A stretch of DNA of 64,000 bases from Agathobacter rectalis ATCC 33656 (GTDB lineage: Bacteria > Bacillota > Clostridia > Lachnospirales > Lachnospiraceae), in assembly GCF_000020605.1 (NCBI RefSeq), contig NC_012781.1:2109501-2173500 (forward strand), in the 5' to 3' direction. Position numbers and translations under genes: made by a program. The notes beneath the pieces were generated by a model. The model worked only from the letters and a program-made list of their open reading frames with translations. It ran no database searches and was not told where the DNA came from. Shown here in pieces: positions 1 to 64,000 of this stretch (its first letter is position 1; every line of letters begins with the position of its first letter).

Positions 1-337
1 TAATTGCTGCTATCACTCCTCCGTAAATTGCCAGTCCTCCCTGCCTGATATTGAATATGCTAAGCAGGTCATCCTTGTACAAATCCCACCTGAATACCAC
101 ATAGTATATTCTTGCGCCTATCACCGAGCATATGATTGCCACAAGTGCCAGATCAAAGTATGTATCAGGATTTTGTCCTGATTTTTTAGCCACATAGCAG
201 GCCACGCCCAGCCCCGCAAGCATACCACATGCTATTATTATGCCATACATCGCAATACCAAAGCTTCCTATTGATATGCTCTTTATCACATGCTGCAGAT
301 ATATATGAAGATGTGGGAAATTTATATTATAATCCAT
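1..337 (-). CDS. lgt: Prolipoprotein diacylglyceryl transferase, N-terminal part (runs off the window)
   Basis: The first 112 codons of a membrane enzyme are visible; the rest lies beyond base 1. Lgt moves diacylglycerol from phosphatidylglycerol to the lipobox cysteine of prelipoproteins at the outer face of the membrane. The translation starts MDYNINFPHL and shows a membrane segment rich in G, A and I, then GARIYYVVF and RQGGLAIYGG, which match the conserved Lgt N-terminal half. The ATG at 335-337 has an AGGAAAGG ribosome site just upstream. This gene is too short in the window to be judged for intactness. Family assignment is by motif recognition and is fairly sure. Confidence 0.87.
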   Translation of the reverse strand, partial: MDYNINFPHLHIYLQHVIKSISIGSFGIAMYGIIIACGMLAGLGVACYVAKKSGQNPDTYFDLALVAIICSVIGARIYYVVFRWDLYKDDLLSIFNIRQGGLAIYGGVIAAI

Positions 338-419
338 ATTTTTCCTTTCCTGACTGTAATTGCTGTCTGTCACACCATAATATATACAGCAGCAATCACA
401 AATTACGAAAATATATGTA

Positions 420-449
420 CCCGGAGCACCATAAACCTGATACTCCGGG
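420..449 (-). terminator. Hairpin after the DUF1540 gene, possible terminator
   Basis: The arms CCCGGAG and CTCCGGG (420-426 and 443-449) form a 7-bp GC-rich stem just past the stop of the DUF1540 gene. The downstream run on the minus strand is only weakly T-rich, so termination may be partial and lgt may be read through. Confidence 0.45.
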
Positions 450-474
450 CAACTGTCATTATGCGTCTCTTAGT

Positions 475-792
475 CTACGCCTGACACTCAAAGCTTGCAC
501 ACTCTGTACTGCACTTGTTTGGTGTACAGTTTTTCTTGATGCCAATCTGATTGGCCATGCAGCTATTGTGATCATTGTACTTACACTTTGCCGCATCACA
601 GTGCACATCTGTCTCCTTGTGAATAGCTAACTCTGCAGATACCTCACAGTCACAGGCCTTGTTTGAAAAGCTGCCACACTGTGTATCGCAGGCTTTCTTT
701 GCCTTAGTTCCTTTCACATCGATTTCTCTGAGCTTACAGCAGTTATCTGCATTATACGCACATTTTTCAACATTACAATCAAGTCTTGTCAT
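475..792 (-). CDS. Cys-rich protein with two DUF1540 domains
   Basis: The 105-residue protein contains 15 cysteines arranged as two copies of the short DUF1540 pattern: C-N-V-E-K-C-A-Y-N at residues 6-14 and C-D-A-A-K-C-K-Y-N at 65-73. Each is followed by an I-x-V/I-K segment and further cysteines. The cysteine spacing suggests metal binding, but the function of DUF1540 is unknown and no reaction can be assigned. There is no signal peptide, so it is probably cytoplasmic. The start ATG has a strong AAAGGAGG site. It sits between thrS and lgt on the same strand, with no obvious functional link to either. Domain assignment is confident, role is not. Confidence 0.85.
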   Translation of the reverse strand: MTRLDCNVEKCAYNADNCCKLREIDVKGTKAKKACDTQCGSFSNKACDCEVSAELAIHKETDVHCDAAKCKYNDHNSCMANQIGIKKNCTPNKCSTECASFECQA

Positions 793-861
793 ACTTTTGC
801 CTCCTTTGCTTATGCATAGGCTAGTATGTCCTGATTGATTTTTTTTATGCTTTTTAATTAA

Positions 862-2835
862 TTATCTGTGTTTTTCCTCTTCCGGAAGCTCCACTCTGAT
901 TTCCTTTGTACGGATTTCCTTGCAAATCTGGTCGATGAAATCTGAAAGTGGCTTAACACCCTCATTTCCTTCAAAACGGCTTCTTACCGATACTGTGCCG
1001 TCTGCCTCCTCGTCAGCTCCGACAACAAGCATATATGGAAGCTTATCCATACGAGCCTCTCTGATCTTGTATCCGATCTTCTCAGCTCTGTTGTCAACTG
1101 TCACATCGACATCATTGCGCTTAAGCTCATCTGCTACCTTTTTAGCATAATCAGCATACTTCTCTGAGATAGGAAGTACTCTTACCTGCTCAGGGCAGAG
1201 CCATGTAGGGAACTTGCCTGCGTAGTGCTCGATAAGCCATGCAAGTGTACGCTCATAGCAGCCGAGTGATGTACGGTGGATGATGTATGGACGGATTTTA
1301 TCGCCGTTTTGATCAATATAGTACAGATCAAAATTCTCAGCAATAGCACAGTCGAGCTGTATTGTTACCATGGTATCCTCTTTACCGTATACGTTCTTGG
1401 CCTGGATATCAATCTTTGGTCCGTAGAATGCAGCCTCGCCATCGGCCTCAACAAAAGGAACATTTTCCTCAATAAGGATGTTACGAAGAACCTCCTGTGT
1501 TGAGTTCCAGTACTCATCATCTCCTAAATACTTTTCTGTGTTCTTTGGATCCCATTTTGAAAGACGGTATGTCACATCATTCTCGAGTCCCAGCACCTTA
1601 AGGACATATCTGTTAAGATTGAAGCATGCCTTGAGCTCCTCCTCACACTGGTCAGGACGGATAACATTGTGACCCTCTGAGATAGTAAACTGTCTGACAC
1701 GTGTCAGTCCGTGCATCTCTCCCGAATCCTCGTTTCTAAACAGTGTGGATGTCTCACCCATTCTGTAAGGCAGATCTCTGTATGAGTGCTGCTTTGCCTT
1801 GTATACATAATACTGGAACGGACATGTCATCGGGCGAAGTGCCATAACCTCTTCCTCGCCGTCCTTCTCAGGATCTCCGAGAACAAACATGCCGTCAAGA
1901 TAATGATCCCAGTGTCCTGAAATCTTGTACAGGTCTGATTTTGCCATGAGTGGTGTCTTTGTACGCACATAGCCCCACTCCTTATCCTCGAGGTCCTCAA
2001 TCCATCTCTGCAGCTTCATAATCATCTTTGTGCCCTTTGGCATCATAAGCGGGAGTCCCTGTCCGATTACATCTACTGTTGTGAAAAGCTCCATCTCACG
2101 GCCAAGCTTATTGTGATCACGCTTCTTAGCCTCCTCCATTCTCTCAAGATGTGCCTTTAAATCCTCTTTCTTATTGTAGGCTGTTCCGTAGATACGATGG
2201 AGTCTTGCCTTGTTTGAATCACCTCTCCAGTATGCCATTGATGATGCTGTGAGCTTGAAAGCCTTTACTCCCTTTGTGCTCATAAGATGTGGTCCTGCAC
2301 ATAAATCTACAAATCCACCCTGGTCATAGAATGAAATCTCCTCACCCTCAGGAAGCTCCTCGATAAGCTCTACCTTGTATGGCTCATCCTTTTCCTTCAT
2401 GAATTTGATTGCTTCCTCTCTAGGGAGTGTAAATCTTGTTATCTCATGACCCTGTTTGATGATTTTCTTCATCTCTGCCTCAAGTGCATCGAGATCCTCT
2501 CTTGAGAATGGCTGTGAATCGAAATCATAGTAGAAACCATCGTCAATTGCCGGTCCGATTGTGATTTTTGCATCCGGGAACAGATTCTTAACTGCCTGTG
2601 CCAGCACGTGTGATGCTGTATGTCTGATAACACGAAGTCCTTCCTCATCACTTGCTGTGATTATATTGAGTGTGCAGTCCTTGTCAAGAACTGTTCTTAA
2701 GTCAACAATTTCTCCGTCAACCTCTCCTGCGCAGGCTGCTCTTGCAAGTCCCTCGCTTATATCTTTTGCGATTTCATATACGCTTTTTGCTTCGCTGTAC
2801 TCTTTTGATGAGCCATCCTTCAATGTTATCTTCAT
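862..2835 (-). CDS. thrS: Threonyl-tRNA synthetase
   Basis: This 657-residue enzyme charges tRNA-Thr with threonine in the cytoplasm. An N-terminal TGS domain (about 1-60) is followed by the editing domain with HTASH at 72-76. The class II catalytic core has the zinc-site Cys in PMTCPF (Cys338), His in SEGHN (His389) and a third His in IIHRTS. The C-terminal anticodon-binding domain follows EQVRVLPIS. The reading frame continues 19 codons upstream, but that stretch lies in the T-box terminator. The ATG at 2833-2835 has AAAGGAGAGA in front and gives the standard MKITLKDGS start. Regulation is by the T-box leader immediately upstream. The length is normal for bacterial ThrS. Confidence 0.96.
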   Translation of the reverse strand: MKITLKDGSSKEYSEAKSVYEIAKDISEGLARAACAGEVDGEIVDLRTVLDKDCTLNIITASDEEGLRVIRHTASHVLAQAVKNLFPDAKITIGPAIDDGFYYDFDSQPFSREDLDALEAEMKKIIKQGHEITRFTLPREEAIKFMKEKDEPYKVELIEELPEGEEISFYDQGGFVDLCAGPHLMSTKGVKAFKLTASSMAYWRGDSNKARLHRIYGTAYNKKEDLKAHLERMEEAKKRDHNKLGREMELFTTVDVIGQGLPLMMPKGTKMIMKLQRWIEDLEDKEWGYVRTKTPLMAKSDLYKISGHWDHYLDGMFVLGDPEKDGEEEVMALRPMTCPFQYYVYKAKQHSYRDLPYRMGETSTLFRNEDSGEMHGLTRVRQFTISEGHNVIRPDQCEEELKACFNLNRYVLKVLGLENDVTYRLSKWDPKNTEKYLGDDEYWNSTQEVLRNILIEENVPFVEADGEAAFYGPKIDIQAKNVYGKEDTMVTIQLDCAIAENFDLYYIDQNGDKIRPYIIHRTSLGCYERTLAWLIEHYAGKFPTWLCPEQVRVLPISEKYADYAKKVADELKRNDVDVTVDNRAEKIGYKIREARMDKLPYMLVVGADEEADGTVSVRSRFEGNEGVKPLSDFIDQICKEIRTKEIRVELPEEEKHR

Positions 2836-2860
2836 GGTTATCTCTCCTTTATTTTTAATA

Positions 2861-2899
2861 TAAAAATCCCCGACACCGCATTGCTGCGACATCGGGGAC
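2861..2899 (-). terminator. Rho-independent terminator of the thrS T-box leader
   Basis: The arms TCCCCGA (2867-2873) and TCGGGGA (2892-2898) form a stem, followed on the minus strand by a T-rich run at 2861-2867. It lies between the T-box sequence and the thrS ribosome site, as expected for T-box attenuation. Confidence 0.9.
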
Positions 2900-3120
2900 G
2901 ATAAGCTTTGTTACCGTGGTTCCACCCACATTCTTTCCGCCTGAAAACATACTGCTTGTCTGTATCCGACAGAAACTCATTTGACTATAACGGTGTCACC
3001 GGGCTTTATTGGAGCCACTCCAAGCTGGTGTTCGGTATATCATCCACCGGGGAGCTTTCACCACTCTTTGGACTTTGATTCTCGTCTTCCAAGGCTTCCC
3101 TCTCTGCTGCTTTTAATATA
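2861..3120 (-). promoter_or_regulatory. T-box riboswitch controlling thrS
   Basis: Read on the minus strand, the leader carries an AGAGAGG start of stem I and the diagnostic T-box GGGTGGAACCACGG (plus positions 2914-2927), and it ends in a terminator hairpin. T-box leaders bind uncharged tRNA through a specifier codon in stem I and then favour the antiterminator. Two ACC (Thr) triplets occur in stem I, at plus 3027-3029 and 2992-2994. I cannot decide which is the specifier without folding. The position directly before thrS supports a threonine-responsive switch. Confidence 0.92.
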
Positions 3121-3208
3121 CTTACTGTGCTCTTCAACGTATTGTTATTATGCTAATGTTCCTTTCAAAAAATGATAATATACTTATTTTTCTAATCTGT
3201 AAAGTACT

Positions 3209-3715
3209 TTATGCATTTTTTCCGCAACATTTTTTATATTTCTTGCCCGAACCGCATGGACATGGGTCATTTCGGCCGATTTTCTTACCTACTACCACTG
3301 TTCCTGACTTCTTCTGCTCGAGGTAAAGCGCATGCTTTGTCTCTGCGTCAAAGATTTCATCCCATGCCGGGAGATTGTAAAGCCAGTCTGCCTTTGCATC
3401 TACCATGTTCTTATAGAGCTTTTCTTTATCGAAAGCAAGGCTTACCTTTGTGTCCTCATCCATCTCCTCGATTGGGTTTGGGGTGACAAGGCTGTCATTG
3501 ATTCCGTCTAAGAAGCCTGTCATCTCCATGATTGATAACTCATATTTCTCAGCAAGCTCTTTGACTGTTCCCTCTACTGCCTCATCCGGATTTGCAAGGA
3601 GCTTCTCATATACACCCTTCTCCAAGAGGAAATAATGCTGCCAAAAACGCTGTAACTCTCCCTGATCTGCTTTGTCATTGTAGGCAATCTTGTGCCACTC
3701 TTCTAATAAAGCCAT
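3209..3715 (-). CDS. SEC-C motif protein
   Basis: The 168-residue protein ends in a SEC-C zinc-binding motif: [18 protein letters not shown] lies within the last 22 residues, with the Cys-x-Cys and Cys-Cys ligands intact. The same motif ends SecA and many otherwise unrelated proteins, where it binds zinc and often protein or ribosome partners. The N-terminal 140 residues are acidic and helical and I do not recognise them. A GTG lies four codons upstream, but AAAGGTGG sits about 9-10 bases before the ATG at 3713-3715, so I use that start. It is transcribed divergently from the small plus-strand pair. Confidence 0.85.
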
Positions 3716-3784
3716 TTTTACTACCACCTTTATCTTTTATAAACTGATATGAGGCCAAACAGCCTCAACTTCACATATGGATGT

Positions 3785-3813
3785 ATTATACCAAAATAAC
3801 AGCTTGACGTCAA
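3785..3813 (-). promoter_or_regulatory. Sigma-A-type promoter for the SEC-C gene
   Basis: On the minus strand TTGACG (plus 3808-3813), a 17-base spacer and TATAAT (plus 3785-3790) form a near-consensus promoter about 70 bases before the SEC-C start. Its -35 box overlaps the -35 of the divergent promoter. Confidence 0.8.
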
Positions 3814-3832
3814 TTTTGTTTTTTTATATTAT
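3804..3832 (+). promoter_or_regulatory. Sigma-A-type promoter for the plus-strand pair
   Basis: TTGACG (3804-3809), a 17-base spacer and TATTAT (3827-3832) lie about 40 bases before the ATG at 3873. The -35 shares the palindrome TTGACGTCAA (3804-3813) with the opposing promoter. Confidence 0.78.
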
Positions 3833-3872
3833 AATTATTAAATAACTATTCAAAAACCACGGAGAACAATTC

Positions 3873-4103
3873 ATGAAAAAGACAAAACGTATTCTGGCAC
3901 TGATTGGCGCCATCCTTTTATTACTTTTATATGTTGTGGCATTTGTTGCCACTGTGCTCGATCACACAAGTGACATGCGCTACTGGAAGGCTGCCGTTGC
4001 CGCAACTATCATTATCCCGGTGCTTATCTGGGCGTATTCATTTGTATACAGACTTTTAAAGGGTTCTGATAAAGAATCTGATGATGTAACCAAAAAACCA
4101 TGA
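3873..4103 (+). CDS. Small two-helix membrane protein, function unknown
   Basis: The 76-residue protein has a positive N-terminus (MKKTKR) and two hydrophobic segments, at about 8-28 and 41-62. The short tail is charged and ends KESDDVTKKP. It looks like a small integral membrane protein with both ends inside. I do not recognise a family. The start has an ACGGAGAA ribosome site. Its stop overlaps the next ATG as ATGA at 4100-4103, so the two genes are probably translationally coupled. It has its own promoter at 3804-3832. Confidence 0.7.
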   Translation: MKKTKRILALIGAILLLLLYVVAFVATVLDHTSDMRYWKAAVAATIIIPVLIWAYSFVYRLLKGSDKESDDVTKKP

Positions 4104-4741
4104 AACGCAAAATCACACCTGAATTATCATCTAAAGACTGGAAGGAATTCTGCAGCCGTTTTCATTTTGATAACGATAAACTGCCGCTTATCCGGGCAAT
4201 ATACACCGCAATGCTTCCATTGGTGGATGCCTTTGCATATTATTCCATAAAACAGGATTTGCCCGGGGTATCCCTGGCACACTATGCCTACGGCCTCGTG
4301 ACACTCGGAAACGGTGTAGACGAGCTGTCAGAGCTGTATTTAAACCATGAGCAGCTTGAGGAAGCATACATAGCAGACTGTTTAAGCCTCATGCTTTTGT
4401 CAAACGCATATGAGCAGTTTGCAAAGGCTGTCGAAGAAGAAAGCTCTCTTTATGCCATTGAGCTGTCATTTTTAGGCGATGAATATCCGCTTGAGCTGCT
4501 GCCTGAGATTTTTGAGCACGTAAGCCCTGATGGCATACATCTCACCGGTTCAAATATGCTCAAGCCACTTAAGACAGCCGCCCTCATAATAAAGCTTGAC
4601 TCACAAAAGCGGAAAAATATCAAAGAGCTCTGCAATACCTGCGCGAACTGTAAAAATCTGTCGTGCCCATCAAGAAAGGCTCCTGGTCCTAAGCTGCCAC
4701 ACACCTATGGTGCCATGCAGATTTTCAATATCAGACATTGA
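4100..4741 (+). CDS. MetH activation-domain-like protein (tentative)
   Basis: The 213-residue soluble protein has GLVTLGNGVDELSELY near residue 75 and an acidic helical middle. A conserved-looking C-terminus reads ISPDG-type then MLKPLKTAALI, and it ends with a four-Cys cluster of the form CxxCxxCxxxxC around residues 177-189. This layout recalls stand-alone relatives of the cobalamin-dependent methionine synthase activation domain found in clostridia, but I assign it only by pattern. The Cys cluster could bind metal. It is coupled to the upstream membrane protein by an ATGA overlap. Its last 11 bases overlap the end of the opposing ATPase gene. Confidence 0.55.
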   Translation: MKRKITPELSSKDWKEFCSRFHFDNDKLPLIRAIYTAMLPLVDAFAYYSIKQDLPGVSLAHYAYGLVTLGNGVDELSELYLNHEQLEEAYIADCLSLMLLSNAYEQFAKAVEEESSLYAIELSFLGDEYPLELLPEIFEHVSPDGIHLTGSNMLKPLKTAALIIKLDSQKRKNIKELCNTCANCKNLSCPSRKAPGPKLPHTYGAMQIFNIRH

Positions 4742-7148
4742 AGCCCTTCTTTTTCTCATATGAGCCTCTCAGTTTCTCAACCAGAAGTGTCAGATTCCTA
4801 AACAGTGACTCAGCCGCAAAGCCAAACACTATCATGAGAAGAATACATATATTTGACAAATCTGTCAGTGCAAACAGTTTCTTTAAGAAGAAACCCGAAA
4901 ATACCAGACCTGCTATATTTCCGATAATAACAGCATATTTCATTCCATTTAGCGGCTCACTGATTTTAAAGAGAATCATAAAGCCCACTACTGAAAGTAC
5001 AAGCGTCGCTATCGTTCCTATGCTTGCATCTGATATACAAAATACTTCTCCGCATACGACAAGCGCTCCGACAGCTATTACATCCGTAAGTCCACCCGGC
5101 AGTGCCTTTAGCATGACATTGGTGATAAAGTGTCCCTTTATCCTGTCCTTATTCTGCTCCAGTGCCAATAAGAATCCCGGTACTCCTATGGTAAACATAC
5201 TGATGAGCGATACCTGTGCCGGCTCAAGCGGATACGTAACCATAAGAATAACCGAAAACAGTGAAAGTAACAGTGAGAATATATTTTTCACAAGAAACAG
5301 GCTTGCTGAGCGCTGGATATTGTTTACCACCCTGCGGCCCTCATACACCACATCCGGCATATGTGCAAAGTCAGAGTCCAAAAGGACAACCTGGGCTGCC
5401 TGGGCTGCCGCCTCACTTCCCGATGCCATAGCCACACTGCAGTCGGCATCCTTCATGGCAAGTATATCGTTGACTCCGTCTCCTGTCATCGCAACTGTAT
5501 GACCTTTAGCCTGTAAAGCCTTTACAAGCTGTTTCTTCTGCTTTGGTGTCACTCGTCCGAATACAGTATATTTATTCACTGCATCGGCTATTTTATCCTC
5601 AGTATCAAGTGTTGCCGCATCAACAAAGCTTTCTGCACTTTCTATTCCTGCCTGTATGGCAATCCTTGAAACAGTACGCGGATTGTCACCTGAAATAACC
5701 TTTATCGCAACACCCTGACTCTTGAAATACTCAAAGGTCTTTACCGCATTCTCTCTGATAGGATTGGCAAGTGCCACAAATCCAAGCGGAGTAACGCTGC
5801 CATTTATGCCATTCTCCACGTTTTCCCCATCATACCTTGCAAATAAAAGTACTCTGTCGCCTTTGTCAGCGTATGGTATTATTTCTTCCTCAATGCGCGC
5901 AAAGTCTTCGTGCATGATAAACTCCGGCGCTCCGAGCAGATATGTTCCATCAGAAAAGGTAACGCTGCCATATTTGAGACTCGACGAGAATGCCTGCTGT
6001 GAAACCGCTGTACGATGCAGTGCAGATGTATTATTTGTCAAAGCATCCGCCGCATATGCTTTTAGTGCGAGCATAGTCGCATTGTTGTCAACCGAAGCAT
6101 TTGCATAATCTAAAATAAGACTTTTAAGCTCATCTAATGTCAAAGCTGTCTGTGTACCATCTGCTCCACTGTTTTTACAGAGAAAAATTTCCTTAAGCTT
6201 CATATCAGGCTCAGTAATTGTGCCCGTTTTATCCACACAAAGCACATCCACACGCGCAAGCGTCTCAATACTTTTCATATCATGAAGCAAAACCTTTTTC
6301 CTTGCAAGCTTCATAGTGCTTAATGCAAGCGCCACTGTGGTCAGCAGATACAAGCCCTCCGGTATCATTCCTATAATCGCTGCAACTGTCGATGTAACAC
6401 TCTTTGTGATAGACTCACCATTCACAAAATGGCTCTGCCAGAACAATATAAGCCCAATCGGAATAATAACTATGCCAACCCATTTGACAATCAAATTGAT
6501 GGAGCGTATCATCTCTGACTGCTCCTTGCCGCCCATTGATTTTGCCTCAAGGCTCAGCTTTGAGATATATGATTCATTACCGACCTTTTCAAGCCGTGCA
6601 TAGCACTCTCCCGATACAACAAAGCTTCCCGACATGAGAGTGCTGCCCTCTGTCTTTTCTACCTCATCAGCTTCACCTGTTAGCAGTGATTCATTTACCT
6701 GTATATTTCCGGATATCACAACCGCATCCGCACAAATCTGCTTTCCTGCGGTAAGTAAAATCACATCGTCCTTTACAAGTTCCTCCGTACTAATCTGCTT
6801 TACGCTGCCGTTTCTGATGACATCCGCACGCGGAGCATTCAGTAAACTCATTTTTTCAAGAGTCTTTTTTGCGCGGATTTCCTGAACGATTCCGATTACC
6901 GTATTTCCAATAATTATAGGCAGAAATGTCAGATTTCTGAAAGAACCTACCATTATGAGAAGTATCGTTATGACAAGAAATATAAGGTTAAAATATGTGA
7001 AAACGTTTGAAATCACAATTTCCTTTGTTGTCTTGTCTGTAGATATATCAGCTCTGTTGGTAAGTCCTTCCTCCACTCTCTGCCTTACCTCTTCATCGGT
7101 AAGGCCTGTGATATTTATGCTGTAGCTGTCTTTGTTCATCTGATTCAT
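4731..7148 (-). CDS. P-type cation-transporting ATPase, CtpE-like
   Basis: The 805-residue pump uses ATP to move cations across the membrane. Visible P-type motifs are the actuator TGE in LLTGEADEV, the phosphorylation site DKTGTITE, and the hinge TGDGVNDILAMKDAD. Transmembrane segment 4 has GMIPEGLYLLTT. The PEGL motif without a CPC rules against a heavy-metal P1B pump and resembles the CtpE branch, for which calcium transport is reported in mycobacteria. Substrate here is inference. A GTG lies three codons upstream of the chosen ATG (7146-7148), and both have weak ribosome sites. A perfect 11-bp inverted repeat lies just upstream. The 3' end overlaps the opposing gene by 11 bases. Confidence 0.88.
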   Translation of the reverse strand: MNQMNKDSYSINITGLTDEEVRQRVEEGLTNRADISTDKTTKEIVISNVFTYFNLIFLVITILLIMVGSFRNLTFLPIIIGNTVIGIVQEIRAKKTLEKMSLLNAPRADVIRNGSVKQISTEELVKDDVILLTAGKQICADAVVISGNIQVNESLLTGEADEVEKTEGSTLMSGSFVVSGECYARLEKVGNESYISKLSLEAKSMGGKEQSEMIRSINLIVKWVGIVIIPIGLILFWQSHFVNGESITKSVTSTVAAIIGMIPEGLYLLTTVALALSTMKLARKKVLLHDMKSIETLARVDVLCVDKTGTITEPDMKLKEIFLCKNSGADGTQTALTLDELKSLILDYANASVDNNATMLALKAYAADALTNNTSALHRTAVSQQAFSSSLKYGSVTFSDGTYLLGAPEFIMHEDFARIEEEIIPYADKGDRVLLFARYDGENVENGINGSVTPLGFVALANPIRENAVKTFEYFKSQGVAIKVISGDNPRTVSRIAIQAGIESAESFVDAATLDTEDKIADAVNKYTVFGRVTPKQKKQLVKALQAKGHTVAMTGDGVNDILAMKDADCSVAMASGSEAAAQAAQVVLLDSDFAHMPDVVYEGRRVVNNIQRSASLFLVKNIFSLLLSLFSVILMVTYPLEPAQVSLISMFTIGVPGFLLALEQNKDRIKGHFITNVMLKALPGGLTDVIAVGALVVCGEVFCISDASIGTIATLVLSVVGFMILFKISEPLNGMKYAVIIGNIAGLVFSGFFLKKLFALTDLSNICILLMIVFGFAAESLFRNLTLLVEKLRGSYEKKKGFNV

Positions 7149-7164
7149 GCTATTCACCGTTTGT

Positions 7165-7192
7165 CCATTATTATTCTACACAATAATAATGG
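7165..7192. promoter_or_regulatory. Perfect 11-bp inverted repeat before the ATPase gene, candidate operator
   Basis: CCATTATTATT (7165-7175) and AATAATAATGG (7182-7192) are exact complements around a 6-base loop. There is no T-run on either side, so it is not an ordinary terminator. It overlaps a possible -10 on the minus strand (CATTAT, 17 bases after a TTGAAA). Confidence 0.5.
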
Positions 7193-7284
7193 TACAACAT
7201 AAGCATGATTTCAATACCTATTTCATTAAAAAAGGATGAACTATTTCTTAATTTCTTTTCAAATTGTAACTTATCAATCCGTTG

Positions 7285-7929
7285 CTACTCACTTTCAGTC
7301 TCAGTACTCTCACTGTCTTCCGTTGCAATCATATCATCTATAGAATCCGGAATTGTTCCAAGGATTGTGGTGCTTGAAAGATATACATCATCATTTACCT
7401 TGATATAGTACTCACCAAGCATAGCGTTTTTCTCACCGATTGTTATGGTATATGTCTTGTCGGCAGTGCTTAGCTTTACGACATTCTGTGGCTCATCCAG
7501 TCCAAAATCAGATGTATCCGCATCTGAATCAAATTTCTTTGAAGCTGTGATGCTTGTAGCGTTTCCAAGCAGTGATGTAACCTTGCTTGTATTGATTTTA
7601 AGAGAGGTGTCATTATCGCAGACCCACTGGTCATCATCGTCTGTACTGCTTTCGGAATTGGTATCTGTTTTCTCAGACTCCGTTGACTCAGTCTCATCGG
7701 AGGTATCCTCTGACTTTATACGGCTGAAGCTATACTCCTGACCGTCAATCAGAAATGAGAGCGATTTGACATCCGATGAGTCAAGCGAAAGTGCCTCAAC
7801 ACTGTCGCTTTCGCTCTCTGAATCATCATCACTTTTATATTTATTGTAATTTAGAAGCCCCAGGTAGCCCGCCAGGCAGGCTGCCAGAACTATCGCAAGT
7901 ATCACAAAAGTGCGTTTTTGCTTATTCAT
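7285..7929 (-). CDS. DUF4340 domain lipoprotein-like/membrane-anchored protein of a Gld-type ABC system
   Basis: The 214-residue protein starts with a membrane anchor (about residues 9-27, including a Cys in LAACLAGYLG). A Ser/Asp/Glu-rich linker at about 80-100 is followed by a DUF4340 region with TYTITIGEKNAMLGEYYIKV. It ends in an acidic, Ser/Thr-rich tail (EDSESTETESE). DUF4340 proteins are commonly encoded after GldF/GldG-type ABC components, as here: the permease/GldG gene ends 42 bases upstream. The anchored domain probably sits outside the membrane and works with the exporter. Its biochemical role is unknown. The ribosome site GGAG lies 10 bases before the ATG. Confidence 0.82.
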   Translation of the reverse strand: MNKQKRTFVILAIVLAACLAGYLGLLNYNKYKSDDDSESESDSVEALSLDSSDVKSLSFLIDGQEYSFSRIKSEDTSDETESTESEKTDTNSESSTDDDDQWVCDNDTSLKINTSKVTSLLGNATSITASKKFDSDADTSDFGLDEPQNVVKLSTADKTYTITIGEKNAMLGEYYIKVNDDVYLSSTTILGTIPDSIDDMIATEDSESTETESE

Positions 7930-7971
7930 TCATTATTTCTCCTATTTCCTATACGCTTTTTTGCCTGTAAT

Positions 7972-10098
7972 CTACTTTTTTCTCCTCATTACCCATACAA
8001 CGATTCCTATGATTATAAGCAGTATCGGTACAGCAATCATTATGATAAGTCCCGTAACAACCGCCTGCAGCGTATTTATAGTGATATTGCTTAAGGTGTA
8101 ATCCTTCACCGGTATCACACTTGATGCAAGCTCAACATTTCCGGTCATTGATGTGATAACATCCTTGAACATGTCTGCATTGTTGCCGGAAACGGCATTG
8201 TCATATGAATCATCAACCACATAAGGCGTACCAAACACAACAATCGATGCGCCGGTGCTTGAATCATTTACAGCAAGACCTGTAGTAAACGGTCCGTTCT
8301 CATCTGCGTCCTCTGCCTTCGATGTGGTGATATTCTTCCAGTCCTTCTTTAAAACTGCGCTGTCTGATGTAGAAAGCAGCTTTGTATATGTCACATCATC
8401 TGTATCCTCAGGATAACTGATTGCACAGCTTCCTGCCAGGAATACATATCCGTCTGTTGCATCTGAGGTGTAATCTGTCGTCTCAACCGTTGGAAGCAGG
8501 TAGAGAGGATTCTGATAATATTTTGAGCTGTCATTTTCAGCTACCACACCGGTCTTGAAGCTGACATTGTAAGCCGAAAGTATCTTGTTAAAGTTTGCAA
8601 GCTCGTCATTATATGCATAGCAGCCGACAATCAGTGCCTTTCCACCGCCATTTAAATAATCAATCACCTTCTGTGCGTCTTCCTCGTTGAAATCAACAGT
8701 CGGAGAATTAATGATAATGGCTGTTGCATCCTCCGGCACCTTTTCCTCGTTAAAGAGCTCTAAACTCTTAAGATTTGCATTTGCCTTGCTTACAACATTC
8801 TGGAAATTGCTTCCTATTTCCGTTTCATTGTGTCCGGTTATCTGATAAATTACCGGGAGCTCATCTGCATCCATTGTGACATACTCTATGGCACTTGTAA
8901 TCTGTCCCTCGGCATCATAGCCTGTGATGCTAGACTGCGACTGGTATCCGTAATAATATGATGAGCTGTCATATTCATATATATCATTGTAATCAATCAC
9001 CTTTGAACGGTTTTTGCTCTCGATGATAAGGCTGTTTGTGGTAGGTGTCGTGTCTGTGTAATCCTGATAAAACTTCGGGCTTGTCGCCGGGTCTACATAT
9101 TTTACCTTTATATGACTCGAAAGATCCTTGTATCTGTTGATTGTCTCATCTATCTTTGCATCCTTTGATTTCTTGGAATTCAAAACATAGATTGTGATAT
9201 CCTCATCGAGCTTACTTACCCTGTCCTTTGTATCGTTTGTGAGCGAGTACAGCTTTGTAGCCGAACAGTCAATTGATGTGTACTTAGCAGGAAGCGCTGT
9301 CACTACAAGATTTACAACCACACAGATTGCACACATTATGACAATCATTCCTGCTGAAAATGCCCCTGTGCCTATCATCTTCTTTGAAAATGCCCATCTT
9401 CTCTTCTGGATAGACTGCGTCGTCAAGAAGCATAAAAGCAAAATAACCGTCACATAATAAACTGCCGATGTGACACTAAAGCAGCCACTCACAAAATTCT
9501 CAAATGGTGTGTACAAATCAAAGCAATTAAGCACCTTTGTGAGCAGATTCCCACTTGACGAGATGAGCCCTGTGATGGACTGCATCATGTATGAGAGGAA
9601 TAATGCCGCAAATGTAAGTATTGCAGATATTATCACACTCTCAGATATGGACGATATAAAAAGTCCCACGGCGATGCATGATAAACCGTAAAGCCAGTAG
9701 CCAAACAAAGCCACATACGCTTCACTGAGCGCAACCTTGCCGTAAATTGACAACACGAGCGGTGAAAGTGCAAAAAGCGCTATGTCTATGGTGTATACCG
9801 CTGCCATCGCTAAATATTTTCCTGCTACAATCCTTCCGACAGATACAGGCGATGTCAGCATGAGCTGATCTGTCTTTGTCTTTTTCTCATCAGAAAGCGA
9901 TCTCATCGTGAGGATTGGCACTGCAATCATCATAATAAAACCGATTCCCTTTAAATCATATGATATATACGGATAACCGTTTTTCAGATTGTATACATAA
10001 AAATATAGGCCATACACTGCAAGAAGTGCTGCAACAAACAGCCATCCTATAACGTTTTGGAAATATGATTTGAATTCTCTTTTAAATATTGCAAGCAT
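7972..10098 (-). CDS. ABC-2 permease fused to a GldG-type extracytoplasmic domain
   Basis: The 708-residue protein begins with an ABC-2 permease (about 1-240, six hydrophobic segments, REFKSYFQNVIGW and LSDEKKTKTDQLMLTSP). A further membrane segment near 250-270 leads into a long GldG-like region (about 290-670) with DITIYVLNSKK and a thioredoxin/ThuA-like ALIVGCYAY stretch. A last helix near 680-705 is followed by RRKK. GldF and GldG are separate in Bacteroidetes, where they join GldA in gliding or surface export; here they form one chain. The start overlaps the stop of the ATPase gene (TAATG). The exported substrate cannot be told from sequence. Confidence 0.87.
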   Translation of the reverse strand: MLAIFKREFKSYFQNVIGWLFVAALLAVYGLYFYVYNLKNGYPYISYDLKGIGFIMMIAVPILTMRSLSDEKKTKTDQLMLTSPVSVGRIVAGKYLAMAAVYTIDIALFALSPLVLSIYGKVALSEAYVALFGYWLYGLSCIAVGLFISSISESVIISAILTFAALFLSYMMQSITGLISSSGNLLTKVLNCFDLYTPFENFVSGCFSVTSAVYYVTVILLLCFLTTQSIQKRRWAFSKKMIGTGAFSAGMIVIMCAICVVVNLVVTALPAKYTSIDCSATKLYSLTNDTKDRVSKLDEDITIYVLNSKKSKDAKIDETINRYKDLSSHIKVKYVDPATSPKFYQDYTDTTPTTNSLIIESKNRSKVIDYNDIYEYDSSSYYYGYQSQSSITGYDAEGQITSAIEYVTMDADELPVIYQITGHNETEIGSNFQNVVSKANANLKSLELFNEEKVPEDATAIIINSPTVDFNEEDAQKVIDYLNGGGKALIVGCYAYNDELANFNKILSAYNVSFKTGVVAENDSSKYYQNPLYLLPTVETTDYTSDATDGYVFLAGSCAISYPEDTDDVTYTKLLSTSDSAVLKKDWKNITTSKAEDADENGPFTTGLAVNDSSTGASIVVFGTPYVVDDSYDNAVSGNNADMFKDVITSMTGNVELASSVIPVKDYTLSNITINTLQAVVTGLIIMIAVPILLIIIGIVVWVMRRKK

Positions 10099-11042
10099 TA
10101 TTTCTCATCTCCTTCCCCTGTAAGCTCAAGGAATACATCCTCGAGTGACTTCACAACAGTATGCATCTCAAGGATTGGCATATGCATTGCACTTGCAAGC
10201 TCAAATATTTCCTCACGTATATCGCAGTTTGCCTTTGCTATAACCATAGCCTTCACTGTATTCTCTTCCTCAGACTTTTCAAATGTGACCTTATCAACAT
10301 TTACTATCTTCTCAAGCATTCCTCTTGCACCAATCTCGTCTGATTTGAGGACAAGGTTAATTTCCTGGTTCTTTGACATGAGATTAATCAGGTTTTCTGT
10401 GGCATCACTTGCTACAAGCTTACCCTTTGATATGATAAACACATGATCACACACTGCACTTATCTCACTTAAAATATGCGAGCTAAGTATCACCGTATGA
10501 TTTTCTCCAAGCTTTTTAATAAGCTCACGAATCTCTATTATCTGCTTTGGATCAAGTCCAACTGTAGGCTCATCCAATATGATGATTTCCGGGTAGCCAA
10601 GAAGTGCCTGGGCGAAGCCCACTCTTTGTCTGTAGCCCTTGGAAAGGTTCTTTATGAGACGGTTTTTCACCTCCGTGATGCCGGTCATGTCCATGGCATC
10701 TGCTATCATTTCTTTTTTCTTTTTCCTGTCGAGCTTTTTGAGCTCTGCCACAAATTTGAGATACTCATATACCGTCATATCCACATAAAGCGGTGGTATC
10801 TCCGGCAGGTATCCGATACATTTTTTTGCCTCCTCAGGCTGTGCAAATATATCATAGCCGTTTATCTTTACTGTTCCACCATCAGCACCGATATATCCGG
10901 TAACAATATTCATGGTGGTTGACTTTCCGGCGCCGTTTGGTCCCAAAAGTCCGTATATCTTTCCCGGCTCAACAGTCAGCGAAAGATGATCCACGGCCAT
11001 ATGGTCGCCATATTTCTTTACGAGATTACTAATTTCTATCAC
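10098..11042 (-). CDS. ABC transporter ATP-binding protein, GldA-like
   Basis: This 314-residue ATPase has the Walker A GPNGAGKST, the signature LSKGYRQRVGFAQALLG, and the Walker B region IIILDEPTVGLDPKQ. After the nucleotide-binding domain (about 1-225) comes a C-terminal domain typical of exporters that pair with ABC-2 permeases. The start codon is GTG at 11040-11042, preceded by AGGAGG. It is the first gene of a three-gene unit with the fused permease/GldG gene and the DUF4340 gene, and overlaps the permease start by one base. It is therefore the motor of that system. Confidence 0.92.
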   Translation of the reverse strand: MIEISNLVKKYGDHMAVDHLSLTVEPGKIYGLLGPNGAGKSTTMNIVTGYIGADGGTVKINGYDIFAQPEEAKKCIGYLPEIPPLYVDMTVYEYLKFVAELKKLDRKKKKEMIADAMDMTGITEVKNRLIKNLSKGYRQRVGFAQALLGYPEIIILDEPTVGLDPKQIIEIRELIKKLGENHTVILSSHILSEISAVCDHVFIISKGKLVASDATENLINLMSKNQEINLVLKSDEIGARGMLEKIVNVDKVTFEKSEEENTVKAMVIAKANCDIREEIFELASAMHMPILEMHTVVKSLEDVFLELTGEGDEK

Positions 11043-11085
11043 AGTAATACTCCTCCTACTAAATTGTTATGATATTAGAGTATAA

Positions 11086-11126
11086 AAAAAGAGTGTTCAA
11101 CTTGTGAATTTTGAACACTCTTTTGT
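11086..11126 (-). terminator. Terminator downstream of purA
   Basis: The arms AAAGAGTGTTCAA and TTGAACACTCTTT form a long stem around a short loop, flanked by A-rich and T-rich runs. It lies 56 bases after the purA stop and before the ABC operon, and could work in both directions. Confidence 0.88.
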
Positions 11127-11181
11127 ACATTATTTATAATTTTAATACTATGATATTTTAACTGTACTAATTGTCTGGGTA

Positions 11182-12567
<1,386 letters not shown>

Positions 12568-12587
12568 CTATTAATAATTATTTATAA

Positions 12588-13463
12588 TTATTTATTACAA
12601 TACTCTATCTTCTTAGAGCAGGCTATTGCAAGCGCTCCGGGTCCTATATGGCATGAGACCGAAAGTGAAAGCGGATTCATGACTATCTCGTTATTTGGAA
12701 ATGCTGCCTGAACCTCTTCCTTAAATGCCTCCGCAGCTGCAATATCATGCGTGTATGCCATTTCAAGATTTATCTGGCTGCCATCCGGATTATTGAAGCG
12801 CTTCTCAAAATCCGATTTCATGGCATCTATCATGATGCTCTTTGCCTGCTTTACGGTACGTGCCTTTGCAAATGCATCAAGCTTCTCACCCTGAATCTGA
12901 AGCACCGGTTTAAGCTTTAAAAGTGTGCCAAGAGCTGCCGCTGCAGGCGTGATTCTACCACCCTTTTTGAGGTAGTTAAGAGTATCTACCATGATATATA
13001 TGGAAGACTCAAACTTTGCATCCTCTAATATCTGCTTTATCTCAGCTGCATTTTTTCCTGCTTCTGCCAGGTTCTTCGCATCTATAACCGACTGGCGCAT
13101 TGTAACTGATATTCTCTGATTATTGACTACCTGCACTTTGCCGTCATAATCCTGCGAGAGCATATATGCTGTCTCACATGAGCTTGAAAGACCTGATGAC
13201 ATTGGAATGTATACAATCTCATCATTTTCCTTTAAAAACTCATCCCATTTATCTGTTACATCACCAACCAAAGGCATAGATGTCTTGATATCGCCGCCTG
13301 CCGTAAGCTTCTCATAGAACTGCTCCTGCGTCAGATCGATATTCTCATAATACATCTGCTCATCGATGTAAAAAGGCATTGGAATCACCTCAACTCCAAG
13401 CTTCTTTGCCTCGTCAGGTGTGATACCGCTGTTTGAATCGGTAACTACTATAACCTTACTCAT
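12588..13463 (-). CDS. DegV family fatty acid-binding protein
   Basis: The 291-residue protein shows the DegV N-terminal VVTDSNSGI with the conserved Ser/Asn ligand loop. It also has the SSGLSSSCETAYML segment and LKKGGRITPAAAALGTLLKLKP in the second domain. DegV proteins bind fatty acids and, as FakB, present them to the kinase FakA; which lipid this paralog binds is not visible. A CGGAG site precedes the ATG. It is followed by purA without a terminator, although the functional link is unclear. The length is typical of the family. Confidence 0.92.
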   Translation of the reverse strand: MSKVIVVTDSNSGITPDEAKKLGVEVIPMPFYIDEQMYYENIDLTQEQFYEKLTAGGDIKTSMPLVGDVTDKWDEFLKENDEIVYIPMSSGLSSSCETAYMLSQDYDGKVQVVNNQRISVTMRQSVIDAKNLAEAGKNAAEIKQILEDAKFESSIYIMVDTLNYLKKGGRITPAAAALGTLLKLKPVLQIQGEKLDAFAKARTVKQAKSIMIDAMKSDFEKRFNNPDGSQINLEMAYTHDIAAAEAFKEEVQAAFPNNEIVMNPLSLSVSCHIGPGALAIACSKKIEYCNK

Positions 13464-13673
13464 TAATTCTCACTCCGATATAAATTTTCATTGTCGTATT
13501 TTTTCCAACACCGCTCATTATACCATAGGTGTAATTGTTTGAAAAGAAGTTTTTGATGGACAGTGGCGTTATTTTACCTACATAGTAGACACGGCTGGCT
13601 TACACCAGCCTCCGTATATTCGCAATCCGCACTCACGTGCTACTTGCTCATATCCGGACATTCGTCAAAAAGA
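13464..13673. other. Intergenic region between degV and groEL with an unexplained hairpin
   Basis: The part next to degV is AT-rich and probably holds the degV promoter. From about 13560 to 13670 the base composition becomes more GC-rich. GGCTGG and CCAGCC (13593-13598, 13605-13610) form a hairpin with no T-run. No convincing gene is seen. Confidence 0.5.
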
Positions 13674-13715
13674 AAACCCGCGGTTCACACGAGTGTGACC
13701 ACGGGTTTCTTTTTT
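13674..13715 (-). terminator. Terminator of the groES-groEL operon
   Basis: The inverted repeat built on AAACCCG-GTCACAC / GTGTGACCACGGGTTT lies directly after the groEL stop and is followed by T-rich sequence on the minus strand. It is strong and could also act on the other strand. Confidence 0.88.
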
Positions 13716-13730
13716 CCTCATTGTCTACGA

Positions 13731-15359
<1,629 letters not shown>

Positions 15360-15468
15360 TTATACGACCTTTCTATTTATATATTTGATATTTAATTCCA
15401 AAATGTAAGCAGCTATGACCAGATATGTAAAACGTACCGGATCTTTAGCTTCTATCCGTAAATTAATC

Positions 15469-15753
15469 TTACTCTACTACTGCAAGAATATCATTCTGTC
15501 TAACGATGATGTACTCTTCTCCGTCAAGCTTAACCTCTGTGCCTGCGTATTTAGAATAAATAACCTTCTGTCCGACTGTTACCTGCATCTTAACTTCCTT
15601 GCCGTCAACCATTCCGCCAGGTCCTACTGCGATAACCTCAGCCTCCTGTGGCTTCTCCTGTGCTGAACTTGTAAGGATGATTCCCGATTTTGTTGTTTCC
15701 TCTGCTTCTAACTGCTTTAATACTACTCTGTCTGATAATGGAACTAATTTCAT
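15469..15753 (-). CDS. groES: Co-chaperonin GroES (10 kDa subunit)
   Basis: This 94-residue protein forms the heptameric lid of the GroEL cage. The sequence starts MKLVPLSDRVVLKQLE. It carries the mobile loop region EETTKSGIILTSSAQ, then VGPGGMVDGK and KYAGTEVKLDGEEYIIVRQ, all typical of the family. The frame opens ten codons earlier, inside the leader. The ATG at 15751-15753 has AAAAGGAGG in front and is the family start. The gene is first in the groES-groEL operon, and its leader contains the CIRCE operator. Confidence 0.97.
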   Translation of the reverse strand: MKLVPLSDRVVLKQLEAEETTKSGIILTSSAQEKPQEAEVIAVGPGGMVDGKEVKMQVTVGQKVIYSKYAGTEVKLDGEEYIIVRQNDILAVVE

Positions 15754-15776
15754 TGTATTGCCTCCTTTTATCTCTG

Positions 15777-15803
15777 TTAGCACTCATTTCTTTCGAGTGC
15801 TAA
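15777..15803. promoter_or_regulatory. CIRCE operator (HrcA-binding site)
   Basis: TTAGCACTC, nine bases and GAGTGCTAA match the CIRCE consensus with no mismatch. The site lies between the promoter and the groES start, so HrcA would block groES-groEL transcription in the absence of stress. No hrcA gene is in this window. Confidence 0.97.
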
Positions 15804-15818
15804 TTTCTTTCTGTAAAT

Positions 15819-15847
15819 AAAATATCACTATTGCATTTCAATGTCAA
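15819..15847 (-). promoter_or_regulatory. groES promoter
   Basis: On the minus strand TTGACA (plus 15842-15847) and TATTTT (plus 15819-15824) are separated by exactly 17 bases and lie just upstream of CIRCE. A 9-bp inverted repeat (15821-15829 with 15849-15857) spans the same promoter. Confidence 0.85.
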
Positions 15848-15883
15848 CAGTGATATTTCATTTTAATATTTATTTTACATTTT

Positions 15884-16669
15884 CTATATCAATCCGTAAT
15901 GCTTTAACGCATTTTTCACTCCATCATCTGAAATATCCGATGTGACATATTCCGCAATTTCTTTAACCGGTGGCATTGAGTTGCCCATCGCGATTCCATG
16001 TCCTACACTCTCAAGCATTTCAAGGTCATTTACACTGTCGCCTATCGCGTATGTTTCATCAAGCGGGATATCCAGATGATTGCACAGCCATTTGATGCCG
16101 GTTGCCTTTGAGGTTCCTTTCGGCACAAACTCCACGACATTTTCCACATGCTCAAGTATCAGAAAATCATCGGCAAACTCTGCCTTCACACGCTCATAAT
16201 CAGTACCATCTATCACGTCAGCGGAGAATTTATTAATTCTTATTTCGCCGTCATATCCTCTTATTATATGTGCATGCTCACCAAGTGACTCAAAAAGGTA
16301 ATCCACATACGGATCATCCTCAAAGCCCTCGTCATCTATCCAATAGTCTGTGGAGCCCTCAAGCACTACAGGCATTTTACACTCAGAAAGCACCCTTATG
16401 ACCTTTTGTACCATATCTGCGCTCAGGTCATTTTCGTATATTACTTTGCCATCCATTTCAATATAGTTGCCACATGCCGCAATTATTCCATCAAAACCCA
16501 TATTTAATAGCTTCTCTGACCTCACACTGGCTCTGGCACGTCCTGTACATATAAATGCCAGATGTCCGTTTGCCTTGAGGGCTGCCACAGCCTCTAGGGT
16601 GCTTTCAGGAATTACCATGTCATCGTCCCATATTGTTCCGTCTATGTCAAAAAATACTGTTTTACTCAT
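15884..16669 (-). CDS. Cof-type HAD family hydrolase
   Basis: The 261-residue protein begins MSKTVFFDIDGTIWDDD, the HAD motif I with nucleophile Asp8 and acid/base Asp10. It continues with ICTGRARASV (motif II Thr), a C2-type cap of about 100 residues, a Lys in GTSKATGIKWL and the motif IV AIGDSVNDLEML. Such enzymes dephosphorylate sugar phosphates or flavin and cofactor intermediates; the substrate cannot be assigned here. AGGAG precedes the ATG. It lies upstream of the groES promoter on the same strand, without evident functional connection. Confidence 0.9.
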   Translation of the reverse strand: MSKTVFFDIDGTIWDDDMVIPESTLEAVAALKANGHLAFICTGRARASVRSEKLLNMGFDGIIAACGNYIEMDGKVIYENDLSADMVQKVIRVLSECKMPVVLEGSTDYWIDDEGFEDDPYVDYLFESLGEHAHIIRGYDGEIRINKFSADVIDGTDYERVKAEFADDFLILEHVENVVEFVPKGTSKATGIKWLCNHLDIPLDETYAIGDSVNDLEMLESVGHGIAMGNSMPPVKEIAEYVTSDISDDGVKNALKHYGLI

Positions 16670-16789
16670 TTGCTGCTCCTAATATCTTTATTATCATGTC
16701 AAACACTGCTATCTTAACATCTTATAAATCAAATTTCAATCAGTTTATCCACAGTACCAATACCTCTAGAAAGCAATAATTTTGTATGT

Positions 16790-16823
16790 CAAAAATCCCG
16801 GTGCAATGCACCGGGATTTTGCT
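16790..16823 (-). terminator. Terminator of gltB-gltD
   Basis: AAAATCCCGGTGCA and TGCACCGGGATTTT form a perfect stem followed by T residues on the minus strand, about 50 bases past the gltD stop. Confidence 0.93.
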
Positions 16824-16873
16824 ATAAAATGTATGAAATAAAATTTATTAAGAAGAATTGCTATAATAATTTG

Positions 16874-18367
16874 TTACTGTACTGAGAGATATGAATATCC
16901 CATGAGACTCTCATCAACCTCTCTGGCAGCCTCACGTCCCTCTCTGATAGCCCATACTACAAGGGACTGTCCACGGTGGTTATCACCTGCCACGTATACG
17001 TTTTTTACGTTTGTAGCGTAATGTCCCTCCTGTGTACTTACGTTTGTTCTGGCATTGAGCTCTACACCAAATGCCTTTGCCACATAGCTTTCTGTTCCAA
17101 GGAAGCCTGCTGCTATAAGCACAAGCTCTGCCGGAAGCTTTTTCTCTGATCCCTCTACCGGAACCATCATGAACCTGCCTGTCTTCTCGTCCTTTTTACT
17201 CTCAAGACTTACAATTGTAAGCTCCTTTAGGTTGCCGTTTTTGTCCTTGTGGAACTCTTTTACGGTTGTCTTGTAGGTACGTGGATCATGTCCGAATACC
17301 GCAATGGCTTCCTCCTGGCCGTAGTCTGTCTTTAAGACCTTCGGCCACTGTGGCCACGGATTGTTTGCGGCACGCTCTGTAGGCGGACAAGGCATCATCT
17401 CAAGCTGTGTGACTGATTTGGCGCCCTGACGGATTGCAGTTCCGACACAGTCGTTTCCTGTGTCACCGCCACCGATAATGACTACATTTTTGCCCTTTGC
17501 AGATACAAACTTGCCATCTGTCAGGTTAGAGTTCAAAAGACTCTTTGTATTCTGGGTAAGGTAATCAACAGCAAAGTAAATACCCTTTGCATCTCTTCCG
17601 TCTGCCTTTATGTCTCTTGGATTTTTAGCACCACAGCAAAGGATTACCCTGTCATACTTCTTGTAAAGCTCTGCCGGCTTTATATCCTTTCCGACATCAC
17701 AGCCTGTGACAAAATGAATGCCCTCTTCCTTCATTATATTAACTTTTCTGTCAATAATGCTCTTATCAAGCTTCATATTTGGAATACCATACATGAGCAG
17801 GCCACCGACGCGGTCCTCTCTCTCATATACTGTAACATCATGGCCTCTCTGGTTAAGCTGGTCTGCTGCCGCAAGTCCTGAAGGACCCGAACCAATGATT
17901 GCCACCTTCTTGCCGGTTCTGACCTTTGGTGGCTTTGGAGCTGCATATCCGTTTGCATATGCAGTCTCTATTATACCATGCTCATTGTCCCTGACTGACA
18001 CCGGACTGCCCCAGTGTCCGCATGTACATGCCTTCTCGCACAATGCCGGGCAGACTCTTGATGTAAACTCAGGGAAATTATTGGTCTTGTGCAGACGATT
18101 ATATGCCTGCTCCCAGTTGCCGGTGTATACAAGGTCGTTCCACTCCGGAACCAGGTTGTGCAGAGGACAGCCTGATGTCATGCCTGCTATTGTCATTCCC
18201 GACTGGCAGAAAGGAACTCCGCAGTCCATACAACGGGCAGCCTGTTTCTGTTGATTTTCTTTTGAAAGGAACACATGGAACTCGTTAAAGTTCTTAATAC
18301 GCTCCTTTGGCTCTACAGACGCTGCTTCGCATCTGTCATATTCCATAAATCCTGTTGGTTTTCCCAT
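16874..18367 (-). CDS. gltD: Glutamate synthase, small subunit
   Basis: The 497-residue flavoprotein takes electrons from NADPH and passes them to the large subunit GltB for glutamate synthesis. The N-terminal Cys cluster CMDCGVPFC, with later CPLHN and CPALCEKACTCG, would ligate [4Fe-4S] clusters. A FAD-binding IIGSGPSGLAAADQL follows at about residue 155, and a second dinucleotide motif IIGGGDTGNDCVGTA at about 295. The C-terminal VYVAGDNHRGQSLVVWAIREGR is the closing FAD motif. It starts 14 bases after gltB with its own AAGGAGG site, so the two form an operon, closed by the terminator at 16790-16823. Confidence 0.96.
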   Translation of the reverse strand: MGKPTGFMEYDRCEAASVEPKERIKNFNEFHVFLSKENQQKQAARCMDCGVPFCQSGMTIAGMTSGCPLHNLVPEWNDLVYTGNWEQAYNRLHKTNNFPEFTSRVCPALCEKACTCGHWGSPVSVRDNEHGIIETAYANGYAAPKPPKVRTGKKVAIIGSGPSGLAAADQLNQRGHDVTVYEREDRVGGLLMYGIPNMKLDKSIIDRKVNIMKEEGIHFVTGCDVGKDIKPAELYKKYDRVILCCGAKNPRDIKADGRDAKGIYFAVDYLTQNTKSLLNSNLTDGKFVSAKGKNVVIIGGGDTGNDCVGTAIRQGAKSVTQLEMMPCPPTERAANNPWPQWPKVLKTDYGQEEAIAVFGHDPRTYKTTVKEFHKDKNGNLKELTIVSLESKKDEKTGRFMMVPVEGSEKKLPAELVLIAAGFLGTESYVAKAFGVELNARTNVSTQEGHYATNVKNVYVAGDNHRGQSLVVWAIREGREAAREVDESLMGYSYLSVQ

Positions 18368-18381
18368 TATCTGCGTCCTCC

Positions 18382-21300
18382 TTAGCCTCTTGTGCTGGCA
18401 TAAAATGCCTCAATCTGTGCCTGCTCTGCGTTAAGACCCTTTTCTTCCATCTGTACAATAGCCATCTGCATACGGTTGTAATCGTAAGGAATAACCTTCT
18501 TGAACTTAGGAAGATACTCACTGAAATGATCAAGGATTTCCTTACCCTTTTCTGAGTTTGTAAGTGTTACATGCTCTTTTATCATTTCCTTAAGCTCTAA
18601 TACATCGTACTTGTTTGAGACCTCCTCAGTAAATACCATCTGCTTGTTGGTTCTCATGTAAAGGTCATTGTCCTCATCAAGCACATATGCTATTCCACCG
18701 CTCATACCTGCTGCAAAGTTTTTTCCGGTCTTTCCAAGGATAACTACGCGGCCACCTGTCATGTACTCACAGCCATGATCGCCGACACCCTCAACTACTG
18801 CTGTTGCACCGGAATTTCTTACGCAGAAACGCTCACCGGCAACACCGTTTATGAAGGCCTTACCGCTTGTAGCTCCGTAAAGTGCTACGTTTCCGATGAT
18901 GATATTATCATCCTTCTCAAACTTGACTCCTGCAGGTGGATATACGATGAGCTTTCCACCTGAAAGACCCTTTCCGAAGTAATCATTTGAATCTCCGACA
19001 AGCTCAAGTGTAAGTCCCTTAGGGATAAATGCTCCAAAGCTCTGTCCGCCTGCACCGTTACACTTGATAACAAAAGTGTCTTCATCCAGCGTATCGTCAT
19101 ATTTCTTTGTAATCTCAGAACCAAATATTGTTCCGAGAGATCTGTTTGTATTTGTTACCTCAATCTCAATCGCGCGCTTTTGTCCGCTCTCAAGTGCGCT
19201 CTTAAGCTGTGTCATGATCTCAGTCATATCCTTTGTCTTTGAAAGCTCAAAGTCATATACCTGCTTAGGATCGAATATAACACTCTGCTTTTTGCCGTCA
19301 AACGGATTATTAAGTATGCAGTCAAGGTCAATCTTTGACTGTCTCTCGCTTAGATTATCACGCTTCTTTAAGAGATCTCCACGTCCAACGAGCTCATCCA
19401 CTGTCTTTACGCCAAGCTTTGCCATATACTCACGAAGCTCTTCAGCGATGAAACGCATGAAGTTCTCAACGTACTCCGGCTTTCCTGCAAAGCGCTTACG
19501 AAGCTCAGGGTTTTGTGTAGCAATTCCTGCCGGACATGTATCCAAGTTACATACTCTCATCATTACGCAGCCCATTGTTACAAGCGGAGCTGTCGCAAAA
19601 CCGAATTCCTCGGCTCCAAGACACGCTGCTATTGCCACATCACGGCCACTCATCAGCTTACCGTCTGTCTCAATTCTTACTTTATTTCTAAGACCATTCA
19701 TAAGAAGAGTCTGGTGTGTCTCTGCAAGTCCAAGCTCCCATGGAAGTCCCGCATTGTGGATTGAGCTGCTAGGTGCGGCTCCTGTTCCTCCGTCGTAGCC
19801 TGAGATAAGCACTACCTGTGCTCCGGCCTTTGCAACGCCTGCCGCAACAGTTCCTACACCGGCCTCAGAAACGAGCTTGACTGAGATTCTTGCATCTCTG
19901 TTTGCATTCTTTAAGTCGAATATAAGCTGCTCCAAATCCTCGATAGAATAAATATCGTGGTGTGGTGGTGGAGAGATGAGTGCAACACCCGGTGTTGAAA
20001 GTCTTGTCTTTGCAATCCAAGGATAAACCTTCTTTCCAGGTAAGTGTCCACCCTCGCCCGGCTTAGCGCCCTGTGCCATCTTAATCTGAATCTCCTGTGC
20101 GCTTGTTAAGTATCTGCTTGTGACACCAAAACGTCCTGAAGCAACCTGCTTGATTGCTGAACAGCGGTTCTTTCCGTCTTTTCCGATTGTGAGACGATCC
20201 TTGTCCTCTCCACCCTCGCCGGTATTTGATTTTCCGTGCAGATAGTTCATGGCAATTGCAAGTGTCTCATGTGCTTCCTTGGAAATAGATCCGTATGACA
20301 TAGCACCTGTCTTGAAACGTGTCACAATTGAGTCAACGCTCTCAACCTCCTCGAGCTTGACCCCCTTCTTAGGATAGTTGAAATCCATGAGTCCACGGAT
20401 GTTTGTATTTTTCTCTTCCTCATCCACAAGTGCTGTGTACTGCTTGAACAGATTGTAGTCACCGCGCTGTGTCGACTGCTGGAGAAGATGGATTGTAGCC
20501 GGATTGTACAGATGGTCATCAGCTCCGCTTCTCATCTTGTGTCTTCCCTTGCTGTCAAGTGTAACATCTGTCTCAAGTCCGAGCGGATCGTAGGCCGCAG
20601 AGTGAAGCTCATTCACATCGTTCTCGATATCCTGTAATGTAATTCCACCGATACGGCTTACTGTATTTGTGAAATACTTATCAATAACACTCTTGTCAAT
20701 ACCGATTGCCTCAAAAATCTTTGAGCCCTGATATGACTGGATGGTTGAAATACCCATCTTTGCTGCAATTTTTACAATACCTGTGATGATTGCATGGTTG
20801 TAATCATCGATTGCTGCATAATAATCCTTGTCAAGCATATGCTCGTCAACAAGCTGCTTAACTGTATCCTGTGCCAGATAAGGGTTGATTGCACTTGCAC
20901 CAAAGCCAAGCAGTGTAGCAAAATGATGAACCTCTCTCGGCTCTCCTGACTCAAGAATGAGAGAAAGAGATGTTCTCTTTTTTGTCTTTACAAGATACTG
21001 CTGCAATGCAGCAACTGCAAGCAGTGAAGGAATTGCAACGTGGTTCTCATCAACACCCCTGTCTGAAAGGATAATAATGTTGGCTCCGTCCCTGTATGCA
21101 CGGTCAGCCTCTATATAAAGTCTGTCTACAGCTTTCTCAAGACTTGTGTTCTTGTAATATATAATAGGTAAAACCTCTACCTTAAAGCCATCGGCCTTTA
21201 AATTCTTAATCTTCATAAGGTCGGTGTTTGTAAGGATTGGATTGTTAATCTTAAGTACACGGCAGTTTTCCGGCTTTTCCTCAAGCACGTTTCCGGCCTC

Positions 21301-22935
21301 ACCGATATAGAGTGTGGTTGATGTGACAACCTCCTCACGGATTGAATCGATAGGCGGGTTTGTTACCTGTGCGAAGCGCTGCTTAAAATAGTTGAATAAC
21401 GGCTCCCTGTTACCGGATAAAGCTGCAAGCGGTGTATCAGTACCCATTGCTGCTGTGCCCTCAACACCATTTTTAGCCATCGGAAGGATTGAATCCTTGA
21501 GTGACTCATATGTGTAACCGAAGGCTCTCTGCATTCTCTGGCGCTCTTCCTTTGTATACTCAGGTACTCTCTGGTTAGGAATCTTTAAATCCTTAAGATT
21601 TACCATGTATCTGTCAATCCACTCACCATAAGGCTGCTTGTCTGCATATCTCTCCTTGAGCTCATCATCATCTATGATTTTTCCTGCAACAGTATCCACA
21701 AGGAGCATCTTTCCCGGACGGAGACGATCCTTTTTCACAATCTTTGTAGGGTCAATCTCAAGCACTCCGACCTCAGATGAAAGGATAAGATAATCATCAT
21801 CTGTCACATAGTAACGTGATGGACGAAGTCCGTTTCTGTCAAGCACTGCTCCGACTAAATCACCATCTGAAAATACGATTGAAGCCGGACCATCCCATGG
21901 CTCCATCATTGTAGCGTAATACTGGTAGAAATCCTTCTTCTTCTGAGTCATGATTGAATTGTTTGCCCATGGCTCAGGAATCATTATCATAACGGCAAGT
22001 GGAAGCTCCATACCACTCATTACCAGGAATTCAAGCGCATTATCAAGCATTGCTGAGTCAGATCCTGCCGCATTGATAACAGGCAAAACCTTCTGGAACT
22101 CTTTTTTAAGCTTTGGAGACTCCATGTTCTCCTCACGGGCTGACATCTTGTCAGAGTTTCCAAGAATAGTGTTAATCTCACCATTGTGTACGATAAATCT
22201 GTTTGGATGAGATCTCTCCCAGCTTGGGTTTGTATTTGTAGAGAATCTTGAATGTACTGTGGCGATTGCTGACTCATAATCAGGATCCTGTAAATCCATG
22301 AAGAACTGTCTGAGCTGCTCTACAAGGAACATTCCCTTATATACTATTGTTCTGCTTGAGAAGGAAACCACATATGTATTGTCGTTTGACTGCTCGAAAA
22401 CACGTCTTGCAACATAAAGCTTTCTGTCAAACTCAAGTCCTCTCTCAACATCCTCAGGTCTCTTTACAAAGCACTGCATGATGCATGGCATACAGTCTCT
22501 GGCTTTTTTAGAAAGCTTATCAGGCTCTGTAGGCACTTCTCTCCATCCGAGAAATTCAAGGCCTTCCTTCTCCACGATAACCTCAAGCATCTTCTTTGCC
22601 TGAATAGTCTTGAACTCATCATTAGGGAAGAAAAACATTCCCACACCGTAATCTCTCTCGTCTCCAAGCTCTATTCCAAGTGGCTTTGTAACCTTCTTAA
22701 AAAACTTATGAGAAATCTGAAGCAGGATTCCTACACCGTCTCCGGTCTTACCATCAGCGTCTTTTCCGGCTCTGTGCTTTAAGTTCTCAACAATCTTTAA
22801 AGCATTCTCGACTGTCTCATGTGTTTTGATACCTTTGATATTTACTACTGCACCAATTCCACAGTTATCATGCTCGTAGCGAGGATCATATAATCCCTTA
22901 GCTGTGGCTGTGCTTTCATTCCATTGTTTACTCAT
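18382..22935 (-). CDS. gltB: Glutamate synthase, large subunit
   Basis: The 1517-residue enzyme converts glutamine and 2-oxoglutarate into two glutamates. It begins with a 24-residue propeptide and then the catalytic Cys25 in DNCGIG of the class II glutamine amidotransferase domain (to about 430). A central domain is followed by the FMN-binding synthase barrel (about 850-1230), with GAKPGEGGHLPG and SGYDGGTGAAP. The [3Fe-4S] ligands lie in CVMMRVCNLDTC near residue 1123. The C-terminal beta-helix domain has repeated GxxxGxxxG turns. A promoter candidate lies 70-100 bases upstream. With gltD it provides ammonia assimilation downstream of glutamine synthetase. Confidence 0.97.
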   Translation of the reverse strand: MSKQWNESTATAKGLYDPRYEHDNCGIGAVVNIKGIKTHETVENALKIVENLKHRAGKDADGKTGDGVGILLQISHKFFKKVTKPLGIELGDERDYGVGMFFFPNDEFKTIQAKKMLEVIVEKEGLEFLGWREVPTEPDKLSKKARDCMPCIMQCFVKRPEDVERGLEFDRKLYVARRVFEQSNDNTYVVSFSSRTIVYKGMFLVEQLRQFFMDLQDPDYESAIATVHSRFSTNTNPSWERSHPNRFIVHNGEINTILGNSDKMSAREENMESPKLKKEFQKVLPVINAAGSDSAMLDNALEFLVMSGMELPLAVMIMIPEPWANNSIMTQKKKDFYQYYATMMEPWDGPASIVFSDGDLVGAVLDRNGLRPSRYYVTDDDYLILSSEVGVLEIDPTKIVKKDRLRPGKMLLVDTVAGKIIDDDELKERYADKQPYGEWIDRYMVNLKDLKIPNQRVPEYTKEERQRMQRAFGYTYESLKDSILPMAKNGVEGTAAMGTDTPLAALSGNREPLFNYFKQRFAQVTNPPIDSIREEVVTSTTLYIGEAGNVLEEKPENCRVLKINNPILTNTDLMKIKNLKADGFKVEVLPIIYYKNTSLEKAVDRLYIEADRAYRDGANIIILSDRGVDENHVAIPSLLAVAALQQYLVKTKKRTSLSLILESGEPREVHHFATLLGFGASAINPYLAQDTVKQLVDEHMLDKDYYAAIDDYNHAIITGIVKIAAKMGISTIQSYQGSKIFEAIGIDKSVIDKYFTNTVSRIGGITLQDIENDVNELHSAAYDPLGLETDVTLDSKGRHKMRSGADDHLYNPATIHLLQQSTQRGDYNLFKQYTALVDEEEKNTNIRGLMDFNYPKKGVKLEEVESVDSIVTRFKTGAMSYGSISKEAHETLAIAMNYLHGKSNTGEGGEDKDRLTIGKDGKNRCSAIKQVASGRFGVTSRYLTSAQEIQIKMAQGAKPGEGGHLPGKKVYPWIAKTRLSTPGVALISPPPHHDIYSIEDLEQLIFDLKNANRDARISVKLVSEAGVGTVAAGVAKAGAQVVLISGYDGGTGAAPSSSIHNAGLPWELGLAETHQTLLMNGLRNKVRIETDGKLMSGRDVAIAACLGAEEFGFATAPLVTMGCVMMRVCNLDTCPAGIATQNPELRKRFAGKPEYVENFMRFIAEELREYMAKLGVKTVDELVGRGDLLKKRDNLSERQSKIDLDCILNNPFDGKKQSVIFDPKQVYDFELSKTKDMTEIMTQLKSALESGQKRAIEIEVTNTNRSLGTIFGSEITKKYDDTLDEDTFVIKCNGAGGQSFGAFIPKGLTLELVGDSNDYFGKGLSGGKLIVYPPAGVKFEKDDNIIIGNVALYGATSGKAFINGVAGERFCVRNSGATAVVEGVGDHGCEYMTGGRVVILGKTGKNFAAGMSGGIAYVLDEDNDLYMRTNKQMVFTEEVSNKYDVLELKEMIKEHVTLTNSEKGKEILDHFSEYLPKFKKVIPYDYNRMQMAIVQMEEKGLNAEQAQIEAFYASTRG

Positions 22936-23256
22936 AGGTTCTTCCTTTCCTAGTGTAAATTTGTTAACGGATAACTTATTAAGAAGTGAATCATTTCCTG
23001 TTTATGATTTTACAACTATGAAAGCTCAATGTAAATAGTTTTTTTCTTGCTATTGTCTGATTATTTGATAACTTAATATTATAAAGTTATTTTTCTGACT
23101 ATAGCCGTATTATTATCTTTTTTATAAGGTTATACGTACAATTTACTTTTTAAAATTCCAAAACTTTTTTCAATAACTTATGTTAAAAAACGTCCTAATA
23201 ACAAATTGTGTCTGAATTGTGCATGTGTTACCGTAGCTTTTCATGTCTTATATCAT
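22936..23256 (-). promoter_or_regulatory. gltB upstream region with promoter and repeated ATAACTTA motifs
   Basis: This 320-base AT-rich gap holds no gene. On the minus strand TTTACA (plus 23030-23035) and TAAAAT (plus 23007-23012) are 17 bases apart and form the best promoter. The octamer ATAACTTA occurs three times on the plus strand (22971, 23068, 23173). The middle copy is part of an inverted repeat, ATAACTT-N9-AAGTTAT (23068-23090). Confidence 0.6.
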
Positions 23257-23297
23257 AAAAAAATCAGCTACACTTTTTATTGTATAGCTGATTTTTA
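23257..23297 (-). terminator. Terminator downstream of the CPBP gene
   Basis: AAAATCAGCTA and TAGCTGATTTTT form a stem with A- and T-runs on the outer sides. It follows the CPBP protease gene by about 90 bases and separates it from the gltB control region. Confidence 0.85.
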
Positions 23298-23388
23298 TAA
23301 ACATCCAGTAACTATCCTAAATCGCATTGCTCATATTCGTAAAACTGCACGATACTTGTACTTTGTGTGCACTCCGTTTTGGTCCATG

Positions 23389-24168
23389 CTAAACAGTTCC
23401 TTCTGTGTGCTTCGCATAATAATAAAATATCACAGCACCAACACCAAGGCACATGACAGATACCACCCATGCCATTACACTGCCATCAACAGTCCACTTC
23501 AAAATACCGGTCTCTGTCCTTATAACAGCAAACGCATTTGCGGTAATATGACCAATCATAGCCGCATACACATGCCCTGACTTATACATGAAAGCTGCAA
23601 GCACAAGGCCAAGTAAAAAAGCATAGACAAACTGCACTATATTAAAATGAATGAGCCCAAACAAAAGCGCCGACAAAAATACCGCCTGTGGCACATTCAT
23701 TATTTTGCGCATATTTCCAAATACAATGCCTCTGAAAACAAGCTCCTCCATAATCGGAGAAAGAATTGCCGAGCCAATCAGCTCAATTACAAGAGTGCTT
23801 GCATAAAAGCTCTCATTCGCCCTGGCATATCCTTCTGAGAGCCCGATAAGCGGTGACATTGTGATGATATTATTGAGCGCAAATGAAATAAAAAGTGTAA
23901 TCACAATCACCCAGAGCACATTTATAAAAAGTACCCTGTCTATCTTTGGTTTTTTAACAAACATCTGCTGTGTCGGCTTATAGCTTGCAAAATACATAAA
24001 TGGTATTGTAATTGCCGCAGATATTATCTGCGCTATCATGTATGTCGAAGCTGTGTGTCCGATGAACGCAAAAATAAAGTACATTGCGCTCAGAAAAACA
24101 ATGTAGTAAAGCACAATCGGGACAATTATCTCCCACACTATCGCTCTTAATTTTAAATTCTTATTCAT
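23389..24168 (-). CDS. CPBP family intramembrane glutamic protease
   Basis: The 259-residue protein has about seven or eight hydrophobic segments. It carries the CPBP/Rce1 motifs EELVFRG (about residues 140-146, the EExxxR type), FGLIHF with the conserved His, and a last GHITAN. These families include Rce1 CAAX proteases and bacteriocin-immunity or maturation proteins in Gram-positive bacteria; the substrate is unknown. The gene follows a HAD phosphatase on the same strand, 63 bases apart, and is closed by the terminator at 23257-23297. No bacteriocin gene is seen nearby. Confidence 0.9.
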   Translation of the reverse strand: MNKNLKLRAIVWEIIVPIVLYYIVFLSAMYFIFAFIGHTASTYMIAQIISAAITIPFMYFASYKPTQQMFVKKPKIDRVLFINVLWVIVITLFISFALNNIITMSPLIGLSEGYARANESFYASTLVIELIGSAILSPIMEELVFRGIVFGNMRKIMNVPQAVFLSALLFGLIHFNIVQFVYAFLLGLVLAAFMYKSGHVYAAMIGHITANAFAVIRTETGILKWTVDGSVMAWVVSVMCLGVGAVIFYYYAKHTEGTV

Positions 24169-24231
24169 GAAATCCCATTCCTATCTACTGTTTATAACCT
24201 TAGGTCTCAATGCATTGCATTTTCATAAAAG

Positions 24232-24885
24232 CTAATCGAAAAGCTTGGAAAGTACATCCAGAAGCTGCCTTAAATCATCTATCACAGCTTTCGCTCCTGC
24301 ACTCACCATCTCGTTAACATCGCCGAAGCCAAAGCTTACCGCTATGCTTGGCACATCGACACGATTTGCTCCCTCGATATCAAACATAGTATCTCCGATT
24401 AAACACATCTCATCCCTTGGAATGTCTGACCACCGGCGCATCACCTCGTTAAGTACTTCTTCCTTTGTATCTATCCTGCCGTCAAACGTAGCTCCGACCA
24501 CCTCATCAAACATATCCAGTATTCCAAAATGCTCCAAAATACGCTCACACGATTTTTCCGGCTTCGATGATGCAAGTCCTATCCTATAGCCGGCTGCTTT
24601 AAGCGCCTCTATGCATTCCTTTACTCCTGGAAAAAGCGAACATTCAAATATACCTATTTTGTTATAGCGCTCTCTGTACTTTTCGACCGCTTCAAGTGCT
24701 CTCTCCTTAGTAAATCCGTAATGCTCCATAAATGTGTTTATGAGCGGCGGTCCTATAAAGAAAAACAGACTGTTTCTGTCAGGCTCATCTATGCCAAAGT
24801 GTGAAAGTGCATATTGTGCCGACTTTGTGATGCCCTCTGATGAGTCAATCAGCGTTCCGTCCAAATCAAATAATATTGCTTTCAT
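24232..24885 (-). CDS. HAD family hydrolase, phosphoglycolate phosphatase/PpaX-like
   Basis: The 217-residue protein starts MKAILFDLDGTLIDSSEGI (motif I, Asp8 and Asp10) and has a small helical C1 cap. Motif II/III positions appear as GLASSKPEKSCERIL, and motif IV as CLIGDTMFDIEGANRV. This is the layout of phosphoglycolate phosphatases and of the PpaX pyrophosphatase. The exact substrate cannot be read from motifs. GGAG precedes the ATG. It follows the VWA gene by 46 bases and precedes the CPBP gene, with no terminator on either side, so it may be part of the MoxR-VWA transcript. Confidence 0.88.
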   Translation of the reverse strand: MKAILFDLDGTLIDSSEGITKSAQYALSHFGIDEPDRNSLFFFIGPPLINTFMEHYGFTKERALEAVEKYRERYNKIGIFECSLFPGVKECIEALKAAGYRIGLASSKPEKSCERILEHFGILDMFDEVVGATFDGRIDTKEEVLNEVMRRWSDIPRDEMCLIGDTMFDIEGANRVDVPSIAVSFGFGDVNEMVSAGAKAVIDDLRQLLDVLSKLFD

Positions 24886-24931
24886 TTGTTATCTCCATTG
24901 CTTTAAATTTATTGTACTTTTAATTAAAATG

Positions 24932-26674
24932 CTAGTTCAGTATCTCATTTAACACTCGTCCGACAGCATCGGCAAACTCGTTGATACTCTTTATCTTCAC
25001 GAGACTTCTGCCGAATATCTTTGTTGCAAGCTCACTGTCATGCGCACTTCCCATGAAGATGCCAATTACGTCTATTCCATGGTTTTTAAGCCTCTGCACC
25101 TCATTTACGGTGTCCTTAACAGCAAGAGCATCAGTGTACTCCCTGTCCTTATAAAAGGCTCCCTCCCCTGCTATCTGATCATCCTGGGGACTTGCATCCG
25201 AAAACATGAAAAGTAACTTCTTTGGCTTTGGACTTAGCTCCATCAGATGTGATGCCGCGCGCAGAGCAAGGCCATCCCTGTTATTTCCTGCCGCAACAAA
25301 ATGAAACAACTCATCCTCCACACCATAATCATCATATTCCTTAAAAATATGCATCACCGTGTAGCCTCTTATGCTGCAATATGAGTAAATCTGCACCGGT
25401 ATGCCACAATTAGTCAGACTCTTTGACAGTACATATGCCTGTGCTGCTATCTTCTGCTGCATCTGTTTTCTGGAAGAAGACGCATCCATCAGTATGTCGA
25501 CAGAAAAGCCCGGCGTCTCCACCTCATCTTTTCGCTCAAAAACACGCGGATTGTCCAAATACAGCGCCTTCCATACTCTCGAAGGCTTTATACGGCCGTG
25601 TGTTGAAGCATCCATAAATGTCTCATCTGCTGTCTCCAGGTGCATTCTAAGGCTTTCTGTAAGTCTCCTTATACTGTTTTGATACACTGCCATGTTTTTT
25701 TCAAAATGCTCTTTATTCTTGTCATATTGCATGGCTGTCTCTTTTTTAAATGCAAGAATTTCCCTGCGCTCTCTTTTGTTGTCAATCTCATCAGGTACAG
25801 TCTGCTTTTTCTCCGATGAAATACCTCTGGTAAAAAGCAAGTGACAGTTTTTGTGATTTCCTACACAGAGCTTTTTCTCCATCTCGGCCTGCTGCCTGTC
25901 AGAATACATGCTTTTTCCAAAGCAGGCTGTCACATACCGCTTTGCTTCTATTGGATCTTTCTGCAATGCAAACTGCAACAGATATCTCTTTGAATGCTCC
26001 ATAGACAAAGCTGCTGTGTCCGAGGCCATATTTTTATCATAAAAGCTATTCGCTCTGACATACTGTGTGCTGACTTTTCCTATTGAGTGAAATGCCCCTG
26101 CTACCTTCTGCAAGAAATATATGCCCTGCGGCTTTACCACCTTTATCGGCTTATACGAGAAATACTTCCACAGATTTTCTCTCGTTTTTTCTATAATCTC
26201 ATCCGTTGTCATATCAGGTGTAAAACAAAAAGCATGCAGTATCTCTTCATCCTCTTTGCAAAGACCTGATGGTTTTCCAAGTATCCTTCTGCAATGTGCA
26301 TTTCTGATTATATCAATCCTCGAATACTCCCTGTTTTTATTGACTCCTGCAAGGCTCTTTTTCGCGTACTCAAGCCTTAAATCATATAAGGCAGGCCTCG
26401 TTTGTCTCTCCTTTTCATACAGGACATTTTCCAAACCTATCCATAAAAGACCCTCATACAACGTAGCGTTTTTTCCTGTCAGCTGATTGAATAAAGCATC
26501 TATCTTGTCATGCTCATACCACTTGTATTCAAGCCCAATAATCAGATTCAGATAAATATCAGCGGATCCATCAGGTGCAAATGCCAGAAAAAGCGGCTCT
26601 ATGTCATAATCACAGGCCGCCATCCATATGAAGTTTCTTGCTCTTTTTGCTTCCTTTATATCCTGTTCTTCCAT
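24932..26674 (-). CDS. VWA domain protein, CobT/NorD-like partner of a MoxR ATPase
   Basis: The roughly 580-residue soluble protein has a long helical N-terminal region (1-370), unlike anything I can name. A C-terminal von Willebrand A domain has the metal-binding DASSS in DILMDASSSRKQM and a second ligand region GNNRDGLALRAASHL. Such proteins pair with MoxR-type AAA+ ATPases and act as adaptors for remodelling or metal insertion (NorD, CobT, ViaA types). The frame opens with a GTG eight codons earlier. AAGGA lies nine bases before the ATG at 26672-26674, so I prefer that start. The ATPase gene ends about 30 bases upstream. Confidence 0.82.
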   Translation of the reverse strand: MEEQDIKEAKRARNFIWMAACDYDIEPLFLAFAPDGSADIYLNLIIGLEYKWYEHDKIDALFNQLTGKNATLYEGLLWIGLENVLYEKERQTRPALYDLRLEYAKKSLAGVNKNREYSRIDIIRNAHCRRILGKPSGLCKEDEEILHAFCFTPDMTTDEIIEKTRENLWKYFSYKPIKVVKPQGIYFLQKVAGAFHSIGKVSTQYVRANSFYDKNMASDTAALSMEHSKRYLLQFALQKDPIEAKRYVTACFGKSMYSDRQQAEMEKKLCVGNHKNCHLLFTRGISSEKKQTVPDEIDNKRERREILAFKKETAMQYDKNKEHFEKNMAVYQNSIRRLTESLRMHLETADETFMDASTHGRIKPSRVWKALYLDNPRVFERKDEVETPGFSVDILMDASSSRKQMQQKIAAQAYVLSKSLTNCGIPVQIYSYCSIRGYTVMHIFKEYDDYGVEDELFHFVAAGNNRDGLALRAASHLMELSPKPKKLLFMFSDASPQDDQIAGEGAFYKDREYTDALAVKDTVNEVQRLKNHGIDVIGIFMGSAHDSELATKIFGRSLVKIKSINEFADAVGRVLNEILN

Positions 26675-26707
26675 ATGTTCCATTCCTTCATATGTCACAA
26701 GCTCATA

Positions 26708-27625
26708 TCAACAAAACAGCTGCTCTCTGCTCATCTTCCTTGAGATTCTTGCACGGATTGTATCACGGATAAGCGTCTGCTCATATTCATCAAAGCTCTT
26801 GTTTGTTATACCCATATCCAGAGCTGCATATATATTTAAGCCCTTTTCCATCATACCAATTGAACCGATGAGACCACGCAGATCAAGTGCCTTTGATGAT
26901 ATTTCGCCATTTTTACACTTGGTATGCAGTTCAAGAAATACCTCCGCAAGCTCATTTGCTCCCGCTTCACGTATTGTAGGATAATGTTCCTTTATGAGCT
27001 TCACAAGGCTCTCTTTTGAAATCATAGGCATCCGGATTACCGCAAAACGTGATACAAGAGCCTCATTTAGCTCCTTTGTGCCTGCATAGCCGTAATTCAT
27101 CGTGGCAATAAATCTTGTTGCCGGATGAAGCGACAGTCTGTCATAGCCCGGCACATCTATTGTACGTCTGAAATCAAGTGTGGCATGAAGCACTGCCATA
27201 GCCTCACTTTTTGCCATATTTATCTCATCAAGCACCGCAAAGCCGCCGGTTTTTGCCGCTGTATACACAGGTCCCGGTCTGAAAGTTACTTCTCCGGCGC
27301 TAAACGTATCCGTTCCGATAAGTGATGCTGCATCCATATTTACGTGAAATGACACATCCCAGCGTGGTCTGTTAAATACACCTGCCAGATTCTCTGCGAA
27401 AAGATTCTTTCCTGTGGCCTTTTCTCCTACTAAAAGCAGATTTTCTCCACACAAAACAGCTGTTATAGCCTGTTCCCACACATCGCTTCCGTAATAAAAC
27501 TGTGTAGGCACGGGGATTCTTGACTCATACTCCTTGTCCACCGGATACTGCGAGCGAAACTTTTCAATTTCCTTAATCAGATTTTCTGAAATGCCAAGCT
27601 CTCTTAATTTGTCCAACAAGCTCAT
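26708..27625 (-). CDS. MoxR-family AAA+ ATPase
   Basis: The 305-residue ATPase carries Walker A VGEKATGKNLF, in which the usual GxxGxGKT/S is changed to GEKATGKN. Walker B is FAVLDEINMAKSEAM, followed by a sensor 1 Asn in FIATMNYGYAG and a pre-sensor 1 insert. The conserved SRFAVIRMP arginine finger follows. MoxR ATPases remodel or load cofactors into partner proteins together with VWA partners, and the VWA gene follows directly. The loss of the last small residue before Ser/Thr in the P-loop (Asn instead) deserves note. It lies about 100 bases downstream of parC. Confidence 0.87.
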   Translation of the reverse strand: MSLLDKLRELGISENLIKEIEKFRSQYPVDKEYESRIPVPTQFYYGSDVWEQAITAVLCGENLLLVGEKATGKNLFAENLAGVFNRPRWDVSFHVNMDAASLIGTDTFSAGEVTFRPGPVYTAAKTGGFAVLDEINMAKSEAMAVLHATLDFRRTIDVPGYDRLSLHPATRFIATMNYGYAGTKELNEALVSRFAVIRMPMISKESLVKLIKEHYPTIREAGANELAEVFLELHTKCKNGEISSKALDLRGLIGSIGMMEKGLNIYAALDMGITNKSFDEYEQTLIRDTIRARISRKMSREQLFC

Positions 27626-27721
27626 CGCTTCCTTTCATGTCAGATATTTTAACTGCTCCAGGCCATACATACTCAAAACCGTACACAGTTTATGCTTTAC
27701 GTTATATTGTCATGTGATATA

Positions 27722-29977
27722 TTATTTCTTCACGCCCTTAGTGTCACGGTTTGCAATGTGCAGCCTGTGAAGCGCCACCTGCTTACCCTTTACCTCGACC
27801 TCTTTTTCATCCTGGTCATTAAGCAGATAAATGTCAGTAAGCTCATCCTCTCTGTCAAGCCTCATTCCCCTGACACCTACTGCTGCCTTTTTCTTTTCAG
27901 GAATAGTGCCACAGTCGATTCGAAGGAACATCTCCTTCTTTGAACGCATTACCATTGTAGCATTCTCTGAAAGCATGTCAACAAACAACAGCTCATCATC
28001 ATCCATGAGCTTTGTGGCCTGCGAGGTCTTTCGTGTCACCACAAATTCAGCACCATCCACGAGCTTTATCATGGCTGACTTCGTTCCAAATATAAGCTTG
28101 TGCTTTTCAACATCCATAAGAGGTGCTATAAATACTATATCCTCCTTACTGCTGTCATAGTTGCTTACATTGTCAATAGGTGTGCCCTTGTCACGGAATT
28201 TGCCGTAAGGCAGGTCTAATACCTTGACAAGATGCATGTTTCCGTTGTTTGTGAAAATGCACAGCTTATCTATATTTTTGACCTTTAATATCAGCTTGTT
28301 CTCTGCGTCAGCTGTATCTTTGTTTCTATCATAGGTTGAAGTATCTACTGTCTTCACATAGCCGAAGCGGTCCATAAGCAGCACTACATCCGATACCTCA
28401 AGCTCTTTTTTGACTACAACTGCTTCCTCGAGATTATCAAGCTCTGTGCGTCTGTCCCTTGCATATTCCTTGCGGAACGCTTTAAGCTCCTTCATAATGA
28501 CCTTTGCCATGGACGAGCGATGCTCTAAAATATCGCTGTACTCTGCAATCTTTGCCCTGGTCTCCTCGTGTTCCTTAATCAGAGCCTCAATTTCGAGTCC
28601 AATCAGCTTGTACAGACGCATTTCAAGGATAGCAGCTGCCTGACGCTCAGTAAAGCAAAGCTGGGCTGCCATGGCCTCTGAAGCCTTTGACTTGAATTTA
28701 ATTCCCTCTGTCTCTCCGTTTATGAGACATGCCTTTGCCATTTTCTGGTCACGGCTTCCTCTTAATATTTCAATAATCAGATCTATCACGTTGCAGGCCT
28801 TTATGAGTCCCTGCTGTATTTCTTCTTTCTCCTGCTCCTTTGCAAGAAGTGTCTCATACTTTCTTTTTGCAATCTCATACTGGAAATTGACATGGTGCCT
28901 TATTATTGGTACAAGACCAAGCGTCTCAGGTCTTCCATTTGCGACGGCCAGCATATTTACACCGAAAGTGTCCTCCAGCTTTGTCTTTTTATACAAAAGG
29001 TTCTTAAGTGCCTCAACATCAGCACCTTTTTTAAGCTCTAAGACAATTCTTATTCCCTCTTTCGATGATTGGTTGGTTATGTCCACAATATCCGTTGTCG
29101 CTTTTGACTCGACAAGTGAATAGACATCATTTAAGAATTTTCCTATATTGGCACCAATCATTGTATATGGGATTTCCGTAATGACAAGCTTGTCCTTTCC
29201 TGCCTTCCCCTTCTCTATTTCGATTCTTCCACGGATTTTTATCTTTCCCTGTCCGGTCTCATATATTGCTGCAAGATCATCCTGATTTGCAACAATGCCT
29301 CCTGTCGGAAAATCAGGCCCCTTTATATACTGCATCATCTCGGCTGTGGTGATATCAGGATTTTTCATATAAGCAATCACACCGTCCACCACCTCGCCAA
29401 AATTGTGTGGCGGAATGCTTGTCGCCATGCCGACTGCTATACCCTCAGCTCCATTTATCAAAAGGTTCGGCACCTTGACCGGAAGCACCTCTGGCTCTTT
29501 TTCTGTCTCGTCGTAGTTTGGAATGAAATCAACCACATTTTTGTCAAGATCAGCAAGATATGCTTCCTGTGTGATTTTTTGAAGTCTTGCCTCAGTATAA
29601 CGCATGGCAGCGGCTCCGTCTCCCTCGATTGAGCCAAAATTACCGTGTCCATCGATAAGCGGCATGCCCTTTTTGAAGTCCTGTGCCAAAACAACCATCG
29701 CATCATAGATTGATGAATCGCCGTGTGGATGATATTTACCCATTGTATCACCGACTATACGCGCACTCTTTCTATATGGCTTGTCGTACCTGATGCCCAG
29801 CTCATGCATATCATAAAGTGTACGCCTTTGTACAGGCTTAAGCCCATCGCGCACATCCGGCAGGGCTCTTGCTATAATGACACTCATCGCATAGTCAATA
29901 TATGATTTCTGCATCAGCTCCGAATATTCGGTCTGAATTATATTGTTGTCTACATTGTTATCTATATTTCTATCCAT
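27722..29977 (-). CDS. parC: DNA topoisomerase IV subunit A (ParC; gyrase A paralog)
   Basis: The 751-residue subunit has the breakage-reunion domain with the catalytic Tyr127 in [10 protein letters not shown]. The quinolone-region residues Ser88 and Asp92 lie in [12 protein letters not shown]. The C-terminal beta-pinwheel repeats follow from about residue 500. I see no QRRGGKG-type GyrA box, which separates supercoiling gyrase from topoisomerase IV, and the chain is shorter than a typical GyrA. I therefore call it ParC, with the caution that clostridial paralogs are often misnamed. It follows parE by 70 bases, as in parE-parC operons. CGGAG precedes the ATG. Confidence 0.82.
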
Positions 29978-30047
29978 GTCTTTCTCCGATTATAAATACT
30001 GCTTAACTATTCAGAACCACTGAGAACCAAAAGCAAAATCGTCATGC

Positions 30048-31970
30048 TTACACATCCAGCTCCGCGTCATGCGCATGCTCGTATATGAACTCTTTTCTCG
30101 GTGGCACATCACTACCCATAAGCAGTGATGTCACATCATTTGCCAGGCGCCCATCCTCTATTTCAATACGCTTTAGCATCCTTGTTGCGGGATTTAGTGT
30201 GGTATCCCAGAGCTGATCCGCATCCATCTCTCCAAGACCCTTATATCTTTGCAACGTAAACTTGCCTGTATGTGTCTTTCTGTACTTGTCAAGCTCCGCA
30301 TCGTCATACAAATATTTTTCCTCGCCCTTTGACGGAATAGCCTTGTAAAGCGGAGGCATGGCAACATATACATGTCCCTCTAAAATAAGCTCAGGCATAA
30401 ACCTGAAGAACAGAGTCAAAAGCAGTGTGGAGATATGAGCTCCGTCCACATCAGCATCGGCCATAATGATGATTTTGTCATAGCGAAGCTTTGTTATATC
30501 AAAATCATTTCCATACCCTTCCGAAAATCCGCAGCCAAACGCATTTATCATTGTCTTTATTTCAGCGTTTGCCAGTACCTTATCAATACTTGCCTTTTCA
30601 ACATTCAAAATCTTGCCTCGAATCGGCATGATTGCCTGAAACATACGGTTTCTTGCCATCTTTGCCGAGCCTCCGGCCGAATCTCCCTCGACTATGAAAA
30701 TCTCGCACTTAGAAGCATCCCTGCTCTCACAGTTTGCAAGCTTTCCGTTTGAATCAAAGGAAAACTTCTGCTTTGTGAGCAGATTGGTCTTTGCCTTCTC
30801 CTCAGCTTTTCTAATCTTTGCGGCCTTCTCAGCACATGATATTACCGTCTTTAAAACCTCAAGATTCTTGTCAAAATAAAGCGGTACCTCATCATTTGTC
30901 ACCTTGGCAGTTGCACGGTTTGCATCCTGATTGTCAAGCTTTGTCTTTGTCTGACCCTCAAATCTAGGGTCAGGATGCTTTACTGACACTACAGCAGTCA
31001 TGCCGTTTCTGACATCTGCTCCGTTGAAATTCGCATCCTTGTCCTTTAATATACCAAGCTCTCTGGCATATGAATTGATAATACCTGTAAACGCAGTCTT
31101 AAAGCCTGTGATATGCGCTCCACCCTCAGAATTGTATATATTGTTGCAAAAACCTAGAATATTCTCATGGAACTCGCTTGTATACTGAAAAGCCACCTCA
31201 ACCTTTATATTCTCACTCTCTCCTGTAAAGTAAATGACATCATGCAGCTTTTCAATATTTTTATCCAAATCCTTTACAAAACCAACAATACCCTCAGGCT
31301 CATGATACTCAATATGCTCTGTCGCATCACCTCGTTTGTCCTCGTATATGATTGTAAGCTTCGGATTGAGATATGCAGTCTCCTTCAGTCTGTTCTTTAC
31401 ATCCTCTTCCCTGAATCTTGTCTTCTCAAAAATCTCCGGATCCGGCAGGAAATTAATCTTTGTTCCTGTTTTTTTGGTTTTGCCTAAAGTAGGAAGCAGG
31501 CCATTTTCAAGCTCCACGACAGGAACACCCTTTTCATATCTGTCATGGTGGATATAGCCATCTCTGCTTATCTCCACATCCATATATGTGGATAATGCAT
31601 TTACAACCGACGAACCAACTCCGTGCAGACCTCCACTGGTCTTATATACAGAATTGTCGAATTTACCTCCTGCGTGCAGTGTCGAGAATACAACACGCGC
31701 TGCAGATACCCCCTTAGCATGCATACCTACAGGTATTCCACGTCCGTTATCCTCCACCGTACACGAACCGTTTTTCTCAAGAGTTACCCTTATGGTATCA
31801 CAGGCACCTGCCAGATGCTCATCTACGGAGTTGTCCACAATCTCATATATCAGATGGTTTAGTCCCTTGGTTGTGACACTTCCTATATACATACCCGGTC
31901 TTTTTCTGACTGCCTCAAGTCCTTCTAAAATTGCTATGCTTTTCTCATCGTATGTTTGCTTCTTGGCCAT
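30048..31970 (-). CDS. parE: DNA topoisomerase IV subunit B (ParE; gyrase B paralog)
   Basis: The 640-residue ATPase subunit has the GHKL ATP site in RPGMYIGSV, EIVDNSVDEH and DNGRGIPVG. The transducer domain contains KTKLDNQ. The TOPRIM domain has EGDSAGGSAK and the metal-binding DADVDGAH. The adjacent parC lacks a GyrA box, so topoisomerase IV is more likely than gyrase. It decatenates daughter chromosomes. The gene lies 38 bases after a CdaR-type regulator gene on the same strand. The start ATG has a TAGGAG site. Gene pair identity is firm; the ParE versus GyrB name is inference. Confidence 0.83.
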   Translation of the reverse strand: MAKKQTYDEKSIAILEGLEAVRKRPGMYIGSVTTKGLNHLIYEIVDNSVDEHLAGACDTIRVTLEKNGSCTVEDNGRGIPVGMHAKGVSAARVVFSTLHAGGKFDNSVYKTSGGLHGVGSSVVNALSTYMDVEISRDGYIHHDRYEKGVPVVELENGLLPTLGKTKKTGTKINFLPDPEIFEKTRFREEDVKNRLKETAYLNPKLTIIYEDKRGDATEHIEYHEPEGIVGFVKDLDKNIEKLHDVIYFTGESENIKVEVAFQYTSEFHENILGFCNNIYNSEGGAHITGFKTAFTGIINSYARELGILKDKDANFNGADVRNGMTAVVSVKHPDPRFEGQTKTKLDNQDANRATAKVTNDEVPLYFDKNLEVLKTVISCAEKAAKIRKAEEKAKTNLLTKQKFSFDSNGKLANCESRDASKCEIFIVEGDSAGGSAKMARNRMFQAIMPIRGKILNVEKASIDKVLANAEIKTMINAFGCGFSEGYGNDFDITKLRYDKIIIMADADVDGAHISTLLLTLFFRFMPELILEGHVYVAMPPLYKAIPSKGEEKYLYDDAELDKYRKTHTGKFTLQRYKGLGEMDADQLWDTTLNPATRMLKRIEIEDGRLANDVTSLLMGSDVPPRKEFIYEHAHDAELDV

Positions 31971-32008
31971 ACTTGTCTCCTACTTCTTTAAATTGCGTAA
32001 TAATTATA

Positions 32009-33106
32009 TTATCTGCCCTGCCTGCTATCCTTGATATGCGCTAACACCATCGTAGCTATTTTAAATATCATAGCATCATCAAAGGTTCTGATATCAAGAC
32101 CTATCGACTTCTCAATACGCTCTAGCCTGTACACAAGCGTATTTCTATGCACATAAAGCTGTCTTGCAGTCTCTGAAATGTTCAGATTGTTCTCGAAGAA
32201 CTTGGAGATTGTAGACATTGCCTCCTCGTCATCAAGTATCTGTGGCACCTCATCACCAAAAACCTCACGGATAAACATCTCACACAGACTCATTGGAAGC
32301 TGATAAATAAGTCTTCCTATGCCCAGCCTGTCATATGCCATAATTTCCTTTTCCACGTAAAACAGCCTGCCAACCTCAAGCGCCATTTTTGCCTCCTGAT
32401 AAGACTCTGTAATCTTTGGAAGAACATCCGTCGGATTGCCATAGCCCACCCGTACCTTAATCATAGCCTCTGCAAGCAGATTGTCAACCAGACTTCCTGC
32501 AATAGATGAAAGCTTTTCCTGAAGCTTTGGTGAATCTATGTCCTCAACATCCTTTACCAGCACTACATTATGCTCATCCATCGCCACCACAAAATCACCG
32601 CTTCTGATATCTGCCAGATTCTTTGCAAGCTCAACTGCTATCTCATTGCTGTTCTTTCCGGTATCTATAACATATACTACTCGTTTTCTGTTTTCTATAT
32701 GTAATTTCTTGGCACGGTTTATTATATCAGAACCAAGCATATTGCCAAGAAGAATATTCTGAATAAAATTATTTCTGTCATATCGCTCTGACTCACCGAG
32801 CACAAGTGTACGAAGCTGACAAACTGCCATCCTGCCTATTACAAGATTCTCACTCGTATACGGGCAGAACATTACGAGCACATACTCAAGCTCTGAATCA
32901 ATTTCAACCGCAAATGCGATTGCATCGTTTTTTTCCCTAACATCCTCTTCGGATACTATAAACTCCTTCACAAAAATGTCGCTATGTTCCGGCTCTTCCA
33001 CCGTACCTGTCAGATGCTTTCCCTTGGCTGAGTATAAAATCGCATCAAACGAAGTAATATTTTTTATTTCCTCAAGTGATTTTTTCAGTTTCTGATTCGT
33101 AATCAT
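32009..33106 (-). CDS. CdaR/PucR-type transcriptional regulator
   Basis: The 365-residue protein has a central GGDEF-like/CdaR region (about 120-250) and a C-terminal PucR-type helix-turn-helix. The latter includes NLNISETARQLYVHRNTL and YRLERIEKSIGLD at about 305-340, the HTH_30 layout. Such proteins regulate sugar-diacid or purine use in some bacteria; the ligand here is unknown. The N-terminal 110 residues may be a sensor domain. It lies about 190 bases after the msmX/ugpC-type ATPase gene, separated by a strong terminator, so it probably has its own promoter. Control of sugar uptake genes is only a guess from the neighbour. Confidence 0.85.
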   Translation of the reverse strand: MITNQKLKKSLEEIKNITSFDAILYSAKGKHLTGTVEEPEHSDIFVKEFIVSEEDVREKNDAIAFAVEIDSELEYVLVMFCPYTSENLVIGRMAVCQLRTLVLGESERYDRNNFIQNILLGNMLGSDIINRAKKLHIENRKRVVYVIDTGKNSNEIAVELAKNLADIRSGDFVVAMDEHNVVLVKDVEDIDSPKLQEKLSSIAGSLVDNLLAEAMIKVRVGYGNPTDVLPKITESYQEAKMALEVGRLFYVEKEIMAYDRLGIGRLIYQLPMSLCEMFIREVFGDEVPQILDDEEAMSTISKFFENNLNISETARQLYVHRNTLVYRLERIEKSIGLDIRTFDDAMIFKIATMVLAHIKDSRQGR

Positions 33107-33234
33107 ATTCTTATCCTCTCATTACTGTTCTGACGTAGGCAAGTAAAAAGCTTCCACAAGTCATAAGCTGTAACCCTGCTATAATTTAACACCGTAACTT
33201 AACTTTTCAGAACCTCACACACATTCGCAAAAGA

Positions 33235-33268
33235 AAACCGGGTGTAAATTATACACCCGGTCTGTCAA
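33235..33268 (-). terminator. Terminator of the sugar-import ATPase gene
   Basis: ACCGGGTGTA and TACACCCGGT form a perfect stem, with TTTTCTTTT following on the minus strand. It lies about 30 bases past the stop codon. Confidence 0.92.
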
Positions 33269-33293
33269 TTTACAACTATTTAATTTTAACGAA

Positions 33294-34406
33294 CTAGTTG
33301 GTAATTGTCAATTCAGTTTCTTTATCAAATACATGAATCTTGTGTGGATCAAATGCAAGCTCAATGTGATCACCGTAACGAGCCGGTGTATCTGAATCAA
33401 CTCTTGCTGACATATTTGCGCCTGCAACTGTGAAGTATAATAATACCTCTGCACCAAGTAACTCATATCCTGTAACATCTGAATCAATCTTGCATGTAGC
33501 AAATTTATCAAGATGCTCTGCTGAATCGTAGATATCCTCAGGTCTGATACCGAATACTACGTTCTTTCCAGCATAACCGCCATCGATAAGCTTCTTAGCC
33601 TTTGCCTCTGGAAGTTCAACCTGGTATTTATCGAATTTAAGGAATGCCTTTGCTCCCTCAACAACACACTGAGCATCTATAAAGTTCATCTGTGGTGATC
33701 CGATGAATCCTGCAACGAACAGGTTGTTTGGCTGATTGTAAAGCTTCTGTGGGCTGTCTACCTGCATGATAACACCATCTTTAAGAACAACGATTCTTGT
33801 TCCAAGTGTCATAGCCTCTGTCTGATCATGTGTAACGTAGATGATTGTTGCACCTAATCTGTTATGTAATGAAGAAATCTCAGATCTCATCTGTACACGA
33901 AGCTTTGCATCAAGGTTTGATAAAGGCTCATCCATAAGGAATACCTTAGGATTACGAACGATTGCACGACCCATGGCAACTCGCTGTCTCTGTCCACCTG
34001 AAAGAGCCTTTGGCTTACGGTCTAATAATTTCTCAAGGTCAAGGATTCTTGCTGCCTCCTCAACTTTTGCCTTAATCTCATCCTTTGGAACTTTTCTAAG
34101 CTTAAGTCCAAATGCCATGTTGTCAAATACTGTCATATGTGGGTAAAGAGCGTAGTTCTGGAATACCATTGCGATATCACGATCCTTTGGCTCTACGTCA
34201 TTCATAACCTTTCCGTCGATGATAAGCTCTCCTGAAGAAATCTCCTCAAGACCTGCGATCATACGAAGTGTTGTTGATTTTCCACATCCTGAAGGTCCTA
34301 CGAAGATGATGAACTCTTTATCTTCTACTTCAAGGTTGAAATCCTTAACTGCCTCAAATCCGTTTGGATAAACTTTGCAAACGTTCTTTAATGATAAACT
34401 TGCCAT
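33294..34406 (-). CDS. msmX: Carbohydrate ABC importer ATPase, MsmX/UgpC/MalK type
   Basis: The 370-residue ATPase drives sugar importers of the CUT1 class. It shows Walker A GPSGCGKST, the signature LSGGQRQRVAMGRAIV, Walker B VFLMDEPLSNLDAKLR and a His switch in VTHDQTEAM. A C-terminal TOBE/regulatory domain (about 240-370) has GIRPEDIYD. No permease or binding-protein genes are adjacent. This is typical of MsmX, a shared ATPase that energises several sugar transporters encoded elsewhere; that broader role is inferred. GGAGG lies nine bases before the ATG. The upstream region holds two palindromes that could be operators. Confidence 0.92.
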   Translation of the reverse strand: MASLSLKNVCKVYPNGFEAVKDFNLEVEDKEFIIFVGPSGCGKSTTLRMIAGLEEISSGELIIDGKVMNDVEPKDRDIAMVFQNYALYPHMTVFDNMAFGLKLRKVPKDEIKAKVEEAARILDLEKLLDRKPKALSGGQRQRVAMGRAIVRNPKVFLMDEPLSNLDAKLRVQMRSEISSLHNRLGATIIYVTHDQTEAMTLGTRIVVLKDGVIMQVDSPQKLYNQPNNLFVAGFIGSPQMNFIDAQCVVEGAKAFLKFDKYQVELPEAKAKKLIDGGYAGKNVVFGIRPEDIYDSAEHLDKFATCKIDSDVTGYELLGAEVLLYFTVAGANMSARVDSDTPARYGDHIELAFDPHKIHVFDKETELTITN

Positions 34407-34621
34407 TTTAAAAATACCTCCTAAGTATTATGTACATATATGTAACTGTTCAGTGCCTTGACTGTCTGTTACCTTGTTTCTTTGTATCTTTATAATACAA
34501 AACATATCGTCAATTGGCTATAGTCAATCCGCCAAATAATTTAACGTGTTGTTGTCATTATGACGAAACACAGTCTGATATCGAAACAATTACAAGGTAA
34601 TTACTGCAATAAACGTACTAA
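34407..34621 (-). promoter_or_regulatory. Upstream region of the sugar-import ATPase with two palindromes
   Basis: Two short inverted repeats are visible: ATTGGCTATAGTCAAT (34513-34528, one mismatched pair) and GTCATTATGAC (34554-34564, perfect). TTGACT and TTGACG occur on the minus strand inside and next to the first one, but no well-spaced -10 can be fixed. No gene is seen here. Confidence 0.5.
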
Positions 34622-35260
34622 TTACAGCTTAGAATATCCAAAGCCATTGACCATAGCCTCAATCGGCAGCCCCTTCTTGCAGAATGGACACTCTGTAACA
34701 GGATATGTCTGGTAGTTTACCACATCATCGTCATCAAACAGCTTATCAATCTTTACTCCATTGACCTCATCGATGGTTGAGAATATGGACGCAATACATG
34801 TGACCATACCGCCATAATAGTTGATACACTCCATCGCTCTTCTGATCGTCTCACCTGTCGTGGTAGTTGCCAGAAGAAGTACAACATGCTTGCCATCTAT
34901 AGCGCCCTTATTGTTATCCCTGAAAAGCATCTGTCCGTTGTTAATCTCAGGCGATACAACGTAAATTGTCTCGTGCTTATTCACAGACATAAGTCCGTTT
35001 CGCTCAATCTCCTGGCTTAAGAATGCACCAATCATTTCTGTTCCATCCATACATACTATTGTATCTATATATGAATGATGCGGTACCTTGGTGTAAAGAG
35101 CCTTTGCAGCTTCCTTTGCCTCGGACACACGGGTCTTGATGCTTGTCACATCTACATAATAATTAATATGCGAATGACTTGTAGCGAAATGTCCCGGTAT
35201 AGCGTGTAAGTTTAAGCCTGCACTCTCCTTTGATTTAAATTTTACAATACGATTTTCCAT
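34622..35260 (-). CDS. Orotate-PRTase-like protein with altered PRPP motif
   Basis: The 212-residue protein has a type I phosphoribosyltransferase fold by pattern. YIDTIVCMDGTEMIGAF resembles the first loop, and VVLLLATTTTGETIRRAM matches the PRPP-binding loop with TTG kept. The two acidic residues that normally precede the loop (ED or DD) are replaced by Leu-Ala. The C-terminus has CPFCKK, a possible metal or redox site. Catalysis as a normal PRTase is doubtful, and a regulatory or ligand-sensing role is possible. GGGGG precedes the ATG. It follows dut by 53 bases, which hints at nucleotide metabolism. Confidence 0.68.
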   Translation of the reverse strand: MENRIVKFKSKESAGLNLHAIPGHFATSHSHINYYVDVTSIKTRVSEAKEAAKALYTKVPHHSYIDTIVCMDGTEMIGAFLSQEIERNGLMSVNKHETIYVVSPEINNGQMLFRDNNKGAIDGKHVVLLLATTTTGETIRRAMECINYYGGMVTCIASIFSTIDEVNGVKIDKLFDDDDVVNYQTYPVTECPFCKKGLPIEAMVNGFGYSKL

Positions 35261-35313
35261 GATAAGTCCCCCTTTTTAAGTAAAGATTAGTTTTAATTGT
35301 AACTCATTTGTGA

Positions 35314-35751
35314 TTAATTAGCTCCCGTAGAACCGAATCCACCGGCACCACGCTTCGTATCAGAAAGCTCTGACACCTCATTAAACTCAACAGCCAGATA
35401 TGGCATGACCACAAGCTGCGCTATGCGATCTCCGGGATTAATAGTGCGTGCCTGCGTTCCATCATTGTGAAGAGCCACAATATACTCTCCCCTGTAATCA
35501 CTGTCACACACACCCACGCAGTTTGCCGGGCGAAGTGCCTGCTTTGCAGCTAAGCCACTTCTGGCAAAAACTGCCCCAAAATATCCGTCAGGAATCTCTA
35601 TCGAAAGCCCCGTGCCTATCTTTGCTGTCTCGTGTGGCTCAATGACAAGATCCTTAGTAATGTCGGCATATAAATCATAGCCTGCTGCATATTCACTTCC
35701 CCTTGTAGGGATTTTGGCTGTGGTTGTCAATTTTTTTATATTTATTTTCAT
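35314..35751 (-). CDS. dut: Deoxyuridine triphosphatase
   Basis: The 145-residue enzyme hydrolyses dUTP to dUMP, keeping uracil out of DNA and feeding thymidylate synthesis. All five dUTPase motifs are visible: GSEYAAGYDLYAD (motif 1), ARSGLAAK (2), GVCDSDYRGEY (3, with the catalytic Asp), GDRIAQLVV (4) and RGAGGFGSTG (5, the P-loop-like tail). It is a normal-length trimer type. AGGGGA precedes the ATG. It is preceded by gpsA and followed by the PRTase-like gene on the same strand. Confidence 0.96.
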   Translation of the reverse strand: MKINIKKLTTTAKIPTRGSEYAAGYDLYADITKDLVIEPHETAKIGTGLSIEIPDGYFGAVFARSGLAAKQALRPANCVGVCDSDYRGEYIVALHNDGTQARTINPGDRIAQLVVMPYLAVEFNEVSELSDTKRGAGGFGSTGAN

Positions 35752-35822
35752 TTTATAATTTCCCCTGATGTAATTTTATATATGACCGTCTATAGCCATT
35801 TATTACCCAACCTGTTAACTAA

Positions 35823-36833
35823 TTATTTCCACTCCAGACTTGAGTGCTCAATCTTCCTGTCACGAAGCATAAGCTCTGAGACAGCCTCCTTTGCCGGCTT
35901 ATCCTCAAAAAGCACTCTGTTTACTTCCTCGATAATCGGCATCCTTACATCATATTTTTCTGCAAGGGCAAGTGCAGCCTTTGCTGAATAGATGCCCTCT
36001 ACAACCATCTTGACTTCTTTTGTTGCTTCATCCATTGTGTAGCCCTGACCTATGAGCATTCCGGCCTTTCTATTACGGCTGTGACGACTCTCACATGTAA
36101 CAATAAGGTCTCCGATACCTGTCAGTCCAAAAAGTGTCTCCGCCTTTGCTCCCATCTCAATCGCAAGCACAGATATTTCTGCAATTCCTCTGGTAATAAG
36201 CGCTGCCTTTGTATTATCTCCATAGCCAAGTCCGTCTGCCATGCCTGCTGCAAGTGCTATGACATTCTTGAGGGAGCCTCCAAGCTCCATTCCAAGCACA
36301 TCAGGACTGGTATACACACGAAATACCTCATTCATAAAAAGATCCTGTACTATCTCAGCGGTCTTCTGTGTCCTTGCTCCTGCAACAACAGTCGTAGGAA
36401 GCAGCCGTCCGACCTCCTCTGCATGTGAAGGTCCACACATTACAGCCACATCAGCGCAAGGTATCTCACTCTCTACCACATCAGATATTGTCATAAGAGT
36501 GTTTTCTTCAATTCCCTTTGCCACACAGACAATTATCTGTCCTTCCTTCACAAACGGAGCCATTTTTACTGCTGTGCTTCTGGTGAATACAGAAGGTACC
36601 GCAAGTACAAGTATATCGTTATTTTTGATTGTTTCCTCTATATCTGTTGTAAAGGTAATGCTATCCGGAAGCTTTACTCCAGGAAGCTTATCAATATGCT
36701 CATGCTTTTCTTTAAGCATCTCAATCTCGCTCTCCACAATTGACCATATTTCAACAGAATGTCCGTTATTTGCAAGCACCAGGGATAATGCTGTACCCCA
36801 GCTTCCTGCACCTATAATACCTACTCTACTCAT
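35823..36833 (-). CDS. gpsA: Glycerol-3-phosphate dehydrogenase [NAD(P)+]
   Basis: The 336-residue enzyme reduces dihydroxyacetone phosphate to glycerol 3-phosphate, the backbone of phospholipids. The N-terminal dinucleotide fold is VGIIGAGSWGTALSLVLANN. The substrate region includes CGPSHAEEV, and the catalytic Lys lies in GGSLKNVIALAAGMADGLG. The C-terminal domain has TGIGDLIVTCESRHSRNRKAG. GAGG precedes the ATG. It follows plsY by 47 bases, and the product of GpsA is the acceptor used by PlsY, so the two form a phospholipid-start module. Confidence 0.96.
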   Translation of the reverse strand: MSRVGIIGAGSWGTALSLVLANNGHSVEIWSIVESEIEMLKEKHEHIDKLPGVKLPDSITFTTDIEETIKNNDILVLAVPSVFTRSTAVKMAPFVKEGQIIVCVAKGIEENTLMTISDVVESEIPCADVAVMCGPSHAEEVGRLLPTTVVAGARTQKTAEIVQDLFMNEVFRVYTSPDVLGMELGGSLKNVIALAAGMADGLGYGDNTKAALITRGIAEISVLAIEMGAKAETLFGLTGIGDLIVTCESRHSRNRKAGMLIGQGYTMDEATKEVKMVVEGIYSAKAALALAEKYDVRMPIIEEVNRVLFEDKPAKEAVSELMLRDRKIEHSSLEWK

Positions 36834-36880
36834 TTTCTATGCCTCGTATTTTATATAATTATTATAATCAAAAACTATTA

Positions 36881-37525
36881 TTACTTTGCCTTCTGACCAA
36901 ATTTATTTTCAGTTCCACTTAAAAGTCTCTTGATATTGGCTCTGTGTCGCCAGATAGCCATCGCCGTAAAACAAGCAGCAAGTATATCAAACTCGACCGC
37001 ATAATTGCCACTTACTCCAAGCAGCCCCATATGGTTAAACACAATTGCCTGAATCAGAAACGATATAACAACCAGTATAGAACCAAGCGAGACATATCTT
37101 GTTATGGCTACAGCAAGAATAAACAATACCAGACATATCGGAGCCGCAATCGGACATACAGCAAGTATCACACCTGATGTACATGCTATTCCCTTTCCTC
37201 CCTTAAAATTGAGAAAGAACGGAAAATTGTGTCCAAGCACCGCTCCAAAGCCTGCATACAGCTCTATGCATTTAACAGCCTGTGGATATGTATTTCTATA
37301 TATGAAATAAAATATCAAAACCGCTATGATTGCCTTGAACAAATCACCAAAGAAAGTAACTGCACCGGCCTTCCATCCAAGTGTCCGAAGTGTATTGGTG
37401 GTGCCTGAATTACCGCTTCCATGCTCTCTTACATCTATTCCATGTGCCTTACCATAAAAATATCCGGTCTGAAAGGTTCCAAAGAAATACCCTACGACCA
37501 ATGCTAAAATCCTAGCCAGTATCAT
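36881..37525 (-). CDS. plsY: Acyl-phosphate glycerol-3-phosphate acyltransferase
   Basis: The roughly 214-residue membrane enzyme transfers an acyl group from acyl phosphate to glycerol 3-phosphate. It shows about five hydrophobic segments and the PlsY motifs HGSGNSGTTNTLRTLG (motif 1), LGHNFPFFLNFKGGKG (motif 2) and a third loop near IWRHRANIKRLLSG. The frame opens upstream inside der. Two ATGs lie near the der stop: 37534 is only two bases from AAAGGA, whereas 37525 is 11 bases away, so I use the second. The coding ends are therefore nearly contiguous with der, and gpsA follows. Confidence 0.93.
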   Translation of the reverse strand: MILARILALVVGYFFGTFQTGYFYGKAHGIDVREHGSGNSGTTNTLRTLGWKAGAVTFFGDLFKAIIAVLIFYFIYRNTYPQAVKCIELYAGFGAVLGHNFPFFLNFKGGKGIACTSGVILAVCPIAAPICLVLFILAVAITRYVSLGSILVVISFLIQAIVFNHMGLLGVSGNYAVEFDILAACFTAMAIWRHRANIKRLLSGTENKFGQKAK

Positions 37526-37526
37526 T

Positions 37527-38852
37527 TTACTCATTTTCCTTTCGTTCTCTTGTAATAAACTTAAGTGCAGTTCCCCTGAAACCAAATGTATCCCTGATTC
37601 TGTTCTCGAGATATCTGGTATATGAGAAATGCATAAGATTCTTGTCGTTTACAAAGATTACAAAGGTAGGCGGCTTAACCGAAACCTGAGTCACATAGTA
37701 TATCTTAAGTCTCTTGCCCTTGTCTGTAGGCGGCTGCTGCATGGCAACTGCCTCCGTAACGATCTCATTTAGCACTCCTGTTGCAACACGCATTGAGTTA
37801 TTTTCTATAACAACATCGATGAGCTCAAATATCTTGTTGAGTCTCTGACCTGATTTTGCCGAAATAAACAGTATCTCTGCATATGGTATAAAACTTAATA
37901 TCTGTCGGATTTTCTCTGTGTGCTGCTTTACGGTATTATTATCCTTTTCAATAGCATCCCATTTATTGACAGCAATGATAATTCCCTTGCCTCTTTCGTG
38001 TGCAATACCCGCAATTTTAGCATCCTGCTCAGTAACTCCCTCTGTAGCATCTATCACTACAATGACAACATCAGCTCTCTCAACTGCGGAAACTGCACGT
38101 ATAATACTGTATCGCTCTATATCCTCTTTTATCTTATTCTTGCGCCTGAGACCGGCTGTATCGATAAATATATACTCCTTACCATCATATTTTATGGCTG
38201 TATCGATAGCATCTCTTGTGGTGCCTGCTATATCTGACACTATTACCCTGTCCTCACGGGCAAGCTTGTTGATAAGCGATGACTTACCTACATTAGGCTT
38301 ACCTACTATAGCAACTCTCGGTCTGTCATCCTCATCGTCCTGCTTAGATGAATCCGGAAAATGCTTTACAACCTCATCAAGCATATCTCCGAGTCCAAGC
38401 ATCGAAGCTGCAGATATAGGATGTGGATCACCAATTCCTAAGTTATAAAACTCATACACATCCGTCATATACTTTTCAAAGCTGTCCACCTTATTGACAA
38501 CTAATACAACCGGCTTGTGTGAACGACGAAGCATATCCGCCACCTTTGAATCAGAATCAACAAGTCCCTGCTTCACATCTGTAATAAAAATAATAACATC
38601 TGCGGTGTCTATAGCAATCTGTGCCTGCTCTCTCATCTGTGACAGTATCACGTCTCCGGATTCCGGCTCAATACCACCTGTATCAATCATGGTAAAATTA
38701 TAATCAAGCCATGATACATCTGCATAGATTCTGTCTCTTGTGACACCCGGAGTGTCCTTTACTATAGATATCCTCTCTCCTGCAAGCGCATTGAAGAGAG
38801 TAGATTTTCCAACATTTGGACGGCCAACGATGGCCACTACTGGTCTGCTCAT
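37527..38852 (-). CDS. der: Ribosome biogenesis GTPase Der
   Basis: The 441-residue protein has two consecutive GTPase domains and acts in assembly of the 50S subunit. Domain 1 has [21 protein letters not shown] and NKVD. Domain 2 (from about residue 175) has [18 protein letters not shown] and NKWD. The C-terminal KH-like domain includes [26 protein letters not shown] and ends in a basic tail. This double arrangement is unique to Der (EngA). AGGAG precedes the ATG. The gene leads into plsY and gpsA, a common firmicute arrangement. Confidence 0.97.
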
Positions 38853-38977
38853 ATACTCTCCTGTTCTAAATTCATATTAGATTATAGACTAATTGTAACT
38901 ATTCAGAATAATGATAAAATAATAAACAAAACATCTATAACAGAGTAATTATATCACAATACCATTTACAGAGACAA

Positions 38978-40903
38978 CTATTCATATGTCAAAAGTGGTT
39001 CTTTTGATGAAATTAATCCATTTTCTTTAAGAACAGCTATCAGATTAGTACAGTTTTCGCCAAAACTAATGTTGACCGAATACGTTTCAATACCATCGGA
39101 ACGGGCATCCCCAAAATCAGAATACTCCTTTGTCACACCCAGTATATCCAACAGCTCCTCATACCATGTGAAGCCATCGACATTCCAGCTTTTTCCAATC
39201 CTGTTGCCCTTTGGCACTGTAAAATTCAGCATAAGATTGTACATATAGCTGGTATCCTTATCAACTCCGTCAAGCATTCTCTGCAAATTATATTCCTGCA
39301 TCACACCGGCCTCAACATCCTTCTTTACAGCATCAAAAATATCCGCAGCAACTTTTCCGTTAAAGCGCTCATTCAGCACATCTACATATTTATCATTATA
39401 CTGCTCTGCCGAGCCATTGATAAAGGTAATATCTGTCGTATCACACTGCATTATAGCATTAATAATATTCTGTGGTTTATTTTCCTCCGCCATAATCGCC
39501 TTACACTGCTTATGTGGATTAAAATCATCCGTTGTATGATATACACGGTTGACCTTTTCTCCATTTTTTAATGTATATGAGATTGTAATATACCCGGAAT
39601 CATCATATCTCTTTTTAAAATAATCCTTTTTCTGCGCCATAAGTATCTTTTGAGTCTCTAAAATCTTTTCAACATCCTTTCCCTCCAGATTGATATCAAA
39701 ATCTATGGCTATACAGGCAGAATCAATATCCGCAAGCTTCGGTATATAATTTTCCTGCACATTTCCGTAAACTGTTATACCTCCAAATACAACTACAACA
39801 AAAGCACCAAAAGCAATGATTTCCTTAAATAGTGCTTTAGAAAAAATTTTAAAATTCTTCCTTATAATCATCTCTAAAAGTAAGAAGGCTATGATTCCAA
39901 GCACCACTGCCAGCATCATAATTGTAGGAACACCAATGCTGATTCTAAGTCCAAGCAAAAGCGACGCTGCAACAATAGATAAAATCAATCCTCCCAAACT
40001 GCCAAGCCCCCATCTGAAAACCGGCTTAAGCTTTGGAATAGCTATAAAACTTCCTGCATTTTCCAAATCTCTATGCTTATAAATCTTATAAGAAATAAAG
40101 TATATAACTGCAGCCGCGATGACATAGACTACGATAGTATTTGTGCCTCTGAAGGTATATTTAATGCAGTAATAATCATCCCCTGCATTCTTCATGGTCG
40201 GATGAAAGCCTACCCGATTGAGAAGCTGTAGCATGGGTGCAAACCACGTAGCACTTATTTTCCTTACAAATTCCATATATGAAAGCCCGTATGATACATA
40301 TGTGAGCACATTGGCAATAGCAATAACCGCTCCACCATACAGCAGATTGACAACCGCATACATCACTGCTACAGAAACCAGCTGTCCTGTAATCATTGCG
40401 CACAGACACACCAGGCTGTACATAAAAAAAGATATTCCCATTGTAGCAAGCAGATTGATTCCAATATGTACCACCTTAGTATTTCCATATGATATACATA
40501 TAACAAACGACATAATGTACTTAATTATCTGCGGAATCCACATAAACAGCAGACCTGTCAACACATTGGTCGAAAAAAGCTGCCGCCTCGTCACAGGCAT
40601 AGAGTGAATCATATTACAAGCTCTCGAATTATACAGGTAACTGAACATTGCCATGCCTGTAACCAATGCCATGACAAAAATAAAAATCATATCCGCCTCC
40701 ATGCTGATAGCCGGGGATATTATATCAAGCATATACTTATGCCAGTTTTTGCCATAAATAAACTCTGCATTCTTAAATCTGCTCCACATGGAAAACGGAC
40801 CGTTGAGTAATAGCACTATTGTATACAGTGTCCAGATTGGCCAGTAAAGCTTTACATTCTTTTGCAGCATTGTTCTATTAATAAATGATATCTTTGACTT
40901 CAT
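38978..40903 (-). CDS. ABC-2-type permease of a GntR-linked exporter
   Basis: The 641-residue membrane protein has hydrophobic helices at about 20-40, 60-80, 120-215, 250-270 and 295-375. A long extracytoplasmic region of about 240 residues follows. The first segment reads WPIWTLYTIVLLLNG, and CNMIHSMPVTRRQLFSTN is typical of YtrC/D-like ABC-2 permeases. It probably acts with the ATPase encoded just upstream, whose 3' end it overlaps by 26 bases. A strong GGAGGAGAGG precedes the ATG at 40901-40903; earlier in-frame starts lie inside the ATPase gene. Substrate unknown; related systems respond to cell-wall stress. Confidence 0.85.
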   Translation of the reverse strand: MKSKISFINRTMLQKNVKLYWPIWTLYTIVLLLNGPFSMWSRFKNAEFIYGKNWHKYMLDIISPAISMEADMIFIFVMALVTGMAMFSYLYNSRACNMIHSMPVTRRQLFSTNVLTGLLFMWIPQIIKYIMSFVICISYGNTKVVHIGINLLATMGISFFMYSLVCLCAMITGQLVSVAVMYAVVNLLYGGAVIAIANVLTYVSYGLSYMEFVRKISATWFAPMLQLLNRVGFHPTMKNAGDDYYCIKYTFRGTNTIVVYVIAAAVIYFISYKIYKHRDLENAGSFIAIPKLKPVFRWGLGSLGGLILSIVAASLLLGLRISIGVPTIMMLAVVLGIIAFLLLEMIIRKNFKIFSKALFKEIIAFGAFVVVVFGGITVYGNVQENYIPKLADIDSACIAIDFDINLEGKDVEKILETQKILMAQKKDYFKKRYDDSGYITISYTLKNGEKVNRVYHTTDDFNPHKQCKAIMAEENKPQNIINAIMQCDTTDITFINGSAEQYNDKYVDVLNERFNGKVAADIFDAVKKDVEAGVMQEYNLQRMLDGVDKDTSYMYNLMLNFTVPKGNRIGKSWNVDGFTWYEELLDILGVTKEYSDFGDARSDGIETYSVNISFGENCTNLIAVLKENGLISSKEPLLTYE

Positions 40904-41786
40904 AGTCCTCTCCTCCCATCTCATAGATAAATATTTCCTCCAGAGTAAGAGGCAGTACATCCACTACCTGCGGACTGTCTTTGCCATCTGTAATCGCCTT
41001 TACTACAGCATCTGGCTCTCCACGCACAATAACTGTGTATACTCTTCCTATATTTGACATATGAAGTACTTTAAAATCCTGTGGTATCTTAGGCATACCA
41101 TACGGACACGCAATCTGAATCTTTGAAATATTGCCCTGCAGCTCCGTGAGTGACCTCTCTATCATAATCTTTCCATTATTAAGAATACCTACATGATCAC
41201 ATACATCCTCCAGCTCACGCAGATTATGGGACGATACAACAACTGTGGTATTATTAACAGCTACATCATCAAGCATGATAGACCATATCTGTCTTCTCAT
41301 AACAGGATCAAGCCCATCAACAGGCTCATCAAGTACAATAAGCTTTGGTTTACAGCACAGTGCAAGCCAGAAGGCAACCTGCTTCTGCATCCCCTTTGAA
41401 AGCTTTCTGATATTTCTTTTAACATCTATAGATGGGAAAAACTCCTGCATCCTGTAAAACTGCTTCTCATCAAAATTTGGATACATTCCCTTATAATAAT
41501 GCATCATATTAATTGTATCAGATTGCAAAAAATAAAACATATCATCCGGAATGTAAGCCATCTGCCCTTTAATCCTTGCATTTTCATATACAGGCTCACC
41601 ATCAATAAACACTTCCCCTGCATCCTGTCTCATTACTCCTGTAATATGCCTGATAAGTGTAGATTTGCCGGCTCCGTTTGGGCCCACAAGCCCATAGACA
41701 GCTCCTTTTTCCACGTTCATATTCACACCATCAAGTGCCGTAAAATCGTCAAATTTTTTCACTAAATTATTTATCTGTATCATCAT
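40878..41786 (-). CDS. ABC transporter ATP-binding protein, YtrB-like
   Basis: The 302-residue ATPase has GPNGAGKST (Walker A), LSKGMQKQVAFWLALC (signature) and LIVLDEPVDGLDPVMR (Walker B). A C-terminal domain reads FKVLHMSNIGRVYTVIVRGEP. The gene starts inside the end of the GntR gene (20-base overlap) and its end overlaps the permease start, so the three genes are tightly coupled. AGAGGG precedes the paired ATGATG; the second ATG at 41783 is equally possible. It is the motor of an exporter whose transcription is probably controlled by the GntR protein. Confidence 0.92.
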   Translation of the reverse strand: MMIQINNLVKKFDDFTALDGVNMNVEKGAVYGLVGPNGAGKSTLIRHITGVMRQDAGEVFIDGEPVYENARIKGQMAYIPDDMFYFLQSDTINMMHYYKGMYPNFDEKQFYRMQEFFPSIDVKRNIRKLSKGMQKQVAFWLALCCKPKLIVLDEPVDGLDPVMRRQIWSIMLDDVAVNNTTVVVSSHNLRELEDVCDHVGILNNGKIMIERSLTELQGNISKIQIACPYGMPKIPQDFKVLHMSNIGRVYTVIVRGEPDAVVKAITDGKDSPQVVDVLPLTLEEIFIYEMGGEDYEVKDIIY

Positions 41787-42216
41787 TACCCTCTGTCACA
41801 ACATCTTCTGTCTGCATATCTTGTGTTACAAATCTGACTAAGTCATCTTCCATGCTCAGCTGCTCTTTCGCATCATCCATTCTTGTTTTCAATTCCTCAA
41901 CAGGTGTTTCAAGCACAAATAACTCTGTCACCACCTGGTCAAAGAGTATTTTCAAATTCCTTGTCAGACTCTGCCTGGCTGTCTTAGCATCAGCAACAAA
42001 GGTTCCTTTACCACTTTTAGTATAAAGATAGCCTTCCTCCTCAAGTTCCCTGTATGCTTTTGCGATAGTGTTAGGATTGATTGCATACTTGCAGGCAAGC
42101 ACACGTACAGACGGTAGCTTTTCGTCCTGCTTAATAACATTCATAACAATCATTCGTCTGATGCCTTCCTTAATTTGTTCATAAATAGGCTTTGAATCTC
42201 GATAATTTAACTGCAT
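41767..42216 (-). CDS. GntR-family repressor, YtrA subfamily
   Basis: The 149-residue protein has the N-terminal winged helix of GntR regulators: KPIYEQIKEGIRRMIV, EKLPSVRVLACKYAINPNTIAKAYRELEEEGYL and the wing TKSGKGTFVA (all by residue 75). A short C-terminal helical region of about 60 residues follows. The small C-terminus without a large effector domain is the YtrA type, and such genes lead ABC exporter operons, as here. An inverted repeat GTGTA-N13-TACAC at 42311-42333 lies about 100 bases upstream and is a candidate binding site for autorepression. AGGGGAG precedes the ATG. Confidence 0.92.
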   Translation of the reverse strand: MQLNYRDSKPIYEQIKEGIRRMIVMNVIKQDEKLPSVRVLACKYAINPNTIAKAYRELEEEGYLYTKSGKGTFVADAKTARQSLTRNLKILFDQVVTELFVLETPVEELKTRMDDAKEQLSMEDDLVRFVTQDMQTEDVVTEGNDDTDK

Positions 42217-42310
42217 ATCGTTCTCCCCTGTTCATATACGCCAGTACCGCTGTGACTTTTATATTAACTCAAAGAACCAAAAACTGTCTGGCAGCATCAG
42301 TTCCCGCACA

Positions 42311-42333
42311 GTGTACTATCCAACGTGATACAC
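42311..42333. promoter_or_regulatory. Candidate operator for the GntR/YtrA regulator
   Basis: GTGTA and TACAC (42311-42315 and 42329-42333) are perfect arms with 13 bases between them, in the gap upstream of the GntR gene. YtrA-type regulators are known to bind TGTA/TACA inverted repeats, which supports but does not prove the role. Confidence 0.5.
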
Positions 42334-42394
42334 CTATTTTAACACATATAGCTTTAGGCATTTCTTATTATTTCCTTAATAGATTGTGCGAAAA

Positions 42395-43309
42395 TTACTT
42401 AAGAAACATAAAAGCTCCAAGATTTCCACGCTTTCCATGACTTGCTCTATGCGAAAATAAAAGAGAGGGATTACAACAAGTGCATATATTGCTTATGGCA
42501 ATATTGTCTTCCTGTACTCCTGCCTCCACAAGTACTCTCCTGTTACATTCCCAAAGATTAAGCTGATATTTGCCGTCTCCCTTATAGAGCAGAATATCAC
42601 TCGCATGAGGATCGTCTGTTGTCGCAAACTCATCCACAAAATGCTCTGCAACATCCTGACTTATCTCATAGCAGTCCTGACATATTGAAGGTCCTATCGC
42701 AGCTATAACATCATGTGCCTCGGTACCAAACTCCCTGTTCATAGCAATAAGTGTCTGTTTTCCCATGCGATTTACAGTACCTCTCCAGCCTGAATGGCTA
42801 AGCCCTATTGCCCTATGTACCGGATCAACAAAATAAAGCGGTACACAATCAGCATAAAATGTGGCAAGCACAACATTTGGCTCATTCGTGATAAGTCCAT
42901 CCACATCTGTATATGGTCTCTTTCTTGTCACCCCGATGCCACACTGCTTTTTTCCAACTCTCAAAACATTGGTAGTATGTGTCTGGTCTGTCGTAACAAT
43001 CTGTCCTGCCTCTGCTCCGATTGCCTCCGCCACCCTTTTATAATTTTCTAAGACCTTTTCCTCGTCATCTCCACGTGTAAAGCTTAAATTTAAGCTTTCA
43101 AACATCCCTTCACTGAGTCCACCAAGACGTGTTGTAAAGCAATGCTCTATCATAGAAAGCTCATTTAACTTCTTAAAATATAACAAAGGAACAACACTTC
43201 CGCTTGAAAGGACGTGCTTTTTTAATTCCAGAACATCTTTATCATTCTTTGCAACAAAATCATTTATAGTAATTTCATCAACATTTTTGTGTATGTTTTC
43301 AGCCTGCAT
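42395..43309 (-). CDS. pgeF: Peptidoglycan editing factor/multicopper-oxidase-like YfiH family protein
   Basis: The roughly 304-residue protein belongs to the YfiH (DUF152) family. CFTTRLGGLSEG marks the N-terminal part. ADCVPLYFVD and GLSHSGWRGTV carry the conserved Cys and His of the active site, and IGPSICQDCYEI follows. In E. coli YfiH removes wrongly built muropeptide precursors; other members act on purine nucleosides. The frame extends 20 codons upstream through an 18-base tandem repeat to an ATG at 43369 that lacks a ribosome site. AGAAGGA lies seven bases before the ATG at 43307-43309, so I use that. Confidence 0.85.
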   Translation of the reverse strand: MQAENIHKNVDEITINDFVAKNDKDVLELKKHVLSSGSVVPLLYFKKLNELSMIEHCFTTRLGGLSEGMFESLNLSFTRGDDEEKVLENYKRVAEAIGAEAGQIVTTDQTHTTNVLRVGKKQCGIGVTRKRPYTDVDGLITNEPNVVLATFYADCVPLYFVDPVHRAIGLSHSGWRGTVNRMGKQTLIAMNREFGTEAHDVIAAIGPSICQDCYEISQDVAEHFVDEFATTDDPHASDILLYKGDGKYQLNLWECNRRVLVEAGVQEDNIAISNICTCCNPSLLFSHRASHGKRGNLGAFMFLK

Positions 43310-43369
43310 ATTCTTATCCTTCTTTATATTCTCATCAATCTTTATATTCTTATCAATGTCTGTCTTCAT
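43310..43369 (-). repeat. Short 18-base tandem repeat at the pgeF start
   Basis: On the minus strand GATAAGAATATAAAGATT is followed by two degenerate copies (GATGAGAATATAAAGAAG, GATAAGAATATGCAGGCT). It keeps the reading frame and would encode DKNIKI-DENIKK-DKNMQA, so it is either a leader or a variable N-terminus of the pgeF product. Confidence 0.75.
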
Positions 43370-43427
43370 ATTTATATCTATGCAACTATATATTACCGAT
43401 AACTATTGCTGTTTATAATTGATATTT

Positions 43428-43446
43428 ATAGTTACTTCGTAACTAT
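43428..43446. repeat. Hairpin ATAGTTAC-TTC-GTAACTAT
   Basis: Two perfect 8-base arms flank a TTC loop in the gap between yraN and pgeF. Its half-site GTAACTAT is also the core of a motif seen in several other gaps of this window. Confidence 0.65.
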
Positions 43447-43504
43447 TAAGTACAGAAATATACGGTTGTGTAATACCTGTCCGTAACTGCCAAGCCAATA
43501 GTTA

Positions 43505-43855
43505 TTAACTGCCCTCAAATGCATTCTTCAACACAGTAACCTCGTCATCATCCACTGCTATCACATCAAATCTGCATGGTGTCCACTCATCCAAACCATG
43601 TTTCATAAGATAATACCTTGCAACTGATATAATTTTTTTCTGCTTGCTATAACCAACTGCTTCAAGAGCCCTGCCACAGCCGTTATCTCTACGATATTTC
43701 ACCTCACAAAAACATATTGTATCTCCATCCTTTGCTATTATATCTATCTCTCCAAAGCGGTTTCTGTAATTGCAGGCAAGTACACTATATCCCATATTTA
43801 TTAACTGCTCAGCTGCAAGCTGCTCATATATACTTCCAACACTTCTTTTATTCAT
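43505..43855 (-). CDS. YraN family (UPF0102) endonuclease-like protein
   Basis: The 116-residue protein has the restriction-endonuclease-like YraN core: GSIYEQLAAEQLINMGY, then NRFGEIDIIAKDGDTICFCEVKYR with the Glu, Asp and Glu-x-Lys metal site. Members resemble Holliday-junction resolvases, but their cellular role is not established. GAGG lies five bases before the ATG at 43853-43855; the frame opens six codons earlier without a ribosome site. It follows the FlhB-like gene by 30 bases, a neighbourhood also known in Bacillus-type genomes. Confidence 0.9.
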   Translation of the reverse strand: MNKRSVGSIYEQLAAEQLINMGYSVLACNYRNRFGEIDIIAKDGDTICFCEVKYRRDNGCGRALEAVGYSKQKKIISVARYYLMKHGLDEWTPCRFDVIAVDDDEVTVLKNAFEGS

Positions 43856-43885
43856 AACTGCCTCACATATCATATAATCTAAACA

Positions 43886-44197
43886 CTATCTTTGGTCAAT
43901 TTTTGCCTTAAGCTTATCCAGATCATTAACAAAAACAAGTATCTCTGCAACAACCTCATACAACTCCGTTGGAATCATATCACCTATTTTAAGCCTAGAC
44001 AGTGTATCAGCAAGCTTATCGTCCTTATATGTAGGCACATTGCTTTCCTTAGCCCTCTCAATAATTTTGTCAGCAATAACGCCCTTGCCTGTAGCTAGTA
44101 TTTTAGGTGCTGCTTCTCCCGGCACATACTCTATAGCTACGGCTGTTTTGCCTATGTCTATTCCATTATTGTTGCGATTATCATTTTCGCCATGCAT
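43886..44197 (-). CDS. FlhB C-terminal-domain protein (YlqH-like)
   Basis: The 103-residue protein corresponds only to the cytoplasmic C-terminal domain of the flagellar export switch FlhB. KTAVAIEYVPGEAAPKILATG and IERAKESNVPTYKDDKLADTL match the part after the autocleavage site. The membrane half is absent and I see no NPTH cleavage motif. Stand-alone versions such as YlqH are known in firmicutes, but their function is unclear. A GTG lies three codons earlier; I use the ATG at 44195-44197. It follows a FliK-like gene, so the two may act together. Confidence 0.88.
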   Translation of the reverse strand: MHGENDNRNNNGIDIGKTAVAIEYVPGEAAPKILATGKGVIADKIIERAKESNVPTYKDDKLADTLSRLKIGDMIPTELYEVVAEILVFVNDLDKLKAKIDQR

Positions 44198-44266
44198 ACA
44201 ACTCACCTGTCCTTCTGAAGTAAGTTTTAATCATCTGTGACTATTCGTAAATTATCTTATACACTG

Positions 44267-46003
44267 CTACGCCCTAATGTCAAAGGAATATCTATGCACC
44301 TGACCGGTAGGTGGCAAATCCTTTTTCAGAAATCCAGCGACAAAATTCATCTGTTTCGAACCACTATTTACATTCAATTCACAATTATAGCCCTTATCCT
44401 GTAATCTCTTTTCCAACACCGGCAGAAATTGCTTTACCAGTGCATATGACTCATCACTATCCAAATAGAAATTAGTTGTAACCTTCCTATGAAGCATTTT
44501 AATTGACACATCTGTCCCACCGAGATGCTCTAAATCCAAATGTAAAAATGCTGATAATTCTTTGTCCGGATTGGACATACTTTTCTTATTTGTATACACA
44601 TACAACTGTCCGCTGGCGTTTTTTTCATTCATCTTCAATGGAACCTGCACATATGTATATGCCTCGTTTATCTGATTCATAAATTCAATATTTCCACGGA
44701 TATTATCTGCCAGTGCCTCTGCTTTAGGATTCACCACTCCTGATGTTTTCAAAATAATTTCCATATTTGTTATCTGTTTTTCAATTTTGTCGTACAAGCC
44801 ATCAAGCTTCTTAGGATTCTTCTCTAAATCTCCCGGTTTAATCATCCATTGCTGTTCTAAAGCCTCCTTCAACATAAGCTTAAAGGCTTCTCCTGAAAAC
44901 AAATGTCTCAGTGTATCGGCATTTGCCGGTGTATTTTCCAACATACTTTTTATATCGTTAAGTATTCCTACGACACTGCTATCCTCTGAATACAAAGAAA
45001 TATTGTTTTCCTGTAAATCCGGAAGCAGCATCCTGACCTGTTCATTAAGCTCTTCTATCTGCTTATCCGATAAAAGAAATCCAATAGTATTTGATTTTGT
45101 TTCATTCTCCTGTAAAAGGATGGTATCTGTTGCCGGAGCATTGTTTATTTTCTGCGTTGTGTGAATATCCTGTGATTCACCGGAAACACTGTTTAATGAT
45201 TCAAATAATTCAGCAATATTAAAGTGTTTTTTTACTACAGGTGCCGATTTATTATCACGCATTATTGCCTCATACTGTGACATATCAGAAGCTTCACTTG
45301 ATATAAATGCCTCTTCCGGCAGCCCTTCTGTAACAATATTTAAAATATCCCTCGCCTGGGTTACAAGCTTATACATTGATAAATCTTCGGCTGAAAGAGC
45401 ATTCGGCAGTTCATCTATCAAACTATCCATAGCAATTGTAATAGCCTGTTTGTCATTAGCATAATTTTCAAACTGAGCCGCATTTACCTGATTAATTTCA
45501 ATTCCAAGCCTCTTTAACTCAACAAGTGTAGTCACATTAATATCCTTATTATCCTGCACAAGCTGATACATCTGATTAAGGCTTGTCTTATCAATTGGCA
45601 TATGCTCTTCCATCATCTTGTTCACCATCGACAAATTTATGCCATCTACCGACAGACCTGCAGCCTTTAGCGCATCCATAAGTGTGAGGTTGGCTCCCTC
45701 GCCATCAACTGTATATGGTTTTATTTCTATAGTGCCTCCATCATTATTTTTCACCTGAAAAAACACAGACTGTCCCTGTTCAAATGAAAACTTTCCTGCC
45801 AGCCTTGCCAAAATCTGCTGACCATTTGACAAGGCAAGCTTAACCTGATTGCCACGGACACTGCTTACTGTTCCCTCAAATATCATCCCTTTTGACATTT
45901 CATTTAAAGAAGATACCAGCTTTTCAACGCCCTTTGCTCCTGTCATAGGCTCACCATTTGCCACTGAATTGTTGTATTGACTTACCAAATTTGATATCTG
46001 CAT
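44267..46003 (-). CDS. FliK-like hook-length-control family protein
   Basis: The 578-residue protein has a KOW/OB-like N-terminal part (GMIFEGTVSSVRGNQVKLALSNG) and a long, poorly conserved Gln/Ser/Glu-rich middle. The C-terminal domain (about 465-575) contains LHLDLEHLGGTDVSIKMLHRKVTTNFYL and YALVKQFLPVLEKRL, which resembles the FliK C-terminal specificity-switch domain. FliK binds FlhB in flagellar export. Here the FlhB-like gene follows 69 bases downstream, but no other flagellar gene is in sight. AGGGTG precedes the ATG at 46001-46003; the frame extends upstream without a ribosome site. Confidence 0.78.
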   Translation of the reverse strand: MQISNLVSQYNNSVANGEPMTGAKGVEKLVSSLNEMSKGMIFEGTVSSVRGNQVKLALSNGQQILARLAGKFSFEQGQSVFFQVKNNDGGTIEIKPYTVDGEGANLTLMDALKAAGLSVDGINLSMVNKMMEEHMPIDKTSLNQMYQLVQDNKDINVTTLVELKRLGIEINQVNAAQFENYANDKQAITIAMDSLIDELPNALSAEDLSMYKLVTQARDILNIVTEGLPEEAFISSEASDMSQYEAIMRDNKSAPVVKKHFNIAELFESLNSVSGESQDIHTTQKINNAPATDTILLQENETKSNTIGFLLSDKQIEELNEQVRMLLPDLQENNISLYSEDSSVVGILNDIKSMLENTPANADTLRHLFSGEAFKLMLKEALEQQWMIKPGDLEKNPKKLDGLYDKIEKQITNMEIILKTSGVVNPKAEALADNIRGNIEFMNQINEAYTYVQVPLKMNEKNASGQLYVYTNKKSMSNPDKELSAFLHLDLEHLGGTDVSIKMLHRKVTTNFYLDSDESYALVKQFLPVLEKRLQDKGYNCELNVNSGSKQMNFVAGFLKKDLPPTGQVHRYSFDIRA

Positions 46004-46134
46004 AGCATCACCCTGATATAGTATCGTTATGTTTAAGTATACATGTATAAATTGTATCATTTATTGGTATTTCTGTCACTATATTACTGTTCACACACCA
46101 CAGTGTAACCGCAACAATTGATTTCTTTCAAAAA

Positions 46135-46917
46135 TCAGGTAAATTCCACCATATTCTTCCTATACCACTTTGGACAAAGATTGCGCTGACATTGTGGATT
46201 GAACCGCTCCCTTATATCAGTGTGCTCAAAATACACCTTCCATAACTGCTCAAAACTGTCTGTCTTCACCGGCACACTTATCTCAAGCTGCTTAAATTCA
46301 CTTTCATTGATATAAAAGCACTCCTTAAGCCTCGGGTGGACCACTGCATACCTTCTTCTATCATCATAGATTACAAAATTTTCCCCGGGATACCTGTCCA
46401 CAAAATGCCACATAACAACCGGTATCATATCGCATTTTGGTTCAAAGTGCGCCAGCAGATAGTTTCCATTATCACTAAAATGAATAAACCCTCTTATCTT
46501 GTCAGCCTCTTTATTTACCTTTCTTGAAAGCTCAAATACCTCCATAACATATTTATCGGTCATATGCTCCATAATCCTTTGTCCCACCTTAAATGCTCTG
46601 ACAAGAAATCCAAGCACTATTGTTGCTCTATTACCAGAATAATGGCACAAAGCATCAAATACAGTCTCATATATCTTAAAACCTAGCTTCTTTTGAATTG
46701 TCAAAATTGTCTTTTGGACCTTTACCTCATCTGTTTCAATATCTATCATCTTTGAAAAAAGTGTATAGTTTCCTCCAATGCCTATCTCAATAGAAATATT
46801 GTCCCGGTATACTTCGTGATTTTCTTTTTGCATTTGATTTTTGTATACAAAAGCATCATATATAGCGGTAAAAATCCCATTTATATTATTATCACATCTA
46901 AGTATTATATTATCCAT
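46135..46917 (-). CDS. DUF4130 / TIGR03915-type DNA-metabolism protein, partner of the radical SAM protein
   Basis: The 260-residue protein begins MDNIILRCDNNINGIFTAIYDAFVYKN and belongs to the DUF4130 family (TIGR03915 type). In some genomes this family is fused to a uracil-DNA-glycosylase-like domain, which suggests a DNA repair or modification role. No such extra domain is visible here, and the C-terminus ends NPQCQRNLCPKWYRKN with two Cys. The family is known to occur only next to the radical SAM protein encoded immediately upstream. GGGAGAAGG precedes the ATG at 46915-46917. Both are probably transcribed from the promoter with LexA-type boxes. Confidence 0.85.
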   Translation of the reverse strand: MDNIILRCDNNINGIFTAIYDAFVYKNQMQKENHEVYRDNISIEIGIGGNYTLFSKMIDIETDEVKVQKTILTIQKKLGFKIYETVFDALCHYSGNRATIVLGFLVRAFKVGQRIMEHMTDKYVMEVFELSRKVNKEADKIRGFIHFSDNGNYLLAHFEPKCDMIPVVMWHFVDRYPGENFVIYDDRRRYAVVHPRLKECFYINESEFKQLEISVPVKTDSFEQLWKVYFEHTDIRERFNPQCQRNLCPKWYRKNMVEFT

Positions 46918-46951
46918 GCATCCTTCTCCCTGCAGCTTTACAAAATATTGT

Positions 46952-48427
46952 CTATTCAGATATAAAATCAAATATACTCATCTGCTCATAAGTACATGAT
47001 TTATTATCAGCTAAAAGCATAGTATCCGGCCTTTCGTTATATATGAGATGCCTTGTAATATAGCTTTCATCAAGCTTTGTATTGTACATCATACGACCAT
47101 CACAGGTGATAAAGTACAGTGCTCTTTTGAGCACGACACCCATTTTCTTTAAATCTGTAAACGAAAGCTTTGCATGCTTTCTGGCTTTTATAATACGCCT
47201 GACACTGTTAGTGCCTATTCCCGGGACCCTGAGAAGTGTATAATAATCCGCCGTCATAATCTCAACCGGAAAACACTCCAGATGACCTACAGCCCACTGA
47301 CACTTTGGATCAATATAATCATTAAAGTTCTGATTATCCTCCGACAAAAGCTCTCCTGCCTTAAAGCCATAAAATCTCATAAGAAAATCTGCCTGATAAA
47401 GCCTGTGCTCTCTCTTTAACGGTGGCGGCTGCCCGATACCCGGTAATGACTCATCCATATTAACATTCACAAAAGCCGAGTAAAATACTCTCTTCATATC
47501 AAACCTGTTGTACATTGCTTCTGCTACAGATATAATCTGATAATCACTCTCTCCGGTTGCTCCCACAATCATCTGTGTACTCTGCCCCGCCGGCACATAA
47601 TATCTGTCCGGTCTTTTGATACTTAAGCCTGATTCCCAGCTTTTTTGTGCAAGCTTATCAGCCTTCCCGCAATCTGTAGCAACCCTAAGGCTTCTGTGAT
47701 ACTCTGATAATCTTGCAGTACTATCTTTTATTTCGGCCATCTGCTCATAATATGCCTGCTCATCTATATACATACGGTTTTTCATACTGCTATTGCCATG
47801 ATACATTCGGCTGTCCTTTATACCATTTTGAATAAATCTCATAGGTGTAAGAATGTTTTTACGCGCCTTATTCGGAGCAACTGCCCTAAGCCCTTCCGCT
47901 GTGGGCAACTCCAGATTAACACTCATCCTATCACAAAGATATCCAATCATCTCAAGGACCTCAGAGGAGGCTCCCGGTATACCCTTGATGTGTATATACC
48001 CATTGAAATGATATTTGTTTCTCAAAAGAAAAAGCGTGGTATATAAAAGCTGCATGGTATGCTCGGGCGATTCTATGATACCAGAGCTTAAGAAAAGTCC
48101 CTCTATATAATTGCGTCTGTAAAACTCAACAGTAAGCTTACATACCTCCTCAGGCGTAAATGTCACTCTTTCAACATCATTAGTGCATCTGTTGATACAG
48201 TATTTACAATCATAAATACATTCATTTGTAAAAAGTATCTTGAGAAGCGATATACACCTGCCATCAGCTGTAAACGAATGACATATTCCACTGGCAAATG
48301 CACTCCCCATATCAGTTCCATTACCCGAACGGGATGCACCACTGGAAGTGCATGCAACATCAAACTTTGCCGCATCAGACAGAATCTTAAGTTTTTCCAT
48401 AATATCAGCACTGATTGACGTTAACAT
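46952..48427 (-). CDS. Radical SAM protein, putative DNA repair/modification enzyme (TIGR03916 type)
   Basis: The 491-residue protein has the radical SAM cluster motif CIYDCKYC (Cx3Cx2C) near residue 79, followed by the barrel elements GLFLSSGIIESPEHTM and NLELPTAEG. A C-terminal helix-hairpin-helix DNA-binding motif reads VPGIGTNSVRRIIKARK. The family (rSAM linked to UDG-type partners) is always found beside TIGR03914/TIGR03915 proteins, and a repair or base-modification role has been proposed from that. The start ATG has a perfect GAGGAGG site. The promoter contains two LexA-type boxes, so expression is probably DNA-damage induced. Confidence 0.88.
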   Translation of the reverse strand: MLTSISADIMEKLKILSDAAKFDVACTSSGASRSGNGTDMGSAFASGICHSFTADGRCISLLKILFTNECIYDCKYCINRCTNDVERVTFTPEEVCKLTVEFYRRNYIEGLFLSSGIIESPEHTMQLLYTTLFLLRNKYHFNGYIHIKGIPGASSEVLEMIGYLCDRMSVNLELPTAEGLRAVAPNKARKNILTPMRFIQNGIKDSRMYHGNSSMKNRMYIDEQAYYEQMAEIKDSTARLSEYHRSLRVATDCGKADKLAQKSWESGLSIKRPDRYYVPAGQSTQMIVGATGESDYQIISVAEAMYNRFDMKRVFYSAFVNVNMDESLPGIGQPPPLKREHRLYQADFLMRFYGFKAGELLSEDNQNFNDYIDPKCQWAVGHLECFPVEIMTADYYTLLRVPGIGTNSVRRIIKARKHAKLSFTDLKKMGVVLKRALYFITCDGRMMYNTKLDESYITRHLIYNERPDTMLLADNKSCTYEQMSIFDFISE

Positions 48428-48447
48428 AAGACCTCCTCACATCATTT

Positions 48448-48482
48448 CGAACATCTGTTTGCATTATACAACATATGTTCGG
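48448..48482 (-). promoter_or_regulatory. Two LexA-type SOS boxes in the radical SAM promoter
   Basis: CGAACATCTGTTTG (48448-48461) and, on the minus strand, CCGAACATATGTTG (48469-48482) match the Gram-positive LexA consensus CGAAC-N4-GTTC with at most one key mismatch each. Their centres are 21 bases apart, two helical turns. Confidence 0.82.
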
Positions 48483-48491
48483 GTAAATCAA
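48463..48491 (-). promoter_or_regulatory. Promoter of the radical SAM operon
   Basis: TTGATT (plus 48486-48491), a 17-base spacer and TATAAT (plus 48463-48468). One LexA-type box fills the spacer and the other begins right after the -10, so LexA binding would block RNA polymerase. Confidence 0.82.
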
Positions 48492-48532
48492 GTGAAAATT
48501 TTTGGAAAAATATTGTTATGGTTCATAAGCAC

Positions 48533-48578
48533 AAAAACCATAGATATCTTAAATGCATTAAGATACTATGGTTTTTAT
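48533..48578 (-). terminator. Terminator after the esterase-like gene
   Basis: AAAACCATAG-ATCTTAA and TTAAGAT-CTATGGTTTT form a stem with a small bulge and A/T runs on both sides. It separates the esterase-like gene from the SOS-type promoter and could act in both directions. Confidence 0.85.
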
Positions 48579-48686
48579 TTATAATAATTATCGTAACTAT
48601 TCAGTTGCAAAAAATATCGTAGCCTTTATAAACAGACTTTATTCCGACTAAAAAAATTTTCTTAAGAGCTACTGTATGACATGATT

Positions 48687-49535
48687 TTATCCCAATTTAG
48701 TCTTAAAAAACTCGATTATCCTATCCCACAGTTCATCCTGGAAAAACTGCATATCTGCATGGTCAGCGCCTTCCAATGCAATCAAATCTGCATCACAGCC
48801 ATTTTCAATAAGCTTGTCATAAAGCTCTTCACTCTGCTCAAACGGAACTGTCTGATCATTTATACCGTGAATAATCAAAAATGGAGGAGCATCTTTTGTC
48901 ACCTTAGACACCGGAGAACTGTTATATGCTTCCTTGATATTTCTCATAATATTATATCCGAGTAAAAGTGACTCCATAGATGCTGCGCATTCTTCGGCAT
49001 CTTTATACTTAAATGTGCTAAGGTTAGTAGGTGGATACCATGGACATGCTGCCTGAATACTGCTTGACTCTTCAAGATATTCTCCAACATCACGAGCTTT
49101 ATCATGATCCAATGCCGCCATACATGTCAAAAATCCTCCGGCTGATTCTCCCATCGCACCAAAATGTTCCTTGTCAATTCTGTATCTATCTGCATGTGCC
49201 TTCAAATACCTGATTGCAGCCTTCACATCCTCTATCTGCATAGGATAGCAACCCTCATTTGATGTGCGGTATTCCACACTGCAAACAACAAACCCCTGAT
49301 GAGCAAGCGTGCTAAGATATGATAGATGTGCTGACTTATCCATCCTCATCCATCCACCACCGCATATCCATACTATACAAGGATAACGCTTGTCAGACAT
49401 ATCTTCCGGATATATTAAATCGAGTTTTAAATCCCTGCGACAGTGATCATACCACGAATCCACCTGCGCATATGTAATATCAGACACCTGCACATATTGT
49501 GGCTTCGTCACATTAATCTTAAGCTTTTCCTTCAT
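48687..49535 (-). CDS. Alpha/beta hydrolase, acetyl-esterase-like
   Basis: The 282-residue enzyme has the hormone-sensitive-lipase/BD-FAE layout: an oxyanion region CGGGWMRMDKSAH, nucleophile Ser in GESAGG, an acid Asp in HGINDQTVP and a His in GADHAD. No signal peptide is present, so it acts inside the cell. The probable substrate class is small acyl or acetylated compounds such as deacetylated sugars or xylan fragments; the specific one cannot be read. AAGGAGG precedes the ATG. It stands alone between the tRNA-Trp unit and its own terminator. Confidence 0.88.
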   Translation of the reverse strand: MKEKLKINVTKPQYVQVSDITYAQVDSWYDHCRRDLKLDLIYPEDMSDKRYPCIVWICGGGWMRMDKSAHLSYLSTLAHQGFVVCSVEYRTSNEGCYPMQIEDVKAAIRYLKAHADRYRIDKEHFGAMGESAGGFLTCMAALDHDKARDVGEYLEESSSIQAACPWYPPTNLSTFKYKDAEECAASMESLLLGYNIMRNIKEAYNSSPVSKVTKDAPPFLIIHGINDQTVPFEQSEELYDKLIENGCDADLIALEGADHADMQFFQDELWDRIIEFFKTKLG

Positions 49536-49641
49536 TTAAAAATCCTCCTTACATTTGTAATCCATTTTGAAATACAAAATTAATATCATTTAAAATAAAT
49601 ACTTTATGCCCATTATAATACATCTATTTTCATTTTTAAAC

Positions 49642-49678
49642 AAAAAAAACCTTGAAACAACTATCTTGCTTCAAGGTC
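49642..49678 (-). terminator. Terminator of the tRNA-Trp unit
   Basis: ACCTTGAA and TTCAAGGT form an 8-bp stem followed on the minus strand by a run of eight T. It lies seven bases past the tRNA 3' end. Confidence 0.92.
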
Positions 49679-49684
49679 TAAGAA

Positions 49685-49755
49685 CAGGGGATGAGAGAAT
49701 CGAACTCCCGCTAAAAGTTTTGGAGACTTCTGTCATACCATTTGACCAATCCCCT
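49685..49755 (-). tRNA. tRNA-Trp (anticodon CCA)
   Basis: The 71-base gene folds as a cloverleaf: acceptor arms AGGGGAT and ATCCCCT, discriminator G, a GTTCGATTC T-loop, and an anticodon loop CTCCAAA with CCA. The CCA tail is not encoded. It lies about 115 bases past the 23S gene but has its own candidate promoter. Confidence 0.95.
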
Positions 49756-49765
49756 ATATTTAAAT

Positions 49766-49794
49766 ATTATATCAAATATAGAAAAAGGACGCAA
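49766..49794 (-). promoter_or_regulatory. Candidate promoter of tRNA-Trp
   Basis: TTGCGT (plus 49789-49794), 17 bases and TATAAT (plus 49766-49771). The predicted start lies only a few bases before the tRNA. The -35 overlaps the hairpin that probably ends the rRNA transcript. Confidence 0.6.
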
Positions 49795-49807
49795 TAGGAA
49801 TTACGTC
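49782..49807 (-). terminator. Probable terminator of the rRNA operon
   Basis: GACGCAAT and ATTACGTC (49788-49795, 49800-49807) pair with one mismatch and are followed on the minus strand by CCTTTTT. It lies about 60 bases past the 23S gene. Confidence 0.6.
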
Positions 49808-49819
49808 TTATTTTAATAT

Positions 49820-49841
49820 ACCTTCAAAACTTCATACAAAT
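49820..49841 (-). other. 3' arm of the 23S precursor processing stem
   Basis: The 22 bases are the complement of 52880-52901 with a single mismatch, so the two can form a long stem enclosing the 23S rRNA, a likely RNase III or Mini-III substrate. Confidence 0.8.
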
Positions 49842-49868
49842 CCGATTTGTTTTTCTCCGTTATTAACC

Positions 49869-52750
<2,882 letters not shown>

Positions 52751-53095
52751 TCTCTTCGATGCATAGCGTTGCATCATTAATAACTTAAAGAACTTTGTTG
52801 TTGTTCACAACTTGGTTTTGTTTCTCGGATGTCTTGATTGTTAGATATTCTTAAGAATAGAATATTTATTCATCAAATTATTTGTATGAAGTTTTCAAGG
52901 TACATTGCTGTGATTACCAGTTTTAGTTCTCACAGACTTTTGACTGTTTTATCAGTCATTAGAAATCTTAATATCTTAAAATCTCTAATCACTGGTAAAA
53001 CCAGCTATCTAAACAGCACTTCCCTGCTGATGTAGGTTAGCTCTTTCGAGCCTGTTCTATTTTGAAAGCATATATGCTATGCTGTTCTTTATAAA
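52751..53095 (-). other. 5S-23S spacer, no tRNA
   Basis: This 345-base spacer holds no tRNA and no protein gene. It contains the 5' arm of the 23S processing stem at 52880-52901, and is otherwise AT-rich. Confidence 0.85.
52880..52901 (-). other. 5' arm of the 23S precursor processing stem
   Basis: Pairs with 49820-49841 over 22 bases with one mismatch. The 5S gene lies outside this stem. Confidence 0.8.
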
Positions 53096-53212
53096 TCCGG
53101 CAGCCACCTACCTTCCCATACCGTTACCAGTATAGTATTATCGGCCGCTTCAGTCTTAACCATCGTGTTCGGGATGTGGACGGGTGTTTCCCAAAAGCGC
53201 ATCGCCACCGGA
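53096..53212 (-). rRNA. 5S ribosomal RNA, placed between 16S and 23S
   Basis: The 117-base gene is defined by the closing helix TCCGGTGGC and GCTGCCGGA and by the conserved ATCCCGAACACGATGG block. It lies 52 bases after the 16S gene and 345 bases before the 23S gene, not after 23S as in most bacteria. Confidence 0.95.
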
Positions 53213-53222
53213 AAGATTGAGC

Positions 53223-53243
53223 TTGATAACTCAACAGTGAAAA
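53223..53243 (-). other. 3' arm of the 16S precursor processing stem
   Basis: TTGATAACT-CAACAGTGA is repeated in inverted orientation at 54923-54944 on the other side of the 16S gene with about two mismatches, allowing a stem that encloses 16S only. Confidence 0.72.
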
Positions 53244-53259
53244 ACTCTCTACTCGATTT

Positions 53260-54798
<1,539 letters not shown>

Positions 54799-55334
54799 AA
54801 AGTTGATCTCAGTCAAGTTAAACTTGGCTAATTCGTTCATTCAGATAGAATCTGAATTTACTGTTTTAAAGGTCTTCAATTTTCATTGAAGCGTTCTGAT
54901 TGATTCTCAAAATCTTTCAAGGTTTCTCACTGTTCAGTTATCAATGTTCTTTGTTTTGCTCTCTTGCGACAGCTTGATTATTTTATCAAATCGCTGTTCG
55001 TTTGTCAAGCACTTTTTTATTTTTTTGAACTCTGTTTTAAGTTCTCTGTCTTGCGACAGCTTGTTTATTCTATCAAAATGTTTTTCATTTGTCAAGAACT
55101 TTTTTCATAACTTATTTAATCAGCTTCTTTCAAAGCAATATTATAAAGTCATGTCTGTAAAATGTAACTCACAAGCTCTACAACTCAATGTGTCCCGCGA
55201 GTCAGCTTTGATATAATATCATCCCGGCACACATATGTCAACGGATTTACTGCAATTAATTAAAGTAGTATAACTATCTTAAAAAACACAAATTTTCTAA
55301 ATTGTCTGTTTATTATATGCAATTCTCACAATTA
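54799..55334 (-). promoter_or_regulatory. rRNA operon control region with three promoters
   Basis: No gene lies in this 536-base gap. On the minus strand three promoters have 17-base spacers: TTGACA/TATTAT (plus 55236-55241 and 55213-55218), TTGACA/TAGAAT (55090-55095 and 55067-55072) and TTGACA/TAAAAT (55003-55008 and 54980-54985). The last two lie in an 87-base imperfect direct repeat and share CAAGCTGTCGCAAGA downstream of the -10. Confidence 0.85.
54923..54944 (-). other. 5' arm of the 16S precursor processing stem
   Basis: This arm pairs with 53223-53243 on the far side of the 16S gene, with about two mismatches. Confidence 0.72.
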
Positions 55335-56705
55335 CTATCTGACAGCATCTATCGCTTCCTTGATATTTGCCACACCGACAATCTCAATTCCACTAATATG
55401 CGAGACTCCTGCAAGACACACTTTGGGAACAATACACTTTTTAAAGCCAAGCTTCTTTGCCTCAGCAACACGCTGCTCGGACATGGTAACTCCGCGCACC
55501 TCTCCGCTTAAGCCCACCTCTCCAAAGCATATGGTATCCTCACGCACTATAATATCCTTTTTGCTTGATGCGATTGCAAGCACTATCCCAAGGTCTATCG
55601 CCGGTTCGTTCATCCTTATACCGCCTGCTATATTCACATAAGCGTCACAGTCTGACAGTGACAGGTTGGCTCTTTTTTCAAGGACCGCCATGAGTAGATT
55701 TACTTTATTATAATCTGTACCATTTGCTGTACGCCTTGGATTATTAAAAAAGCTGTGACATACAAGAGCCTGTATCTCGAGAAGTATCGGGCGGCTTCCC
55801 TCTATGGAACATGTGACAATTGATCCTGATGCTCCCTCGGGCTTACCGCTAAGCATATACTCCGACGGATTTTCCACCTCAACAAGTCCCTCCGCCTTCA
55901 TTTCAAATACGCCTATCTCATTGGTCGAACCAAATCTGTTCTTAACGCCTCTAAGTATCCTGTACGACTCATACCTGTCACCCTCAAAATAAAGCACAGT
56001 ATCAACCATATGCTCTAACGTCCTCGGCCCCGCAACCGCACCATCCTTTGTCACATGTCCTACTATAAAGACAGAAATACCCAGAGTCTTTGCAAGCTGC
56101 ATAAGCACTCCGGTTGTCTCCCTGACCTGTGAGACACTGCCCGGTGCCGACGCTATCTCCTCATTGTACATAGTCTGGATGGAATCTATTACAACAACCT
56201 CCGGTTTTTTTCGTTGAATCACGTCTTTTGCTATATCAAGACTTGTCTCACATAAAAGCTCCAGTGAATCCGTAAAATCGCCAAGTCTGTCGGCACGCAT
56301 CTTTATCTGATGCAGGGATTCCTCACCTGACACATAAAGTAATGGCACCTTTTTTTGTGAAAGCTCCCTGCATACCTGAAGTAGTAGCGTGGATTTTCCT
56401 ATACCCGGATCTCCTCCCACAAGCACAAGTGACCCCCTCACAATTCCTCCACCAAGCACTCTGTCAAACTCGGCTATACCTGTCACTATACGCTCCTCTT
56501 TCTCGCTTTTTACTGCCGAAAGAGGCAGAACCTGTGCCGCCTTTGATTCTTTTTTTACTTTTCCCGACGAGCTTATCGACTTTTTATCTACGGTTTCCTC
56601 TACAAATGTATTCCATTCCTTACAGGCCGGGCACTGTCCCATCCATTTTGCCGATTCATAACCACATTCCTGGCAGAAAAATACAGAGGTCTTTCCTTTT
56701 GCCAT
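55335..56705 (-). CDS. radA: DNA repair protein RadA
   Basis: The 456-residue protein is a RecA-like ATPase that extends recombination branches. It begins with a four-Cys zinc finger (FFCQECGYES, GQCPACKEW), then Walker A GGDPGIGKST near residue 90. The RadA-specific KNRFGSTNE motif is near 250. A C-terminal Lon-protease-like domain contains VLEKRANLSLSDCDAY and CFGEVGLSGEVRG. AAAGGAG precedes the ATG at 56703-56705; the longer frame upstream has no ribosome site. It lies downstream of clpC, as in many firmicutes, but a small hypothetical gene and a terminator come between. Confidence 0.96.
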   Translation of the reverse strand: MAKGKTSVFFCQECGYESAKWMGQCPACKEWNTFVEETVDKKSISSSGKVKKESKAAQVLPLSAVKSEKEERIVTGIAEFDRVLGGGIVRGSLVLVGGDPGIGKSTLLLQVCRELSQKKVPLLYVSGEESLHQIKMRADRLGDFTDSLELLCETSLDIAKDVIQRKKPEVVVIDSIQTMYNEEIASAPGSVSQVRETTGVLMQLAKTLGISVFIVGHVTKDGAVAGPRTLEHMVDTVLYFEGDRYESYRILRGVKNRFGSTNEIGVFEMKAEGLVEVENPSEYMLSGKPEGASGSIVTCSIEGSRPILLEIQALVCHSFFNNPRRTANGTDYNKVNLLMAVLEKRANLSLSDCDAYVNIAGGIRMNEPAIDLGIVLAIASSKKDIIVREDTICFGEVGLSGEVRGVTMSEQRVAEAKKLGFKKCIVPKVCLAGVSHISGIEIVGVANIKEAIDAVR

Positions 56706-56726
56706 ATTGTTCTCCTTTATAAAATA

Positions 56727-56757
56727 CAAAAAGCCCGGCTTTCACCGGGCTAAAAAT
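56727..56757 (-). terminator. Terminator between the hypothetical gene and radA
   Basis: AGCCCGG and CCGGGCT flank a short loop, with T-rich sequence on the minus strand. It ends the clpC-linked transcript, so radA expression needs read-through or its own promoter. Confidence 0.85.
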
Positions 56758-56762
56758 ATGCT

Positions 56763-57176
56763 CTATTTTCTTGATACTTTGATATCGACTGAATCAACAC
56801 CCTCAAGCTCTACGCTTAAGCTGAGCTTGCCGCCGAGATTTGTCTTCATAGTACCTGCAACAGCTCCAGCTATATCAATTTCGTACTCTGTCTCCTCTTC
56901 AAGGCCAAGAGTAATCTGAGCATCCTCAGGTCCCTCCACAGTAAATGTCACTGTATCAGCAGTCTCCTCGAAATCCATAACCGCTGTTCCCGGAACAGAC
57001 TCGTATACAAAGAGTCCGTTTCTTTCGAGCTTTGTAATCTCCTTAAAGGTCTTTACCTTGTAGATATCTCCATCCTTCTCAAAATTGTCAAGCTTTGCCT
57101 TTGCAGCCAATGTATAATCTCCGAAGCTGAGCTTTCCGTTTTCCTCAGTACGGATTAATTCACTTATTACAGCCAT
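56763..57176 (-). CDS. Conserved hypothetical protein
   Basis: The 137-residue acidic protein has no signal peptide or membrane segment. It starts MAVISELIRTEENGKLSFGDY and has a C-terminal half rich in short beta-strand-like segments (GLEEETEYEIDIAGAVAGTM, GKLSLSVELEGVDSVDIKV). I recall close relatives in Lachnospiraceae carrying the doubtful label endosialidase, but nothing in the sequence shows a catalytic site. GGGAGG precedes the ATG. It lies 47 bases after clpC and is followed by a terminator, so it probably shares the clpC transcript. Confidence 0.75.
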   Translation of the reverse strand: MAVISELIRTEENGKLSFGDYTLAAKAKLDNFEKDGDIYKVKTFKEITKLERNGLFVYESVPGTAVMDFEETADTVTFTVEGPEDAQITLGLEEETEYEIDIAGAVAGTMKTNLGGKLSLSVELEGVDSVDIKVSRK

Positions 57177-57223
57177 TTTTATCCTCCCGTAGCTATATTG
57201 ATATATTAATTATAAATCCAATT

Positions 57224-59662
57224 CTACTCAACAGTCAATGAAATTTGTTTGTTTTTCGTAGAAATTATTACCTTATTGCCGCGCTTAATTTTGCCGGTAA
57301 TAATATCCTCTGACATACGGTCTTCAATCTCCTCCTGAAGTTTTCGTTTAAGAGGTCTTGCGCCATATTTTCTGTCATAGGCTTTGTCCACGATAAAGGA
57401 TTTTGCACTGTCGCGCACTGTGAGCTCTATATCAAGCTGTTCTTTACAGCGTTTCTTAAGCTCCTTTACAAGAAGTGTCACTATATGCTTCATGTCATCC
57501 TTGTTGAGAGCTCTAAATACAATAGTCTCGTCGATTCGGTTCAAAAACTCAGGTTTAAATATACGGCGTACCTCCTCCATGACACTGTTCTTCATACGCT
57601 CGTGATCCTGCTTTTCATCCTCACCAGCGCCAAAGCCAAGGCGCTTTGGTTCTATAATAGAAGAAGCTCCTGCATTTGATGTCATGATGATTATTGTATT
57701 CTTGAAATCAACCGTGCGCCCCTGTGAATCAGTGATTCTACCATCATCAAGCACCTGTAAAAGTATATTGAACACATCAGGATGTGCTTTTTCTATCTCA
57801 TCAAACAGTATAACAGAAAAAGGATTGCGTCTGACCTTCTCTGAGAGCTGTCCACCCTCCTCATGGCCCACATATCCCGGTGGTGAACCAATCATCTTTG
57901 AAACACTATGCTTTTCCATGTACTCTGACATGTCAACACGTATCATGGCATCTTCTTTGCCAAAGACAGCCTCAGCAAGCGCCTTTGACACCTCCGTCTT
58001 ACCTACTCCTGTCGGTCCCAAAAACAGGAATGAGCCAATCGGCTTCTTAGGATCCTTTAAACCAACACGGCCTCGTCTGACTGCCTTTGCGACAGCAGAA
58101 ACAGCCTCCTCCTGTCCTATTACACGCTTGTGAAGTATCTGTTCAAGCTTTGCAAGTCGTCCTGCCTCTGACTCTGTAAGCTTATTTACAGGTATTTTGG
58201 TCCATCCCGATACTACATCCGCTATCTCATTTTCGCCGACTACAGGCTGGTTTTTGGCTCCTGTGCGACGGTTCTTTCTCATAAGCTTCTGCTGTTTATT
58301 TTCAAGTACTTCCTTTTCTGACATAAGCGCGCCGGCAGCTGCGAGATCTCCATTCGATAAAGCATTTTCCACCTGGTTCTGCTTATCTGTTATCTCTTTT
58401 TTCAGAGCAAGCAACTCGTCAGATGATGTCAGATTCTTAAGCCTTATCCTGGCTGCCGCTTCATCCATCAGGTCTATCGCCTTATCAGGTAAAAATCTGT
58501 CATTTATATATCGTGCAGAAAGGTTTACTGCTGCTTTCACACCCTCATCTGTTATGATGACACCATGATGCTTTTCATAGATTCCCTTTAATCCTGTGAG
58601 TATCTCTATTGTCTCATCCGCACCCGGCTCCTCAACCATCACCGGCTGGAAACGGCGCTCAAGCGCAGCATCCTTTTCCACGTATTTGCGATACTCTTCT
58701 ATGGTAGTGGCGCCGATTACCTGTACCTCGCCTCTGGCAAGCGCAGGCTTTAATATGTTAGATGCATCTAACGAACCTTCTGCTCCTCCTGCACCTATTA
58801 TAGTGTGAAGCTCATCAATGAAAAGCAGTACATTTTTGGCATTTGAAACCTCGCTTATCACCTTCTTGATACGCTCCTCAAACTCACCACGATACTTTGA
58901 TTTGGCTACAAGCCCGGACATATCAAGGGAAACCAGTCTCTTTCCCAAAAGAATATCCGGAACATTGCCACTGACTATATCCTGCGCAAGTCCTTCTACT
59001 ATAGCGGTCTTGCCCACTCCCGGCTCTCCAATCAGACATGGATTGTTTTTGCCACGGCGGCAAAGTATCTGGATAACGCGCTCCATCTCCTTTTTTCTGC
59101 CTATAACAGGGTCAAGAAGCCCTGCCTCTGCCATATCTGTCAAATCTCTGGAATACTGATCTAATACAGGAGTCGCAGAATTGTATGATGTACTGTAGCT
59201 TTTCATCAGATCCCTGTATGCAGACGGATCCTCACCCATCGCACCAAGAATATCTATAAACATCTTCTGACTGTTAACACCCATGGTGTTTAAAAGTCTT
59301 GCAGCTGCACAGTCTCCCTGCAGTACTATAGCCATTAGCAAGTGTTCTGTCCCTATCTCATTGCACTCAAATCTATCGGCTTCCTCCGATGCACGCTCCA
59401 ATACTCTCTGTGTCCTTGGTGAATAGCCATCCCTGTCCATCACTTCGATGTTATCCCCCGGTGAAATCAGGTCTTCAATCATCGAAATAAGCTTATCATA
59501 TTCCACATTGCAGGCTGTTAGAACCTCAGCTGCCACACCGGTGCCCTCTTTTATAAGGCCAGCCAGTATGTGCTCTGTTCCAACATAGCTGTAATTCATT
59601 TTCTTTGATATACGTGCAGCCAAATCTATTGCTTTTTTAGCCTTACTTGTATATGGTTTCAA
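57224..59662 (-). CDS. clpC: ATP-dependent Clp protease ATP-binding subunit ClpC
   Basis: The roughly 812-residue AAA+ unfoldase feeds proteins to ClpP. Two Clp-N repeats (about 1-140) are followed by AAA domain 1 with GEPGVGKT and [14 protein letters not shown] coiled middle segment rich in E and K precedes AAA domain 2 with GPTGVGKT and [14 protein letters not shown], and the C-terminal D2-small domain. Several starts are possible: GTG at 59686, ATG at 59680 and TTG at 59662. GGAGG lies seven bases before the TTG and gives [15 protein letters not shown], matching relatives, so I use it. ctsR, mcsA and mcsB are absent here. Confidence 0.93.
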
Positions 59663-59685
59663 GTCATATCCTCCAGTCATATTCA

Positions 59686-61707
59686 CTAATTTAAGTCGAT
59701 GAACTGCAAATCATCATCCTCGCTGTCATCCTCATTGTCATCCTTTGCACTGCTGTCTATAGTCTCAGACGGCTTATTTCCCTCATTGACAAATCCATCA
59801 AGTGCCCTTTGAAGCTGATTCTTTAAAGCATCCTCATCAGCATCGTTTTCTGTGTCAGAAACGTTTTCCTGCCTTGAATCGTCTTTTAAATCAAACTCAG
59901 AGTTTTCATTCTCAACAGCTTTCTTAGAATCAGGTGTAATTTCTACGGTTCTTCCGACATAGGATGCATTTGATATATTTTCATCCGTAGCCATCTTTTG
60001 CTCATCTGCAGCACCTTCCGCTGTTTCTTCTGCGACTTCATCTGCCGGCTCTTCTACAGCTTCATCTGCTGTTTCTTCTGCAGCTTCATCCACCGACTCT
60101 TCTGCAGCTTCTTCTTCCACTTCATCTAACGACTCTTCTGTAACCTCTTCTTCCGGCTCATCTGCTATCTCGTCCGCAGTTTCATCAGTTGTTTCTTCCA
60201 AAGCTTCATTTGATACATCTTCTGCTGCATCATCTACATCATCATCGTCATCATGATAGTCCATTGCCTTATATTTTCTGTTTTTCACAGCTGATACAAT
60301 AAGCAACAGTAACAGAATAATGATAATAAGAACCAGTATTGCAGCTAAAACAAGATATTTATTGGCAATTCCCGGGACAAGCTCGCTCTTTGTTGTATCG
60401 TTTTCCTCCTGTGCCACTGTAGGTGTACTGAGCTCGGTTCTCATATATGTGCCATCTACGCTATCATATGTGTACCAGCCACTCTCACCATTGTCATTCA
60501 TGGCGTATACGAGGTAAAAATCCTTCGTCTGATCATCTTTTTTTTCGGCTTTAGTCTGGTATGCTGTTGCCACACCCTTGCCCTCTATGGAGAGCGAGAC
60601 CTCATTATATCCTTCAGGCACATCATCCACCTTAGGCAGTAAAACTACGATAAAATGTGACTCGGAATTGATACGGACATACTCATACGCTGCATTCTGG
60701 GCAGCATCATATACAAAAAGCCCATTGCCGCTTTCTGACTGTAAATACACAAGTGTGATATCACCAAAGGTACCATGAAGGGTATTGTATTCAAGACCGT
60801 CAATCACTGTCTTTGAGTGCTCAAAGCCTTCAGGAACAACATCCTCAGGAATGTCATTTACCATAGTCCACTCTGTTCCATTTATATTGAACTTCTTCCA
60901 GTTATCCTGCTTATCCGCATTCTCCGGATCATCCTCGGCTCTTCTGGTAACTACTATATTGTATGTGCTTGTACTGCCGTCCTCTGCTGTCACAACAACG
61001 CTTACTGTATTCTCTCCAACCTCAAGTGAATCATTGCCTGTGACAGATGTCACACTCGCCTTGGAATCAGCCGGATTTGCTGTAACCGCAAGGCTTGAAC
61101 AGCTGTAATCTACTGTAGCTGTGTAATCCTTTGTCGCAGCAGAAAACTCAGGTGAAAGTGTACCTGCTGAAATAACAAGTGAGCCAAGAGATGCGTTTGA
61201 GGATTTCTTTTCCTCTTTGTTTTCATTATCTTTATTTGCATCGCTGTCATTTCCTGTATTGCTGCCCGAATTGTCCTTGTTGCTGTTTGAATCGTTGTTT
61301 GATGAAGCACTTGTTACGGTCACCTTCGTGCTGGCACCTGTGATTGTGCCTCCGGCATCGTTACCCTCTGCATCTCCTACCACTGTACAATACGCCTTTA
61401 TAGTGCAGCTTCCTGCGCCCTTCGCTGTAAATGAAAATGACTGCGATGTAGGATATCCGGCAGCGTCACCAATATTTGCCACACCATCGCCTCCGTTACT
61501 CAGCACTCCCTCGTCAGAGCTTGAGATAACTACTGTACCAAAATATCCTGACGGCATAGAAACCGTCACCTTGACTGTTTTTCCAACAGCTACAGAGCTT
61601 GAGCTGACACTTAATCCAAGTCCCTGCGCATATACATGCTCGGCAGGTGCGAAAACAAGCATCACCGCCATAACAAGTGATAATATACATCCAAATAATT
61701 TCTTCAT
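59686..61707 (-). CDS. Membrane-anchored cadherin-like surface protein with acidic tail
   Basis: The 673-residue protein has a signal peptide (MKKLFGCILSLVMAVMLVF... cleaved near AQG), an Ig-like domain (about 30-140) and a Ser/Asn/Asp linker. A cadherin-like beta-sandwich domain follows (PF12733 type; LSPEFSAATKDYTATVDY and EDGSTSTYNIVVTRR, about 175-260), then an unknown extracellular region. After a single membrane helix near 455-480 comes a cytoplasmic tail of about 185 residues made of Glu/Asp/Ala/Thr-rich imperfect repeats. Function unknown; a scaffold or sensor role is possible. TGAGGA precedes the ATG at 61705-61707. It follows the glucosaminidase gene by 16 bases. Confidence 0.8.
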   Translation of the reverse strand: MKKLFGCILSLVMAVMLVFAPAEHVYAQGLGLSVSSSSVAVGKTVKVTVSMPSGYFGTVVISSSDEGVLSNGGDGVANIGDAAGYPTSQSFSFTAKGAGSCTIKAYCTVVGDAEGNDAGGTITGASTKVTVTSASSNNDSNSNKDNSGSNTGNDSDANKDNENKEEKKSSNASLGSLVISAGTLSPEFSAATKDYTATVDYSCSSLAVTANPADSKASVTSVTGNDSLEVGENTVSVVVTAEDGSTSTYNIVVTRRAEDDPENADKQDNWKKFNINGTEWTMVNDIPEDVVPEGFEHSKTVIDGLEYNTLHGTFGDITLVYLQSESGNGLFVYDAAQNAAYEYVRINSESHFIVVLLPKVDDVPEGYNEVSLSIEGKGVATAYQTKAEKKDDQTKDFYLVYAMNDNGESGWYTYDSVDGTYMRTELSTPTVAQEENDTTKSELVPGIANKYLVLAAILVLIIIILLLLLIVSAVKNRKYKAMDYHDDDDDVDDAAEDVSNEALEETTDETADEIADEPEEEVTEESLDEVEEEAAEESVDEAAEETADEAVEEPADEVAEETAEGAADEQKMATDENISNASYVGRTVEITPDSKKAVENENSEFDLKDDSRQENVSDTENDADEDALKNQLQRALDGFVNEGNKPSETIDSSAKDDNEDDSEDDDLQFIDLN

Positions 61708-61723
61708 ATTTTTCCTCACATTT

Positions 61724-64000
61724 CTAATTCTGCGATATCTTTGATTTGCCCAGTATATGTCTGTTCATGATTATCATATCAAGGGCATTTCCACCATCAC
61801 GCTTTCTGTTAGCATCAGCTGCCTCCAGATAAGCACCTGTGAGTGTTCCCTTTCCTAAGATATGTCTGTTGAGCTTAATCATATCAAGAGCATTTACAGC
61901 ACCATCACCATTGATATCTCCATATATAACAATATCGTATGTCTTTTTCAGATTACCTGAAGCATCATAAACAGCCACTTTATTGCCTGTTGCAATCTTT
62001 CCGCTGTTTTCTGAGCCTGAGCTTGTCAAAAGCTTTACAGTACCTGATGCTGATACTGCTATATTCTTCACAAAATCAGCTGCACCGGTTCCAGGCTCAA
62101 TGCCTGTAATATAAGTACCTATACTGTATTTACCTGATGTTATGTTTACATCTGTATTATTTTGGTTATTATTGTTCTGATTATTATTGTCACCTGCATT
62201 ATTTGCAGATGCCGCCTGCCTGTTTATATTGATAGTGTATGTTCTTGTATCACCGCTTTGCGACTTGCATTTTACCTTAATTGTATTATTTCCGACAGCA
62301 AGCGAATAGCTTCCTGTGCCTGAAACACCACTGTTTCCTGAAACTGCATCTGCCGAAACAGTCACTGAGCTTATGGCATTTGAAACAACTGCTGAATAGC
62401 TTGTTGTCGCTCCATTGAAGGCCGGTGTGAGTGTTACACCACTTATCGCAAGCGACTGCAGATAGTTATTGGTATCGCCAGCTTTATCGAAGCCCACTGC
62501 TGACGATGGCATATTGTTGTATACAGGTATTTTAAATACAAAAGCCTGATTCCTGTCTGAATATCCTTTAGCCAGACTCTGTCCCTCAGTAAGAGCCGCT
62601 GTGGCATTGCCCATGTACTGATGGAAATACAGCGAGCTTGTATTTACTACATTAAACTTCTCAAAATACAGTGTATTTTGACCCTTATTTATATAATTGC
62701 TGCCCACCTTTACAGCTCCGCCGCTTATGGACTTTGCTCTTGTATTCCAGCCCTGCTTCTTGGCAAAAGCCAGACCATTTTTATAAATCTTATCCTTCGT
62801 GTTTCCGGTTGCACTAAAATTAAAATAATTATAATATCCTTCATATCCGGAATATGTACCCGAAATAAGAGGGCTCGTTCCCTTTTGTCCCTGCTCCTGC
62901 TTTATACGCGATGCTATATGGTATGCACTTACTCCACTGCTCTTTGCCACATCCATGAACGTGCTTGCATAATTGATTTTCTCACCATTGTTGGAATAGG
63001 TCTTTGTTCCCTCCATAAATGTGCCTTTTACTATGGACTTGACACCTTCAAGTGCCTCATTCGGACTGTATGCCAGACTCTGAAACTGAAAAATATTGGT
63101 CTCATCAAGGAAGTTCCTTGGATCCATGAGATAAGCAATATAAGCACTGCTTGCTGACACCCAGCCCGGCTCATACTCAACCCACGTATTTGTTGACCAG
63201 TTATATGCTCCGGCAGCTGTGGATTTCTTGGCATTGTCTGCTGATTTGGATACCAGATTAAGTCCGTTTACACTTTCATTTTCAATCACCGTATCCCAAT
63301 TCAAACCTGTATTTACAGCCTCAAATGTCCAGCTTGGATACTTATTGTGAAGAGCTGTAAGGTTTGGAATATAGCTGTCTGGAAAGCCTGCATTCTTCAT
63401 AGCCGTGACAAAATCAGTATTGTCTCCACTATTATTGTATGTCACCTTTATGTATGTACTGATAGTCCAGCCCGTAAATGCCTTGCCGTTTAAAGTACCC
63501 TTGACATTATACCAGACCACACCGTTTACCCTGGTCTCTCCAATTATGTCAACCTGATGGTTCCAGTTGAGTGAGACAACCTTGGTAGTGCCAGATGTGC
63601 CTGCTGCATTGCGGACATACACATTGCCACCTGTAATCGTACCTGTAGCATATGCTCCCGATGCGGTTGCAAGGGCAAGCTGTTCCTCATTATTCTGCTG
63701 TATGGCATCCGCATTGCCGGTGTCTGCTGAAGCATCCCCTGTCTGCGCATTGTCTGATGCAGCTGTGCCGGTACCTGCTGATACAAAATCAGACCTGATA
63801 TAGCTTACACACTCCTCGTTATTTGCTGCCAGATTGTACTTTGCCTTGTACCACACCTTGCCGTCTGCACCTGTGGTCTGCTCAAGAATAATAATATCCT
63901 TACCGTTTGAAAGCTTGTGCTCCAGCTCATACTCTGTGCCCGGTCCGCTTCTCGCCGCTACCCAGTATCTCTCATCACACACAACCTTAGCCGCCTGATC
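61724..64000 (-). CDS. Secreted beta-N-acetylglucosaminidase with SH3, cadherin-like and dockerin domains (5' end outside the window)
   Basis: At least 758 codons are present and the frame is open to base 64000, so the start and signal peptide lie outside. In order: an SH3-type domain at the edge (ERYWVAARSGPGTEYE), a second SH3-like repeat, and a glucosaminidase domain (about 220-470; likely catalytic Glu in SRIKQEQGQKG). A cadherin-like beta-sandwich domain and an Asn-rich linker follow. The C-terminal dockerin repeats are GDINGDGAVNALDMIKLNRH and ADANRKRDGGNALDMIIMN. It cleaves peptidoglycan glycan strands. The dockerin suggests docking to a cohesin, but no cohesin is in this window. Confidence 0.88.
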   Translation of the reverse strand, partial: DQAAKVVCDERYWVAARSGPGTEYELEHKLSNGKDIIILEQTTGADGKVWYKAKYNLAANNEECVSYIRSDFVSAGTGTAASDNAQTGDASADTGNADAIQQNNEEQLALATASGAYATGTITGGNVYVRNAAGTSGTTKVVSLNWNHQVDIIGETRVNGVVWYNVKGTLNGKAFTGWTISTYIKVTYNNSGDNTDFVTAMKNAGFPDSYIPNLTALHNKYPSWTFEAVNTGLNWDTVIENESVNGLNLVSKSADNAKKSTAAGAYNWSTNTWVEYEPGWVSASSAYIAYLMDPRNFLDETNIFQFQSLAYSPNEALEGVKSIVKGTFMEGTKTYSNNGEKINYASTFMDVAKSSGVSAYHIASRIKQEQGQKGTSPLISGTYSGYEGYYNYFNFSATGNTKDKIYKNGLAFAKKQGWNTRAKSISGGAVKVGSNYINKGQNTLYFEKFNVVNTSSLYFHQYMGNATAALTEGQSLAKGYSDRNQAFVFKIPVYNNMPSSAVGFDKAGDTNNYLQSLAISGVTLTPAFNGATTSYSAVVSNAISSVTVSADAVSGNSGVSGTGSYSLAVGNNTIKVKCKSQSGDTRTYTININRQAASANNAGDNNNQNNNNQNNTDVNITSGKYSIGTYITGIEPGTGAADFVKNIAVSASGTVKLLTSSGSENSGKIATGNKVAVYDASGNLKKTYDIVIYGDINGDGAVNALDMIKLNRHILGKGTLTGAYLEAADANRKRDGGNALDMIIMNRHILGKSKISQN

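Follow-up and report, generated by a model that had tools for sequence, protein, structure and literature searches.

This type of operon, and its control by the SOS response, are already known or proposed in print. In the available sections of PMC3828012, CAC3343-CAC3344 of C. acetobutylicum is a predicted LexA operon, from footprinting and expression data, and the accessible text of PMC8565304 describes an SOS-controlled COG1573-COG4277 uracil-DNA glycosylase (UDG) operon in Bacteroidetes, with Verrucomicrobia and Alphaproteobacteria also cited. DUF4130 has been linked to SplB-like radical SAM proteins and to UDG (PMC3765255, available sections), Gram-positive SOS regulons include an unspecified radical SAM protein (PMC7739468, available sections), and a radical SAM protein is likewise named for S. 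venezuelae (PMC9380542, available sections). The C. difficile regulon table, as available in PMC4234289, lists no gene of such a radical SAM operon, and the accessible part of PMC1839093 holds nothing on it; neither mechanism nor substrate of the operon type was found in the accessible parts of these papers. In a searched literature that mostly excludes subscription papers, the terms DUF4130, TIGR03915, TIGR03916, and rSAM_link_UDG led to PMC3765255 only, and no paper with both UdgX and radical SAM was found.

The window analyzed here (the whole 64-kb stretch of DNA, 64,000 nucleotides) carries an operon of this type, in which a radical SAM gene is followed by a DUF4130 gene (Table 1). We take COG4277 to be the HhH-bearing radical SAM protein of this operon. 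Since SOS control of the operon type is already in print, the locus is less novel than first scored; new here are the broad conservation of the LexA boxes, a Bacillota version free of UdgX, and a suggested second metal site.

A predicted SOS promoter ahead of the radical SAM gene

Table 1. Features of the radical SAM-DUF4130 operon and its promoter region, in window coordinates
Feature	Coordinates	Strand	Details
-35 hexamer TTGATT	48486..48491	-	
LexA box A CGAACATATGTTGT	48468..48481	-	14-mer in the -35/-10 spacer; 14.4 bits, second in window
-10 hexamer TATAAT	48463..48468	-	17-nt spacer to -35
LexA box B CAAACAGATGTTCG	48448..48461	-	14-mer directly past the -10; 17.2 bits, first in window
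Ribosome-binding site GAGGAGG	48432..48438	-	4 nt ahead of the radical SAM ATG
Radical SAM protein (TIGR03916)	46952..48427	-	491 aa, C-terminal HhH; 643.8 bits, cut-off 343.5
DUF4130 protein (TIGR03915)	46135..46971	-	201.1 bits, cut-off 112.25

Both GAAC-N4-GTTC-like boxes of the original prediction are present, their cores (GAACATCTGTTT, 48449-48460, and CAACATATGTTC, 48469-48480) each departing from GAAC-N4-GTTC by one mismatch, and the spacing, claimed to be 21, measures 20 bp. The TTGATT-N17-TATAAT promoter was also found, as was the operator layout claimed for it, with one box in the spacer and one past the -10; the final base of box A is the first base of the -10 (48468). Single cores are unremarkable, with 8 one-mismatch cores in the window versus 18.2 expected from shuffles, and so is the promoter match alone, with 22 promoter-like sites in 45900-49800 versus 16.8 expected. 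With a weight matrix of 185 sites from relatives (the nearest named relative excluded), boxes B and A take the top two ranks in the window, and the third-ranking site scores 7.5 bits.

The lack of a LexA gene had been named as a refuter; this genome encodes one (TIGR00498, 245.8 bits). Only six sites in its 3,449,685 bases lie within two mismatches of CGAACATATGTTCG, the two boxes of the operon included, and the other four adjoin recA (L006; 19.7 bits by the same matrix), a Y-family polymerase gene (L004; 19.5 bits), a cytosine methyltransferase gene (L003), and lexA (L005; 17.8 bits). The lexA and recA promoters of this genome thus carry boxes of the same kind as the operon. With up to three mismatches allowed, the motif occurs 76 times per strand and a reversed-pattern control 297 times, and the motif is not over-represented genome-wide. 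From the rarity at two mismatches, the matrix ranks, and the conservation described below, we judge the boxes to be beyond chance, and together they form a convincing predicted SOS promoter on the radical SAM-DUF4130 operon.

Several other features were noted in this genome. The strong LexA-type box CGAACATATATTCG (L003:1501-1514; G000:C1:156679-156692; 19.1 bits) lies upstream of the DNA cytosine-5 methyltransferase gene, which is possibly SOS-controlled; a vsr gene is located farther upstream. After a Y-family polymerase gene, a 96-aa frame (L002:1489-1776, minus strand, within G000:C1:3305941-3309132) codes for a lone LexA DNA-binding domain without the peptidase, and its product could be an uncleavable repressor. 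Between the operon promoter and the upstream hydrolase gene, the window has an A/T-rich inverted repeat at 48533-48576 (AAAACCATAG...CTATGGTTTT) that by eye looks like a two-way terminator; a terminator scan made no call there. Upstream of this hydrolase gene, the stretch from 49684 to about 54900 holds a tRNA-Trp gene (49684-49756, minus strand) and what by eye is an rRNA operon.

Conservation of the boxes and of the gene pair

We compared the operon with 110 relatives, comprising 80 named ones (the top 80 of 382) and the top 30 matches from a 200-genome family sample; the controls were 718 windows from the same loci, each upstream of some other open frame of at least 150 aa, real gene or not. 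In 107/110 relatives the 200 bp ahead of the radical SAM start contain at least one site with no more than two mismatches, versus 23/718 controls and 4.0/110 shuffles, and at least two such sites are present in 77/110 versus 2/718; the relatives are mutually related and some are near duplicates, so that these counts are not independent. A matrix score of at least 12 is reached by 107/110 relatives versus 6/1915 random windows, and 108/110 have a site within 250 bp of the radical SAM start. There are three exceptions: two boxes in L046 precede a rarA-like gene that is itself ahead of the radical SAM gene, the box in L099 is just inside the assumed radical SAM start, and L048 has a weak match at -230 only. 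The L046 arrangement (L046:3515-4930) is a RarA/MgsA-like AAA ATPase gene behind two LexA-type boxes, followed in the same direction by the radical SAM and DUF4130 genes, the best models for it being below their cut-offs.

A phylum-wide sample gave 30 loci from 45 genomes above the cut-off, and 29 after exclusion of the operon's own locus (L146). By the matrix, 23/29 score at least 12; the other six (L138, L144, L145, L152, L156, and L159) score below 12 in the stretch scanned, beyond which a site of about 15 bits is present in L144 and L152. We rejected the idea that the two boxes keep a constant helical phase, as the spacings in the 75 loci that have just two sites scatter (13-14, 20-21, 25-36, 46-62, and 173). 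A box overlaps a promoter-like pair in 74 of the 107 box-bearing relatives, which is a raw count with no control set.

Outside Bacillota, loci were picked from 158 plasmid records before their promoters were inspected. All seven annotated alphaproteobacterial loci, three of which are Thioclava relatives and so represent fewer independent events, carry a mismatch-free GTTC-N7-GTTC, on one strand or the other, that begins 16-28 bp ahead of the radical SAM start, and this motif occurs nowhere else in the roughly 47 kb of the eight proteobacterial loci. The eighth, from Caballeronia, has CTGT-N8-ACAG at -23. GTTC-N7-GTTC is presumably the alphaproteobacterial LexA motif, and we take CTGT-N8-ACAG to be a LexA motif likewise. 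In neither of the two Bacteroidales plasmid loci do the published Bacteroidetes motifs find a convincing match. The pair, found also in other phyla, thus appears to be under SOS-type control through at least two different LexA motifs, and the SOS control originally predicted gains from the LexA gene, the like box at lexA, the boxes kept in relatives, and the separate motif in Alphaproteobacteria.

The two genes are adjacent. Their open frames overlap as called, with 46971 being a mechanical TTG start for DUF4130; the ATG at 46917, which sits behind GGAGAAGG, is the likelier start, and leaves a gap of 34 nt. The partnership claimed for the two proteins holds in Lachnospiraceae, where 112 of 200 genomes have the radical SAM protein above the cut-off and the same 112 have DUF4130, with weak or fragmentary matches below the cut-off left out (six genomes for radical SAM and three for DUF4130); one exception was met elsewhere, the L068 genome, in which the radical SAM gene is present and DUF4130 was not detected. 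Among 170 loci (L020-L189, including the operon's own, with 30 fetched via DUF4130), 160 have both genes, always on the same strand, and in 148 they overlap or are no more than 100 bp apart. Ten loci are unpaired; in five the contig ends before the expected start of the partner, in L186 and L187 the radical SAM gene shares contig and strand with DUF4130 but is 3.7-4.3 kb upstream of it, in L138 and L145 DUF4130 occupies another part of the genome and both genes lack a box, and the tenth is L068. Extra genes between the two, by eye an abortive-infection type toxin-antitoxin pair, were seen in two loci (L053:6483-7022 and L057:6529-7334).

The radical SAM and DUF4130 proteins

The CX3CX2C cluster motif of the radical SAM protein (C70/C74/C77) is invariant. 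Ahead of it, C26, C49, H50, and C58 are also invariant in 55/55 sequences from Bacillota, Bacteroidota, and Pseudomonadota (the window protein, the 29 phylum loci, 14 of the 80 named relatives, and 11 of the 12 plasmid loci). These three cysteines and one histidine just ahead of the radical SAM motif may form a second metal site; the structure model is weak in this region (block pLDDT 46-59). The HhH motif placed at the C-terminus by the original prediction is recognized by PF12836 in 45/45 members of the alignment (best E 7.6e-8), and more weakly in the window protein by itself (E 0.0038, below the cut-off); the profile also matches a ComEA-related PDB entry (E 6.2e-4). In a Foldseek search with the radical SAM model (pLDDT 75.6), HydE, ThiH, lipoyl synthase, HydG, and MiaB lead the 50 listed of 955 matches.

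DUF4130 gave a confident model (pLDDT 86) for which no clear relative emerged, and its profile has no match among PDB sequences. Of the top 50 Foldseek rows, the majority are DHH proteins (best E 8.4e-5), but with TM scores of no more than 0.34, and hhalign of DUF4130 against three DHH groups, which were crudely sorted by size, found nothing; of the RecJ-size group, L223 is probably a different DHH protein. We treat kinship of DUF4130 with DHH/RecJ-Cdc45 proteins as a lead only. At least about 97% of 80 sequences share, among other residues, F165, P178, F190, R193, R256, P267, and E276, and position 164, which is Arg in 99% of them, is His in the window protein.

Proposed role and comparison with known systems

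We consider it likely that this is a LexA-repressed, SOS-induced operon of two genes whose products form one unit and most likely use radical chemistry to process a damaged base or cross-link. LexA dimers on the spacer box and the start-region box would block RNA polymerase, and DNA damage would release the operon through RecA-stimulated self-cleavage of LexA. The radical SAM enzyme, bearing the predicted second metal site, may then grip DNA via its HhH motif, with DUF4130 probably serving as its lesion- or DNA-handling partner. It is the HhH motif and the regulation, and these two only, that point to DNA as the substrate; the sequence fits repair and base modification alike. A more specific version, possible but on the doubtful side, is that the SOS-induced enzyme has a second, N-terminal Fe-S cluster with ligands among C26/C49/H50/C58 and works directly on the bases of DNA, perhaps inserting sulfur or cleaving bonds like relatives of lipoyl synthase and MiaB; DUF4130 would then be a new DNA-handling fold, the repair chemistry one not yet described, and UdgX an addition in Alphaproteobacteria that traps the product.

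The reading given in the published SOS papers makes the operon an accessory of uracil base-excision repair, in which DUF4130 and the radical SAM protein aid a uracil-DNA glycosylase in removing nucleotides wrongly incorporated during post-SOS synthesis. The SOS-controlled COG1573-COG4277 operon (PMC8565304, available sections) speaks for it, as do the alphaproteobacterial loci, where 3/3 DUF4130 proteins scanned carry a fused UdgX domain, the gene after the radical SAM gene is annotated UdgX in 7/7 loci, and 7/7 proteins retain the UdgX His at the position of the KRRIH His. Against this, the window protein and 2/2 Bacteroidales proteins contain no UDG domain, and the families listed for 43 partners from Lachnospiraceae include none. 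Partner frames in Bacillota span 174-318 aa in 162/162 cases, too short for a UdgX fusion, and no UdgX-like frame was found in 170 Bacillota loci by a search that speaks for UdgX only, since it recovers six other alphaproteobacterial fusions and misses the genome's own UDG-superfamily genes. Those two genes (PF03167) are located elsewhere, away from the operon. With no UDG domain in the operon and no UdgX-like gene in the 170 loci, the published uracil-repair reading does not fit the Bacillota version, uracil repair as the core function was set aside, and we regard an accessory role in it as unlikely. The constant core in the loci examined is the radical SAM protein with DUF4130, without a uracil glycosylase.

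Spore photoproduct lyase is the one well-known precedent of DNA repair by a radical SAM enzyme, and NCBIfam models include a family for it. An SplB-like direct reversal of UV thymine dimers would follow that precedent, and the DUF4130-associated radical SAM protein is termed 'SplB-like' in the available part of PMC3765255; however, TIGR03916 is the sole NCBIfam match at E 0.001, and the lyase is absent from the 21 PDB profile matches and from the 50 listed of 955 Foldseek matches. We thus rejected SplB membership, there being no family, PDB profile, or listed fold match, and think dimer reversal quite improbable. We give as little weight to a base-modification or anti-phage system for which the SOS response serves as the alarm, as might be suggested by a family name that reads 'DNA modification/repair' and by relatives on 158 plasmid records and 10 phage-collection records. 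No PADLOC defense model matched, and a known anti-phage defense system was rejected on that ground; moreover, presence in 112/200 Lachnospiraceae genomes is more core-like than defense-like, and 8/10 of the phage-collection records are unannotated human-faecal 'Bacteriophage sp.', the two opened being marked UNVERIFIED. These eight records with radical SAM relatives may be bacterial DNA. That the boxes are chance or non-functional matches is scarcely credible: single cores are common by chance and the motif shows no excess at three mismatches, but the conservation is far above the controls and a different LexA motif occupies the same place in Alphaproteobacteria.

The preferred reading, an SOS-induced pair handling a damaged base or cross-link, would concern a repair-like pair that is present in 112/200 sampled Lachnospiraceae genomes and in other phyla. 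With the radical SAM protein and DUF4130 as the constant core, rather than a uracil glycosylase, the search for the lesion is redirected, and the predicted second metal site offers a concrete biochemical test.

Like SplB, the operon's radical SAM protein is a radical SAM enzyme tied to DNA damage; unlike SplB, it has extra invariant Cys/His residues and an HhH motif, and the two share no sequence or listed fold match. UdgX, fused to DUF4130 beside the radical SAM gene in Alphaproteobacteria, is absent from this operon. CAC3343-CAC3344 belongs to another organism, its second gene is called unknown, and its LexA control is a prediction (PMC3828012, available sections). The Bacteroidetes COG1573-COG4277 operon is read as UDG-based base excision repair in the accessible text of PMC8565304, whereas the partner here has no UDG domain; it is nevertheless probably the same operon type, SOS-controlled as predicted here.
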